The notes beneath the pieces are model-generated. The model saw only the letters and a program-made list of their open reading frames with translations. It was not told where the DNA came from and did not search any database. Positions 1 to 41,660 of a stretch of DNA of 41,660 nucleotides are shown in pieces. Each line of letters starts with the position of its first letter. The first letter of the stretch is position 1. The position numbers and the translations under genes are program-made. The stretch spans positions 1 through 41,660 of IMG/VR virus record IMGVR_UViG_3300049911_000020; one strand, given 5' to 3'. Origin of the DNA: a virus.

Positions 1-38
1 ACGAACTCGCCCGCCTCCGCGCCCTCGCGTCAAAGTGA
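1..38 (+). CDS. 3' end of the coiled-coil gene that starts at 41077
   Basis: Bases 1-38 are the same as 41537-41574 and end with the same TGA (36-38). They encode the C-terminal residues NELARLRALASK of the protein described at the right end. It is entered as a partial gene only because the window is cut here. Confidence 0.85.
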   Translation, partial: ELARLRALASK

Positions 39-124
39 GGAGCGAGATGATCGGACACTGTGAAGCATGCAAGAATTCTGGCGGACCCGAGAATGCTTGT
101 CCCGGCCTCGACGTGGCGGGGGAA
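1..124. repeat. Left copy of 124-base terminal direct repeat
   Basis: The first 124 bases are identical to 41537-41660. The left copy holds the last 38 bases of the gene that ends at 41574, its stop, and the start (ATG at 47) of the next gene. The repeat therefore lies across an ordinary gene boundary and breaks no gene if the ends are joined. This is what a circular assembly overlap looks like; a true short packaged terminal repeat, as in T7-type phages, is also possible. The non-redundant unit is 41,536 bases. Confidence 0.97.
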
Positions 125-523
125 CTCGCACGTCTCCAACAGTGGAAACAATCTATTCTCTCTCTCGTCAAAACATTCCCTGAGTTTGAAAGTGGGGAAT
201 GGGCTGGAAACAAGAATGGTTGGGGGTTTGTCTTTGAACTCATCAAGTGGGTTTACAATGAACTCGCCCGCCTCCGCGCCCGCGTTGCCGAACTTGAAGA
301 GGATGATCGGCAATGGGAGAAGCATGGACTGGTGGAGATCGTGAAGGAACGAGACCGCCTCCGCGCCAAGGTCGAGGCGGCGAAGGAGATGGCGGACTGG
401 ATGAAGGAGAACTTCGGTTACACTATTCGAGGCATCGGGGACGAAGTGCTTAGACAAGCATTCATAACTATAAACCATGAGTCTGCCGAGTTGGTAAAGC
501 GTTTCGAGGAGGCGGGGAAGTGA
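47..523 (+). CDS. Hypothetical coiled-coil protein with N-terminal Cys cluster
   Basis: The gene encodes 158 residues. ATG 47 is chosen over an in-frame GTG at 35 because AGGAG lies five bases before it. The N-terminus has a CxxC pair plus a further Cys about a dozen residues on, a possible zinc knuckle. The middle (about residues 70-110) is a charged coiled coil in which ELARLRARVAELEE and RDRLRAKVEAAKE repeat the same Leu/Arg pattern. A stretch of 22 bases coding NELARLRA is also present near the end of the upstream gene at 41077. It opens the left chain of small genes and overlaps the next gene by four bases (GTGA). The function is not recognised; similar coiled-coil accessory proteins are common in phage early regions. 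Confidence 0.7.
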   Translation: MIGHCEACKNSGGPENACPGLDVAGELARLQQWKQSILSLVKTFPEFESGEWAGNKNGWGFVFELIKWVYNELARLRARVAELEEDDRQWEKHGLVEIVKERDRLRAKVEAAKEMADWMKENFGYTIRGIGDEVLRQAFITINHESAELVKRFEEAGK

Positions 524-741
524 CTCACGAACTTTATGTCCCTGGACCAGCACTCAGGTTGATTCAAAAGTTGGAACGAGACCTCGCCGCTGCCCAAGCA
601 CGGATCGCGGTGTTGACGGAGGCGCTGAATCAAATTGCAAAGGCTGATCAACTCTTGCTTCATGCCTCAGCCTTGGCTCTCAAGGAGATTGCCCGACAGG
701 CCCTCACCGCCCCCGACTCCGGCGTGAAGGGGAAGCCATGA
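520..741 (+). CDS. Small hypothetical coiled-coil protein
   Basis: The product has 73 residues and starts at GTG 520, which overlaps the previous stop (GTGA). The centre (RLIQKLERDLAAAQARIAVL) is an amphipathic helix able to form a coiled coil. No enzyme motif is present. Translation is probably coupled to the upstream gene, because there is no separate strong ribosome site and the reading frames interlock. The next gene starts four bases before its stop. Confidence 0.55.
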   Translation: MTHELYVPGPALRLIQKLERDLAAAQARIAVLTEALNQIAKADQLLLHASALALKEIARQALTAPDSGVKGKP

Positions 742-1196
742 AAATATTGCCACTGCGTAGGCCACACATCGGCCCTGAACTACTTGAAGATTGTTGCCCA
801 GAGAAGACGGAGCGCATCGCCGCGCTGGAGGCCGAGAACGCCGCCCTCGACAGAAAATATCGCACTGAACTGTGGGCCGGACACGGGCATAGCGAAATCT
901 ATGGCGACGACGGTGAGATGCAATGCTGCCGGTGTGGTGTTGATTATAGGCGTGATGACCTCTCGAAAGTCGAACAGGCCGCGATGTTCGCTCGGACAGA
1001 GCGGGCGACTAATCAGGTTAGTGAGCGTGACGCCCTCCTCGCCGAGTTGAAGACGGCGGGGGAGGCGATGTCGGACGCCATTCATACCTTACAAAGGACT
1101 AAAGGAAGTCAGCCGGGTTGGGAAAGGGGGTCCATCAAATTGCTGGAAAATGCCCTCGCCCAGCCCCACATGCGGATGGTGATGGAGGGAGCATGA
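738..1196 (+). CDS. Hypothetical protein with CCRC motif and coiled coils
   Basis: The product has 152 residues. ATG 738 overlaps the previous TGA. Two charged helices (residues about 20-42 and 82-118) flank a short Cys/His-containing middle (HGHSEIYGDDGEMQCCRCG) that could bind a metal. The coiled-coil phrase ERDALLAELK resembles those in the neighbouring proteins. The function is unknown. It lies in the same interlocked chain and its stop overlaps the next ATG. Confidence 0.6.
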   Translation: MKILPLRRPHIGPELLEDCCPEKTERIAALEAENAALDRKYRTELWAGHGHSEIYGDDGEMQCCRCGVDYRRDDLSKVEQAAMFARTERATNQVSERDALLAELKTAGEAMSDAIHTLQRTKGSQPGWERGSIKLLENALAQPHMRMVMEGA

Positions 1197-1375
1197 CGCC
1201 CCGAAGTTGGATCATGGCCTTTGACGGGAGCGACCCCCAGGAACCCTTCGGCTTCGGGTGCATGCGATGCGGGAGACGTGAACTCGTCCCGCGACCGATC
1301 CCTGTCCCAGACTTTCTCAAGCGTGCCAAGGCATTCCAGAAGAACCATGGGCGGTGCAAGGCGACGAAGCCATGA
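1193..1375 (+). CDS. Small zinc-finger-like protein, paralog of the 37744 gene
   Basis: The product has 60 residues. ATG 1193 overlaps the previous stop (ATGA). It carries FGFGCMRCG, then PRPIP, and ends with a His-x-x-x-Cys-type tail (HGRC), giving a likely CxxC...HxxC metal site. The protein encoded at 37744-37941 has the same plan: PFGFACLHCG, PTPIP and a terminal GCK. The two are clearly related although they lie in different gene chains. The next gene, a nuclease, overlaps its stop. The function is unknown. Confidence 0.7.
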   Translation: MTPRSWIMAFDGSDPQEPFGFGCMRCGRRELVPRPIPVPDFLKRAKAFQKNHGRCKATKP

Positions 1376-1716
1376 TCCGCAACGCCAAGGCCCTGAAGCC
1401 CACTGAGAACGAAGTCCTTTCCGCCGTCATGGACTACCTCGCCATTCGCGGTTTCAAGGTCTACAAGCAACGCGCCGGCAAGGTGAAATCCGAGCGGGGC
1501 GGGTGGATGCAACTCGCACCTCGGGGCGCGTCGGATCTGACGGGCTGGCATAAGGCGACGGGCAGGGCGTTACAGGTTGAAGTGAAGAGGCCGGGGGAGA
1601 AACCTACCCCGGAGCAGTATCAATGGCTTGAGGAGGCGTGTGAGGCGCGGGTGATCGCATTTTGGTGTGACAGTGTGGACATGGCTGAGGAACTTTTGGA
1701 GAGGTTTGGGATATGA
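1372..1716 (+). CDS. VRR-NUC family endonuclease (Holliday-junction-resolvase-like)
   Basis: The product has 114 residues, the usual size of stand-alone phage VRR-NUC proteins. The start is ATG 1372, which overlaps the preceding stop. The PD-(D/E)XK core is visible: an early Glu (TENEV, about residues 11-15), RGASDLTGW with the catalytic Asp near residue 55, QVEVKRPG with the Glu-x-Lys pair near residues 70 and 72, and PTPEQ with the conserved Gln near residue 82. Known VRR-NUC proteins cut branched or flap DNA. In this phage the enzyme may act in recombination or clear branched DNA before packaging (inference). It sits two genes upstream of very small genes and before the methyltransferase. 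Confidence 0.87.
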   Translation: MIRNAKALKPTENEVLSAVMDYLAIRGFKVYKQRAGKVKSERGGWMQLAPRGASDLTGWHKATGRALQVEVKRPGEKPTPEQYQWLEEACEARVIAFWCDSVDMAEELLERFGI

Positions 1717-1760
1717 CCCCGCACGCCCTGGACGGTGAGGGATGAAAAGAGATTTAGCCC

Positions 1761-1907
1761 ATGAAAAAACCCATAAGAATCTGCCGCGCTAAGATCCATC
1801 TAGCCTCCAGGTGGTTTCGTTGCACCGATCCCCAGGGCCACAAGATGCCCCACTGCCACGAACTGGGCAAGGGAAGATACCTCTACTGGTTTGGGAAGCG
1901 TGCATGA
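1761..1907 (+). CDS. Small basic Cys/His-containing protein
   Basis: This is a 48-residue reading frame, MKKPIRICRAKIH... to ...YLYWFGKRA, rich in Arg, Lys and His with the pattern FRCTDPQGHKMPHCHELGKG. Two Cys and three His in the middle could bind zinc. It falls in a 300-base stretch otherwise without long reading frames, and its stop overlaps the next ATG (ATGA), matching the style of the whole chain. No strong ribosome site is visible upstream. The function is unknown. Confidence 0.5.
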   Translation: MKKPIRICRAKIHLASRWFRCTDPQGHKMPHCHELGKGRYLYWFGKRA

Positions 1908-1996
1908 CCCAGCTCTCCCTTGAATTCGCCCGCGCTACCCTGATGCGCCGGGCCACCATCGGCCCGTTCGACGCGATAGAAAGGAGCAGCAAATGA
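1904..1996 (+). CDS. Very small hypothetical protein (30 residues)
   Basis: ATG 1904 overlaps the upstream stop and the frame runs 30 codons (MTQLSLEFARATLMRRA... to ...IERSSK). Its stop again overlaps an ATG (1993) that opens a 12-codon frame ending at 2031, which in turn overlaps ATG 2028. The run of ATGA joints suggests translational coupling along the chain. The evidence for a functional peptide is otherwise weak. Confidence 0.35.
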   Translation: MTQLSLEFARATLMRRATIGPFDAIERSSK

Positions 1997-2031
1997 AACC
2001 CTTCAATTTGAAAGGCAAGGTGGCTCAATGA
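1993..2031 (+). CDS. 12-codon linking reading frame
   Basis: ATG 1993 follows GGAGCAGCAA, a good ribosome site, and encodes MKPFNLKGKVAQ before TGA at 2029-2031. It starts on the previous stop and ends on the next start, so it may serve mainly to carry ribosomes onto the gene at 2028. It may not make a functional product. Confidence 0.25.
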   Translation: MKPFNLKGKVAQ

Positions 2032-2225
2032 ATGACATGGAGCGGGCCGCATTCCTGATCTCTCAGTCCGTCTGCGCCCTCATCGAGGCGATGGGGATGC
2101 AGGCTGAGAATCTGCGACGGCATCATGGCGGAGAATCTATGGGGTACACGGAGTCGGCGTTCGAGGACCTCCTTCTCAAGTGGGGCATCCACCACAACGC
2201 TGCTCTCAACACTCTTAATGGGTGA
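2028..2225 (+). CDS. Small hypothetical helical protein
   Basis: The product has 65 residues (MNDMERAAFLISQSVCALIEAM...), is mostly helical, and has two Met-rich stretches. It has no recognised motif. ATG 2028 overlaps the preceding 12-codon frame; an in-frame ATG at 2037 is an alternative. It is followed five bases later by the next gene. Confidence 0.5.
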   Translation: MNDMERAAFLISQSVCALIEAMGMQAENLRRHHGGESMGYTESAFEDLLLKWGIHHNAALNTLNG

Positions 2226-2229
2226 CGCG

Positions 2230-2466
2230 ATGACCGCACGTAAAAGGATGCGAGAGGCATTTGCCACTTGCGGGCATGTGCCGAAAGGCATCTGCCGCGA
2301 CTGTTGCACAAGGGCGATTCGTATTCATGCGGAGGCGGTGAGGGAAGAGGCGGCGAAAGTTGCCGAGTTGGATTCCATGTTTAGTTGGATTGGCGGATCT
2401 ACAGGGAGCGCGCAAGGAACGGCCATGAACATCGCCCAAGGCATCCGGGCATTGAAGGTGGAGTGA
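2230..2466 (+). CDS. Small Cys-rich helical protein
   Basis: The product has 78 residues starting at ATG 2230. The segment TCGHVPKGICRDCC contains four Cys and one His and is a plausible single zinc knuckle; it is followed by a long Ala/Glu-rich helix (AEAVREEAAKVAELD). The reading frame is open further upstream, but that part overlaps the previous gene and is not needed. TGATG couples it to the next gene. The function is unknown. Confidence 0.55.
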   Translation: MTARKRMREAFATCGHVPKGICRDCCTRAIRIHAEAVREEAAKVAELDSMFSWIGGSTGSAQGTAMNIAQGIRALKVE

Positions 2467-2687
2467 TGCCTGACGCGAGAACTCCGATTGAAAAGATGAT
2501 TGACGACGCGTGTGGCGTTGACACGCCAGATACATCTTTAACCTTAGACGAGCGACGTGCCTATCGTTTGCGAAAGACCGGAGACGCTGCGAAGGCGTGG
2601 TATTTAGCCCGAGGACCACGCCGGAGAGCTTTCGCGGAAGGCAGACTGCGTATTGCTATCAAGAAACTGATTGACCTAGGATGGTGA
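2466..2687 (+). CDS. Small basic hypothetical protein
   Basis: The product has 73 residues starting at ATG 2466 inside TGATG. The C-terminal half is rich in Arg/Lys (YRLRKTGDAAKAW... GRLRIAIKKLIDLGW) and predicted helical, compatible with nucleic-acid binding, but no named domain is recognised. It stands immediately upstream of the methyltransferase, with no gap. Confidence 0.5.
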   Translation: MPDARTPIEKMIDDACGVDTPDTSLTLDERRAYRLRKTGDAAKAWYLARGPRRRAFAEGRLRIAIKKLIDLGW

Positions 2688-2701
2688 AAGGCGGACTGAC
2701 C

Positions 2702-4576
2702 ATGCCTGACGCGATCCGCGAAGGGTGGCCCAACTGTTACCGGGCACGGTGGAACAAGGCCGATGTACATCCCGATACGTTTAGCCATCCCGCGAAGTTT
2801 CGGCCCAACCTAATCCGGCGGATTTACCTTCACGCCATCGGCGAAGGTTGGCTTAATACCGGCGATACTGTGCTAGATCCGTTCGCGGGTGTCGGCCTTG
2901 GGGCCTACTACGCCCTTGTATATGGCCTCAACTGGGTCGGGGTCGAACTGGAGCCGAAGCATGCCGATGTCGGGGGCGGCTGCGACTGTACCGGATTCAC
3001 CAAGGCCGAGTGGCGCCAATACTTTCACCGCGGCGACCGCATGCGGTTCAAGGAGCGGCATTGGTGTCCCGACTGCGTGCGGACGATTGATTGGGTGGAC
3101 CAAAAGAAGAACGCGAGCCGCCGGATTCCCCACGCGGACGCCCACCGCTTCGCTGGTAATATCGGGTTGTGGAAATCCCGCTACGTCCGCATGCCGAACC
3201 TGGGAGATGCCGTCCTGCTTCAAGGTGACAGCCGGACATTGCTGACCTGGGGACGGTTTGGGCCGGGGGCGGATGGGATAGTTGCGTCTCCGCCTTATTC
3301 TGGCGCTTCTGGTGAAGGAAGGACAGCCGAACGTGACCGACGTCGGCTTGAGAAAACAAGTCCAGAACTTGTCGGGAGATTTGATACCTGCTTCCGAGAC
3401 GAAAAAGGCTACGGCATCTCCCCCGGCCAGCTCGCGGCGATGAAAGAGGGGAGCTTCGAGGCGGCGATAGGGTCGCCACCGTATGCACTGACCGCGACCG
3501 CCAAGAACAGCCCTGGCGTTGATTTGACGAAGCAATACGAAACCTATCGCTCTCAGGGCGGTGGAGCAAGTTTCGAGGCATTCTGCGCGACACAGCGGAA
3601 ACACAGCGAAGGTTACGGATCCCACCCCTCCAATCTCGCCTCCTTGCCCGAAGGGTCCATGGACGCCGCCATCTCCTCGCCGCCGTATTGCCACGGACTG
3701 AGCAAGGAACATACTTACGCCGACCACGAGAAGCGGGAGACTAGTAGCCATCGGGATATTATGCGTGAGAAGGGAATCGCCGATCCCTTCTACGGGCAAG
3801 ACCCTGCGAACCTTGGTCAGATGAAAGAAGGTGACTTCGCGGGGGTGGTGGGGAGTCCGCCTTTCGAGAACTCCATCGGTGACGCGGCGAATCGCCCAGA
3901 CAAAAAGACAATTCGGCCCTTCTTACCCGCACGGCAAGAAGTGGCTTTATACTTGCGACAACGAAGAGGTGAACTTGGAATTACCTGCAAGCAGATAGAC
4001 GAAACGCTTGGGACGTGTACGCTCTATTCTTGGTATGAAGGGCGCCCTGCGGGAACAGAAATCCCCACACCAGAACATTGGTTGAAGTTGAAGGACATTC
4101 TAAAATTAGATGACAGATTTGACGACGCGATTATGACCGAGCGAGAAGTTGAGGCCAAGGGAAAAAATACCACAGACAAGACTGGACACTCAAAAATTGA
4201 TTGTTACGGTTCAACTGCCAACCTCGGCAACCAATCCGGCCCCACCTTCTGGTCCGCCGCCCGCATCATCCTCGCCAACTGCCATGCCCTGCTGCGCCCT
4301 GGCGGCCACGCGATTTGGGTCGTGGGCCCCTACGTCCGCAAGGGCAAGCTCGTGGACTTTCCGGCGCAGTGGGCACAGCTCTGCGAGGCGGTCGGATTTA
4401 CCACCCTGCACGTCCACAGATGCCCCAAGGTTGAGACTTACGGCACCCAGAGACACCTGGATGGCGGGGAACAGCAGGAAACCGTCGAAAGGGTGAGCTT
4501 CTTCCGGCGACTGGCGAACGCGAAGGGCAGAGCTAGGGTGGACTATGAGGATGTTTTGTGTCTCGAACGCCCATGA
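2702..4576 (+). CDS. DNA methyltransferase with four SPPY/F motifs
   Basis: A SAM-dependent DNA (amino-group) methyltransferase of about 624 residues. The SAM-binding motif DPFAGVG is coded at 2876-2896. The catalytic-type motif (V/I)xSPP(Y/F) occurs four times, at 3287, 3473, 3677 and 3854, spaced 59-68 residues apart. At least three are preceded by a similar phrase (MKEGSFEAAIG, LPEGSMDAAIS, MKEGDFAGVVG), so an internal module is repeated. A Cys/His-containing insert (CDCTGF... HWCPDC) follows motif I. A segment coded near 3930-4130 (QEVALYLRQRRGELG... TLYSWYEGR) resembles a helix-turn-helix and may recognise DNA. The C-terminus (LLRPGGHAIWVVGPYVRKG) is typical of the fold. ATG 2702 is preferred because of AAGGCGG upstream; ATG 2681 is an alternative. 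Its likely role is to protect phage DNA from host restriction. Confidence 0.87.
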   Translation: MPDAIREGWPNCYRARWNKADVHPDTFSHPAKFRPNLIRRIYLHAIGEGWLNTGDTVLDPFAGVGLGAYYALVYGLNWVGVELEPKHADVGGGCDCTGFTKAEWRQYFHRGDRMRFKERHWCPDCVRTIDWVDQKKNASRRIPHADAHRFAGNIGLWKSRYVRMPNLGDAVLLQGDSRTLLTWGRFGPGADGIVASPPYSGASGEGRTAERDRRRLEKTSPELVGRFDTCFRDEKGYGISPGQLAAMKEGSFEAAIGSPPYALTATAKNSPGVDLTKQYETYRSQGGGASFEAFCATQRKHSEGYGSHPSNLASLPEGSMDAAISSPPYCHGLSKEHTYADHEKRETSSHRDIMREKGIADPFYGQDPANLGQMKEGDFAGVVGSPPFENSIGDAANRPDKKTIRPFLPARQEVALYLRQRRGELGITCKQIDETLGTCTLYSWYEGRPAGTEIPTPEHWLKLKDILKLDDRFDDAIMTEREVEAKGKNTTDKTGHSKIDCYGSTANLGNQSGPTFWSAARIILANCHALLRPGGHAIWVVGPYVRKGKLVDFPAQWAQLCEAVGFTTLHVHRCPKVETYGTQRHLDGGEQQETVERVSFFRRLANAKGRARVDYEDVLCLERP

Positions 4577-4713
4577 CCCGCCTCTTCCTCTGGTCCCGTC
4601 GCTCCCCTGGCCGGCGCTGGCGGCTGGTGGGGATGCGATGGGGCTTCTGGTGGTGGAATGGGTTGTGGGAACGGTGCCCTCGCGGCCTAGGATGCCCCAA
4701 ATTTCGATTCTGA
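4573..4713 (+). CDS. Trp/Arg-rich 46-residue peptide
   Basis: ATG 4573 overlaps the methyltransferase stop (ATGA), the same coupling seen through this chain. The 46 residues are strongly basic and contain seven Trp, including GFWWWNGLW, with many Arg and no acidic residue except one Glu. Such composition is known from membrane-active peptides, but nothing shows that here. It ends 18 bases before the convergent minus-strand gene. It could be an unselected frame in GC-rich DNA. Confidence 0.35.
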   Translation: MTRLFLWSRRSPGRRWRLVGMRWGFWWWNGLWERCPRGLGCPKFRF

Positions 4714-4731
4714 CGGCCAGGGACGTATGAT

Positions 4732-4938
4732 TCATCCTTCCCGGTGCCTCATGGCCTCGATGAGCTTCCGCAGGGGCAGCGCCGGGGTCTCTTCGGTGGC
4801 CTCGCGGATGAGTTGTTCGTTCAGGGCCTCTCTCACCCAGGCGTTGAGGCTGAGTTGTTTCCTTCGAGCTGCCTCCTTGCACAGGTCGTACAGCATGGCG
4901 TCTATCGGGACGTTGAGAGGGCGCGCGTTGGGTTTCAT
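4732..4938 (-). CDS. Ribbon-helix-helix-like DNA-binding protein
   Basis: The product has 68 residues. The N-terminal half reads NVPIDAMLYDLCKEAARR followed by KQLSLNAWVREALNEQL. This is the strand-helix-helix pattern of Arc/HicB/CopG-type proteins: an N-terminal strand with alternating residues, a first helix, a turn, and a second helix with the NAWVREAL signature. Such proteins bind DNA as dimers and often act as repressors or antitoxins. No toxin partner is adjacent, so a regulatory role is more likely. It is the last gene of the leftward operon and overlaps the gene before it by four bases (ATGA). Confidence 0.72.
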   Translation of the reverse strand: MKPNARPLNVPIDAMLYDLCKEAARRKQLSLNAWVREALNEQLIREATEETPALPLRKLIEAMRHREG

Positions 4939-5153
4939 GGGGAGACCTTGGCAGCTAACTCTTTCGCACGCATTCGGAGCAGATAGGCGATCTGATCACG
5001 TCGGCGGGGGCCAGTATTGAGAACAGTAACAGCAACCTTGCGGCCAGGAATGCCGAGGTCATAGTAACCCATGAATCCCTCAGGACGGAATCCCTCATGG
5101 GTGCAGAGTTCACGGAATCGGCGTAGGCTAATATCACGTTGCGGCGATTTCAT
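4935..5153 (-). CDS. Small hypothetical protein
   Basis: The product has 72 residues. The start at 5153 is chosen because AAGGAGA lies seven bases upstream on the minus strand; the longer open frame has no such site. The sequence is basic (SLRRFRELC... GPRRRDQIAYLLRMRAKELAAK) with a short central GYYDLGIPGRKVAVTVL segment that could be a beta hairpin. The function is unknown. It sits between the TPGP protein and the ribbon-helix-helix protein in a four-base-overlap series. Confidence 0.6.
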   Translation of the reverse strand: MKSPQRDISLRRFRELCTHEGFRPEGFMGYYDLGIPGRKVAVTVLNTGPRRRDQIAYLLRMRAKELAAKVSP

Positions 5154-5434
5154 TTCGTCTCCTTCGTAGCCGCAGCGATGGCGACCTGAAGCGTGCCAAC
5201 GATGGCCGCTAGTGGTTTGTACGAGGGATAATGGGGACCACACATAGCAAGGTAGGTTTCCACCTGGCCCTTGGCTTTCTCACACGCCGCCAGCAACGCG
5301 TGGGCTTGCGACCAAAGAAGGGCATCGTCACAGGTGAACGCCAGGCCCACTCGCTCCCCTTGTGCGTCCCGGATGGAATACATTCCGTCCTTCGTGGCTA
5401 TGATGTTGGCTTTGAGAGGTCCCGGTGTGTACAT
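5150..5434 (-). CDS. TPGP-family small phage protein, copy 1
   Basis: The product has 94 residues. It starts MYTPGP, has ALLAACEKAKGQVE in the middle and ends VAIAAATKETK. The upstream gene on the same strand has the same three blocks (MNTPGPW, ALLAACETVLPFL, VIAAATKET), so the pair arose by duplication. Many phages carry proteins that begin M-x-TPGPW and contain an ALLAAC helix; their function is not known. A ribosome site (AGGAGA) precedes the start. It overlaps copy 2 by 37 bases and the next gene by four. Confidence 0.72.
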   Translation of the reverse strand: MYTPGPLKANIIATKDGMYSIRDAQGERVGLAFTCDDALLWSQAHALLAACEKAKGQVETYLAMCGPHYPSYKPLAAIVGTLQVAIAAATKETK

Positions 5435-5739
5435 GGCGTCTCCTTCGTGGCTGCGGCGATGACGGCTTCAATGACACGCAGGCTATCCTCAGCATCACTG
5501 CCGATCCGTTGTGCCGATGCACTGGACCGAGGGCGTTTGACTAGATCACGGAGGAACGGCAGTACGGTTTCACACGCCGCCAGTAGGGCCGGGGCGGCGG
5601 CGATGAGTGGGAGATCGTCAGGGTTGCAACCCTGACAAGGCACTTCGGCCACGATTTTTCCTGTTGAGGGGTCTCCCCCGATGCAGTCCGCGACAATGAA
5701 TTGCCCTGGCGCAACCTTCCATGGTCCCGGCGTGTTCAT
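5398..5739 (-). CDS. TPGP-family small phage protein, copy 2
   Basis: The product has 113 residues. It begins MNTPGPWKV, continues with a strand-rich region holding a Cys-x-x-Cys (VPCQGC), then DDLPLIAAAPALLAACE, which is a hallmark of this phage family, and the helix ending VIAAATKET. It is paralogous to the gene at 5150-5434. The last 12 residues run on past the shared TKET block into the start of copy 1, giving a 37-base overlap. AGGAGG lies just before the start. The function is unknown. Confidence 0.75.
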   Translation of the reverse strand: MNTPGPWKVAPGQFIVADCIGGDPSTGKIVAEVPCQGCNPDDLPLIAAAPALLAACETVLPFLRDLVKRPRSSASAQRIGSDAEDSLRVIEAVIAAATKETPCTHRDLSKPTS

Positions 5740-5760
5740 GGCGTCCTCCTGTGTGGGGGG

Positions 5761-6066
5761 TTAGCAAGTGTAACAGAGTGTGCGTCGGCTAATGATTCGG
5801 GTCCTTTCGAGTTCGATTGCGTCCCCCTTGGCCTTGGGGAAGATGTAGGGACGCGGCATGCTAAACAGAACCTTCACGCGCCGGCCAGCATCGTACAGGT
5901 AGCGGATATGATCGCTGACAAAGATGTACATACCGGATCCATGAACACAATCAGGATCGCGGTCCCACCAATCGGAACCGGCGTCGTGCGCCTCATACTC
6001 GACGTTTGCTATGAGCGTTGCAACCGTATGCACCGTCTTGCCCTTTCCGTTGCCGTTGCGTTTCAT
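5761..6066 (-). CDS. Hypothetical protein, first gene of the leftward operon
   Basis: The product has 101 residues starting at 6066, where GAAGGAGAG is a strong ribosome site; the open frame extends to 6120 but lacks one. The N-terminus is basic (MKRNGNGKGK). The rest alternates short strands and helices, with WWDRDPDCVHGSG and VKVLFSMPRPYIFPKAKG segments. No family is recognised. It is read away from the 6120-6246 control region and is probably the promoter-proximal gene of the minus operon. Confidence 0.6.
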   Translation of the reverse strand: MKRNGNGKGKTVHTVATLIANVEYEAHDAGSDWWDRDPDCVHGSGMYIFVSDHIRYLYDAGRRVKVLFSMPRPYIFPKAKGDAIELERTRIISRRTLCYTC

Positions 6067-6119
6067 GGCTCTCTCCTTCGTGTGAGGTGCTGCCCCTAAG
6101 ACAAGCAAGGAATGTTCCA

Positions 6120-6132
6120 TGTATACGATACA
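6120..6132. promoter_or_regulatory. Candidate operator: 5-3-5 inverted repeat
   Basis: TGTAT-ACG-ATACA is a perfect inverted repeat in the 187-base gap between the divergent operons, 54 bases upstream of the minus-strand start at 6066. Its position suits a repressor or activator controlling leftward transcription. TATACG recurs at 33133-33138 in the other leaderless-type promoter. It is short enough to be chance. Confidence 0.35.
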
Positions 6133-6217
6133 ATGAAATCAGGGGGTTAGGTTTTGGGAGTGGGACAGATTGAAGCTGGTGAGCAGGCACAGAGCGGCAA
6201 AAGGTCTCAGAAAGAGG

Positions 6218-6246
6218 TTGACAATGGGAGTGCTTGGCGCTAAATT
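6218..6246 (+). promoter_or_regulatory. Strong sigma70-type promoter for the rightward operon
   Basis: The -35 box TTGACA (6218-6223) is perfect, the spacer is 17 bases and the -10 box is TAAATT (6241-6246). The ATG at 6254 lies seven bases past the -10 box, where transcription is expected to begin, so the message would have little or no leader. No ribosome site precedes that ATG. The promoter would drive the small basic protein, the replication genes and perhaps the genes up to the terminator at 8863. Confidence 0.72.
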
Positions 6247-6253
6247 AGAGAGC

Positions 6254-6412
6254 ATGAAGGACCCTAACGCAGTTGCCCTGGGCCGGCTCGGCGGGTTGGC
6301 TCGGGCGAAGGTACTCAAGGCACGTAGGCGAGTAGAGATCGCCCGCAAGGCAGCTCTGGCCCGATGGAGTAAGAAAGGCCAATCGAATGCCATCACGTTA
6401 TCATCCGATTGA
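6254..6412 (+). CDS. Small basic ALGRLGG/ARKAALARW protein, probable regulator
   Basis: The product has 52 residues. It holds ALGRLGGLARAKVLKARR and EIARKAALARWSKK, a two-helix basic pattern that recurs in small proteins of phages and bacteria and looks suited to DNA binding (not proven). The start ATG is placed at the predicted transcription start, as for lambda cI made from PRM. This is an argument from position that it may be a lysogeny or early regulator. It overlaps the next gene by 26 bases. Longer open frames start inside the promoter and are not used. Confidence 0.62.
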   Translation: MKDPNAVALGRLGGLARAKVLKARRRVEIARKAALARWSKKGQSNAITLSSD

Positions 6413-7340
6413 AGACGGGTTGTGGGATGATCCGAAGTTCGACGCTACAAACGATCTGCCCGAGGCTCCAGGAGAGGAACGAGGATTCTTCGCCTTCTTA
6501 TCAAGCAACAAGATGCAGCGCCACGCTGGGATTTACCGGGCCACGGATGAAGAACTTTCCGCCGGCTCACGTATTCCAATGAAACGTGTCCAGGTATACC
6601 TAACCGATCTTGGCCATCGCGGATTGATTGTCCGGGATGGAGCCTGGGTTTTCTGTCCTGGATACTGGAAACGGCAGGCACATAACCCCGGAATGATGAG
6701 CGCAGCCCGGTCAATTATTCAATCTTGTACCTCAATCAAGATTCTAAAAGCCTTCATTGAACGTTATCCATTACATAAGGAATGGTTGCCGAACGGTTGG
6801 CAAACGGTTGGTGAACCGTTGGGCAACCTATCTCACGAGTCTGAATCTTCAAGTATCCCTTTAACCTCCCCAGTACCAATGCAGAGCAGTACCAATGCAG
6901 TTACAGAGCAGAGCAGTACCAGAGCAGAGCAGAAGATTGATCCGACCCTGGTGGCGGTCCTGCAAGAGTGTGAACACTTATCCCTCGTTAGTACGCCGGC
7001 TTCATGCGCTTTCTGGGATCAAGTGCTAGGAGCTTGTGAGCCATACCCTGCTGCTGATGGAGCATGGTTGTTGACTCGACTGAGGAATTGGAACCAGTGG
7101 TTTGAGGCGAACAAGGGCCGGAGGTCCAGGGAACGCTCCAACCTAGAGCAGCGCTTATTTGGTTGGCTGTCAAAGGATCTGGAGAAACTAGCGAGGAGGA
7201 ACTATGAAGAGAAGCCTGGAAAGTCCAGAGATGTCTATGGACGTGTCGGCTCAGGGCAAGTCGCTCGTGCTATCCGCACAGGAATTGCCAATGCTGAGGT
7301 CGCTGGCAAACTTCCTGGAATTGAACCATCTGGCGGTTGA
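6387..7340 (+). CDS. Replication-initiator-like protein (winged-helix N-terminus)
   Basis: The product has 317 residues. The N-terminus (SRYHPIEDGLWDDPKF... then a helix pair, DEELSAGSRIPMKRVQVYL, and GLIVRDGAWVFCPGYW) has the plan of phage replication-organiser proteins: a first residue block naming the target size, a winged helix, and a wing with the WxxxPxxWKRQ-type ending. The middle, about residues 145-185, is a Ser/Thr/Gln-rich linker containing repeats of QSST. The C-terminal part is helical. The family recruits host replication proteins to the phage origin, which fits a phage without its own polymerase. AAAGG precedes ATG 6387. Its last 137 bases are shared with the next gene in another frame. 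Confidence 0.6.
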   Translation: MPSRYHPIEDGLWDDPKFDATNDLPEAPGEERGFFAFLSSNKMQRHAGIYRATDEELSAGSRIPMKRVQVYLTDLGHRGLIVRDGAWVFCPGYWKRQAHNPGMMSAARSIIQSCTSIKILKAFIERYPLHKEWLPNGWQTVGEPLGNLSHESESSSIPLTSPVPMQSSTNAVTEQSSTRAEQKIDPTLVAVLQECEHLSLVSTPASCAFWDQVLGACEPYPAADGAWLLTRLRNWNQWFEANKGRRSRERSNLEQRLFGWLSKDLEKLARRNYEEKPGKSRDVYGRVGSGQVARAIRTGIANAEVAGKLPGIEPSGG

Positions 7341-7749
7341 CCCGCAGACCATCGGCTTATTGGCTCGGGTATTGAGGTCATTCGATGCAATCGCGGCCCG
7401 AGCTGCCCTGACAACGGCCATTAGGCACAGTCAGACCCTTCACACGGATCGAGTGCTTTGGATCTTGGCGGATCGGTGTTGGCGCGAGGAAGGGTTGCCG
7501 CCTCCGGTAGATCAGTTCCTGGCCAACGTTTGGGATCATGTCTGGGGTAGGGGAAGAGATTGGCATGCCACTGAGAAGATTGTCGTTGATCGGTATGGCT
7601 GGAAGAACATCAGTGGCCAAGAGTATGAGAAAGCGGGAATTATCACGGCGCAACTGCGTGATATGTATGAGGCTGAACGCTCTCGGGTGGTGGATGAATG
7701 GATTGCGCGACTGAGCCTTGGTGCTGAGGATGGGACAAAAATGTCTTGA
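7204..7749 (+). CDS. Hypothetical protein, possible helicase-loader-type partner
   Basis: The product has 181 residues. AGGAGG at 7194-7199 is an excellent ribosome site for ATG 7204, although this lies 137 bases before the end of the upstream gene. Much of the protein is helical (LPMLRSLANFLELNHL... FDAIAARAALTTAIRH), followed by the conserved-looking LWILADRCWREEGLPPP and WHATEKIVVDRYGWK. No ATP-binding loop is present. It takes the place where lambda-type phages carry the second replication gene, so a helicase-recruiting role is a guess from position. Its stop codon lies inside the next promoter's -35 box. Confidence 0.6.
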   Translation: MKRSLESPEMSMDVSAQGKSLVLSAQELPMLRSLANFLELNHLAVDPQTIGLLARVLRSFDAIAARAALTTAIRHSQTLHTDRVLWILADRCWREEGLPPPVDQFLANVWDHVWGRGRDWHATEKIVVDRYGWKNISGQEYEKAGIITAQLRDMYEAERSRVVDEWIARLSLGAEDGTKMS

Positions 7750-7771
7750 CAGGGGCGAAAAAGGGTATAAG
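7745..7771 (+). promoter_or_regulatory. Probable promoter before the 7803 gene
   Basis: TTGACA at 7745-7750 is perfect and overlaps the stop of the preceding gene. TATAAG (7766-7771) follows after a 15-base spacer, which is short; ATAAGG or TAAGGT would give 16-17. Transcription would start about 25 bases before ATG 7803, leaving room for the ribosome site GGGAGGAG. Confidence 0.5.
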
Positions 7772-7802
7772 GTATGAGGCATAGTGACCCAAGGGAGGAG
7801 CA

Positions 7803-8264
7803 ATGCCACTGACGGGGGAAGCGGGTCGAACTTACCAGCGTGAGTACAAGCGAAAGCAGCGGGCCTCTATGAGGCAAGCCGCTGAGGCAATTATCAGGTC
7901 TGTTGTCCCTACAAACGGTCGCCCGAGCCTTCTAACTCAGCAGGCGCGTGAGGTTGGACAGTCAGTTGTACGAGAAGCGCTGGAGAAGTCAAACCTTGGG
8001 TTGAGGCGTATCACTGACAAGGTATCGGAGCGACTAGACTCATCAAGGCCTTATGCGGTGACTGAGGAGGCAGGAGGACGAAAAGTTACTATATCTGCGC
8101 CAGACAACGACGCGCAGCTTCGAGCTGCCGAGTTGGGTATTCGCCTCCATGAGCGTGCCGGTACGATCCCAGCGGGTCCGCAGCCTCAGGCAGTGACCAC
8201 TAGAACGAGAATGGTGCAGGTTAGTCCCGATGGCACTGAGCAGGCCATCGAGATAGTAACGTAA
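7803..8264 (+). CDS. Hypothetical protein, possible small terminase subunit
   Basis: The product has 153 residues with a strong ribosome site (GGGAGGAG). The N-terminus is basic (GRTYQREYKRKQRASMRQAAE). The centre is helical and the C-terminal half contains ISAPDNDAQLRAAELGIRLHERAGTIP, a pattern resembling the D-x-x-x-Q-x-x-A-x-E-L-A helix found in several phage small terminase subunits. A small terminase would recognise phage DNA for packaging. Two small genes and a terminator separate it from the large subunit, so the call is tentative. It may instead be a DNA-binding regulator. Confidence 0.5.
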   Translation: MPLTGEAGRTYQREYKRKQRASMRQAAEAIIRSVVPTNGRPSLLTQQAREVGQSVVREALEKSNLGLRRITDKVSERLDSSRPYAVTEEAGGRKVTISAPDNDAQLRAAELGIRLHERAGTIPAGPQPQAVTTRTRMVQVSPDGTEQAIEIVT

Positions 8265-8325
8265 CCCCTCGTAATGATTGAGAGTGGATTGCATTAGAAA
8301 TGAAATCCGTAGGAGCCAGGGAACC

Positions 8326-8619
8326 ATGACGAGCGATTCCACTACGACGACCCCCGGGCCCAAAAAATCACGCACGACTGAAAGTGCGTTCCTTCCCTCT
8401 CCCACACAGTACACCCACTCAGAGTTTTTCCCCTTACTGGCCTCTTTGTGTCGTCTTCGAGAAGCCTTCTCGCCCATGCAGTTTTTGCCTTACATGACTG
8501 CCACCGAAGTGCTTCGTCGTCTCAGTGAAAAAGAGGATCCCTCCCGTTGTCCCCTCTGCAGCAATCCCTGGGCGCATTGCGAGTGTCCACAAGAACCTAA
8601 AGAGGAGCATGATGCCTGA
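8326..8619 (+). CDS. Hypothetical protein with C-terminal Cys-rich knuckle
   Basis: The product has 97 residues from ATG 8326; AGGAG and AGGGA lie upstream. The N-terminus is Ser/Thr/Pro-rich and probably disordered. The C-terminus has CPLCSNPWAHCECP, four Cys and a His that could hold zinc. The function is unknown. Its stop overlaps the start of the next gene. Confidence 0.5.
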   Translation: MTSDSTTTTPGPKKSRTTESAFLPSPTQYTHSEFFPLLASLCRLREAFSPMQFLPYMTATEVLRRLSEKEDPSRCPLCSNPWAHCECPQEPKEEHDA

Positions 8620-8809
8620 CCGCCTGACTCGCCTCCATATGACCGACCCCTCACAGGAAACGCCTGAAGTGAGGGCGTGGCTGGATGAGGTAGAAGAGCG
8701 AATTGAGCAGGAAGCGGAACGCAGGCTCGTTGACCTCGTGACCTATGGCTCGGCAGAACTCTGCACTACGTCACGGGAGACATACGGGAGGACGAAAGGT
8801 AATCCATAA
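8612..8809 (+). CDS. Small acidic helical protein
   Basis: The product has 65 residues. Two adjacent ATGs (8609, 8612) follow AGAGGAG; the second has the better spacing. The centre (EVRAWLDEVEERIEQEAERRLVDL) is an acidic amphipathic helix, probably a coiled coil. No family is recognised. It is the last gene before the terminator at 8863. Confidence 0.5.
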   Translation: MPDRLTRLHMTDPSQETPEVRAWLDEVEERIEQEAERRLVDLVTYGSAELCTTSRETYGRTKGNP

Positions 8810-8862
8810 CTCACATTCTCGCCCACCCTCGCCTAGCTAGCGGGGGGGACGCGATCCGAAGG

Positions 8863-8902
8863 AAACCCGGTGGGGTGCGCACCGCCCTGCCGGGTTTTCT
8901 TT
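8863..8902 (+). terminator. Rho-independent terminator
   Basis: AACCCGG pairs with CCGGGTT around an inner GGTGC/GCACC hairpin, giving a long GC stem, followed by TTTTCTTTT. It separates the early genes from the virion operon. No good promoter is visible in the few bases between it and ATG 8922, so late transcription may have to read through it. Confidence 0.85.
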
Positions 8903-8921
8903 TGGGCACCAGGAGGAACCG

Positions 8922-9137
8922 ATGTCTCTCACCGACGCACGCACACAACTTCCCGACCTTGACACACTCTCGGACCATCCCAGCAAACTCCTTGAGGCCG
9001 TCAAGAAGCTCACCGCGGCGGCACATCTGACGCTGGGTGCCGTGGAGAACATTGCCCCGGCTCCCGTGCCTCCTGTCGCGGAAGTGCCGAAGGCTGAGCC
9101 AGCCATCGAGGCATCGGCTGTAGGGTTGGAGCCCTGA
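8922..9137 (+). CDS. Small protein preceding large terminase
   Basis: The product has 71 residues with AGGAGGAACCG before ATG 8922. The first 45 residues are helical (SKLLEAVKKLTAAAHLTLGAVEN); the rest is a Pro/Ala/Glu-rich tail and probably disordered. The length and tail do not match a usual small terminase, but its position directly before the large subunit, overlapping by one base (TGATG), suggests a packaging-related role. Confidence 0.6.
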   Translation: MSLTDARTQLPDLDTLSDHPSKLLEAVKKLTAAAHLTLGAVENIAPAPVPPVAEVPKAEPAIEASAVGLEP

Positions 9138-10663
9138 TGGCCCGTAGAGTCAAGACCCGCGCCCTGCAACTCCGGGACGCCGATCCCTCTGACGGCTCCG
9201 TGCCGATTCTCTTTTCCCCGCGCTCCTACGATAAGAAGCTCATGGCGGCGTTCGGGATAGATCCGGCCACAGGGCGCCCGCGCACGCGCATGGGGACCTG
9301 GGAGGTACACCGCGGCGGCGGCAAGACGCTCGTGGTGATCGCCGCAGTCCTCGTGCCAGCGATGCTCCACATGCCGGGGACCTACTTCCACGTCTTCCCC
9401 ACCTACCAGCAGGCGAAGAAGGCGGTGTGGGACAAGATGTTTGACGAGGGACCGCAGATCGGCAGGCCGTACCTGGACTTCTTCAGGCCATTCGCGGAAT
9501 CCTTCAACGAGACCGAATTGCAGATCACGTTCCGCCCCGTCAACGATCAGCGGTCAGGGAGTATTTACCAGTTGATCGGGATGGACACACCGCGCCAGGT
9601 GGACCTCTTGCGGAGCACGGGGCCGCTCGGCATTGTGTACGACGAGTACCAGTTGATGGAACGCTACGCCTATAACGTGCTCGCGGCACGCATGGCGCAG
9701 ACGAAGGGGTTTGTCCTGTTCGTCGGGACGCCGAATGGCGACGGGGCATTCAAGGACCAGTGTGAATACTGCGAGCGCACGCCGGGATGCTTCCACGAGA
9801 CGCTCACCATCGACCAGACGCGCAAGGACGCGCCGGGAGAAGACGGGGGCCCGGTGATCGGGCCAGAGGAAGTCGAGCACATGCGGGCGCAGGGCATCCC
9901 CGACCAGTTCATCAAGCAGGAGTTGTACTGCTCCCGGACCGGCTATCTTCTCAGCACGATCTTCGGAGAGGCCATCATGCGGGCGCGCGCTGCGGGCCAC
10001 ATCACGCAGGTCCCGTGGAACAAGGAGCTCCCTGTAAAAACGGCCTGGGACATCGGGTATGACACCACGGCGATCTGGTTCTACCAGTGGGACGGGCATC
10101 GGTTCTGCTTCATCGACTACGCGGCGCGGAAGGGCGACGACGCGGAAATGGCGAAGATGATCCATCTGGTCAAGGAGGAGAAACCCTACGTCTACAACGA
10201 CCACCTGGCGCCGTGGGACATCGAGTCCAAGAGTTGGGGGAACAAGTACACACGCAAGGAGGTCGCCCGGCAACTCGGAATCCAGTTCCGCGTTTGCCCG
10301 AAGGCCTCGATCCAGGACGGGGTGGATGCCGGGCGGAGGATTATGGAGCGCTGCGTCTTCGATGAGACGAAGTGCAACGCGCCGCAAGGGGAATGTTCTC
10401 CCGGACTGGATGGTTTGGGGAAATATCGCTTCCCGTATGATGATGACAAGAAGGTGTTTGGTTCCGAGCCGGTGCATGACCGGGCCTCGCATGCAGGCTC
10501 GGCCTTCCGGTACTTCGCCATCAGGCCCTGTGAGTCGAACGAGCGGACGGGGGAGGACCGCCTGCGTCCCGCGCATAACGTCACGGTTTCGGACGTGCTC
10601 GCACCCCTCACGGCACGCCGACCGGGATACAACCGCATGACCGTGGATGTGTTGAATGGCTGA
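9137..10663 (+). CDS. terL: Large terminase subunit (DNA packaging ATPase-nuclease)
   Basis: The product has 508 residues, normal for the family. It drives DNA into the prohead with ATP and cuts the concatemer. The ATPase half has the Walker A-type loop HRGGGKT (residues 58-64), Walker B GIVYDE (165-170) and the coupling motif GFVLFVGTPNG (191-201). The nuclease half begins near residue 300 with AWDIGYDTTAIW, whose two Asp are the expected first metal ligands, and further acidic residues follow (FIDYAARKGDD, APWDIESK). A Cys-containing insert (CEYCERTPGC) lies between the halves. It is the first large gene of the virion operon and overlaps the next gene by eight bases. Confidence 0.95.
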   Translation: MARRVKTRALQLRDADPSDGSVPILFSPRSYDKKLMAAFGIDPATGRPRTRMGTWEVHRGGGKTLVVIAAVLVPAMLHMPGTYFHVFPTYQQAKKAVWDKMFDEGPQIGRPYLDFFRPFAESFNETELQITFRPVNDQRSGSIYQLIGMDTPRQVDLLRSTGPLGIVYDEYQLMERYAYNVLAARMAQTKGFVLFVGTPNGDGAFKDQCEYCERTPGCFHETLTIDQTRKDAPGEDGGPVIGPEEVEHMRAQGIPDQFIKQELYCSRTGYLLSTIFGEAIMRARAAGHITQVPWNKELPVKTAWDIGYDTTAIWFYQWDGHRFCFIDYAARKGDDAEMAKMIHLVKEEKPYVYNDHLAPWDIESKSWGNKYTRKEVARQLGIQFRVCPKASIQDGVDAGRRIMERCVFDETKCNAPQGECSPGLDGLGKYRFPYDDDKKVFGSEPVHDRASHAGSAFRYFAIRPCESNERTGEDRLRPAHNVTVSDVLAPLTARRPGYNRMTVDVLNG

Positions 10664-11408
10664 TCTGCTCGTAGCCTCCGGCGCCGTGACGCTGGCCAAC
10701 ATGCGCCTGAGCATCGTGGCGCTGGGTGCGTTCGCGGACTTCTCGGCTGCGGGCAAACTCACGCCGTATTCCGGCTGCCGCCTGGATATCTACGACCATG
10801 CGAGCGTGAAACTCTCCGGCTACATCAAGGCCGCCGGGACGGGGGAACAGGTAAGCATCACGGAACTCAGCGCGGACGGGAACTTTGCCACCGACCCCGG
10901 CCCGTGGACCAAGCAGGCGGGATGGACTATCGACACAGGTGCGGGCAAGGCCATTGCTGCGACTGGTGCCGGTGCGGTCTCGATCTACCAGGCTCCGGCT
11001 ACTACAATGAATGGCATGCTAATCAAACTTGTATTCGACGTGACCGACTGGACATTGGGAGATGGTTTTTTCGCACGTCTCAGCGGACTAACATTTGGGA
11101 CAAAACGCGCTGGGGTAGGGGCGGGATACGCTGCTTATGCTACGGCTACAGCGAACAACACGACCGGTCTCACTTGCCTCGACACGACCACGGGGAAGGT
11201 TGCTAACTTTTCCATCAAACAAGTCCTCACCCCCTCCGCCACGGGGGTCACCATCGTTAATGCGGCGGGGGCTCAGACCTGGATAAGTGAAGGCGGTAGT
11301 TTCAATCGGAATGATTCGGCGAACTATATCTATGAAATCTATCTTCCGAGCACGTTGGTCATGGCGGCACGCAGGCGGGACGATCAAGGAGGCGGAGAAT
11401 GGTACTGA
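10656..11408 (+). CDS. Beta-rich virion-associated protein, possible carbohydrate-binding fold
   Basis: The product has 250 residues. The sequence is rich in Gly, Ala, Thr and short hydrophobic strands (VSIYQAPATTMNGMLIKL, LVFDVTDWTLGDGF, NYIYEIYLPS), the look of a jelly-roll or carbohydrate-binding-like domain in phage structural proteins. No catalytic motif is seen. It is placed between terminase and portal and overlaps the next gene by ten bases. It may be a head decoration or accessory adhesion protein (inference). Confidence 0.6.
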   Translation: MADLLVASGAVTLANMRLSIVALGAFADFSAAGKLTPYSGCRLDIYDHASVKLSGYIKAAGTGEQVSITELSADGNFATDPGPWTKQAGWTIDTGAGKAIAATGAGAVSIYQAPATTMNGMLIKLVFDVTDWTLGDGFFARLSGLTFGTKRAGVGAGYAAYATATANNTTGLTCLDTTTGKVANFSIKQVLTPSATGVTIVNAAGAQTWISEGGSFNRNDSANYIYEIYLPSTLVMAARRRDDQGGGEWY

Positions 11409-11686
11409 TCGGACACACCCTCGTCCTTGACACGGCTGGGGCCACGTCGGCCATCGCAAAGGAACTTGTCATCCAGAGCATCTACTGGGACGCGCCCACC
11501 ACGGCGGGCCACACCGTCGTTCTGCATGACGCAGCCTCCGGGGCCGTCGTGTTCCAGGATACGGCTCCCGGCGCGAACTTGGGCCGCGCCGTGAGTTTCC
11601 CAGGGGGGAAGCGCGTCAAGGGATTATACCTGACGACGCTCGCCAGCGGCGTGCTCGTCGTGAACGTGGCCCGCAGCCACGCATAA
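11399..11686 (+). CDS. Small beta-rich structural protein
   Basis: The product has 95 residues. It consists of alternating strands (HTLVLDTAGATSAIAKEL, HTVVLHDAASGAVVFQD, GVLVVNVARS) and reads like one beta-sandwich domain. Proteins of this size and type sit near portal genes in other phages as decoration proteins. It is translated from ATG 11399 inside the end of the upstream gene, after GGAGGCGGAG. Confidence 0.6.
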   Translation: MVLIGHTLVLDTAGATSAIAKELVIQSIYWDAPTTAGHTVVLHDAASGAVVFQDTAPGANLGRAVSFPGGKRVKGLYLTTLASGVLVVNVARSHA

Positions 11687-11696
11687 GGAGGATTCC

Positions 11697-12020
11697 ATGG
11701 CAGACCGACCGATGGCTCACGTCACTGTGAGCAAAACCAAGGATCCCGTGATTCACTACTACGAACCGCCGCACAAGGTCGGCACGCCGCCGCCTCAAAC
11801 TCTCAACCAGTGTCGGACGAAGCTGTCATCCGAAGTTGGGCAAGTTACTCCTTGCACCTGTGGTGCCATGTTCTACCAGACCATTGCGGACCCGAAGCCG
11901 CCGATGCCAAGTGCGGCCCCGAGGTTGGTGGACCTGTCGCCCGAGGATCGCAAATCGCTCGTGCAGGAAGTTCTAGATGAACTGAAGAAGGAGCAAGTCA
12001 TCAAGAGTCCGGGGAAGTAA
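11697..12020 (+). CDS. Hypothetical protein of the head region
   Basis: The product has 107 residues with AAGGAGG before ATG 11697. The N-terminal half contains TPCTCGAMFYQ, a Cys-x-Cys that may bind metal, and the C-terminus is a charged helix (SPEDRKSLVQEVLDELKKEQ). A related arrangement (disordered middle, terminal helix) is common in small phage proteins that assist assembly. It stops one base before the portal start. Confidence 0.6.
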   Translation: MADRPMAHVTVSKTKDPVIHYYEPPHKVGTPPPQTLNQCRTKLSSEVGQVTPCTCGAMFYQTIADPKPPMPSAAPRLVDLSPEDRKSLVQEVLDELKKEQVIKSPGK

Positions 12021-12021
12021 A

Positions 12022-13773
12022 GTGCCGCTCAAAAAGGGGAGTTCGCAGGAAACCATCTCGGCGAACAGCACTTTCGAGGTAGCAATGGCAATCGACGCTC
12101 GCATAGCCCCGCTCCGGCAGATGCTGACCAGCCTTCGTTATGAAAGTGACCAATGGTACAACGAATGGCAAGAGATCGGCTGGTTCATGTGTCCGCGTAA
12201 GAGCAATGCCCTCATGGGCGGTTCCACAGGTGCGCCGCTCGGATGGCTTGGGGGCCGCAAACAAACCATGCGCGTGCTGAATCAGGCGGGCGAGCGGTCG
12301 GCGGATCTGTTGGCTGCGTCGCTTCACGGCAACCTGACCAATCCGGCGCTGAAGTGGCAATCGCTCAACATGCGCCAGCGGGAACTGAACGATAAGCCCA
12401 AAGTACGCGAGTGGTTGGACGACACCTCCCAAACGCTCGCCGATGCGCTGAACCGCAGCAACTTCACGAACGAAATGGGCGAGTGGTACAGCGACCTGGG
12501 CGTGTTCGGGACAGCGGCGATGATGATGGAAGTCCTGCCCCCGCAGCGTCCAGGACTGTTCGGCGGCTACCTGTTCAACTGCATGAACGTCGGAAGCTAC
12601 TGGATGAGCGAGGCGAGCGACGGGCGTGTGAACACGCTGTTCCGGCAGATTGTGATGCCTGTCGCCGCCGCCTATGAAAAGTGGGGCGACAAGATCGGCA
12701 AGAAATGGCTGGAGAAGAAGAAAGACAAACCCTACGAGATGGCGACGTTCCTGCATGCCGTCTACCCGCGTGAGAATTGGGAGCCAGGCAACCCCCGGTC
12801 TAATCGCATGCGCTTCGCCTCCGTCGTCTGGGACGAGGAGCAGGAGATCGTCGTCAACGAGTCGGGCTTCCATGATTTCCCGTACATCGCTGGCCGCTGG
12901 AGCAAGGCGACCGGCGAGGTGTACGGGCGTGGTCCCGGTCACAAGGCCCTTGGGGAACTCAAGACGCTGTGCAAGACGCGGGAACTGAAACTCCTTGGGC
13001 TCGGCTTGGACGTGGCCCCGCCCACGTTTGAGAAGGAAAGTGCCATTGTGGGCGATCTGAAGTGGGAACCGCTCGGGCGCAACGTCGTGCGCGATGATGC
13101 GGGCAAGGACGCGGTGTGGACGCTGAACTCTGGCACCCGCTACGACATCTCCCAAATCGAAGAACAGGAAATGGTGACCACCATTGAGAAGTGCTTCTTC
13201 GTGGATCAGATCCGTGCGCTCCCTCCCACGGACAAGCCTTCATACATGACGGCCTACGAGGTTGCCAAGCGGTACGAGGAAACCTTCCGGCTGCTCGGTC
13301 CACCATTCGGGCGCATGACCTCACAAGGGGAAGGTATCGGGCATGTAGTGGACCGTGGCGTCCAGGCTCTCGGACGCGCCGGAATGCTCCAGCCCTTGCC
13401 ACCGGAACTTACCGAGCGTCGGGACGCCGAGATGGACGTAGAGTACCTGGGTCCCCTCGCCTTGGCCCAGAAATCCTCCGATGTGAACGCGATTGACTTG
13501 GAGTTCGCGTGGTTGCAGCAGCAGGAACAGTTGGACCCGGGCATGATCCGCAGGAACTATAAGATGGACGAGTTGGTTCAGTACCGTGCGCGCGCGCGCG
13601 GCATTCCCGCCAAGTTGCTCACGAACGAAGAGGAGCGGGCCGCAATCGTGCAGCAAGAGGCCGAGCAGAAGCAGAAAGAAGAGGCCCTGATGCGATCGGC
13701 AGCGACCGCAAAAGGAATGGGGGATGCGGCACCGATGATTCGCGCATTGAAACCACAGGAGCAGGCTGCATGA
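12022..13773 (+). CDS. Portal (head-to-tail connector) protein, podovirus type
   Basis: The product has up to 583 residues. It matches the podovirus connector family: an opening helix (IDARIAPLRQMLTSLRYESDQWYNEWQEIGWFM...), CPRKSNAL, ERSADLLAASLHGNLTNP, and KVREWLDDTSQTLADALNRSNF. The C-terminus (LQQQEQLDPGMIRRNYKMDELVQYRARARGIPAKLL) is also typical. Twelve copies form the DNA entry ring of the head. The frame begins at GTG 12022, but ATG 12085 (MAIDARIAPL), with GAGGT before it, may be the true start. The 21 extra residues begin PLKKGSSQETISAN, the opening of an unrelated small phage protein family. The next gene overlaps its stop. Confidence 0.93.
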   Translation: MPLKKGSSQETISANSTFEVAMAIDARIAPLRQMLTSLRYESDQWYNEWQEIGWFMCPRKSNALMGGSTGAPLGWLGGRKQTMRVLNQAGERSADLLAASLHGNLTNPALKWQSLNMRQRELNDKPKVREWLDDTSQTLADALNRSNFTNEMGEWYSDLGVFGTAAMMMEVLPPQRPGLFGGYLFNCMNVGSYWMSEASDGRVNTLFRQIVMPVAAAYEKWGDKIGKKWLEKKKDKPYEMATFLHAVYPRENWEPGNPRSNRMRFASVVWDEEQEIVVNESGFHDFPYIAGRWSKATGEVYGRGPGHKALGELKTLCKTRELKLLGLGLDVAPPTFEKESAIVGDLKWEPLGRNVVRDDAGKDAVWTLNSGTRYDISQIEEQEMVTTIEKCFFVDQIRALPPTDKPSYMTAYEVAKRYEETFRLLGPPFGRMTSQGEGIGHVVDRGVQALGRAGMLQPLPPELTERRDAEMDVEYLGPLALAQKSSDVNAIDLEFAWLQQQEQLDPGMIRRNYKMDELVQYRARARGIPAKLLTNEEERAAIVQQEAEQKQKEEALMRSAATAKGMGDAAPMIRALKPQEQAA

Positions 13774-14333
13774 GACATGTAAGCGCATCAAGAATGGCGA
13801 AGATCAAGGCGGGAGAGGCGTGCAGCACTTGTGGAACTAATCCTCCTCGTGCCATGCGAAAAACTTGTCAGAGATGTGCCGACCTCATAAGAGACTGGAG
13901 GAAGAGAAATCCTGACCGACACCGCAAAGTTGCTAAGGCAGAGCATCAGAGAAACAAAGCACAATACCGAGTGCGAGAGAGAAGGTGGTTTGCCGCCGAT
14001 CCTAACAGGCAGGTGAATAAACGCATCAGGAGAACCATTGGAGATGCTCGATTCGGAGTTGAGTTATATCAACAAATCTTGACTGCGCAAAAGAATCGCT
14101 GCCGAATTTGCGGAGCCCCTCCGAACGGAAAGAGACTTTTTATAGATCACGAGCATGTTTCAGGTCGCCTTCGAGGACTGTTGTGTTCGAATTGCAATTG
14201 TGGAATAGGATTGTTTAAAGATAACCCGGGTAGGTTGAGAGCAGCAGCCGATTACATAGAAGGGAAAGAAGTTGTTAATTGGATGGGATTTCCTTGGGTT
14301 GTAGATGGGCAAGAACAGCCAGCGCCGGCGTAG
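13770..14333 (+). CDS. Endonuclease VII-type HNH nuclease, inserted in the head module
   Basis: The product has 187 residues. A first zinc ribbon (CSTCG... CQRC) is followed by a very basic linker and the nuclease core: CRICG (111-115), FIDHEHVSGRLRGLLC with catalytic His near 127 and 129, NCNCGIGLFKDNP, and AADYIEG. This is the signature of the recombination endonuclease VII family, which cuts branched DNA; many phage copies act as free-standing homing endonucleases. The gene is visibly more AT-rich and Lys/Arg-rich than the head genes around it and separates the portal from the scaffold. This suggests a later insertion. It overlaps the portal stop (ATGA). Confidence 0.88.
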   Translation: MRHVSASRMAKIKAGEACSTCGTNPPRAMRKTCQRCADLIRDWRKRNPDRHRKVAKAEHQRNKAQYRVRERRWFAADPNRQVNKRIRRTIGDARFGVELYQQILTAQKNRCRICGAPPNGKRLFIDHEHVSGRLRGLLCSNCNCGIGLFKDNPGRLRAAADYIEGKEVVNWMGFPWVVDGQEQPAPA

Positions 14334-14352
14334 ATGGCGCAAGGAGAGTTAC

Positions 14353-14571
14353 ATGGTTGAACCGGGAAACGGACAGGACCGGACTCCCGTTGAGATCCCA
14401 CGGATCGTCATCACGCTGACATTTCAGCAGGGGCAGTTGCAAGTTCACGGCCCCCTACATGACAAAATTTTCATGTACGGAGTGCTGGAGTTGGCCAAGC
14501 AGATTGTGGCTCAGCAACCGAACGAACCCGCACGAGTTATCGTGCCTGCAATCGGGGTGAAGGTGCAATGA
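14353..14571 (+). CDS. Small hypothetical protein, head region
   Basis: The product has 72 residues from ATG 14353, where AAGGAGAG is a good ribosome site; an earlier in-frame ATG overlaps the nuclease gene and is less likely. It has the strand pattern IVITLTFQQGQLQVHG followed by a helix (ELAKQIVAQQ) and a final strand (RVIVPAIGVKV). The function is unknown. It overlaps the next gene by four bases. Confidence 0.6.
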   Translation: MVEPGNGQDRTPVEIPRIVITLTFQQGQLQVHGPLHDKIFMYGVLELAKQIVAQQPNEPARVIVPAIGVKVQ

Positions 14572-14852
14572 TCAGGCCGTTTGACCCGACCGCGCCGCTG
14601 GAGGCCCCCGAGCCCCGGCAAATCTCCGATTCCGACGCCAAGGTCTTGTCGGCCTACGAGACCCTCTTCGTCCTGGGCCACGAGGCCAGTGTGAAGCTCG
14701 TGATGACCGACCTCATGCGCCACAGCCGCTTCAACGCGACGGTGCGCGAGGACTTGGATTTTGTCGAGGGGCAACGCGACGTGATCCGCTATCTCTTGCG
14801 GAAACTGCAAGACGTGAAGGACGGAAAGCACAGAGGAGTGTCCAATGTCTGA
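14568..14852 (+). CDS. Bbp19-like small head-region protein
   Basis: The product has 94 residues. The core YETLFVLGHEASVKLVMTDL... FNATVREDLDFVEGQRDVIRYLLRKL resembles the short Bbp19-type domain, known beside portal and scaffold genes in Bordetella phage BPP-1 relatives. Its hallmarks are a leading aromatic strand, a middle helix, then E-G-x-R and a terminal helix. The role is not established; the position implies an assembly function. It overlaps the scaffold gene by eight bases. Confidence 0.55.
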   Translation: MIRPFDPTAPLEAPEPRQISDSDAKVLSAYETLFVLGHEASVKLVMTDLMRHSRFNATVREDLDFVEGQRDVIRYLLRKLQDVKDGKHRGVSNV

Positions 14853-15720
14853 TCCTGTGGTAGCGGCAGAGCCCGTAGTCAATCCGATTGTTGCGCCTGT
14901 GGTTACATCGGCAGCGCCCGTTGCTCCCGACTGGGCGACCGTGCGTGCCTCGTTGCCCGATGAGATCAAAGGCAACAAGGGCCTGGACAAGTTCAAGGAT
15001 CTTCCATCCCTCGTCACCTCATACTTCACGATGGAGAAAGCCTACAGTACCAAGATGGAAGGCATGGTGAAGGTGCCGAAAGATGGCGACCCGCCCGACG
15101 TGGTGTCCGCTTATCACAAGGCTATCGGCGTGCCGGAGGACCCCACGAAGTATGTAGTCGAGGTGCCAGAGGACCAGAAGCACCTTGTCCCGGATGCCTC
15201 TCTCGGGGAATACAAGGTACTTTTCCATAACCTCGGCATCCCGAATGCCACGGCTCAGAAGTTAGTGCAGGGCTATGCCGAACTCCTTCAGGGCAACTTG
15301 ACCAAACTCTACGAGAAGTTCGGCGCGGAGATTAAGGATCTGGAGAACGAGTGGGGTCCGGCTACCTTCAATCGCCGAAGTGCCCTCGCCAAGCAGGCCA
15401 TCGAGACCATCGCCCTGGGCGAAGGGGGCCTCGGCCAGGAATGGCTGGACCAGTTCAAGCAGCAGATCGTGAATACCCCGCTGGGGAATAGCCCCGTCCT
15501 CTTCAAACTCGCGGCGTGGCTCGGCGAGCAGTTCATCGAGGACGGACACATTGATGCGAAGATACTTTCAGCGCCAACTCCTGAAGCCCTGAATGCGAGA
15601 AAGGCGCAAATCGAAGCCGACCCTGATTACATGAGTTTGGCCAACCCGACGAAGCACACGGCGCTGGTGAATGAACGCAAGGATATCATCGACCGGCTCA
15701 ACCCTGTGCGGATGGGGTAG
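14845..15720 (+). CDS. Probable scaffolding protein
   Basis: The product has 291 residues and lies directly before the major capsid gene, the standard place for a scaffold. The N-terminus is Ala/Val/Pro-rich and disordered. Then LPDEIKGNKGLDKFKDLPSL and KVPKDGDPPDVVSAYHKAIG follow, motifs often seen in podovirus scaffolds, and long charged helices to the C-terminus. Scaffolds shape the prohead and leave before DNA entry. GAGGAG precedes the start. Confidence 0.75.
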   Translation: MSDPVVAAEPVVNPIVAPVVTSAAPVAPDWATVRASLPDEIKGNKGLDKFKDLPSLVTSYFTMEKAYSTKMEGMVKVPKDGDPPDVVSAYHKAIGVPEDPTKYVVEVPEDQKHLVPDASLGEYKVLFHNLGIPNATAQKLVQGYAELLQGNLTKLYEKFGAEIKDLENEWGPATFNRRSALAKQAIETIALGEGGLGQEWLDQFKQQIVNTPLGNSPVLFKLAAWLGEQFIEDGHIDAKILSAPTPEALNARKAQIEADPDYMSLANPTKHTALVNERKDIIDRLNPVRMG

Positions 15721-15864
15721 TTCGTCAACCTGCCGGGCAATCTGAAAGGACCCGGTGGCTTCGCGGAAAGGCGCGACGAGGGACCCCGATGGGTCAAGGA
15801 AGGTCCGCGGTGCGGGCAACCTCCCGACACAGCAAACGCTTGATGTGCAGGGAGGACCCACGCC
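15721..15864 (+). other. 144-base leader before the capsid gene
   Basis: This gap is unusually long for the operon. It holds a perfect short hairpin, GACCC-CGAT-GGGTC (15782-15795), without a run of T, and ends in a ribosome site (AGGGAGGA). No convincing promoter boxes are visible. It may stabilise or tune the capsid message. Confidence 0.4.
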
Positions 15865-16788
15865 ATGCCAGACAGTGCATCCAATGTTCTGATTAAGGCT
15901 TACACGGACACCATGCTCATGCGGGCGCAACAGAAGGAGTCGCGCACGCGAGACTGGTGTGAGATCAAAGACGGCGTTAGAGGAGAATCCATCTCCTTTG
16001 ACCGCGTTGGTTTGGTCGAGATGACCGCCAAGCCGTCTCGGTTCCCGCCGACCCCCACCTCCGATCCCAACATGGAACGCCGGTGGGCGCAACTCGCCAC
16101 CTACCAGAACGGCATCCCCATCGACCGGGACGACATCCAGGCGATGGCCTACGATCCCATGAACAAGTTCACGTCCGCGCAGGCGGCTGCCGTGGGCCGG
16201 CAGTGGGATCGGCTCGTCCTTGGGGCGTCCCTCGGAACGGCTGTCACGGGCCGCGTGGGGGAAGTCGGCGCGAGCCTTACCGGGGCCACCGGCACCGAGA
16301 CTTGGCCCGTCACCGACCGCTTCAGCGTCTCGCACGTGATCACTGAGACGGGGACGGTAGGACTCACACCGACCAAGGTACGGCAGACGAAGCAAATGAT
16401 GGACGCGCTCCAGTGTGAGAACGACCGAGTGTTCTTCATCGACTCCTACGGTCTGTACCATCTGCTCGGGACCGTGGAGTACGCCAGCCAGGACTACAAC
16501 ACCCTCAAGCCTCTGGTCGATGGGGCTCTGGCGGTGAGGTGGATGGGCTTTGAGTGGCGCATGGTAGATCAAAGCCTGATGAAGATGGGTGCCGTGTACA
16601 CGAGCGTCCTGTCCGCCGTCGCCATGGTCCGGGGTGCAGTCGGCCTCGGCATCAGTCTCGACAAGTTCGTGCGGATCAGTGAGCGAGCCGACCGCTCCTA
16701 CGAGTGGGAAAGCTACGTTGAGATGGGGGGCGGAGCGGTTCGCATCGACGGTGAACGCATCGTCGAGTGTCAGTACTACGCGGGATAG
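15865..16788 (+). CDS. Major capsid protein
   Basis: The product has 307 residues and follows the scaffold. The sequence fits HK97-fold capsid proteins of the podovirus type: an N-terminal arm (NVLIKAYTDTMLMRAQQKESRTRDW), the early beta region with FDRVGLVEMT and FPPTPTSDPNMERR, RDDIQAMAYDPMNKFTSAQ, and a late domain with FFIDSYGLYHLLG, PLVDGALAVRWMGFEWRM and the closing VRIDGERIVECQ strand. Several hundred copies would form the head shell. AGGGAGGA precedes ATG 15865. Confidence 0.85.
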   Translation: MPDSASNVLIKAYTDTMLMRAQQKESRTRDWCEIKDGVRGESISFDRVGLVEMTAKPSRFPPTPTSDPNMERRWAQLATYQNGIPIDRDDIQAMAYDPMNKFTSAQAAAVGRQWDRLVLGASLGTAVTGRVGEVGASLTGATGTETWPVTDRFSVSHVITETGTVGLTPTKVRQTKQMMDALQCENDRVFFIDSYGLYHLLGTVEYASQDYNTLKPLVDGALAVRWMGFEWRMVDQSLMKMGAVYTSVLSAVAMVRGAVGLGISLDKFVRISERADRSYEWESYVEMGGGAVRIDGERIVECQYYAG

Positions 16789-16831
16789 TCCCCTGACGAT
16801 CCCCTAACCTCGAACATAGAGGAGAATGCAC

Positions 16832-17320
16832 ATGGCAGCAGCATCGCAGTATAGCACCGAATACACAGTCGAGAAGGCGGCGCCAGCGATTGTGAAGCAG
16901 GCCACCTCGGAACTGTCAGTATTCGCCTTGAAGTTCACCGTGCCAGCCCTCACCGTTTCAGTCGCCGCAACGTATTCGCTGTACCTGCGGCGACTCCCAG
17001 CCGGCAAGGTCTGGTTCTTCCCGCTGAAGTCTCGCATTCGCTGGTCGGCGGGAGGGTCATCGCAGACGTTCGACATTGGGTACGGAGCGTACTACGACTA
17101 CACCAATACCCTCGTCGCGGCGTCGCTGGCCAAGTACGACAACGACGTGGACAGTTCTTCTGCTGGGGCAGCGTATCTGGGCAGCGACTACACGGACACC
17201 ACGGGCGAGTACGACGAGTTCTTCAGCAGGGATGGGGTCGACATCCAGCTGTTGATTAACACGACTGATGCGCCTGTGGGGCAGAGCTTCGAGGGAACGC
17301 TCTGGATCGCTCGACCGTAG
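16832..17320 (+). CDS. Probable head decoration or cement protein
   Basis: The product has 162 residues; ATG 16832 is preferred over ATG 16826 because AGAGGAG is correctly spaced only for it. It is beta-rich (ELSVFALKFTVPALTVSVAATYSLYL, KVWFFPLKSRIRW) with a Tyr/Asp-rich middle (GAYYDYTNTLVAASLAKYD). Its place right after the capsid and its strand content suit a capsid-bound accessory protein. No catalytic residues are apparent. A perfect 9-bp hairpin lies after the stop. Confidence 0.65.
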   Translation: MAAASQYSTEYTVEKAAPAIVKQATSELSVFALKFTVPALTVSVAATYSLYLRRLPAGKVWFFPLKSRIRWSAGGSSQTFDIGYGAYYDYTNTLVAASLAKYDNDVDSSSAGAAYLGSDYTDTTGEYDEFFSRDGVDIQLLINTTDAPVGQSFEGTLWIARP

Positions 17321-17338
17321 CGTAACGGACACCTATCC

Positions 17339-17363
17339 GGGGAGGGTGCCCCTGACCCTCCCC
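17339..17363 (+). terminator. GC hairpin after the capsid/decoration genes
   Basis: GGGGAGGGT pairs perfectly with ACCCTCCCC around a seven-base loop. No T-run follows, so it is either a weak terminator, an RNA-stabilising end for the abundant capsid message, or a processing site. It sits 14 bases before the GTG of a Sec-signal protein gene. Confidence 0.6.
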
Positions 17364-17377
17364 TACGGAGGATTTCT

Positions 17378-18097
17378 GTGAAGAAGATTCGATTTTTGAA
17401 GGCACTGGGAGTTGCCCTAGCGTCCATCCTGATCGTCTCAGGGGCGCTCTGGGCTACGAGCAACACTTGGAGTTACCCCGTTCCCACCTTGGGCGGGCTG
17501 GTAGCAAACGACCTGATCTACGCCAAGGATGCGAGCCATCTCAGCAACATCACGGGCCTCACTTTGGGTTCGACAAGCGGGGGCTCTATCACCCTCAACT
17601 CGCGGACCTTCTTGAATACGACCGGGACCATCTACGGCTTTCAGACGAAACCCGCCGCAGGTGCCGCCGGTGCGTCAGTTACTGGTGCCGAGTTCTCTCC
17701 TCGTTTCCTCGCTACCTTTGGTGGAGTCAACCTCATTGGCATCCAAGTTGACCCCATTTTGAAGGCCGGCGCAGGAACACTCACCGGAGACTTTCGAGGC
17801 ATTGAGGTCAATATCGGCGACGAATACAGTTCCAGTCGAACCGTGAGTGGGCGCACGGCGGCCATCCAAATCTACCACGGTTTCAACGGCACGCTTACAG
17901 GCGGCAGTTTCGGTATTGCGATGGATGCCGCTGGTGGTAGCAAACCATACACCGCAGCATTCAGGTTTGATGTTCAGGCTGGGCTTGCCGGTGCGACTGG
18001 TGGAACAACGTCTGTTGCCAGCGTCTGTGGTGGCGGATACATCCGAGCACAAATTGCTAGTGTCGTCGGGTACATTCCGGTTTGTGTAAGTCCGTAG
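17378..18097 (+). CDS. Sec-signal protein with fibre-like beta repeats
   Basis: The product has 239 residues starting at GTG 17378 after GGAGG. The N-terminus KKIRFLKALGVALASILIVSGALWATS is a clear signal peptide or single membrane anchor. The remainder is Gly/Thr/Ser-rich short strands (LTLGSTSGGSITLNS, GFQTKPAAGAAGA, LIGIQVDPILKAGAG, TLTGDFRGIEVNIGD), as in trimeric fibre tips or surface adhesins. Two Cys near the C-terminus could form a disulphide in the periplasm. GC hairpins flank the gene on both sides, unlike its neighbours. It may be a virion fibre or a protein exported from infected or lysogenic cells. Confidence 0.68.
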   Translation: MKKIRFLKALGVALASILIVSGALWATSNTWSYPVPTLGGLVANDLIYAKDASHLSNITGLTLGSTSGGSITLNSRTFLNTTGTIYGFQTKPAAGAAGASVTGAEFSPRFLATFGGVNLIGIQVDPILKAGAGTLTGDFRGIEVNIGDEYSSSRTVSGRTAAIQIYHGFNGTLTGGSFGIAMDAAGGSKPYTAAFRFDVQAGLAGATGGTTSVASVCGGGYIRAQIASVVGYIPVCVSP

Positions 18098-18108
18098 TTC
18101 ACCAGGAG

Positions 18109-18133
18109 GGGCGGCGGCAATCCCGCGCCGCCC
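18109..18133 (+). terminator. GC hairpin after the Sec-signal gene
   Basis: GGGCGGCG pairs perfectly with CGCCGCCC around a nine-base loop and is followed only by TT. Together with 17339-17363 it brackets the 17378 gene. It may be a weak terminator or mark the edge of an inserted cassette. Confidence 0.55.
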
Positions 18134-18147
18134 TTCAAGAGGGCGGG

Positions 18148-18309
18148 ATGTCCAAAACCACCGAACACCTTCTCCAGATCGCCGCCTTGGTTGTCATTCT
18201 CTACTTCGGCTGGGTCTGGATCGAGAAAGCGATCCTGCTTCCGTACCAGTTGCATGATCGCGCAGTCCAGGCCGAACAGGCATTGGCGAAGTGCCAAGCC
18301 CCGAAATAA
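18148..18309 (+). CDS. Small single-membrane-helix protein
   Basis: The product has 53 residues from ATG 18148. After MSKTTEHLLQ comes a hydrophobic helix IAALVVILYFGWVWIEKAILL, then a polar amphipathic tail with one Cys. The plan resembles small phage membrane proteins such as the Rz/spanin-type or tail-associated anchors, but no family is recognised. It follows the hairpin and precedes the tail genes. Confidence 0.6.
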   Translation: MSKTTEHLLQIAALVVILYFGWVWIEKAILLPYQLHDRAVQAEQALAKCQAPK

Positions 18310-18318
18310 GGTGACACG

Positions 18319-18582
18319 ATGCTGCTGACACTTCCGAATCCGCTCGGGACACTCGCAAAGGACAGCCACGTCCTGATGCAGTATTACGTCGCGCTGGAGA
18401 ATGACACGACGCTGACCATTACCATTCCCAAGCCAGGAATGGACTGGTGGTTGCCGTTCCCGCTGCCGAGTTGGAACACGGGATTTTACTTCATCTCCCA
18501 ACTGAAGACCGGGTGCGTGCTCGGATACACCACGCCCTGCCCGGCAGGCGGGGGAGAGGTGCTGGTAGCGATCTTTCACTAG
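18319..18582 (+). CDS. Small beta-rich hypothetical protein
   Basis: The product has 87 residues. It is a strand-rich sequence with aromatic clusters (GMDWWLPFPLPSWNTGFYF) and two Cys near the end (GCVLGYTTPC) that could form a disulphide. No family is recognised. It stands nine bases from both neighbours in the tail module. Confidence 0.6.
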   Translation: MLLTLPNPLGTLAKDSHVLMQYYVALENDTTLTITIPKPGMDWWLPFPLPSWNTGFYFISQLKTGCVLGYTTPCPAGGGEVLVAIFH

Positions 18583-18591
18583 GAGAGGCCG

Positions 18592-18972
18592 ATGGGACTT
18601 GAGGCACTGTATATGCCGTTTGTGACTACGGCTTTTGCTGAAGGGGCGGGAGCCGGGGTGGCTGGTTCAGCATTCAGTTCAACTTTGGCTGCTGGAGCGG
18701 GGGCCACCACCGTAACCGGACTAAGCACTCTCGGGGCAGCCGTTGCCGGCGGGGTTGTCTCTGCCGGCGTCTCGGCTGGACTGGCCGCCGCCATGAAGCC
18801 GAAGATTCCCGGCCCGCCGAGCCTAGCCCCGACGAGTGACGACGCGAGGATGGCTGCCGCCGCCGCGATGAAGATGCGGGGGAAGCGTGGGCGGGAGTCC
18901 ACGATCCTGAGCGGGGTCGCCTCTCCTAGCGGCCCAGCGGCAAACCCGGTCAAGAACGTCTTGGGGTTATAA
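18592..18972 (+). CDS. Ala/Gly-rich hydrophobic virion protein with RGRxSTIL tail
   Basis: The product has 126 residues. The first 80 are Ala/Gly/Thr-rich and could cross a membrane (LGAAVAGGVVSAGVSAGLAAAM). The C-terminus has KRGRESTILSG...LGL, a short signature seen near tail genes of many podoviruses and siphoviruses. Such proteins are small structural components of unknown detail. AGGAGAGG precedes the start; the next gene begins one base after the stop. Confidence 0.62.
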   Translation: MGLEALYMPFVTTAFAEGAGAGVAGSAFSSTLAAGAGATTVTGLSTLGAAVAGGVVSAGVSAGLAAAMKPKIPGPPSLAPTSDDARMAAAAAMKMRGKRGRESTILSGVASPSGPAANPVKNVLGL

Positions 18973-18973
18973 C

Positions 18974-19762
18974 ATGACAACTCCGGTGGAGATCTGCAAC
19001 AAGGCCCTGCGGATTATCGGGGTCGCGCCTATCACCACGCTTGGGGCGGACGGCACACCCCAAGATGTCCTGATGAACGACATCTACGCGGAGAAATGGC
19101 GCAAGGTCTTTCGGGACGCCGGAGTCAATACCACGCGGGCCAGAGTGCAGCTCAAGTACACGACGATGGCGCTTGCTCTGAGCAGCGTTGCGGTCGGGAC
19201 GGGCATCACGGCCACGGCGGCATTGGCATTCTTCAATGTGAATGATGTGGGATCGCACATCAAGGAGCTGGGGGCCGGCGCTACAGGCATCGCGGAAATC
19301 ACCGCGTACACATCCCCCACGGTCGTCACGATCTCCAACACGACCGCCTGGCACGGCACCTCGCCTGTCGCCTTGAACGGCTGGTATCTGAGCCCACTGG
19401 GTTCGGGCATGGAGTATGTCTATCAGTTGCCGACCGGGTACATCTCGGCCATCGAGATGGATGACGCCAGGCAGACCTACCTGATCGAGGGCCAGCGGAT
19501 ACTCAGCAATGGTCCAGGCTCCATCCTGCACTTCCATTGGTATGACGACAATCCCGACCACTGGGACGACGATATTCGGGAAGCGGTCATAGGGAAGTTG
19601 GCCGTGGAGGCGGCGTGGCCACTGACCCGGAGCAAGACGGCGGTGGAACTCGCCCTGAACTACTCCGAGAGGGCCATGCGGGCGGCGCGGGGGGCGTCCA
19701 AGGCCGAGACGCAGCCTGAACGACGTGTGCCGCGTAGCATCCTGCGGGACGTGCGATACTGA
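18974..19762 (+). CDS. Tail tubular protein A-like adaptor
   Basis: The product has 262 residues. The opening TTPVEICNKALRIIGVAPITTLGADG... and ... LMNDIYAEKWRKVFRDAGVN is the usual N-terminus of T7 gp11-like adaptors that join the portal ring to the tail nozzle. An unusual strand-rich insert (residues about 65-130) separates it from the C-terminal part ILHFHWYDDNPDHWDDDIREAVIGKLAVEAAWPLTRS, which is also typical of the family. Its stop overlaps the next start. Confidence 0.82.
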   Translation: MTTPVEICNKALRIIGVAPITTLGADGTPQDVLMNDIYAEKWRKVFRDAGVNTTRARVQLKYTTMALALSSVAVGTGITATAALAFFNVNDVGSHIKELGAGATGIAEITAYTSPTVVTISNTTAWHGTSPVALNGWYLSPLGSGMEYVYQLPTGYISAIEMDDARQTYLIEGQRILSNGPGSILHFHWYDDNPDHWDDDIREAVIGKLAVEAAWPLTRSKTAVELALNYSERAMRAARGASKAETQPERRVPRSILRDVRY

Positions 19763-22056
19763 TGGCTGAAACGCGGACAATCCAGAACAGCTTCAACACG
19801 GGCGAAGTCTCGCCGATGATCGGCGGTCGTACCGATCAGCAGCGGTACTTCAACTCCTGCCGCACACTGGAGAACTTCGTCCCGCTCATTCAGGGCGGTG
19901 TGCGCCGACGCGGAGGGATGGCGTATGCCGGGGCGGCCAAGGCTGTCGCGTACCTCATCCCGTTCATCTTCTCCCGAACGGATGTCTATGTCTTGGAGTT
20001 CACGGATAAGATCATTCGCTTCTGGAAGTACGACGCATACGGAAACCCGTCTCAAATCCCTGACAGCATAACACCGCTGGAAGTTGTGACGACCTACACG
20101 CTGGCCGAGTTACCCTCCGTTGTCGTCAAGCAATCAGCGGATGTCCTCTTTATCGTGCATCCCGCGCATGCCCCGGCGAAACTCAGCCGGATCACTGAAA
20201 CATCGTGGACGCTCTCGGACATCATCTTTGATCCCCCGCCGACCTACGAGCCGGACACGGACCTTGCGACGACGCTCTACGCCTCGGCGGCCACTGGCAC
20301 CGGCGTAACGTTCACAGCGGGAGCAGGTGTCTTTCTCGAGGGGGACGTGGGGCGGCATATTATCGGCTATGACGGAGCCGAGGCCATCATTACGGCCTAC
20401 ACGTCAGATACCGAGATGGTCGGAGACATCCTGTCCGGCAGTTTCCCACTTGTGGCGAGTCCCTACTCCTCCGGCCAATGGTGGCTGGATGGGAGCCCCG
20501 TTGTCGAGTGTACCGTCAACAAACCGGGGCCGAAGGGCGCCTACGTCTTGCTGCAACTCATTGCCCCCGCTACGGACGGCTTTAGAGTGGGGGATGTGGG
20601 CAAATACGTTCAGATTCTCGGCGGCACAATTAAGTTGACCGTGTACATCGATGCCCAGCACATGGGGGGCATCGTGGTCTCGTTCTTGTCCACCTGGAAC
20701 GCTACCATCAATTATGCCTATGGCGGGGCATGGACGATGGAGGTGGAGACGTGGACCTCCGCCCGGGGCTATCCCTCCTGCCTCACGCTCGGGGAACAGC
20801 GGGCGATCTACGGGGGGGCGGCGGCAGAACCGGATACTATTCGAGGGACGGACATCGCCGACTATTACGGCTTCCCGCCGGGCACGAATGATGACGATGC
20901 CTTGGCTTATGTATTGGCCTCCGAGGAAGTCAACATCTTGTCGTGGCTCTACTACTGGAAGGGACTCGCCTGCGGGACGCTCGGGAGTGAGTTCACGATC
21001 ATGGGGGCTTCCGGTGGCCCGCTTGTGCCGTCCGGTGCCTCGGGCGGAACCGTAATGACGCCCCAGACCACCTATGGCTCCGAGCCCATGCAGCCTGATA
21101 AGGTGGAGGACGCGTTGCTCTTTGTCGAACGGGGGGGCCGCAAAGTTCGGGAGTTCATTTACGACAGCCGCATGGACAGCTTTCGGGCGTTCGACCTGTC
21201 GGCCTTCGCGGATCATCTGACCTGGACGTACCCCTTTGTGAAGAGCACCTACCAGAAGACGCCCTATCAACTCGTATGGTACATGCGCTCGGATGGGTCC
21301 CTTTGTACCCTTGCGTACAGCCGCGAGAACGAGATGACGGGGTGGGCGAGGCAGACAACGGCTACGGCTGCGGGCGCAAGCGTTGTAGTGTCAGCCTGCT
21401 GCATCCCGAATCCCGTCAAGAAGCGGGACGATCTCTGGCTGTCCATCACGCGGGTCATTGGCGTAAGCACTGTCCACACCATCGAAATTCTGGACTTCGA
21501 CTACCACCTCGACTGCGCGAAGAAATGGACCGGCGCGGCCTCTGCGACCGTGACCGGCCTTGCGCACCTCAACGGGCAATCCTGTCAGATCCGAGGAAAG
21601 GGTGCCGATGGCCTCTGGAGACTCTACCCTCCTCAGACAGTCGCCAGTGCCCACGTCACCGGACTCTCGCCGACTGTTGTTGAGGCGGAGGTCGGGATCG
21701 CCTATACGGCCACGCTGGTCACAAATCGCCTGGAGATTCAGGGCAAGGGAACGCTCCAGGGCCGCATCGTTGGCATCGGCACGATAACGCTCCGGTGCTT
21801 CGATACGCCGTGCCTGAAGATAGGAAGCGTGCGGTACAAAGGCGGGAACCAGCAGGGCATGGCAGCGGGGTACGTCCCGGCGTCCGTGTACGTGATCCCG
21901 ACCACTACGCAGGCTATCGCCGTCCCTCTCGACGATGGGGATATTGAGGTCTCGAACCAGGGCTACGACCGCTACGGGCGCGTGACGGTGGTGCAGGATT
22001 TACCCATTGAGACGACCATTACGATGATGACCGCCAAGGTGGATGTCGGTGAGTGA
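19762..22056 (+). CDS. Tail tubular protein B-like nozzle protein
   Basis: The product has 764 residues. It opens with IQNSFNTGEVSPMIGGRTD, YFNSCRTLENFVPLIQGGVRRRGG, the hallmark start of the podovirus tail nozzle family, followed by KAVAYLIPFIFSRTDVYVLEF and repeated beta segments. GTVMTPQTTYGSEPMQPDKVEDALLFVERGGRKVREF is typical of its middle. Six copies form the tail tube that opens to eject DNA. It lies directly after the adaptor and overlaps the next gene by 14 bases. Confidence 0.87.
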   Translation: MAETRTIQNSFNTGEVSPMIGGRTDQQRYFNSCRTLENFVPLIQGGVRRRGGMAYAGAAKAVAYLIPFIFSRTDVYVLEFTDKIIRFWKYDAYGNPSQIPDSITPLEVVTTYTLAELPSVVVKQSADVLFIVHPAHAPAKLSRITETSWTLSDIIFDPPPTYEPDTDLATTLYASAATGTGVTFTAGAGVFLEGDVGRHIIGYDGAEAIITAYTSDTEMVGDILSGSFPLVASPYSSGQWWLDGSPVVECTVNKPGPKGAYVLLQLIAPATDGFRVGDVGKYVQILGGTIKLTVYIDAQHMGGIVVSFLSTWNATINYAYGGAWTMEVETWTSARGYPSCLTLGEQRAIYGGAAAEPDTIRGTDIADYYGFPPGTNDDDALAYVLASEEVNILSWLYYWKGLACGTLGSEFTIMGASGGPLVPSGASGGTVMTPQTTYGSEPMQPDKVEDALLFVERGGRKVREFIYDSRMDSFRAFDLSAFADHLTWTYPFVKSTYQKTPYQLVWYMRSDGSLCTLAYSRENEMTGWARQTTATAAGASVVVSACCIPNPVKKRDDLWLSITRVIGVSTVHTIEILDFDYHLDCAKKWTGAASATVTGLAHLNGQSCQIRGKGADGLWRLYPPQTVASAHVTGLSPTVVEAEVGIAYTATLVTNRLEIQGKGTLQGRIVGIGTITLRCFDTPCLKIGSVRYKGGNQQGMAAGYVPASVYVIPTTTQAIAVPLDDGDIEVSNQGYDRYGRVTVVQDLPIETTITMMTAKVDVGE

Positions 22057-22429
22057 GTATTCCGTCCGCCATTTTCAGCCGGCGGATGCCGCAGTCTTCC
22101 CGCGTTTCGCGGAACTCGGGATCATCCCTGAGCGAGTGCCCATGCCAGCTTTCACTGGCCTTGCGGACGGACAGGTGATCGCCTGCGCCGGTATCGTGTC
22201 CTATCCTGAAGGGGTCGGGGAGGCGTGGGCCGCGCTCCGACAGCCCGTGAATGGGCATGCCCGCTGGATCGCCAGAAGCATCCGGGAGTTTGTAGAGGAC
22301 TTGCTGGCGTCGGGACAGTACAAGGCGTTGTTTGCCAGGGAAGGGGCCGAGCGTTTGGTTTTCGAGCGCTGGATGCGGTTTCTTGGCTTCACGTTGTGGG
22401 AACCCGGCATTTATGTGAGGCGAGCATGA
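22043..22429 (+). CDS. T7 gp13-like (DUF2833) small virion protein
   Basis: The product has 128 residues. The sequence has a GNAT-like plan (VRHFQPADAAVFPRFAELGII... LADGQVIACAGIVSYPEGVGEAW... FLGFTLWEPGIYVRR). T7 gp13 and relatives, found after the tail nozzle gene, share this length, order and the terminal L-G-F-x-x-E/W pattern. They help assemble internal virion proteins and probably lack enzyme activity. It overlaps both neighbours by a few bases. Confidence 0.68.
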   Translation: MSVSEYSVRHFQPADAAVFPRFAELGIIPERVPMPAFTGLADGQVIACAGIVSYPEGVGEAWAALRQPVNGHARWIARSIREFVEDLLASGQYKALFAREGAERLVFERWMRFLGFTLWEPGIYVRRA

Positions 22430-22902
22430 GCCTTCAAGCGTTGCTAGGCGGGCAAGCCGTCGCGGGGATGATCGCGCACCTCACGTCGGGATTCATGGGC
22501 CTAGGGGATGCGCTGTCCGCTGGGAAAGACGCCAAGGCAGAGGAGGAACAGGCTAGGGCTTCGGCTGCGCTCGAAGCCGGGCGGATTCGGCAACGGGGCC
22601 GCGAAGTCATGGGTGAGCAGGCGGCTGTGACCGCGAAGTCGGGTCTCTCAGTCGGCGCCGGATCCCCACTACTCGCTCGCCTAGACACTCTCCGCAAGTC
22701 GGAAGAGGATGCCATGATTGCCCGCTGGAAGGGGGATGTCGCCGCCAACACGATTGCGGCGCAGGCGAGCATACGGAAGTCGGCTGGCTACCAGACATTC
22801 TTGTCCGGTATCCTCGGCGCAACGGGGGCTGGGCTGGAATGGGGTAAGGAAAAGGAGAAGTTGCGCCAGAGGGGCCTTCAGCCTATCACAGGGACCACCT
22901 AA
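22426..22902 (+). CDS. Internal virion protein, gp14-like position
   Basis: The product has 158 residues from ATG 22426 (ATGA overlap). A hydrophobic N-terminal stretch (ALLGGQAVAGMIAHLTSGFMGLGDAL) is followed by a long Ala/Glu/Arg helix (AEEEQARASAALEAGRIRQRGREVMGEQ), AKSGLSVGAGSPLL, and further helices, the usual plan of podovirus internal core proteins that form a membrane channel during ejection. The order (after the gp13-like gene, before two large genes) supports the call. Confidence 0.72.
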   Translation: MSLQALLGGQAVAGMIAHLTSGFMGLGDALSAGKDAKAEEEQARASAALEAGRIRQRGREVMGEQAAVTAKSGLSVGAGSPLLARLDTLRKSEEDAMIARWKGDVAANTIAAQASIRKSAGYQTFLSGILGATGAGLEWGKEKEKLRQRGLQPITGTT

Positions 22903-24473
22903 TGGAACTCCCGCGCTATCAGTATCAGGAATCGCCCACCGTGCGGGAATCCTTGCCCGGCGGCACGCCGCAAATTCTACCAGGGGCCATAGAGAGATTC
23001 GGCAGGGAATTAGGCGGATTGGCCCAAGAGCGAGCCCGGACGGAATATCTCATCCAGGCGTCCCGTGAGCAAGTCCAGGTCGCCGGGATCGTTTCGCAGC
23101 TCGACGCCTACGCGGACAAGTGGTACGAGGGCATCGACGCGAAGCGCACGCCGGCTAATACCGCAGAAGCCTACCGAAAGGAGGCCGGCGAGTTCACCGA
23201 GAATCTTCTGGGTTCTATCCAGGGGGAAGGGTTGAGGAACCGGGCCACGGCCCACGTCATGGCCAAGATTGAGGGCCAGGCCCACGGCATGCGGGCGCGG
23301 GCGAACGAGATGTGGGTAGGGGCCACGCTTGCAGATGCCAAACAGCAGACACAGGATGCCATCAGCCGCTATGCGATGGCACCGAATGCGGAGGCCCGAG
23401 GGTTGATCCGGCAGGAAGTAGAAACGTTCTGGCAGGGGCTTGCTGACTACGGCGTTGAGCGTCCAGAACAGGCTCAAGCGATTGTCTCCACGTTCCGTAG
23501 CCACGCAGAGAACGCAGCGTTTGACCACGATGCCAAAAACAATCCGTGGCAGGCCAAAAAGGACCTATCTGCCGGGAAGTATTCCCTCTTCACTGATCAG
23601 GAGAAGTGGGCCGCTAACACCCGCGCCACGACGCGCATCCGTGAGGGCGATGCTCAGGTTGATCACGAGATCAAGCAAGCCGACGACGCCTTGCGCGTGA
23701 AGTTCGTCTATGACCTCGCTGACGGGGTATATGGCAGGGGTAAGGACGTGGATATGTCCAAGGTGGAGACGATGCTGAAGGCGGGGAAGCACGAGGCTGC
23801 CACTGTCGAGCATATTCTGGGCCTTGCCACAGCGGAGAAGAAGCGGGAGGTAGTGGCTGACGAGAAGGGGTCTAAGCTCACCGCTGCCAGCCTGAAGCGG
23901 AGGATGGACTATACCACTGCGGATAAAATCCGGGAGGCCAAGTCAGTTGCCGAGACCGACTTTGCTGAAGGGCGTCTCCGACGAGAAGAGTTTGACGATG
24001 TGCAGCGTGAGTATCGGGAACAGATGGAGAAATTGGACAAGAAGGTGCAGGCAGCGAAGGACGACCAGACCAAACAGATTGAGGGACTAAAAGACGAGGC
24101 GACCCACGAAATGCTGTCCTGGATGCCCTCCAAGGATGACCCGCTCCTTTTCGGCATCAAGGGGGATCTCATCCAAGCTGAGGAGGCTGGTCGGGCGATA
24201 ATTGCGAAGGCTGCGAAGGGTGGCAAGGACCCGGTGGCTGCCATCAGGGAGGCGAAACAGTCTCTTACGCTTCGGGTGTATGGGACCGCAAGGTCCGCTC
24301 GTGACGCCAGATTGTCCGACCTGGAAAAGGCCGGATTGAAGCCAACCAAGACCCTGGCCGATGACATTGAAAGGCTGCGCCTGCCCCCCGAGGAAAAGCG
24401 CAGGCTGAAGGTCCTATTCAACGACGCCGCTGAATTGCAACAGTGGATGGACCGGAACCCCCAGAGGCCGTGA
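22902..24473 (+). CDS. Internal virion protein, gp15-like position
   Basis: The product has 523 residues. It is almost entirely helical and rich in Glu, Lys, Ala. After a disordered start (YQYQESPTVRESLPGGTPQ) come phrases such as GRELGGLAQERARTEYLIQASREQVQ and AHVMAKIEGQAHGMRARANEMWVG, typical of the second podovirus internal protein, ejected into the cell with the DNA. No enzyme motif is seen. It overlaps the previous stop by one base and the next start by one. Confidence 0.72.
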   Translation: MELPRYQYQESPTVRESLPGGTPQILPGAIERFGRELGGLAQERARTEYLIQASREQVQVAGIVSQLDAYADKWYEGIDAKRTPANTAEAYRKEAGEFTENLLGSIQGEGLRNRATAHVMAKIEGQAHGMRARANEMWVGATLADAKQQTQDAISRYAMAPNAEARGLIRQEVETFWQGLADYGVERPEQAQAIVSTFRSHAENAAFDHDAKNNPWQAKKDLSAGKYSLFTDQEKWAANTRATTRIREGDAQVDHEIKQADDALRVKFVYDLADGVYGRGKDVDMSKVETMLKAGKHEAATVEHILGLATAEKKREVVADEKGSKLTAASLKRRMDYTTADKIREAKSVAETDFAEGRLRREEFDDVQREYREQMEKLDKKVQAAKDDQTKQIEGLKDEATHEMLSWMPSKDDPLLFGIKGDLIQAEEAGRAIIAKAAKGGKDPVAAIREAKQSLTLRVYGTARSARDARLSDLEKAGLKPTKTLADDIERLRLPPEEKRRLKVLFNDAAELQQWMDRNPQRP

Positions 24474-27400
24474 TGGCAAAACTTGACCCCAAATTCCTCC
24501 AAGACCGCGAGGCCGCCTACAACGACGAGGTTGACGCCAAGTTCGAGCGGCTGAAGTCGGTCAACTTTGGGTTTCCCGAGGAGAAGCCCGCGCCAACGAC
24601 AGTCGGGCAGCGGGCCAAGAAACCCTATGAAGAAATCCTCGCCGACCCCGCTGCGAGTCGGATGGAGCGGTTTGTTGCCGGCGTAGTTAAGGGCGCTCGG
24701 GGGAGCCCCAATGTTTTCCGACCTCTTACCGACACCCCAACCGACAACCCCATTACGAGGTTGGGTGAGGTGGCCGCCCTGCCGTTCACGATGGGGTTTA
24801 ACGCGCTATCCCAAGGCTTCGTAGAAGCCGGCCTGATCAGCCAGCGCCACGCCGAAGAAATCGGGCAGGCTATTGTGGCTTCGACTCCTGCGCTGGTGTC
24901 TCCCGCTGGAATGGCGGCGTTGCGCGGGGTGAGGGAAAGGATGGCGCTGAAATCGTCCGTTTTAGACGATACGGGGGTGCCGAAAAAGGAAATTCCAGGT
25001 GCAGCACCCGGTCCCGCGATGGAAACCGCTACCAGAAACATCCAACTAGAGTCGCAACTGTCTCGGCTCGTTGCGGGCAACGAGAAACCAACGCTCCAGC
25101 ACGCCCAGCAAGCCAGAACCTTGATTGAACAAAATCCTGGCATGAGCGAGGCTGACCTGATTCGCAAGACTTTGGGCGGAATGACTGAGGCGGAGGCCCA
25201 AATCGGTAAAACCCCCTGGGGGCAAGTCATGGCCAAGTTGTCCGATGACGCCCTTGCAGAGGTTCGGGCCAAAGCAGAGGCCGGGGCAGCAACGCTCTCC
25301 ATTGAGACCGAGGCCGGGAAAATCGAAGGTCCCCGGGGTGATGTCCTGAAGGGCATTCAATGGCAGGAGCAGACCCGGGGGATCAAGCCGGGAGTCCGTG
25401 CCGCCGATGTTGTCACGCAGCGAGAGGTTGAGCCATCGGGGGAGGAACCAGGAGGACAATCTACTGCCCAGCTCTCTCCCAATGCTCCTGAGTGGATGGG
25501 TCGGGCGTGGACCGGGGAGCCTCGGGAGGTTCCCACAACCGAGAAGCCCTTCTCCATCGTGGAGCCGTCTGAGGCTCCCCCAGCCACGCCCGCGGGGACT
25601 CCAGCGGCCCCAGGTGCCACGATCCCGCCCAAAGAGGCACCTGAGTACCTTCCTGGCTTCAAATACCCTCCAGGAGGCCAAGGGGGCACTGTTGGCAAGG
25701 TGCTAGCGCAGTTCAAGGCTGATACCACTGCCGAAGCACTGCGGGATGTCCAGAAACGGGGGGTGGTGGGAGATGAACCGGCTCACGCCAAGGCAACAAG
25801 CCTAATCCAGTCAGGCAGGTGGGACTTGGAGAGGGTAGCCGGACTGAATCCTGGCGATACGGTCAACGTCGAGGAGGCCATTGCCGCTCGATCCATTGCG
25901 GATGCCGCCATGCTGAACGCTGGCAGAATCAGCAAACTGGCCCTCCTCGGGCAATATGACGAGGGCGCCGCCGCCTCGATCATGGTGCAGGCCCGGATGG
26001 CGGCACACAACACCTCGGCACTCTTCTCTGAGGCCGGGCGCGTGGTCCGAATTGCCGGACAAGAGGGCCAGGTGGCAGGTGCACAGGCGATCATCGGCAC
26101 CATGCCGCTGGACCCCTCCGGCGGTGGCATGACGGACGCCATGTATCAACTCCCGGGTTCCGAGCGGGCACGCCTCCTAACCGAGAAACTGTCCAGGGAT
26201 GCCGGGGGACCCCGGAGGCTCCTGGAACAGTACGCCATGCAGGACAGCAAAGTAGCCCGGGACCGCCTGGGAAGTTGGCAGATGCGGTTCGGGCGGGCCA
26301 CGATGGAGCTGGCCTATAACTCCTACCTGAGCCCCCGGACGTGGTTCAAGATCATCCGCTCTGGGACCCTCGTGACTCCCACGGTAAGCCTCATTGAGAC
26401 TGCCGCAGCGGAATTTCCACGGCGAGCCCTTGCCGCCATCGCCCCAAACCTCGTGGACCCACTGGGTGGGGTCGTAAAGGGCACCGCCTGGGCCAATTTC
26501 ATGTCGCTGAAGAATGCCCTCGGGGATGCGGTGCGCGGTGTGGGGGATAGTTGGCGGGCTACGGCGAAAGTCGCCAAGGAGTCCGGCTGGGTAAAGGGCG
26601 AGCAGGAGTTTTTAACCAACCTCGCCCAGTCTAACCCCGCCTGGGGCCGCTACATGCAGAAGTGGAACTTTCGACCCCGGATTTCTAGTGAAGGCTTCCC
26701 GGAAGCGCCGGAGATGTTCGGGGACGCCGTTGCTAAGACTGTGGATGTTCTGGGCGCCATTGGGAGACACAACACAGACGGGACCGCTGCCTCCCATGCC
26801 TTCACATTTACGTTCAACTACCGCATCGGGGCCGAGATGAAGACCCACGAGATGGCGGTGAAGGCGGGCCATGCACCGGGAACTGCCGCATACGAGTCAT
26901 TCAAGAATCACCTGATGGAAACGATGCCATCCGAGGTTGACCAAGCGGCTATGCAGCATGCGGCCACAAACACATTCATCAACCAAGGCCATTCCGCCGT
27001 CATTAAGGGATTGCAACACACGATGGGCGGCCAACATGTTCTTGTCCGTTTGGCTGTCGCTCCCTTTACTCGCGTTCCCCTGAACAAGCTGGAATACGTC
27101 CTGGAGCGGACACCCGGCATCCAATTCCTGATGGACGGATGGCGGAATGACTTCATGGCGGGTGGGGCGAAACGGGATATGTCGATTGCCAAGGTCGGGA
27201 CCGGACTCGTCGGTCTAATGGTTATGGCGGACCTGGCGGCGAATAGGTACGTGACGGGCAGCCCGCCCAAGGACCCCAAAGAGCGGCAGGCAATGGACGA
27301 CGCTGGCATTCCGTGGCGCTCCTACTGGAACCCTGTCACACAGAAATGGAACAGCGCAGGAGAAGCGGAACCTCTTGGGGATTGGATTACCATTTCTGCC

Positions 27401-28249
27401 GATATGGTCCACATCTCCAGGGACATCAAGGATGCCCGCTTTTACGACTACGCGATCCCCCTTGCGATTGCCGCAGGGGAGAGTTTCTTCAATCAGGGCA
27501 TGATGATGGGCCTCTCAAATTGGATGCACGTCTTTTCTGGCGGAGATCCCAACCAGACCATCAACGCCTTCACTCAGGCGATGCGGCCCCCCATGCCATT
27601 CCAGGGAGACCTGCAAACGCTAGACCCGTACCTGGATGGAATCCGCAAAGAGGCGAGGGGATTCACCGATCACTACCTCGCCATGCTACCGGGAAACGGC
27701 CTGCCCTCCCACCGGAATCGGATCACCGGGGAGCCGCTGCACTACGAGGGCGCGTGGCCCACGGACATGCTCTCGGCCTTCGCCACTCACACGATGAGCG
27801 ATGACAGGGTGCTGCTGGAGATCACGAGGCTTCGGGGGGCAGGCATCGAGAAGTTGCCGGATCACATCGGGGGACCGAGGCCACCTGAGTATGTCGAGAC
27901 CGAGGTGCCAGGGCATCCGCCCGGAGTCGGTCTGACCCCGCAGCAGAAAGACCGATGGATTGTGCTCCAGACGCAAGAAGTGAAGGCCAGCGGAAAGACG
28001 ATGCACCAAACCATGACCGATCTGGTGAACGGAGAGCGTTATCAGCGCATGCCTGACCCAGAGAAGGCGCGGGAGTTGGCGCATATCTTTATGGTCTATC
28101 GGGGCATTGCAGACGAGAAGTTGAAGGCAGAGGACAGGGGTTTGGCGCTGGACGTTCGGAATCAACTCATGGGGAAGCGCATTGAATATCTTCCCACGGC
28201 CCAGCAACCCGCAGCCCGCGAACGTCTCCTCTCCACCTTGGGGCGATGA
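24473..28249 (+). CDS. Large internal virion protein (gp16-like), 1258 residues
   Basis: This is the longest gene; ATG 24473 overlaps the previous stop (TGATG), so the further-open frame upstream is not used. A charged N-terminus leads to a hydrophobic helical stretch (LGEVAALPFTMGFNALSQGF...), a Pro-rich linker near residues 350-400 (PPATPAGTPAAPGATIPPKEAPEYLPGF...), and a long helical C-terminal part with membrane-like segments (TGLVGLMVMADLAANRYV, IPLAIAAGESFFNQGMMMG). Proteins in this position are ejected first and form the DNA conduit. I do not see the Glu-Ser lytic transglycosylase motif that T7 gp16 carries. Confidence 0.82.
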   Translation: MAKLDPKFLQDREAAYNDEVDAKFERLKSVNFGFPEEKPAPTTVGQRAKKPYEEILADPAASRMERFVAGVVKGARGSPNVFRPLTDTPTDNPITRLGEVAALPFTMGFNALSQGFVEAGLISQRHAEEIGQAIVASTPALVSPAGMAALRGVRERMALKSSVLDDTGVPKKEIPGAAPGPAMETATRNIQLESQLSRLVAGNEKPTLQHAQQARTLIEQNPGMSEADLIRKTLGGMTEAEAQIGKTPWGQVMAKLSDDALAEVRAKAEAGAATLSIETEAGKIEGPRGDVLKGIQWQEQTRGIKPGVRAADVVTQREVEPSGEEPGGQSTAQLSPNAPEWMGRAWTGEPREVPTTEKPFSIVEPSEAPPATPAGTPAAPGATIPPKEAPEYLPGFKYPPGGQGGTVGKVLAQFKADTTAEALRDVQKRGVVGDEPAHAKATSLIQSGRWDLERVAGLNPGDTVNVEEAIAARSIADAAMLNAGRISKLALLGQYDEGAAASIMVQARMAAHNTSALFSEAGRVVRIAGQEGQVAGAQAIIGTMPLDPSGGGMTDAMYQLPGSERARLLTEKLSRDAGGPRRLLEQYAMQDSKVARDRLGSWQMRFGRATMELAYNSYLSPRTWFKIIRSGTLVTPTVSLIETAAAEFPRRALAAIAPNLVDPLGGVVKGTAWANFMSLKNALGDAVRGVGDSWRATAKVAKESGWVKGEQEFLTNLAQSNPAWGRYMQKWNFRPRISSEGFPEAPEMFGDAVAKTVDVLGAIGRHNTDGTAASHAFTFTFNYRIGAEMKTHEMAVKAGHAPGTAAYESFKNHLMETMPSEVDQAAMQHAATNTFINQGHSAVIKGLQHTMGGQHVLVRLAVAPFTRVPLNKLEYVLERTPGIQFLMDGWRNDFMAGGAKRDMSIAKVGTGLVGLMVMADLAANRYVTGSPPKDPKERQAMDDAGIPWRSYWNPVTQKWNSAGEAEPLGDWITISADMVHISRDIKDARFYDYAIPLAIAAGESFFNQGMMMGLSNWMHVFSGGDPNQTINAFTQAMRPPMPFQGDLQTLDPYLDGIRKEARGFTDHYLAMLPGNGLPSHRNRITGEPLHYEGAWPTDMLSAFATHTMSDDRVLLEITRLRGAGIEKLPDHIGGPRPPEYVETEVPGHPPGVGLTPQQKDRWIVLQTQEVKASGKTMHQTMTDLVNGERYQRMPDPEKARELAHIFMVYRGIADEKLKAEDRGLALDVRNQLMGKRIEYLPTAQQPAARERLLSTLGR

Positions 28250-29502
28250 TGGAGTACAAGTCGAAGTGCTGCGCGGTCGTTGACAATGGCTTGTTTATAG
28301 ACTTGGCCACAAGCCTTGTTAAGGATTTTGGCAAGGTCTACTACAATTCGCCCGCTGTAGACGCCTTTATCAGTTCTAACGCGACCGTGCTCGGGAAGGG
28401 CATTCCCGGTGTCACTAGGGTAGACGACATCTGGAAGATTGCAGACGAGGTGAACCTTTGGATATTTCCAGACTGCTACTACGGGGGCCTGCAACTCCAC
28501 CTGGAAAGTCTCGGCAAGCGCGTGTGGGGCGCACGGATGGGTGAGGAGTTAGAACTTGACCGCGTGAATTCCAAGCGGCACCTGAAGAAACTCGGCATCA
28601 ACATCGGCCCCTATGTCGTTGTCAAGGGCCTGGAGAAACTTCGGGAGCACCTGAAGGCGCACGAGGACCAATGGGTCAAGGTGAGTCGGACACGGGGCGA
28701 CGTGGAAACCTTCCATTCGCCTAATTACAAGCTCATCGAGCCCGTGATTGACGAATTGGAAAACAAACTTGGTGCCAAGAAAGAACTCATGGAATTCATC
28801 GTCGAGGAAGGCATTCCCGATGCTGTCGAGGTGGCCTATGACGGCTTCACCGTGGATGGCCTCTTTCCGGGTGCTGGCATGGTCGGCATTGAAGTAAAGG
28901 GCAAGAGCTACGTCGGCATCTTCCAAGACGCGGCGGACATGCCGGAGCAGATCACAGAACCGAATGAGAAACTTGCCGACACCCTGAAGCGGTATCGCTA
29001 CCGGAACTGGCTCTCCCTGGAGATGCGGATCACGGAGGGCGGGGCATACCACGTCATTGACCCCTGCTGCCGCTTCGGGAGCCCACCGGGCGAACTGGTG
29101 CCTCTGATGTACACGAACCTAGCCGAAATCTTTTGGGAGGGCGCGGACGGGAAACTAGTCGAACCTGTTCCTTCCGGTAAGTATGGCGTCGAGTTGAGGA
29201 TGGAATCCCAGTGGGCGCGGGATCACTGGTTGCCCGTGTACTTCCCCACGGAGATTCGGGATCACGTCCGTTTGCGGAATATGTGCATCATTGACGGGAC
29301 CTATTACATCGTGCCGCAGAGTGCCAAGGTGGACAACATCGGCGGGCTGGTCGCTACGGGCGACACACTAGAGGCCGCCATTGAAGAAGTGAAAGGGTAC
29401 GCCTCGCAAGTTGAAGCCTACGGGTTGGACATCTTTGAGGACAGCCTTGACCAAGCGCAAGAGGAAATCGAAAAACTTGCAAAGATGGGGGTTGAGTTAT
29501 GA
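28246..29502 (+). CDS. ATP-grasp-type ligase-like enzyme in the virion operon
   Basis: The product has 418 residues. The order of parts matches ATP-grasp enzymes: an N-terminal Rossmann-like domain (FGKVYYNSPAVDAFISS... VNLWIFPDCYYGGLQL), a middle beginning GINIGPYVVVKGLEKL with the nucleotide-binding Lys in QWVKVSRTRGDVE, the binding strand MEFIVEEGIPDAVEVAYDGF, and the metal-binding end SLEMRITEGGAYHVIDPCCRFG, whose E-x-R and D-x-x-x-R spacing fits the usual Mg sites. Such enzymes join a carboxylate to an amine using ATP. The substrate is unknown. The gene interlocks by four bases with the internal virion and tailspike genes, so it is made with the virion. It is not a usual podovirus gene. 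The call rests on motif layout only. Confidence 0.7.
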   Translation: MMEYKSKCCAVVDNGLFIDLATSLVKDFGKVYYNSPAVDAFISSNATVLGKGIPGVTRVDDIWKIADEVNLWIFPDCYYGGLQLHLESLGKRVWGARMGEELELDRVNSKRHLKKLGINIGPYVVVKGLEKLREHLKAHEDQWVKVSRTRGDVETFHSPNYKLIEPVIDELENKLGAKKELMEFIVEEGIPDAVEVAYDGFTVDGLFPGAGMVGIEVKGKSYVGIFQDAADMPEQITEPNEKLADTLKRYRYRNWLSLEMRITEGGAYHVIDPCCRFGSPPGELVPLMYTNLAEIFWEGADGKLVEPVPSGKYGVELRMESQWARDHWLPVYFPTEIRDHVRLRNMCIIDGTYYIVPQSAKVDNIGGLVATGDTLEAAIEEVKGYASQVEAYGLDIFEDSLDQAQEEIEKLAKMGVEL

Positions 29503-31463
29503 AGCGATTACTGTGGATTGCGGCTATCCTGCTCGCCATTCCGCTCTGGTGTACGCCGGGACATGGGGCCATCCAGGTAGGACCCCTCGTCCGCGCGAAC
29601 TGTACCGACATCACCGCACCTGTTGAGGACAAGACATGGTGCTTTCAGCAGAGCGACGGACAACTTTATGTCCGGCATGGTGGAGCGTGGATCACCACGG
29701 CCCCAGGCAGCGTGACGATTCCTTTGCCTTCCTACGATTACGCCGCCCTCCCAACGCCAGATCCGGTATATCCCGGTCGCCTCGTGCGCGTGAAGGATAA
29801 TATTCGTGGTCCCTGGATAGACACAGGAATCGCCTGGCGGAGCCTCACGGGTGAGGCAAACGTTGACGACTTCGGCGCGGTAGGAAACGGCACGACTAAT
29901 GACGCGGCGGCTATCCAGGCGTGCATTGAAGCAGCTTACGCGGCGAGTGTCCCTTGCGTGGCCGTGGGTTCCAAAGCGTACAACATCACCACCACACTGA
30001 ACCTCGCGGACCATTGGGGGATGCAGTTTCTCGGACGCCTTGGATTCGATTCTGCGGGCCCCCGCCTCATCGGGAACACTGGCGCAGGGAATCCTATTAT
30101 TGACGCCTACGGGATGCACGGGGGATTGATCGAGGGGTGGAACCTTACCGGCGTCACGTCCACCATTGGAGTTACCGTAGGATGCACTACGCTGAATAAT
30201 GCTATCGGGGGACGCCTGCGGAATGTTCAGATCGTGATGCCCACCGATCCAACGGCGAACAATAGCACGGGCACGATAGGGATTCTCAACCGGGGCGGCG
30301 ATGAAGTCACGTATGAGAATATCATCGTGTCGGCCAACCTCCCGATGGTCCTCATGGGTGGAGGACTGGTTACGTCGGACCTTAGTTGGGTGCGTGGCGA
30401 CAGTGTTTCGACCTACGTTCCCGCGAGTGCATTTGCAACGCTCGCCCCTATGTCCGTCGCAAATAATCATTTCGTCGGGAACAGTCACCTTGTCGCCATT
30501 GGGTTTCACCGGCCTACCCTGGCGATGTCGTGGACAGACAACACGGATGCGGGGGCGCTCTACATGGCGTCCATCACGGGCGGGGCGGGCGACGGGACCT
30601 ATAGCGTTGCCATGAATTTGGAGAGTGCCCGGGGGTTGCACATTGCGAGTGGGTTTGCCGAGAATGTTCTGACGGCCATTGAGACGGGGTATCTCTGGAA
30701 TTCTTCAATCCAACTCACGACCAATGACGCTACGGCGACCAATGGTCCGATAATCGTAGTCTATGGTGGCGCGGCGGGCGGCATTCGGAATACGTCTTTC
30801 AGGATCGGGACATCTTCCGCAGCCCGGTACGTCATAGATCAAGATGGCGGTTCCCCTCTTACGTCTCTCATCGAGGCGACGGACTTTAACACTGACAACC
30901 CTGGAGCGGGCTACACACTGCCGACTGCTGGCATCGCGGCCATTCTTGGAAGCGGCGTGACCTTCCGCTCGCGGGTGGATTTCTGGAATGGAAACTTCAA
31001 CTTCAACACCGCGCTGTATCAAGTCTTTGATCTAAACTTGCTTGCCACGGCAGGGGGTGTCACCCAACATGCTATTCGGGCACCGGGTACGGCGGTGCTT
31101 CCCCCTCTCCTGACGAAGATCACCGGGGCATCGGCTACCCTCCAGAATACCCCCGGCCTCACCGCCGCTGTGGACTTTACCACAGGGGTCGGCATCGTTG
31201 CTGCGGCCAATTACATTATCCTCCTGAAAACAACGGTTGCCCCAGTAGCCAGTTATGAATTATTCACGGCCACGGTAATCTACAATGACACCACAGTAGC
31301 AGTCACCGTGCAACCTCTCTCCTACTCAGCGAACGTGAACGGAGTCACCCGGTATTGGCTGGGCCTGCTCGTCAGGAACGCGACGACGGGGGCGGGCATC
31401 GACCTGACCAATCTGGGCGCAAACCTCTCAATCCAAATCCTCGTTTCAGGGTTCATTTACTGA
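29499..31463 (+). CDS. Tailspike-like protein with Sec signal and pectate-lyase-type beta helix
   Basis: The product has 654 residues. The N-terminus MKRLLWIAAILLAIPLWCTPG and a GHGA cleavage-like site (about residue 24) form a good Sec signal. A small domain follows (residues about 25-120, with QQSDGQLYVRHGGAWITT). From residue 121 the phrase VDDFGAVGNGTTNDAAAIQACI marks the start of the pectate-lyase-3-type right-handed beta helix used by many phage tailspikes to bind and cut host polysaccharide. The C-terminal 140 residues look like a trimer-forming tip. It overlaps the ATP-grasp gene (ATGA). The signal is unexpected for a tail part assembled in the cytoplasm. Confidence 0.82.
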   Translation: MKRLLWIAAILLAIPLWCTPGHGAIQVGPLVRANCTDITAPVEDKTWCFQQSDGQLYVRHGGAWITTAPGSVTIPLPSYDYAALPTPDPVYPGRLVRVKDNIRGPWIDTGIAWRSLTGEANVDDFGAVGNGTTNDAAAIQACIEAAYAASVPCVAVGSKAYNITTTLNLADHWGMQFLGRLGFDSAGPRLIGNTGAGNPIIDAYGMHGGLIEGWNLTGVTSTIGVTVGCTTLNNAIGGRLRNVQIVMPTDPTANNSTGTIGILNRGGDEVTYENIIVSANLPMVLMGGGLVTSDLSWVRGDSVSTYVPASAFATLAPMSVANNHFVGNSHLVAIGFHRPTLAMSWTDNTDAGALYMASITGGAGDGTYSVAMNLESARGLHIASGFAENVLTAIETGYLWNSSIQLTTNDATATNGPIIVVYGGAAGGIRNTSFRIGTSSAARYVIDQDGGSPLTSLIEATDFNTDNPGAGYTLPTAGIAAILGSGVTFRSRVDFWNGNFNFNTALYQVFDLNLLATAGGVTQHAIRAPGTAVLPPLLTKITGASATLQNTPGLTAAVDFTTGVGIVAAANYIILLKTTVAPVASYELFTATVIYNDTTVAVTVQPLSYSANVNGVTRYWLGLLVRNATTGAGIDLTNLGANLSIQILVSGFIY

Positions 31464-31472
31464 GGAGCGACC

Positions 31473-31700
31473 ATGCCAGACGGTGAAACCAACTTTGAGG
31501 GGTATGTCAGGGCCAGACTTGAGGACATCGGCAGAGTTCAGGGGGAGCAACGGTTGGAGGTACAGGCCGTTCGTATTCAGGTCACTGAACTATCCGTGTC
31601 AGTCGGTGCCCTCAAGGCTACTGCCCGCGCCTGGGGGATATTCGCGGGCATGGTGTCAGGTGCGGTCACGGGTATGGGATTGAAGTTTTGGGGGAAGTGA
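31473..31700 (+). CDS. XhlA-like small membrane protein, lysis module
   Basis: The product has 75 residues with GAGGAGCGACC before the ATG. A charged helix (YVRARLEDIGRVQGEQRLEVQAVRIQVTEL) is followed by one C-terminal hydrophobic helix (ARAWGIFAGMVSGAVTGMGL) and a basic end. This is the plan of XhlA-type lysis-helper membrane proteins. It opens the lysis module and overlaps the next start by one base. Confidence 0.62.
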   Translation: MPDGETNFEGYVRARLEDIGRVQGEQRLEVQAVRIQVTELSVSVGALKATARAWGIFAGMVSGAVTGMGLKFWGK

Positions 31701-32170
31701 TGATGACGCAAGAAGAATCGGGTGCCATCCGGGACGCCGTGCGGTTCTACTTGAATCCCTTCGAGGCGCTCCTTGCGGCGATGGTCGAGGCCGAGGGAGG
31801 AGCGGACGCTTTTGTGAAGGCTGTCCAGTGCTCGCGCCCCGAAGTGAAAACCTTCGAGCAGGCGATCGCAGTTGCTTGCAAAACCATTCGGAGCCGAGTT
31901 CTGGCATATCAGAACTGGCCTCGTATCGACCCGGACGGGATCAAGAACGCTCTGGGAACCAACCCCCTGTGTAGCGTAACGGCAGTGCCAACGGTGGACC
32001 CGTGGACGGGTGAGGCGTCGCCCCACCGCCTAACCCTGACGGAACTGTTCATCCGATTTCTTGCGGCACGCTGGGCACCAGTGGGCGTCGAGAACGATCC
32101 GACAAACCTTAACGCGAACTGGGCGGGCAACGTGATTGCCCTTTACTCGAAACGGTCGGAACTGGCGTAA
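31700..32170 (+). CDS. Probable lysis-module protein, possible cell-wall hydrolase
   Basis: The product has 156 residues (TGATG overlap with the gene before). The N-terminal helices (GAIRDAVRFYLNPFEALLAAMVEAEGG) include a possible catalytic Glu, and the C-terminus FIRFLAARWAPVGVENDPTNLNANWAGNVIALY resembles the end of lysozyme-like phage proteins that carry R-W-A-P-x-G...NDP-x-x-LN-x-x-W. Together with the two-helix holin that follows, it is the best candidate for the endolysin. The exact enzyme class is not clear. Confidence 0.58.
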   Translation: MMTQEESGAIRDAVRFYLNPFEALLAAMVEAEGGADAFVKAVQCSRPEVKTFEQAIAVACKTIRSRVLAYQNWPRIDPDGIKNALGTNPLCSVTAVPTVDPWTGEASPHRLTLTELFIRFLAARWAPVGVENDPTNLNANWAGNVIALYSKRSELA

Positions 32171-32181
32171 GGAGGTGAACC

Positions 32182-32412
32182 GTGAACTGGGAACTGTTGG
32201 GCCGGCGGATCTGGCACGGGATCACCGCAGCGATCCTAGCGGGGGGGACCGCGCTTGCCGTGCTGCAACAATGGCCGACGAAATTCCAATGGTTGCTCCT
32301 TGGGTCCGGGATGTCGATGGCGTTCGTGAAGGGCGTCAACGGATTCAATGCTAACCCCGAGGTGACAATCGCACAACAGGATTTGGCCTCTGGGGCGGGA
32401 GTGAAACCCTAA
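32182..32412 (+). CDS. Holin-like two-helix membrane protein
   Basis: The product has 76 residues starting at GTG 32182, with the near-perfect ribosome site AAGGAGGTG. Two hydrophobic segments (GITAAILAGGTALAVLQQW and FQWLLLGSGMSMAFVKG) are separated by a short charged turn; the tail is polar. This is the usual holin build. It lies between the hydrolase-like gene and the DUF1353 gene. A holin sets lysis timing by forming inner-membrane holes. Confidence 0.7.
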   Translation: MNWELLGRRIWHGITAAILAGGTALAVLQQWPTKFQWLLLGSGMSMAFVKGVNGFNANPEVTIAQQDLASGAGVKP

Positions 32413-32840
32413 TGGGCATCTTCTCAGCCCACCTGGTCGTGACGCCGCACAATGACGGACTGCATTGGGAGTTGGTGCAGGATTTCGCCTACCAGACCGA
32501 TGCCGGCGAAACGATCCTAAGCCCCCAGGGGCGCGTGACAGATTTCGCGTCTGTGCCCAAGTTGCTCTGGAACATCCTCCCGCCCATTGGTCCATACGTT
32601 CGGGCGGCGGTGATCCATGACGAGTTGTATTATCGGCATCGAGTCCTGAGCGACGATAGCCGGACGCGGGACCAAGCGGACAGCATTCTATACGAGGCAA
32701 TGTTCGCCTGTGCGGTGGGCGATGAGGTACGGAAAGTCATTTATGCCGGTGTTCGGGTTGGCGGTGGGTTCGCATGGAATAAAAAGGAGGCATCCAATGA
32801 AAGTCCTGATGTTAGCATTGGCGGTCCTGACACTCGCTAG
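32412..32840 (+). CDS. DUF1353 protein, lysis module
   Basis: The product has 142 residues. The motifs FAYQTDAGETILSPQGRVTDFASVPKLLWNILPPIG and AAVIHDELYYRHRVLS...RDQADSILYEAM are those of DUF1353, small phage proteins with a conserved D-F-A-S-x-P and A-x-x-H-D core found in lysis or tail regions. Their activity has not been settled. The start overlaps the previous stop (TAATG). The last 44 bases overlap the lipoprotein gene. Confidence 0.87.
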   Translation: MGIFSAHLVVTPHNDGLHWELVQDFAYQTDAGETILSPQGRVTDFASVPKLLWNILPPIGPYVRAAVIHDELYYRHRVLSDDSRTRDQADSILYEAMFACAVGDEVRKVIYAGVRVGGGFAWNKKEASNESPDVSIGGPDTR

Positions 32841-33039
32841 CTGTGCCGGGTCGCTGCTCGGCGGGATGAATGCAGCGGAGTCGATCCAGGTCATGCAGCA
32901 GCAGAACGCGCGGGGCTGTCTATTCATTCGAGGAAGCGCGACGCCGTTTGCGTCTGCAGGCTTCGTCGCGGTCGGGACGTGGGGCAATGACCCGCCCGCG
33001 TACAAGGACTGTTTCATCGGGATGCCGTTGATCCCGTAG
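32797..33039 (+). CDS. Small phage lipoprotein
   Basis: The product has 80 residues. ATG 32797 follows AAAAAGGAGG; the longer open frame upstream overlaps DUF1353 and lacks a site. The N-terminus MKVLMLALAVLTLASCAGS is a classic lipoprotein signal, with the lipidated Cys in LASC. The mature part has conserved-looking GGMNAAESIQVMQQQNARGCLFIRG and two further Cys. Position at the end of the lysis module could mean an outer-membrane spanin-like or receptor-masking role (inference). Confidence 0.72.
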   Translation: MKVLMLALAVLTLASCAGSLLGGMNAAESIQVMQQQNARGCLFIRGSATPFASAGFVAVGTWGNDPPAYKDCFIGMPLIP

Positions 33040-33060
33040 GGGGTGATCCGCTATCTCCCG

Positions 33061-33099
33061 CGCCCCCAAGTCTTTGGATTTGGGGGCGTTGTGGTTTTT
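33061..33099 (+). terminator. Rho-independent terminator at the end of the virion/lysis operon
   Basis: CGCCCCCAA pairs with TTGGGGGCG around a ten-base loop, followed by TTGTGGTTTTTC. The stem is perfect. It stops late transcription before the integration cassette. Confidence 0.85.
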
Positions 33100-33123
33100 C
33101 TTTCCTGCCAAGCATTTTCCCTC

Positions 33124-33151
33124 TTGACAAATCTATACGTAAGAGTAAATT
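33124..33151 (+). promoter_or_regulatory. Strong sigma70-type promoter, leaderless geometry
   Basis: A perfect TTGACA (33124-33129), 16-base spacer and TAAATT (33146-33151). The ATG at 33159 begins seven bases after the -10 box, the same distance as at 6246/6254. No ribosome site precedes it. The promoter sits just after the late terminator and would allow expression in a lysogen. Confidence 0.72.
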
Positions 33152-33158
33152 AACTACC

Positions 33159-33287
33159 ATGAAGATCACACTGACGATGCTCACGTGCAGGAAATGCGGC
33201 CACCGATGGTATCCCCGCCGCGAGACTATGCCCAAGGTCTGTCCGATCTGTAAACGGACAGATTGGAACGGACGGTCTTCCGCGTGA
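33159..33287 (+). CDS. 42-residue zinc-ribbon protein
   Basis: The frame encodes 42 residues with two CxxC knuckles (TCRKCGHRWYPR and CPICKR), the sign of a small rubredoxin-like or zinc-ribbon domain. The start is leaderless as described for the promoter. It is AT-richer at its start than the neighbouring virion genes. Small zinc ribbons can bind nucleic acid or proteins; its partner is unknown. It leads into the lipoprotein gene 11 bases later. Confidence 0.7.
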   Translation: MKITLTMLTCRKCGHRWYPRRETMPKVCPICKRTDWNGRSSA

Positions 33288-33297
33288 AGGAGCAACC

Positions 33298-33690
33298 ATG
33301 AGAGAATTATTGCTGGCGGCGGTCATGGTTCTCGTTTTGAGTCCCGGATGTTCGGTCTTCATGGCTGCAACCCAACCGGACCTGAAGAATGTGGATCTTT
33401 TCAAGGTGGGGATATCCAGAGGTATGCTGCTTGCGGAATTCGGTGCCCCGATTCAATCCGAAATCAAGGACGGGCACCGAACGGACATCTTCAGATTCGT
33501 TCAGGGATACAGCACTGGTGCCAAAACGGGAAGAGCTGTTTTTCATGGGGTGGCTGATGTCTTTACCCTTGGATTGTGGGAAGTCATCGGCACACCCACC
33601 GAAGCAATATTTAGTGGTGACCAGACCGCATTCCAGGTGACGTATGATGCTGATGACAGAATCAGCGAGATAGTAGCCCTGAAGAAGTAA
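33298..33690 (+). CDS. BamE/SmpA-like lipoprotein, possible lysogenic-conversion gene
   Basis: The product has 130 residues; AAGGAG precedes the ATG. The start MRELLLAAVMVLVLSPGCS is a lipoprotein signal. The mature protein has KVGISRGMLLAEFGAPIQSE and a final strand pair (AFQVTYDADDRISEIVAL), the form of SmpA/OmlA (BamE) domains. It is co-transcribed with the zinc ribbon from its own promoter next to the integrase, as for genes expressed in a lysogen to change the host surface. It is not a normal virion gene. Confidence 0.72.
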   Translation: MRELLLAAVMVLVLSPGCSVFMAATQPDLKNVDLFKVGISRGMLLAEFGAPIQSEIKDGHRTDIFRFVQGYSTGAKTGRAVFHGVADVFTLGLWEVIGTPTEAIFSGDQTAFQVTYDADDRISEIVALKK

Positions 33691-33862
33691 CCGTGAAGGA
33701 GCAGTATTTTGTTTCTGTCTGACAACTGGCGTCATAGGTGACTTAGGTAACGTACCCCTGGGGTCCTGCTCCCTGGCGACGGCCAGATGCGGGGGTAACT
33801 GGGTCCCCCTGACCCGGCCCCAGGTTTGCACCTTCAGGGGATAGCGCAAAGGGGGCGCTGCG
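33691..33862 (+). other. Intergenic region before the integrase; possible attachment site, not proven
   Basis: This 172-base gap has several GC inverted repeats, including GGGGG-N9-CCCCC (33791-33809) and AGCGC-N7-GCGCT (33843-33859), the latter enclosing the G-rich ribosome site of the integrase. Phage attachment sites often lie beside the integrase, and a 5' hairpin could restrain its translation. No tRNA-like sequence or clear core repeat was seen. Confidence 0.35.
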
Positions 33863-34747
33863 ATGAAGAGCAACACAGACCTATCCGTTTCGGAATGCCT
33901 CGACAGTTACGAAGCTCGCTGTGATCGTGACGGGGTGAGAGGCGTGGCCATTCCGAGCATCCTGAACCACCTACGAGCGAGATTCCAGGACGCCCCACTG
34001 TCGGAGGTGACGAGCCGGGATGTGGAGCAGATGAGTGCTGAACTCCTTGCCCATCCCTATGCCCCCGCCACCGTCCAAGCCCACATCGCCTACCTCCGGG
34101 CGGCCATGCACTACGCTCAGAAGAAAGGCGAACTGACCGCGCTCCCTTGGTTCCCCAGCATCAAGGTGGAGAATGCCCGCAGAGGATTCTTTGAACGGGA
34201 CGAATTCGAGCGGATTCTGGCTTGCCTGCCGGAACCCTATGCAGACATCGCCCGGTTTGGGTATAGCTGTGGCTGGCGTCTATCGGAGATCCTCGGCCTT
34301 CACTGGTCCGAGGTGGATCGGGAGCGCCGAATCATCCGGCTCACAACGTCCAAGAACGGGCATGGGCGGGTCTTGCCTATCGTCGGCGAACTGGTAGAGA
34401 TCCTTGAGCGTGCGTGGCGAAACCGGATCGTGGGCGACAAGTTGTCGGAGTGGGTATTCCATCGGGCGGGGCACCGGATTCCGAACAACCGCTCTTGGAA
34501 CGTGTGGAATGCCGCTAGGAATCACGCGGGACTGACAGGACGCCTCTTCCATGACCTGCGCCGGACTGCGGCCCGAGACATGATTGCGGCTGGCTGCGAC
34601 TACCAGACGGCGATGGCGGTCACGGGCCACCGAACCATGAGTATGTTCCTCCGGTATCAGATCGTTGATATGCGGGGAGTGCAGCAGGGACTACGGAGCC
34701 TGGAGGCGTACCGGAATGGGAATGGGCACCAAAGCGCGGCGGCGTGA
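33863..34747 (+). CDS. int: Tyrosine recombinase (phage integrase)
   Basis: The product has 294 residues. All expected catalytic residues are present: Arg near 139 (CGWRLSEILGL), Lys near 164 (TSKNGHGRVLPI), His-x-x-Arg at 240-243 (FHDLRRTAARDM), His near 256 (VTGHRTM) and the nucleophile Tyr near 265 (FLRYQ). The N-terminal SAM-like DNA-binding half (DAPLSEVTSRDVEQM... VQAHIAYLRAAMHYA) is typical. It integrates and, with help, excises the phage genome. GGGGG in the hairpin loop is the likely ribosome site. No excisionase is recognised nearby. Confidence 0.94.
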   Translation: MKSNTDLSVSECLDSYEARCDRDGVRGVAIPSILNHLRARFQDAPLSEVTSRDVEQMSAELLAHPYAPATVQAHIAYLRAAMHYAQKKGELTALPWFPSIKVENARRGFFERDEFERILACLPEPYADIARFGYSCGWRLSEILGLHWSEVDRERRIIRLTTSKNGHGRVLPIVGELVEILERAWRNRIVGDKLSEWVFHRAGHRIPNNRSWNVWNAARNHAGLTGRLFHDLRRTAARDMIAAGCDYQTAMAVTGHRTMSMFLRYQIVDMRGVQQGLRSLEAYRNGNGHQSAAA

Positions 34748-34758
34748 AAGGACGAGAC

Positions 34759-34977
34759 ATGACCAGAGAAGAACATCTCGCTTGGTGTAAGAAGAGAGCC
34801 TTGGAATACTGCGATCTGGCCGACCCGCAACAAGCTATGGCCTCTATGGCGAGCGACCTGGGAAAGCACGAAGAGACCCAAGGACACGCCGGAATACAAC
34901 TCGGTATTATGATGATGATGGGGGGGCATCTTTCCGACGTAAGACAGATGCGAGAGTTCATCGAGGGATTCAATTAA
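34759..34977 (+). CDS. Small hypothetical protein after integrase
   Basis: The product has 72 residues from ATG 34759 (AAAGGACGAG before it). The N-terminus REEHLAWCKKRALEYCDLADPQQAMASMASDL is common to small phage proteins of unknown function; the middle has a Met-rich hydrophobic segment (LGIMMMMGGHL). No named domain is seen. It begins the second chain of small genes. Confidence 0.62.
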   Translation: MTREEHLAWCKKRALEYCDLADPQQAMASMASDLGKHEETQGHAGIQLGIMMMMGGHLSDVRQMREFIEGFN

Positions 34978-35032
34978 GGCCATGTCGCCGTCGCGTAGGC
35001 TTTCAGGGGCGGTGAAACCACTGGAGTCTAAC

Positions 35033-35431
35033 ATGTCTGCTCCTGGTCGTCCAGACACCGGCTGGATGGACTTCTACAGCAAGGTCAACGCCTTCATGGG
35101 CGACTCCCGCAATGCCGCCTACAAGAAGGCGTCTGCCAGTGGGAATCGGAAACAGCGGGGGCAACGCGGTGCAAAACCCCTCGGCCAATCGAGAATCGTT
35201 GGTCTCTTGGAACCTGGTCCTCGCGGTGTTGACCTTCTGGATAGCCGCCTCTTACGCGGCGTGTTTCTGGAGAAAGATGAGATGACGAGACGGCGCGAGC
35301 TGCGGAAGAAAACACTGATGGGCGACGAGGATGCCCTTGCTTACTTCCGCGATATATTGAGGACGGGCAACCTAGTGTTGGATGGACAGTGTTTAATTTC
35401 TGATGGCGTGCTGGTGGGGGCGAGGCGATGA
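35033..35431 (+). CDS. Hypothetical basic protein (frame shared with a smaller gene)
   Basis: The open frame could encode 132 residues from ATG 35033, preceded by GGAG. Only the part from ATG 35282 (49 residues, TRRRELRKKTLMGDEDALAYFRDILRTG) has a clear independent sign, an ATGA joint with the membrane-helix gene 35112-35285. The middle may be an unused frame. Either one long protein or two separate ones (an N-terminal fragment and the 49-residue C-terminal one) is possible. Confidence 0.4.
   Translation: MSAPGRPDTGWMDFYSKVNAFMGDSRNAAYKKASASGNRKQRGQRGAKPLGQSRIVGLLEPGPRGVDLLDSRLLRGVFLEKDEMTRRRELRKKTLMGDEDALAYFRDILRTGNLVLDGQCLISDGVLVGARR
35112..35285 (+). CDS. Small membrane-helix protein in an overlapping frame
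   Basis: A 57-residue frame from ATG 35112 ends with WNLVLAVLTFWIAASYAACFW and RKMR, a good membrane helix with basic end, preceded by a polar Ser/Asn-rich part. Its stop overlaps ATG 35282 as ATGA, exactly the joint used across this region, and its plan matches the single-helix proteins at 35649, 36094 and 36902. It is nested in another long frame, so only one of the two is likely to be the main product. Confidence 0.5.
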   Translation: MPPTRRRLPVGIGNSGGNAVQNPSANRESLVSWNLVLAVLTFWIAASYAACFWRKMR

Positions 35432-35652
35432 AACGGAAAATGACCGAAGATAAATTGCCCACGGATAACCATCCGCGTTTCTGCTCAAATGATGTGTACA
35501 TGAATTCTCTCGGGCACGTGAGAATCATGGCGTGCGTTCAAGGATATGTCATGGCTCGGAGGCCAGGAGCCATGCCGTTCGTCCTTTTCTGGAGAGATTT
35601 CTTGAGCAAATATGAGTACGTGGGCAAAGGGCTCACTGAGCAACGGCGATGA
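35428..35652 (+). CDS. Small hypothetical protein
   Basis: The product has 74 residues; ATG 35428 overlaps the previous stop. It contains VYMNSLGHVRIMACVQGYVMARRPG and the ending FWRDFLSKYEYVGK. No motif is recognised. Its stop overlaps the start of a tiny membrane protein gene. Confidence 0.55.
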   Translation: MKRKMTEDKLPTDNHPRFCSNDVYMNSLGHVRIMACVQGYVMARRPGAMPFVLFWRDFLSKYEYVGKGLTEQRR

Positions 35653-35759
35653 CCCGTCTCCTTTGCATCGCCTTCGGGTTCTTTCTCGCCATTTGCTACG
35701 TCGGCCTCCGTGGGATTGTACGCGACGAGGTGATGTTCGTGAGGAAGAGGAGGACGTGA
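35649..35759 (+). CDS. 36-residue single-helix membrane protein
   Basis: ATG 35649 overlaps the previous stop and the frame ends in TGATG with the next gene. A hydrophobic helix (LLCIAFGFFLAICYVGL) takes up half of it, followed by a basic tail (VRKRRT). Several such small helices occur in this chain, suggesting a set of membrane peptides of unknown role. Confidence 0.55.
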   Translation: MTRLLCIAFGFFLAICYVGLRGIVRDEVMFVRKRRT

Positions 35760-36097
35760 TGGCTGTATGGGTAACGCTCAAGACTGGCGAAGTCAGGAAG
35801 TATAACGAAGGGGCAACATGGAGCAGTGATTACCCCTTCACGGTTATCCGTCCCGAGGGATGGAAAGCGGAGAATAATTTAACGGTTGCCAAGATCAGGA
35901 CCGACGGTATTCAGTGTTTGGAATTCAATCGTCCCTGTGAAATTACGTGGCAACCTGATTTCACCGTGGAACATTCTCTAGACCTCTTGCTTGTCAGGGC
36001 GCATTCAATAAAAAGCCAACCGAACCTTGGCAAACTAGCCGACCTCTCTCGCCTCTTGCGGAAATTCAACCCGCAACGAAGGACGTGGACGCGATGA
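35759..36097 (+). CDS. Hypothetical protein
   Basis: The product has 112 residues from ATG 35759. The first half is beta-like (VWVTLKTGEVRKYNEGATW, YPFTVIRPEGWKAENNL), the second has a helix (NLGKLADLSRLLRKFN). No family is recognised. It is joined by overlaps to membrane peptide genes on both sides. Confidence 0.55.
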   Translation: MAVWVTLKTGEVRKYNEGATWSSDYPFTVIRPEGWKAENNLTVAKIRTDGIQCLEFNRPCEITWQPDFTVEHSLDLLLVRAHSIKSQPNLGKLADLSRLLRKFNPQRRTWTR

Positions 36098-36237
36098 TCC
36101 CCGACGACGACTACGTTCTCTCGATCCTGGCTGGTCTGTCCATCTACGGGCTGCTGTGTGTCGGAGTCGGATATTGGTTGCGGGCTTCGATCAGTAAGGC
36201 GCTACGGGAGATTTTTCAGAAGGAGCGGATGCGATGA
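36094..36237 (+). CDS. 47-residue single-helix membrane protein
   Basis: ATG 36094 overlaps the previous stop and its stop overlaps ATG 36234. The sequence has an acidic start (IPDDDY), a membrane helix (VLSILAGLSIYGLLCVGVGYWL) and a basic amphipathic tail (SKALREIFQKERMR). It is the second membrane peptide of the chain. Confidence 0.6.
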   Translation: MIPDDDYVLSILAGLSIYGLLCVGVGYWLRASISKALREIFQKERMR

Positions 36238-36905
36238 CAACACATTGGGAAGGCTGGCATTTTCTCCCTGATAATCGCTGCCTGAGATTCTCGCCGCATA
36301 CGCTGGTGACTCCGGGCAGCGCCGTGACCGCTGTTGGTGATCTCAAGATGTGCGAGAACGGAGTCCATGCGGGCCGGAAACCGCTGGACGCTCTCAAATA
36401 TGCGCCGGGATCTGTGATCTGCCGAGTACGACTCGCTGGCGAAATCCAAGAGGACACGGATAAGGCTGTTGCGAGAACACGTACTGTACTCTGGATGGCC
36501 GATGCGACGAATGCCCTGCATGAATTCGCGTTGGTCTGTGCCGAGGATGCTCTCGGCTCCCAAGCAGCCCAGGGAAGGCAACCGGACAAGCGATCTCGCC
36601 GAGCCTTGGACGTAAAGCGACGATGGCTACGAGGGAAAGCTACGAATGACGAATTGGCCGCCGCCAGGGACGCCGCCAGGGCCGCCGCCAGGGACGCCGT
36701 CTGGGCCGCCGCCTGGGCCGCCGCCAGGGACGCCGCCAGGGCCGCCGCCAGGGACGCCGTCTGGGCCGCCGCCTGGGCCGCCGCCTGGGCCGCCGCCAGG
36801 GACGCCGCCAGGGCCGCCGCCAGGGACGCCGTCTGGGCCGCCGCCGGGGACACCTATAACATGATCCTTGAAACTCTGTTGCTGGCACTGCCGAGGGAGA
36901 AATGA
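36234..36905 (+). CDS. DUF7666-like protein with an Arg/Trp tetrad-repeat helix
   Basis: The product has 223 residues. The N-terminal 110 residues (THWEGWHFLPDNRCLRF... CENGVHAGRKPLDALKYAPGSVICRVRLAGEI... ARTRTVLWMADATNALHEFAL) match the DUF7666-type phage domain of unknown function. After a basic linker (KRSRRALDVKRRWLRGK) comes about 65 residues of Ala with Arg or Trp every fourth position (RDAA, RAAA, RDAV, WAAA, WAAA), a long single helix with an R/W stripe. It ends in a short hydrophobic helix. The stretch is coded by a 60-base repeat. The role is unknown. Confidence 0.75.
   Translation: MTTHWEGWHFLPDNRCLRFSPHTLVTPGSAVTAVGDLKMCENGVHAGRKPLDALKYAPGSVICRVRLAGEIQEDTDKAVARTRTVLWMADATNALHEFALVCAEDALGSQAAQGRQPDKRSRRALDVKRRWLRGKATNDELAAARDAARAAARDAVWAAAWAAARDAARAAARDAVWAAAWAAAWAAARDAARAAARDAVWAAAGDTYNMILETLLLALPREK
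36661..36840 (+). repeat. Tandem 60-base coding repeat with 12-base substructure
   Basis: 36661-36720 and 36721-36780 are identical. A single 12-base unit (36781-36792) is followed by 48 bases (36793-36840) identical to the first 48 of the 60-base unit. The 12-base units differ mainly in AGG (Arg) versus TGG (Trp) and in GAC versus GCC. This looks like growth by slippage or unequal exchange, always keeping the frame. The reverse strand is open too, which is only a side effect of the composition. Confidence 0.95.
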
Positions 36906-37090
36906 TCCCCTATCTCCATTCCCTCATCGGCCTCCAGTCACCCCAGCAAGTGGGATTCCTGCTGTGCGTGCTACTGGCCTTCGTACTCGGATGGACGATG
37001 AAGGGCATACGGGACGAACGCAGAGCACGGCGACACCGCGATCTATTTTTTAAGGGCGTGCGCCTTGAAGGGAAGAAGGTGAGGCGATGA
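36902..37090 (+). CDS. 62-residue single-helix membrane protein
   Basis: ATG 36902 overlaps the previous stop. A membrane helix (VGFLLCVLLAFVLGWTM) is followed by a strongly basic tail (KGIRDERRARRHRDLFFKGVRLEGKKVRR). Its stop overlaps the next start. The tail could bind nucleic acid or the membrane surface; the role is unknown. Confidence 0.62.
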   Translation: MIPYLHSLIGLQSPQQVGFLLCVLLAFVLGWTMKGIRDERRARRHRDLFFKGVRLEGKKVRR

Positions 37091-37515
37091 GCGAGATCAA
37101 ACAAGAATATGGCAAGTTCATCATCACATACAACGAGGAAAGGGCCGAATGGATCGGGAATCTCGGTGACACCATCGTCGCTAGGTCCGCCAAACTATCG
37201 GAGTTGCGGAAACGTCTTGATAACCACGAAGAGTCAGAAAAGAAGTTCGTGCGAATTCCGGTTTTCTGCTGGCAATGGCAAAAATGGATAGAAGGTATCG
37301 TTACCTCCGTCTCCAATGACGGAGACGTGTGGGTTAGTTGGGCGGACAAAACGCGGTCGAAGGCGTACCTGACGACAGATTTGTACCTAGTTATTCCGGA
37401 GAACATCCGCAAACGTGACGAGTGGGATAGGTTGCAGGTAGACATCGACAGGTTGAAGGAATCGCAGGAAGACATTCTCAAGGCGATGAAGAAGTTCAAG
37501 AAAGCGAAGCCATGA
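37087..37515 (+). CDS. Hypothetical protein with a small central beta domain
   Basis: The product has 142 residues. An N-terminal helix (LSELRKRLDNHEESEKK) leads into a Trp-rich beta stretch (FCWQWQKWIEGIVTSVSNDGDVWVSWADK), which looks like a Tudor- or SH3-like barrel, and a C-terminal coiled coil (IDRLKESQEDILKAMKKFKKAK). The ATG overlaps the previous stop. No named family is recognised. Confidence 0.6.
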   Translation: MSEIKQEYGKFIITYNEERAEWIGNLGDTIVARSAKLSELRKRLDNHEESEKKFVRIPVFCWQWQKWIEGIVTSVSNDGDVWVSWADKTRSKAYLTTDLYLVIPENIRKRDEWDRLQVDIDRLKESQEDILKAMKKFKKAKP

Positions 37516-37739
37516 GCGACCTTCAAGCCTACGCGCTCAATGAATCTCGCTCAGGGGGATTCGCTTGCGACGTGGACGCGAGAATCCGCGTCGAAGTCAA
37601 GACCCTGGATATGATGGCGCGGGCGGCATGCGGGCCTTACGTAATGCAGTTGTTGCGCATCGCTGCGCTGTTCTCGCAATGGAGCGGGAACGGAGGGAGT
37701 TTTGCGCCGGATAGAATCTTGAGGTGGAAAGGAAGATAA
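37512..37739 (+). CDS. Small hypothetical protein
   Basis: The product has 75 residues (ATGA overlap). The middle (ARIRVEVKTLDMMARAACGPYVMQLLRIAALF) is helical and partly hydrophobic, and the ending GGSFAPDRILRW is polar. The function is unknown. It precedes the zinc-knuckle paralog by four bases. Confidence 0.55.
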   Translation: MSDLQAYALNESRSGGFACDVDARIRVEVKTLDMMARAACGPYVMQLLRIAALFSQWSGNGGSFAPDRILRWKGR

Positions 37740-37743
37740 CGAT

Positions 37744-37941
37744 ATGCAGAAAACTCCCTGGATCATTTGTGGTGACGGATCGAATCCAGATTTTCCTTTT
37801 GGATTCGCTTGTCTTCATTGCGGCGCTAAAGAGAAAATCCCAACCCCAATTCCATTCGAGGCGTTTTTGTCCTGGTCAAAGTCATTTCTGCGAAGACACA
37901 CAGGTTGCAAGAAGAAGGAGGCCCCATGTCCCGCCGAATGA
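37744..37941 (+). CDS. Small zinc-finger-like protein, paralog of the 1193 gene
   Basis: The product has 65 residues. WIICGDGSNPDFPFGFACLHCG, then PTPIPFEAFLSWSKSF and a final H-x-x-C-type tail (HTGCKK), line up with the 1193 protein. The start, ATG 37744, has GGAAAGGAAGATA before it. The shared CxxC...HxxC pattern suggests zinc. The protein overlaps the next gene by 16 bases. Confidence 0.7.
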   Translation: MQKTPWIICGDGSNPDFPFGFACLHCGAKEKIPTPIPFEAFLSWSKSFLRRHTGCKKKEAPCPAE

Positions 37942-38093
37942 ACAAATTCGACTTCAGCCTTTTACTCGTACAGGCCGCATCCCTGAGTGACCAGGAATGG
38001 GAAGACCTGAAATCAGCCCGCGACATATTGCGGGCACGGAAGAAGGGAAAGAAGGCGGACAAGAAGAAGGCAGCGGCACCGGCAACGACATAG
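37926..38093 (+). CDS. Small basic protein with Lys/Ala tail
   Basis: The product has 55 residues from ATG 37926, with AGAAGGAGG before it. A helix (FDFSLLLVQAASLSDQEWEDLKSARDIL) is followed by a Lys-rich tail (KKGKKADKKKAAAPATT) reminiscent of DNA-binding tails. The function is unknown. Confidence 0.58.
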   Translation: MSRRMNKFDFSLLLVQAASLSDQEWEDLKSARDILRARKKGKKADKKKAAAPATT

Positions 38094-38194
38094 CCGTCGC
38101 CCGCTCTGAAGAGACAAAGGCCCGGTAGCCGACAGACAAGCCTTGCCCGAAAGGCGAAGTGGAGCGGCCAGGGCGGGCGATACTAGGAGGAAGG
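38094..38194 (+). other. Intergenic region, no gene seen
   Basis: About 100 bases of GC-rich sequence with weak inverted repeats (such as GCCCG... AAAGGC) and a ribosome site (AGGAGG, 38185-38190) at its end. No promoter boxes or terminator are convincing. Confidence 0.5.
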
Positions 38195-38428
38195 GTGAAT
38201 AACATCATAGCTAAAAACCGCCGATTCTACCCTAAATTAGGGGGCGGATTGGGCGACTATGAGAGAACGCATCTCCTTGTCGTTCTCGTGGCCGGAGAGA
38301 TCGGGGACTACGCGGCTTATGCCGGCGATGGCCCTGATGAGTGGGTAGCCTCTCGCGGCGACAAACTTTCTTTTGAGGAAGCATCTATTCATTTCCCCCA
38401 AATCAAACGCAAGAAGTACCGAGATTGA
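38195..38428 (+). CDS. Small hypothetical protein
   Basis: The product has 77 residues from GTG 38195, chosen because AGGAGG lies just before it. It contains YERTHLLVVLVAGEIGDYAAYAG, a short helix with small residues, and ends with a basic KRKKYRD. The function is unknown. It stands immediately before the exonuclease gene. Confidence 0.55.
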   Translation: MNNIIAKNRRFYPKLGGGLGDYERTHLLVVLVAGEIGDYAAYAGDGPDEWVASRGDKLSFEEASIHFPQIKRKKYRD

Positions 38429-38440
38429 AGGAGACTCGTA

Positions 38441-39094
38441 ATGCCGACGCAACCGTACCGACTGAAGAACGGAGACGTGGTTTTCGGCGCAAGCACTATC
38501 GCTTCAGCCTATTCGAGCAAGGACAAGACGGGAAGATTGACGGGCTGGGCCTACAAGCAGGGGAAGTTGGGAAAACCCCTGCGGGAAACCGTGGATGCCG
38601 CCTGCGACATCGGAACGGCTGTCCATGCGGCGTGTGCCATGCTGCTCAAGAATCTCCCAAACTATGAGGACCCGATCAAGAAACTCCAGACGGATTTACA
38701 GGACCGAGCCCTGAATAGTATCTTAGGCTTCCTGGCCTGGAAAGAGAGCAACAATCTCGTCATTGACTTCACTGAACTTCCGCTAGTCTCAGAGGTGTAC
38801 CGCTTTGGCGGGACGCCTGACTACATCGCTCGGGTCGCCGGGAAGCGGGCCATTGTGGACCTCAAGACAGGGGCCGAAATCTACGATGAGGCGTGGCTGC
38901 AACTGAGCGGGTACGGCGAACTATGGGATGAACACAATCCGGATGACACGATGCAGAGTTATTACATTCTGCTCCTGAGCAAGACGGACGGCGGATTCAC
39001 GCATTCCTACAAGCCGGACCTGTCTGTGCAATTCAAGAAATTCCTACTGCTTCGTGATCTGCTTATGGTAGACCGCGAACTCGGAGGGAAGTGA
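38441..39094 (+). CDS. PD-(D/E)XK exonuclease, Red-type recombination
   Basis: The product has 217 residues. It has the RecB/Cas4-like core: DIGTAVHAACAML with the motif His (about residue 62), Glu in SEVYRFGGTPDY (PD near 126-127), IVDLKTG (Asp140, Lys142) and the QLSGY motif (154-158). Such exonucleases resect DNA ends so that an annealing protein can act. The gene two down encodes that protein, making a Red-like pair. The ribosome site is AAGGAG. Confidence 0.88.
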   Translation: MPTQPYRLKNGDVVFGASTIASAYSSKDKTGRLTGWAYKQGKLGKPLRETVDAACDIGTAVHAACAMLLKNLPNYEDPIKKLQTDLQDRALNSILGFLAWKESNNLVIDFTELPLVSEVYRFGGTPDYIARVAGKRAIVDLKTGAEIYDEAWLQLSGYGELWDEHNPDDTMQSYYILLLSKTDGGFTHSYKPDLSVQFKKFLLLRDLLMVDRELGGK

Positions 39095-39095
39095 A

Positions 39096-39551
39096 ATGAG
39101 CGAAGCACTGGCAACACGAGAGAAACGGACGCCCGACGAACGCTTCGAGAGGTTCATCGCTCGCGTGCCAGAATCCGGCTGCTGGGTCTGGATGGGGGCA
39201 TTGAACTCAGACGGATACGGAACCTTCAAGGTGAATACCCACCGAACTGAGGTGGCCCACAGATTTTCGTATTGGCTTCATCGTGGCGCTATCCCTCCTT
39301 ATAGGGAACTGGACCACACTTGCCGCGTCCGATGCTGCGCCAACCCATTTCATGTTGAGCCGGTTACGACACGGACTAATGTACTGCGGGGAGAAGGTCC
39401 CGCCGCGAAACAAGCAAGGCAGACACATTGCCGGAAGGGGCATCCTCTCACCGAGGAAAACTTGTATCGGTTCGGTCGGAAGCGGTACTGCAAGACATGT
39501 CACCGCGAGTATAACCGAGAGAAGTATGCCGCGATCAGGAGGATAAAATGA
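39096..39551 (+). CDS. HNH endonuclease between exonuclease and annealing protein
   Basis: The product has 151 residues. The N-terminal half has SGCWVWMGALNSDGYGTFKV and a helix; the HNH_3-type core is YRELDHTCRVRCCANPFHVEPVT (Asp-His, then Asn and the second His), and a Cys zinc site (HCRKGH... KRYCKTCH) closes it. Such enzymes are usually homing endonucleases or nickases. Its start follows the previous stop by one base and its own stop overlaps the next start, so it splits the recombination pair without disrupting either frame. Confidence 0.9.
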   Translation: MSEALATREKRTPDERFERFIARVPESGCWVWMGALNSDGYGTFKVNTHRTEVAHRFSYWLHRGAIPPYRELDHTCRVRCCANPFHVEPVTTRTNVLRGEGPAAKQARQTHCRKGHPLTEENLYRFGRKRYCKTCHREYNREKYAAIRRIK

Positions 39552-40501
39552 CAGAAACTTTGGCTCGCCTGGAAGGATCTCCAGAGTTGCTTATGACACG
39601 CGCCCCAGAAGTCGTTCTCGCCGAGGCGCAACGCGCCGCCAACGCTCTCAAGAATGTCATCAGCCATAAGGAAAAGCGCGTTGTCATCAACGGCGAAGTC
39701 TATCTTGAATTCGAGGACTGGTCCACGGCTGGCAGTTTCTACAATGTGGCTGCCGGCGCTGAGGACGCAATCCCAGTGGAAATCTTCGGGGTCAAAGGAG
39801 CCAAGGCGACCGCCTACGTGATCCGCACCGATACCGGCCTACGGATTTCCAGCGCAGTCGCCTACTGTATGGAAGATGAAGAGAACTGGCAAGATAAGCC
39901 GTGGTTCCAGCTTGCCAGCATGGCCCAGACCAGAGCAGGAGCTAAGGCGCTCCGGTTCGTCTTGTCCAAGATCGTTGTCCTCGCTGGCTACAAGCCTACG
40001 CCTGCCGAAGAAATGGAAGGTGTGAAGGCCAAGAAGGCTGTAGTCTTCCCCTTCGGCAAGCACAAGGACCAGGAGCCGGCGAGCCTGGAATTGAAGGACC
40101 TGCACTCCGAGTTGGCCTTCTGGCAGAAGAAGGTGGCCGAGGAGACCAACCCCCGGTACAAGGCCAACAATGAAAAGTTAGTGGCCGCGATCCAAGAGGC
40201 CATCGCCGAGAAGACCGCTAAGATCGAATCGCCAGCGAGGGAAGCTGCCGGTATCCCTCCCCAGGGCGCTGAAGTCGGAGATAGCCCGGTCACCCCCGCT
40301 GGCGATGTTCCCGACGAGAAGGAGGCGGCGATTATCCGCATCAACGAGCACATCACTGCCGGCAGCATCACTAAGGGGAAGATCGTCAAATTCATGCAAA
40401 CGAATTGGCGGGAGGGGGATTTCGAGCGATTGAAGGAACTACCCCTATTGAATCTCCAGACCATCCTGGCCTGGATCAGTACGCAGAAGGGGCAGGGATA
40501 G
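39548..40501 (+). CDS. Probable single-strand annealing protein (Rad52/Erf-like)
   Basis: The product has 317 residues. A first helix (VVLAEAQRAANALKNVI) leads to a beta region (KRVVINGEVYLEFEDWSTAGSFYNVAAGAEDAIPVEI, TAYVIRTDTGLRISSAVA), and then the phrase QLASMAQTRAGAKALRF and LSKIVVLAGYKPTPAEEM, which I recognise from phage annealing-type proteins. The C-terminus has a linker and a helical end (AIIRINEHITAGSITKGKIVKF). With the exonuclease it would repair or circularise DNA by annealing. The family name is my inference, supported by the neighbour. Confidence 0.65.
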   Translation: MTETLARLEGSPELLMTRAPEVVLAEAQRAANALKNVISHKEKRVVINGEVYLEFEDWSTAGSFYNVAAGAEDAIPVEIFGVKGAKATAYVIRTDTGLRISSAVAYCMEDEENWQDKPWFQLASMAQTRAGAKALRFVLSKIVVLAGYKPTPAEEMEGVKAKKAVVFPFGKHKDQEPASLELKDLHSELAFWQKKVAEETNPRYKANNEKLVAAIQEAIAEKTAKIESPAREAAGIPPQGAEVGDSPVTPAGDVPDEKEAAIIRINEHITAGSITKGKIVKFMQTNWREGDFERLKELPLLNLQTILAWISTQKGQG

Positions 40502-40521
40502 AGTAACATCTCGTCCACCAT

Positions 40522-40611
40522 GTGTGGAAGGAGTTGGGCCGGCGGTTCCCGCTGGCCTATACGGGGCGGCTGGCACGGGCGAAGGTTGTTGCCGTGTTAG
40601 ACAATGGCTGA
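40522..40611 (+). CDS. Very short frame, possible remnant of a gene
   Basis: A 29-residue frame from GTG 40522 (WKELGRRFPLAYTGRLARAK... to ...VLDNG) has protein-like residue use, and the frame is open six codons further back with no start codon. It may be a remnant or a small peptide. No ribosome site is visible. The rest of the 190-base gap (40502-40691) has only short inverted repeats around GCTGGC. Confidence 0.3.
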   Translation: MWKELGRRFPLAYTGRLARAKVVAVLDNG

Positions 40612-40691
40612 GACGCGGTGCAGTTTGCACGAGGCTGCATGCTAACCAGCCTAGCCACGGCCAGCCGCTTCAAATCGAGTTGGAGGCACCG

Positions 40692-40883
40692 ATGTTAGAG
40701 GCAAAGTGGACAATTGCGATTGAATCAACATTGCCTACAGGGCGCAAGCGGACAACGGCAAAATCAGATGCCTTAGAGACGCGACTCAACGAATTTTCGG
40801 ATGCTCTTGAGGATGACATTGAGCTTCTAAAGCGAGACGTCGAGAAACGATTTAACGTAAGAGTGAGCCTAGATGAGGGTTAA
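40692..40883 (+). CDS. Small hypothetical protein
   Basis: The product has 63 residues from ATG 40692 with GGAGG upstream. It starts with a strand (KWTIAIESTLP), then a basic turn, and a long acidic helix (LETRLNEFSDALEDDIELLKRDVEKRFNVRV). The longer open frame upstream lacks a site and is not used. The role is unknown. Confidence 0.6.
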   Translation: MLEAKWTIAIESTLPTGRKRTTAKSDALETRLNEFSDALEDDIELLKRDVEKRFNVRVSLDEG

Positions 40884-41076
40884 CTTCAATCGAGTTGGCA
40901 CTGCCCTACGGGCGGAGACTGCATCCAGTCGAAAGGCGGAGGTGGCAGTTACCGGCAGCACACGATGCGGCCAGCGCCACTTGCGGCGGCAGACAGCCCG
41001 CAACAGGGGAGGATGGCCGTGTCACGGAAGTGAACACGCAGGGCCTCCCCGCCACCGCTTCTAAGGGAGAATCGAG
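40884..41076 (+). other. GC-rich intergenic region, content unclear
   Basis: About 190 bases. Two 60-residue frames are open but read like chance translation (Arg-rich, no ribosome site). It ends with AAGGGAG, the ribosome site of the gene at 41077. No promoter, terminator or structured RNA is convincing. Confidence 0.45.
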
Positions 41077-41574
41077 ATGACGACCTTCACTGAGCATCAA
41101 CATGAATGTGGTGCGTGCGGTAAGATTTTCTTCGAAGAAGGTAGAAAGACGGATTGCTTTGTCTGCTTTCTGGATAAGGAAGATAGGCGCTGTCCTAACT
41201 GCATCGAAGCGGAGATAGACGCAGATGAGTCCGCCTCCGCGCCGTCGCATCAAAAAGTGAGGGCGGAAAGGAACGAGATGATTGACCAATCCTACGTCTT
41301 TGAACTGTGTCGCCACGATATTCGGATGGTGAACTGTTTAGAATGCTTGCGAGCCAACTATGCCAGCCTCCGCGAGCAACTTAAAGTCGTCGGTGACGCC
41401 CTCTCCGAGGCGCAAGGAGAGGTAGAGGAACTCCACGCCAAGGTCGGAGAGTACGACCGGCTGCTAAATCGAATAGCTGGCTTGATCGGGCTCGTTGGGT
41501 ATGACGAGATCCCAGTCAAAGTGATTGAGATTCAGAACGAACTCGCCCGCCTCCGCGCCCTCGCGTCAAAGTGA
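41077..41574 (+). CDS. Two-part Cys-rich coiled-coil protein, possible gene fusion
   Basis: The product has 165 residues. Residues 1-48 hold Cys pairs (CGACG, CFVC, CPNC) suggesting a double zinc ribbon. The link (SASAPSHQKVRAERNE, about 51-67) is followed by a second Cys/His part (ELCRHDIRMVNCLEC) and a coiled coil that ends NELARLRALASK. The link DNA is an altered copy of the gene boundary at 41547-41587, so two ancestral genes may have fused here; ATG 41278 could still start the second part alone. Its end lies in the terminal repeat and continues to the gene at 47. Confidence 0.7.
   Translation: MTTFTEHQHECGACGKIFFEEGRKTDCFVCFLDKEDRRCPNCIEAEIDADESASAPSHQKVRAERNEMIDQSYVFELCRHDIRMVNCLECLRANYASLREQLKVVGDALSEAQGEVEELHAKVGEYDRLLNRIAGLIGLVGYDEIPVKVIEIQNELARLRALASK
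41231..41282 (+). repeat. Imperfect copy of the gene-boundary sequence at 41547-41587
   Basis: Both stretches read CCGCCTCCGCGCC, TCGC, TCAAA, GTGAGG, and end GAGATGAT. The right copy is a true boundary (Leu-Arg-Ala-Leu-Ala-Ser-Lys, stop, ribosome site, ATG). The left copy has two extra A and an eight-base-longer spacing before GAGATGAT, and lies inside an open frame. Confidence 0.85.
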
Positions 41575-41660
41575 GGAGCGAGATGATCGGACACTGTGAA
41601 GCATGCAAGAATTCTGGCGGACCCGAGAATGCTTGTCCCGGCCTCGACGTGGCGGGGGAA
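41537..41660. repeat. Right copy of 124-base terminal direct repeat
   Basis: Identical to bases 1-124. It contains the end of the gene at 41077 and the first 78 bases of the gene that is complete at 47-523. Confidence 0.97.

Follow-up and report, generated by a model that had tools for sequence, protein, structure and literature searches.

The stretch of viral DNA analysed here (hereafter the window; all 41,660 nucleotides of IMG/VR virus record IMGVR_UViG_3300049911_000020) encodes, on the plus strand at positions 28246..29502, a 418-residue ATP-grasp ligase of the PurD fold, recognised by alignment, profile and predicted structure. The family to which it belongs is intact, has the ATP-grasp fold and its invariant residues, is under purifying selection, and occupies an operon position in which linkage to particular partner genes recurs. 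Our preferred interpretation, to which we give a probability of roughly 0.6, is that this late-expressed enzyme joins a carboxylate to an amine, the latter often being supplied by a dedicated decarboxylase.

The ligase gene is tightly interlocked with its two neighbours, which belong to the same operon. Its ATG at 28246 overlaps by four bases (ATGA) the TGA of the upstream gene (24443..28249, plus strand), which encodes an internal virion (ejection) protein of 1268 amino acids (phrog_6651, 4.5e-12), whilst its own TGA overlaps, again by four bases (ATGA), the ATG at 29499 of a tailspike-like gene of the pectate-lyase type (29499..31463, plus strand; 654 amino acids; phrog_7458, 1.3e-5). The product of the latter matches Pect-lyase (PF12708) at 4e-4, below the Pfam cut-off. 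The original prediction had described an open reading frame of 418 residues, placed between internal virion and tailspike genes and sharing four bases with each, and the coordinates, the ATGA junctions and the matches of both neighbours bear this out; the motifs that it had listed (QWVKVSRT, MEFIVEEG, SLEMRITEG and IDPCCRFG) are all found in the translation. Two T7-type tail protein genes (18974..22056, plus strand; 262 and 764 amino acids; phrog_394 at 7.9e-23 and phrog_376 at 1.3e-139) mark the virion gene block of the window, which also encodes a head-tail adaptor, a major head protein, a terminase and a tyrosine integrase. This integrase (33863-34747; phrog_1, 1.4e-48) lies in a phage with T7-type tail genes, and the window is therefore most likely from a temperate phage with tail genes of the podovirus type.

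Relatives of the ligase are encoded on 174 IMG/VR stretches, reached by iterated scans that yielded 1, then 11, then 174, and those of full length share 34-67% identity. Twelve residues are invariant in the 88 aligned sequences (K145, R150, E154, E187, E195, D199, E216, K218, E259, D272, R276 and N291), among which K145, E187, E259 and D272 are the nucleotide-binding lysine and acidic metal ligands of ATP-grasp enzymes (88/88), and R276 and N291 also count among the ATP-grasp residues. The ratio dN/dS is low, about 0.04-0.13 in unsaturated pairs. Because of these full-length relatives, invariant catalytic residues and low dN/dS, 28246-29502 is not a chance reading frame, and the only sensible reading of the sequences is that of an enzyme under selection rather than a relic. 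Almost every member of the family sits on viral contigs. A first scan of a collection of bacterial and archaeal genomes returned none, and a second returned six contigs with the ligase, one of them from Bradyrhizobium sp. YR681; among 297 genomes of the family of Bradyrhizobium the gene is found in one, which is this starting genome itself. At least 174 viral-contig stretches carry the ligase, yet Pfam and PHROG scans of the window protein matched no family, and tblastn of the same protein against INPHARED (50,697 phage records, E up to 10) gave no match, as did a search with one of its relatives.

The relationship to PurD (GAR synthetase, EC 6.3.4.13) emerges gradually with the sensitivity of the comparison. 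A single-sequence search gives PurD as the best PDB sequence match at E 0.011, whilst a profile of 79 ligase sequences reaches PurD structures 2yw2 at 1.1e-6 and 1vkz at 6e-6. The AF2 model of the window ligase (pLDDT 95.7, pTM 0.93) retrieves GAR synthetases in all first 12 rows of a Foldseek search (best 1e-20), and in the VIA structure comparison PurD chains hold ranks 1-13, with Z of 28-32 over model residues 1-410; PurT and PurK follow below PurD at Z of about 24, and biotin carboxylase also scores high. In these three analyses (AF2, Foldseek and VIA) the predicted structure contains an ATP-grasp fold preceded by a pre-ATP-grasp domain, and VIA shows the full-length PurD fold, with N-terminal, ATP-grasp and C-terminal domains in PurD order. 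The ATP-grasp identity could hardly be made firmer by computation. It had also been called in the original prediction, together with two findings that would have spoken against it, a predicted structure lacking the ATP-grasp fold and relatives lacking the nucleotide-binding Lys and metal-binding Glu/Asp; both were looked for, the fold is present and the residues are kept, and the best fold match is to carboxylate-amine ligases of the PurD type.

This likeness also takes in the nucleotide-binding Lys and the Arg of ExNxR, yet only about 15% of residues are identical to PurD, and the window protein does not match Pfam GARS at E<=1. The phosphoribosylamine-site motifs GSGGREHA and ExNxRxGDPE of PurD were not found in the alignment of the family, which has DNGLF at the N-terminus and DxCxRxGSPPxE in the place of the latter; at the metal site, where PurD has the Asn of ExN, most members have Cys or Thr, giving D-x-C/T instead of E-x-N, and the invariant E259 aligns to a non-acidic Gly or Ala. 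Since the PurD fold covers the whole length and the PurD substrate motifs are absent, the protein is an ATP-grasp carboxylate-amine ligase but not PurD. That it might nevertheless be a true GAR synthetase, boosting purine synthesis for phage DNA replication, is suggested by the full-length top matches in both fold and profile searches, but we regard it as very improbable, given the loss of the motifs for phosphoribosylamine and glycine (no GSGGREHAL-type N-terminus, and RxGSPPxE in place of RxGDPE), the extra Glu at 259 and the low identity. The gene also lies among late virion genes and not among nucleotide genes, and the Bradyrhizobium genome that carries the viral ligase gene has an ordinary PurD too. 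A role in purine synthesis was rejected on the loss of the PurD motifs from the family.

ATP-grasp enzymes encoded by phages are known (PMC7824862), and those annotated include the R2K peptide ligases of jumbo phages, RimK- and TTL-like enzymes and the carboxylate-amine ligases of LUZ24-like phages, which have the fold in common with the present family. Even so, no close full-length relative was found in BFVD, PHROGs or INPHARED, the best BFVD match reaching only E 5.7e-9 and TM 0.46. The L-amino acid ligases (BacD/YwfE type, LAL_C2) would be expected to have a similar general chemistry, and they give a weak C-terminal match in 8 of the 79 ligases (best E 0.007), which is not significant and leaves the full domain unmatched.

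A further difference from PurD is that the ligase occurs in a viral operon with SpeD-like or zincin-like partners. The gene for a SpeD/AdoMetDC-like pyruvoyl enzyme (120-140 amino acids) is present in 44 of 88 ligase loci, mostly directly upstream of the ligase and often overlapping it. The profile of these proteins matches PDB 2iii at 1.7e-6, and 31 of 36 match Pfam AdoMet_dc (PF02675). The Thermotoga maritima SpeD needs S63, H68 and C83 (PMC10407285); in the SpeD-like partners the pyruvoyl-forming Ser and the catalytic Cys, corresponding to S63 and C83, are invariant (36/36), a feature in common with published phage SpeD homologues, whereas the position of the processing His is occupied by Asp in 29, His in 6 and Glu in 1. 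Their decarboxylase activity is uncertain, as judged from sequence, because of this replacement of the processing His by Asp in most of them. The published phage homologues, which decarboxylate ornithine or arginine (PMC9992855, PMC10407285), differ from the partners in this position and in the linkage of the latter to an ATP-grasp ligase, of which the main text of either paper makes no mention. When SpeD-type genes were scanned for with no condition on the ligase, all 39 loci found had it (39/39), a figure that speaks for that subfamily only, the patterns having been built from a subset of the ligase-linked members and many of the 39 contigs being already in the ligase set.

The second recurrent partner is a small protein of 110-135 amino acids with invariant H, E, D and H, named HELIE after a motif that mostly reads HExxE (the zincin helix being HExxH), and it is encoded in 22 of the 88 ligase loci. 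Its AF2 model (pLDDT 95) has weak best matches, all zincins (selecase, IrrE/PprI and abylysin, Z 5.1-5.4), and no match to these proteins was found in PHROGs or INPHARED. A separate scan, run on a subset of the HELIE alignment, gave 315 stretches, of which 80 were retained; the ligase is present in 37 of these, usually as the adjacent gene and on either side. A few of the other loci have, on the same contig, a second ATP-grasp family that resembles PurD; the A3 profile reaches it at about 1e-6, and its gene touches that of HELIE in L183 and L195 (L followed by a number denotes a relative's locus). The genes of this distinct family lie at L183:4721-5992, L206:2164-3438, L195:4447-5778 and L202:4074-5348, and in phage records their distant matches bear the annotation purD (Acinetobacter phage MD-2021a). 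The literature search found no paper with the pairing of ligase and partners, and, so far as the sources searched go, this family and its linkage to the partners seem not to have been described.

The gene order around the 88 ligase loci shows mosaic phage contexts, with many different adjoining genes and no single virion gene constant. In one class, to which the window belongs, T7-type tail genes and then large internal virion proteins precede the ligase, and a tail fibre or spike gene follows it; in another, the ligase stands between a terminase and a P22-like portal gene, and this portal is found in 30 loci. Such varied contexts argue against a tailspike-specific role. The tailspike had been proposed as a possible target, and a search for the same gene beside tailspikes in other phages had been suggested; the ATP-grasp part of that proposal stands, but the tailspike as target finds no support in the gene contexts, where the neighbours vary and are often the terminase and P22-like portal. 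The tailspike as an obligate partner was rejected from these neighbourhoods.

In the tree, the window ligase groups with that of L013 (67% identity), and both lie within a supported set of 11 rows that includes L014, L015, L016 and L020. These four carry a tail gene of the phrog_376 type (in L014 only the end of the gene is in the contig) and have the ligase in the same genomic slot as the window, but with SpeD, alone or together with HELIE, placed after the internal virion gene and before the ligase. No SpeD-like or HELIE gene was found in the whole 41.7 kb record of the window or in the whole L013 record, so that the pairing of ligase and partners is drawn from the relatives; the partners may have been lost in the window lineage or gained in the others.

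ATP-grasp enzymes of the PurD type use ATP to activate a small carboxylate, which they then transfer to an amine. By analogy, the ligase would use ATP to activate a carboxylate as an acyl phosphate, with a free amino acid or a small acid as its most likely source, and would join it to an amine to form an amide; we infer this activity and chemistry, the small-molecule amine acceptor, the substrate source and the biological role. As an enzyme dedicated to the phage, it would be produced late, through translational coupling within the virion-gene operon. With a SpeD-like gene next door, the simplest model is that of an amine made by the decarboxylase and an amide made by the ligase, and in about half of the relatives the amine would probably come from the SpeD-like pyruvoyl decarboxylase encoded immediately upstream. 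In other relatives the small zincin-like protein may trim or remove the product, whilst in the window lineage the amine is presumably host-derived, because both helper genes are missing. The recurrence of the pairing suggests that these phages make or attach an amide-linked compound during infection.

What this compound might be attached to, if anything, is where the other explanations differ. The ligase could modify a protein of the virion (for instance the internal virion protein or the tailspike) or of the host with an amino acid, peptide or amine, a tag that the zincin-like partner would remove or trim. Its near restriction to phage records, usually inside the virion gene block, its ATGA coupling to the internal virion and tailspike genes in the window and the recurrence of the small zincin-like protein beside it are all in keeping with this, as are the links between ATP-grasp ligases and peptidases that Iyer et al. 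(2009) reportedly set out in their amidoligase review. We consider it unlikely all the same: none of the virion genes accompanies the ligase throughout, small molecules are the substrates of the nearest solved folds (PurD, PurT and PurK), a small amine is what the SpeD-like partner suggests, and the resemblance of the other partner to zincins is weak (best Z 5.4). As a special case of the favoured carboxylate-amine ligation, the product could be a conjugate resembling a polyamine and not a modified macromolecule, serving to neutralise the packaged DNA or to protect the infected cell; the SpeD-like partner and the late operon position, often between terminase and portal, make it conceivable, but the identified recurrent neighbours included no recognisable spermidine synthase or further polyamine gene and the window has no SpeD-like gene, which leaves it a tentative and rather unlikely idea. 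It is hard to refrain from a more speculative and rather doubtful combination, a tagging cassette mobile between the late operons of tailed phages, in which the SpeD-like enzyme would make an amine, the ligase would couple this amine, or else an amino acid, by an amide bond to a macromolecule of phage or host, and the zincin-like protein would remove or mature the tag.

Returning to the ligation of a carboxylate and an amine, the SpeD-like link turns it into a concrete and testable pathway of one decarboxylase, one ligase and possibly one peptidase. If attached to a virion or host protein, the product would represent an undescribed kind of phage protein modification, and as a small molecule it would be a phage metabolite not yet described.

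Some of the adjoining genes deserve a mention in their own right. Loci of the terminase-portal class have genes for small basic proteins beside that of the ligase (L079:6833-7102 and L062:4129-4425; neighbourhood clusters 4 and 10); the two examples seem alike in a C-terminal ending of the type G-x-IS-[ED]-K-x-M and could be substrates or head proteins. The tailspike-like proteins encoded just 3' of the ligase in the window (29499-31463) and in L013 (L013:11254-13212) both have a signal-peptide-like hydrophobic N-terminal stretch and a short Cys-containing N-terminal motif in common, whilst the remainder differs, being pectate-lyase-like in the window and GH43/GH32-like in L013. Far from the ligase, at 2681-4576, the window encodes a protein of 631 amino acids whose N-terminal region matches only the last third of the N6_N4 DNA methylase profile and which has a weak Eco57I match further along, possibly a truncated or rearranged methylase.
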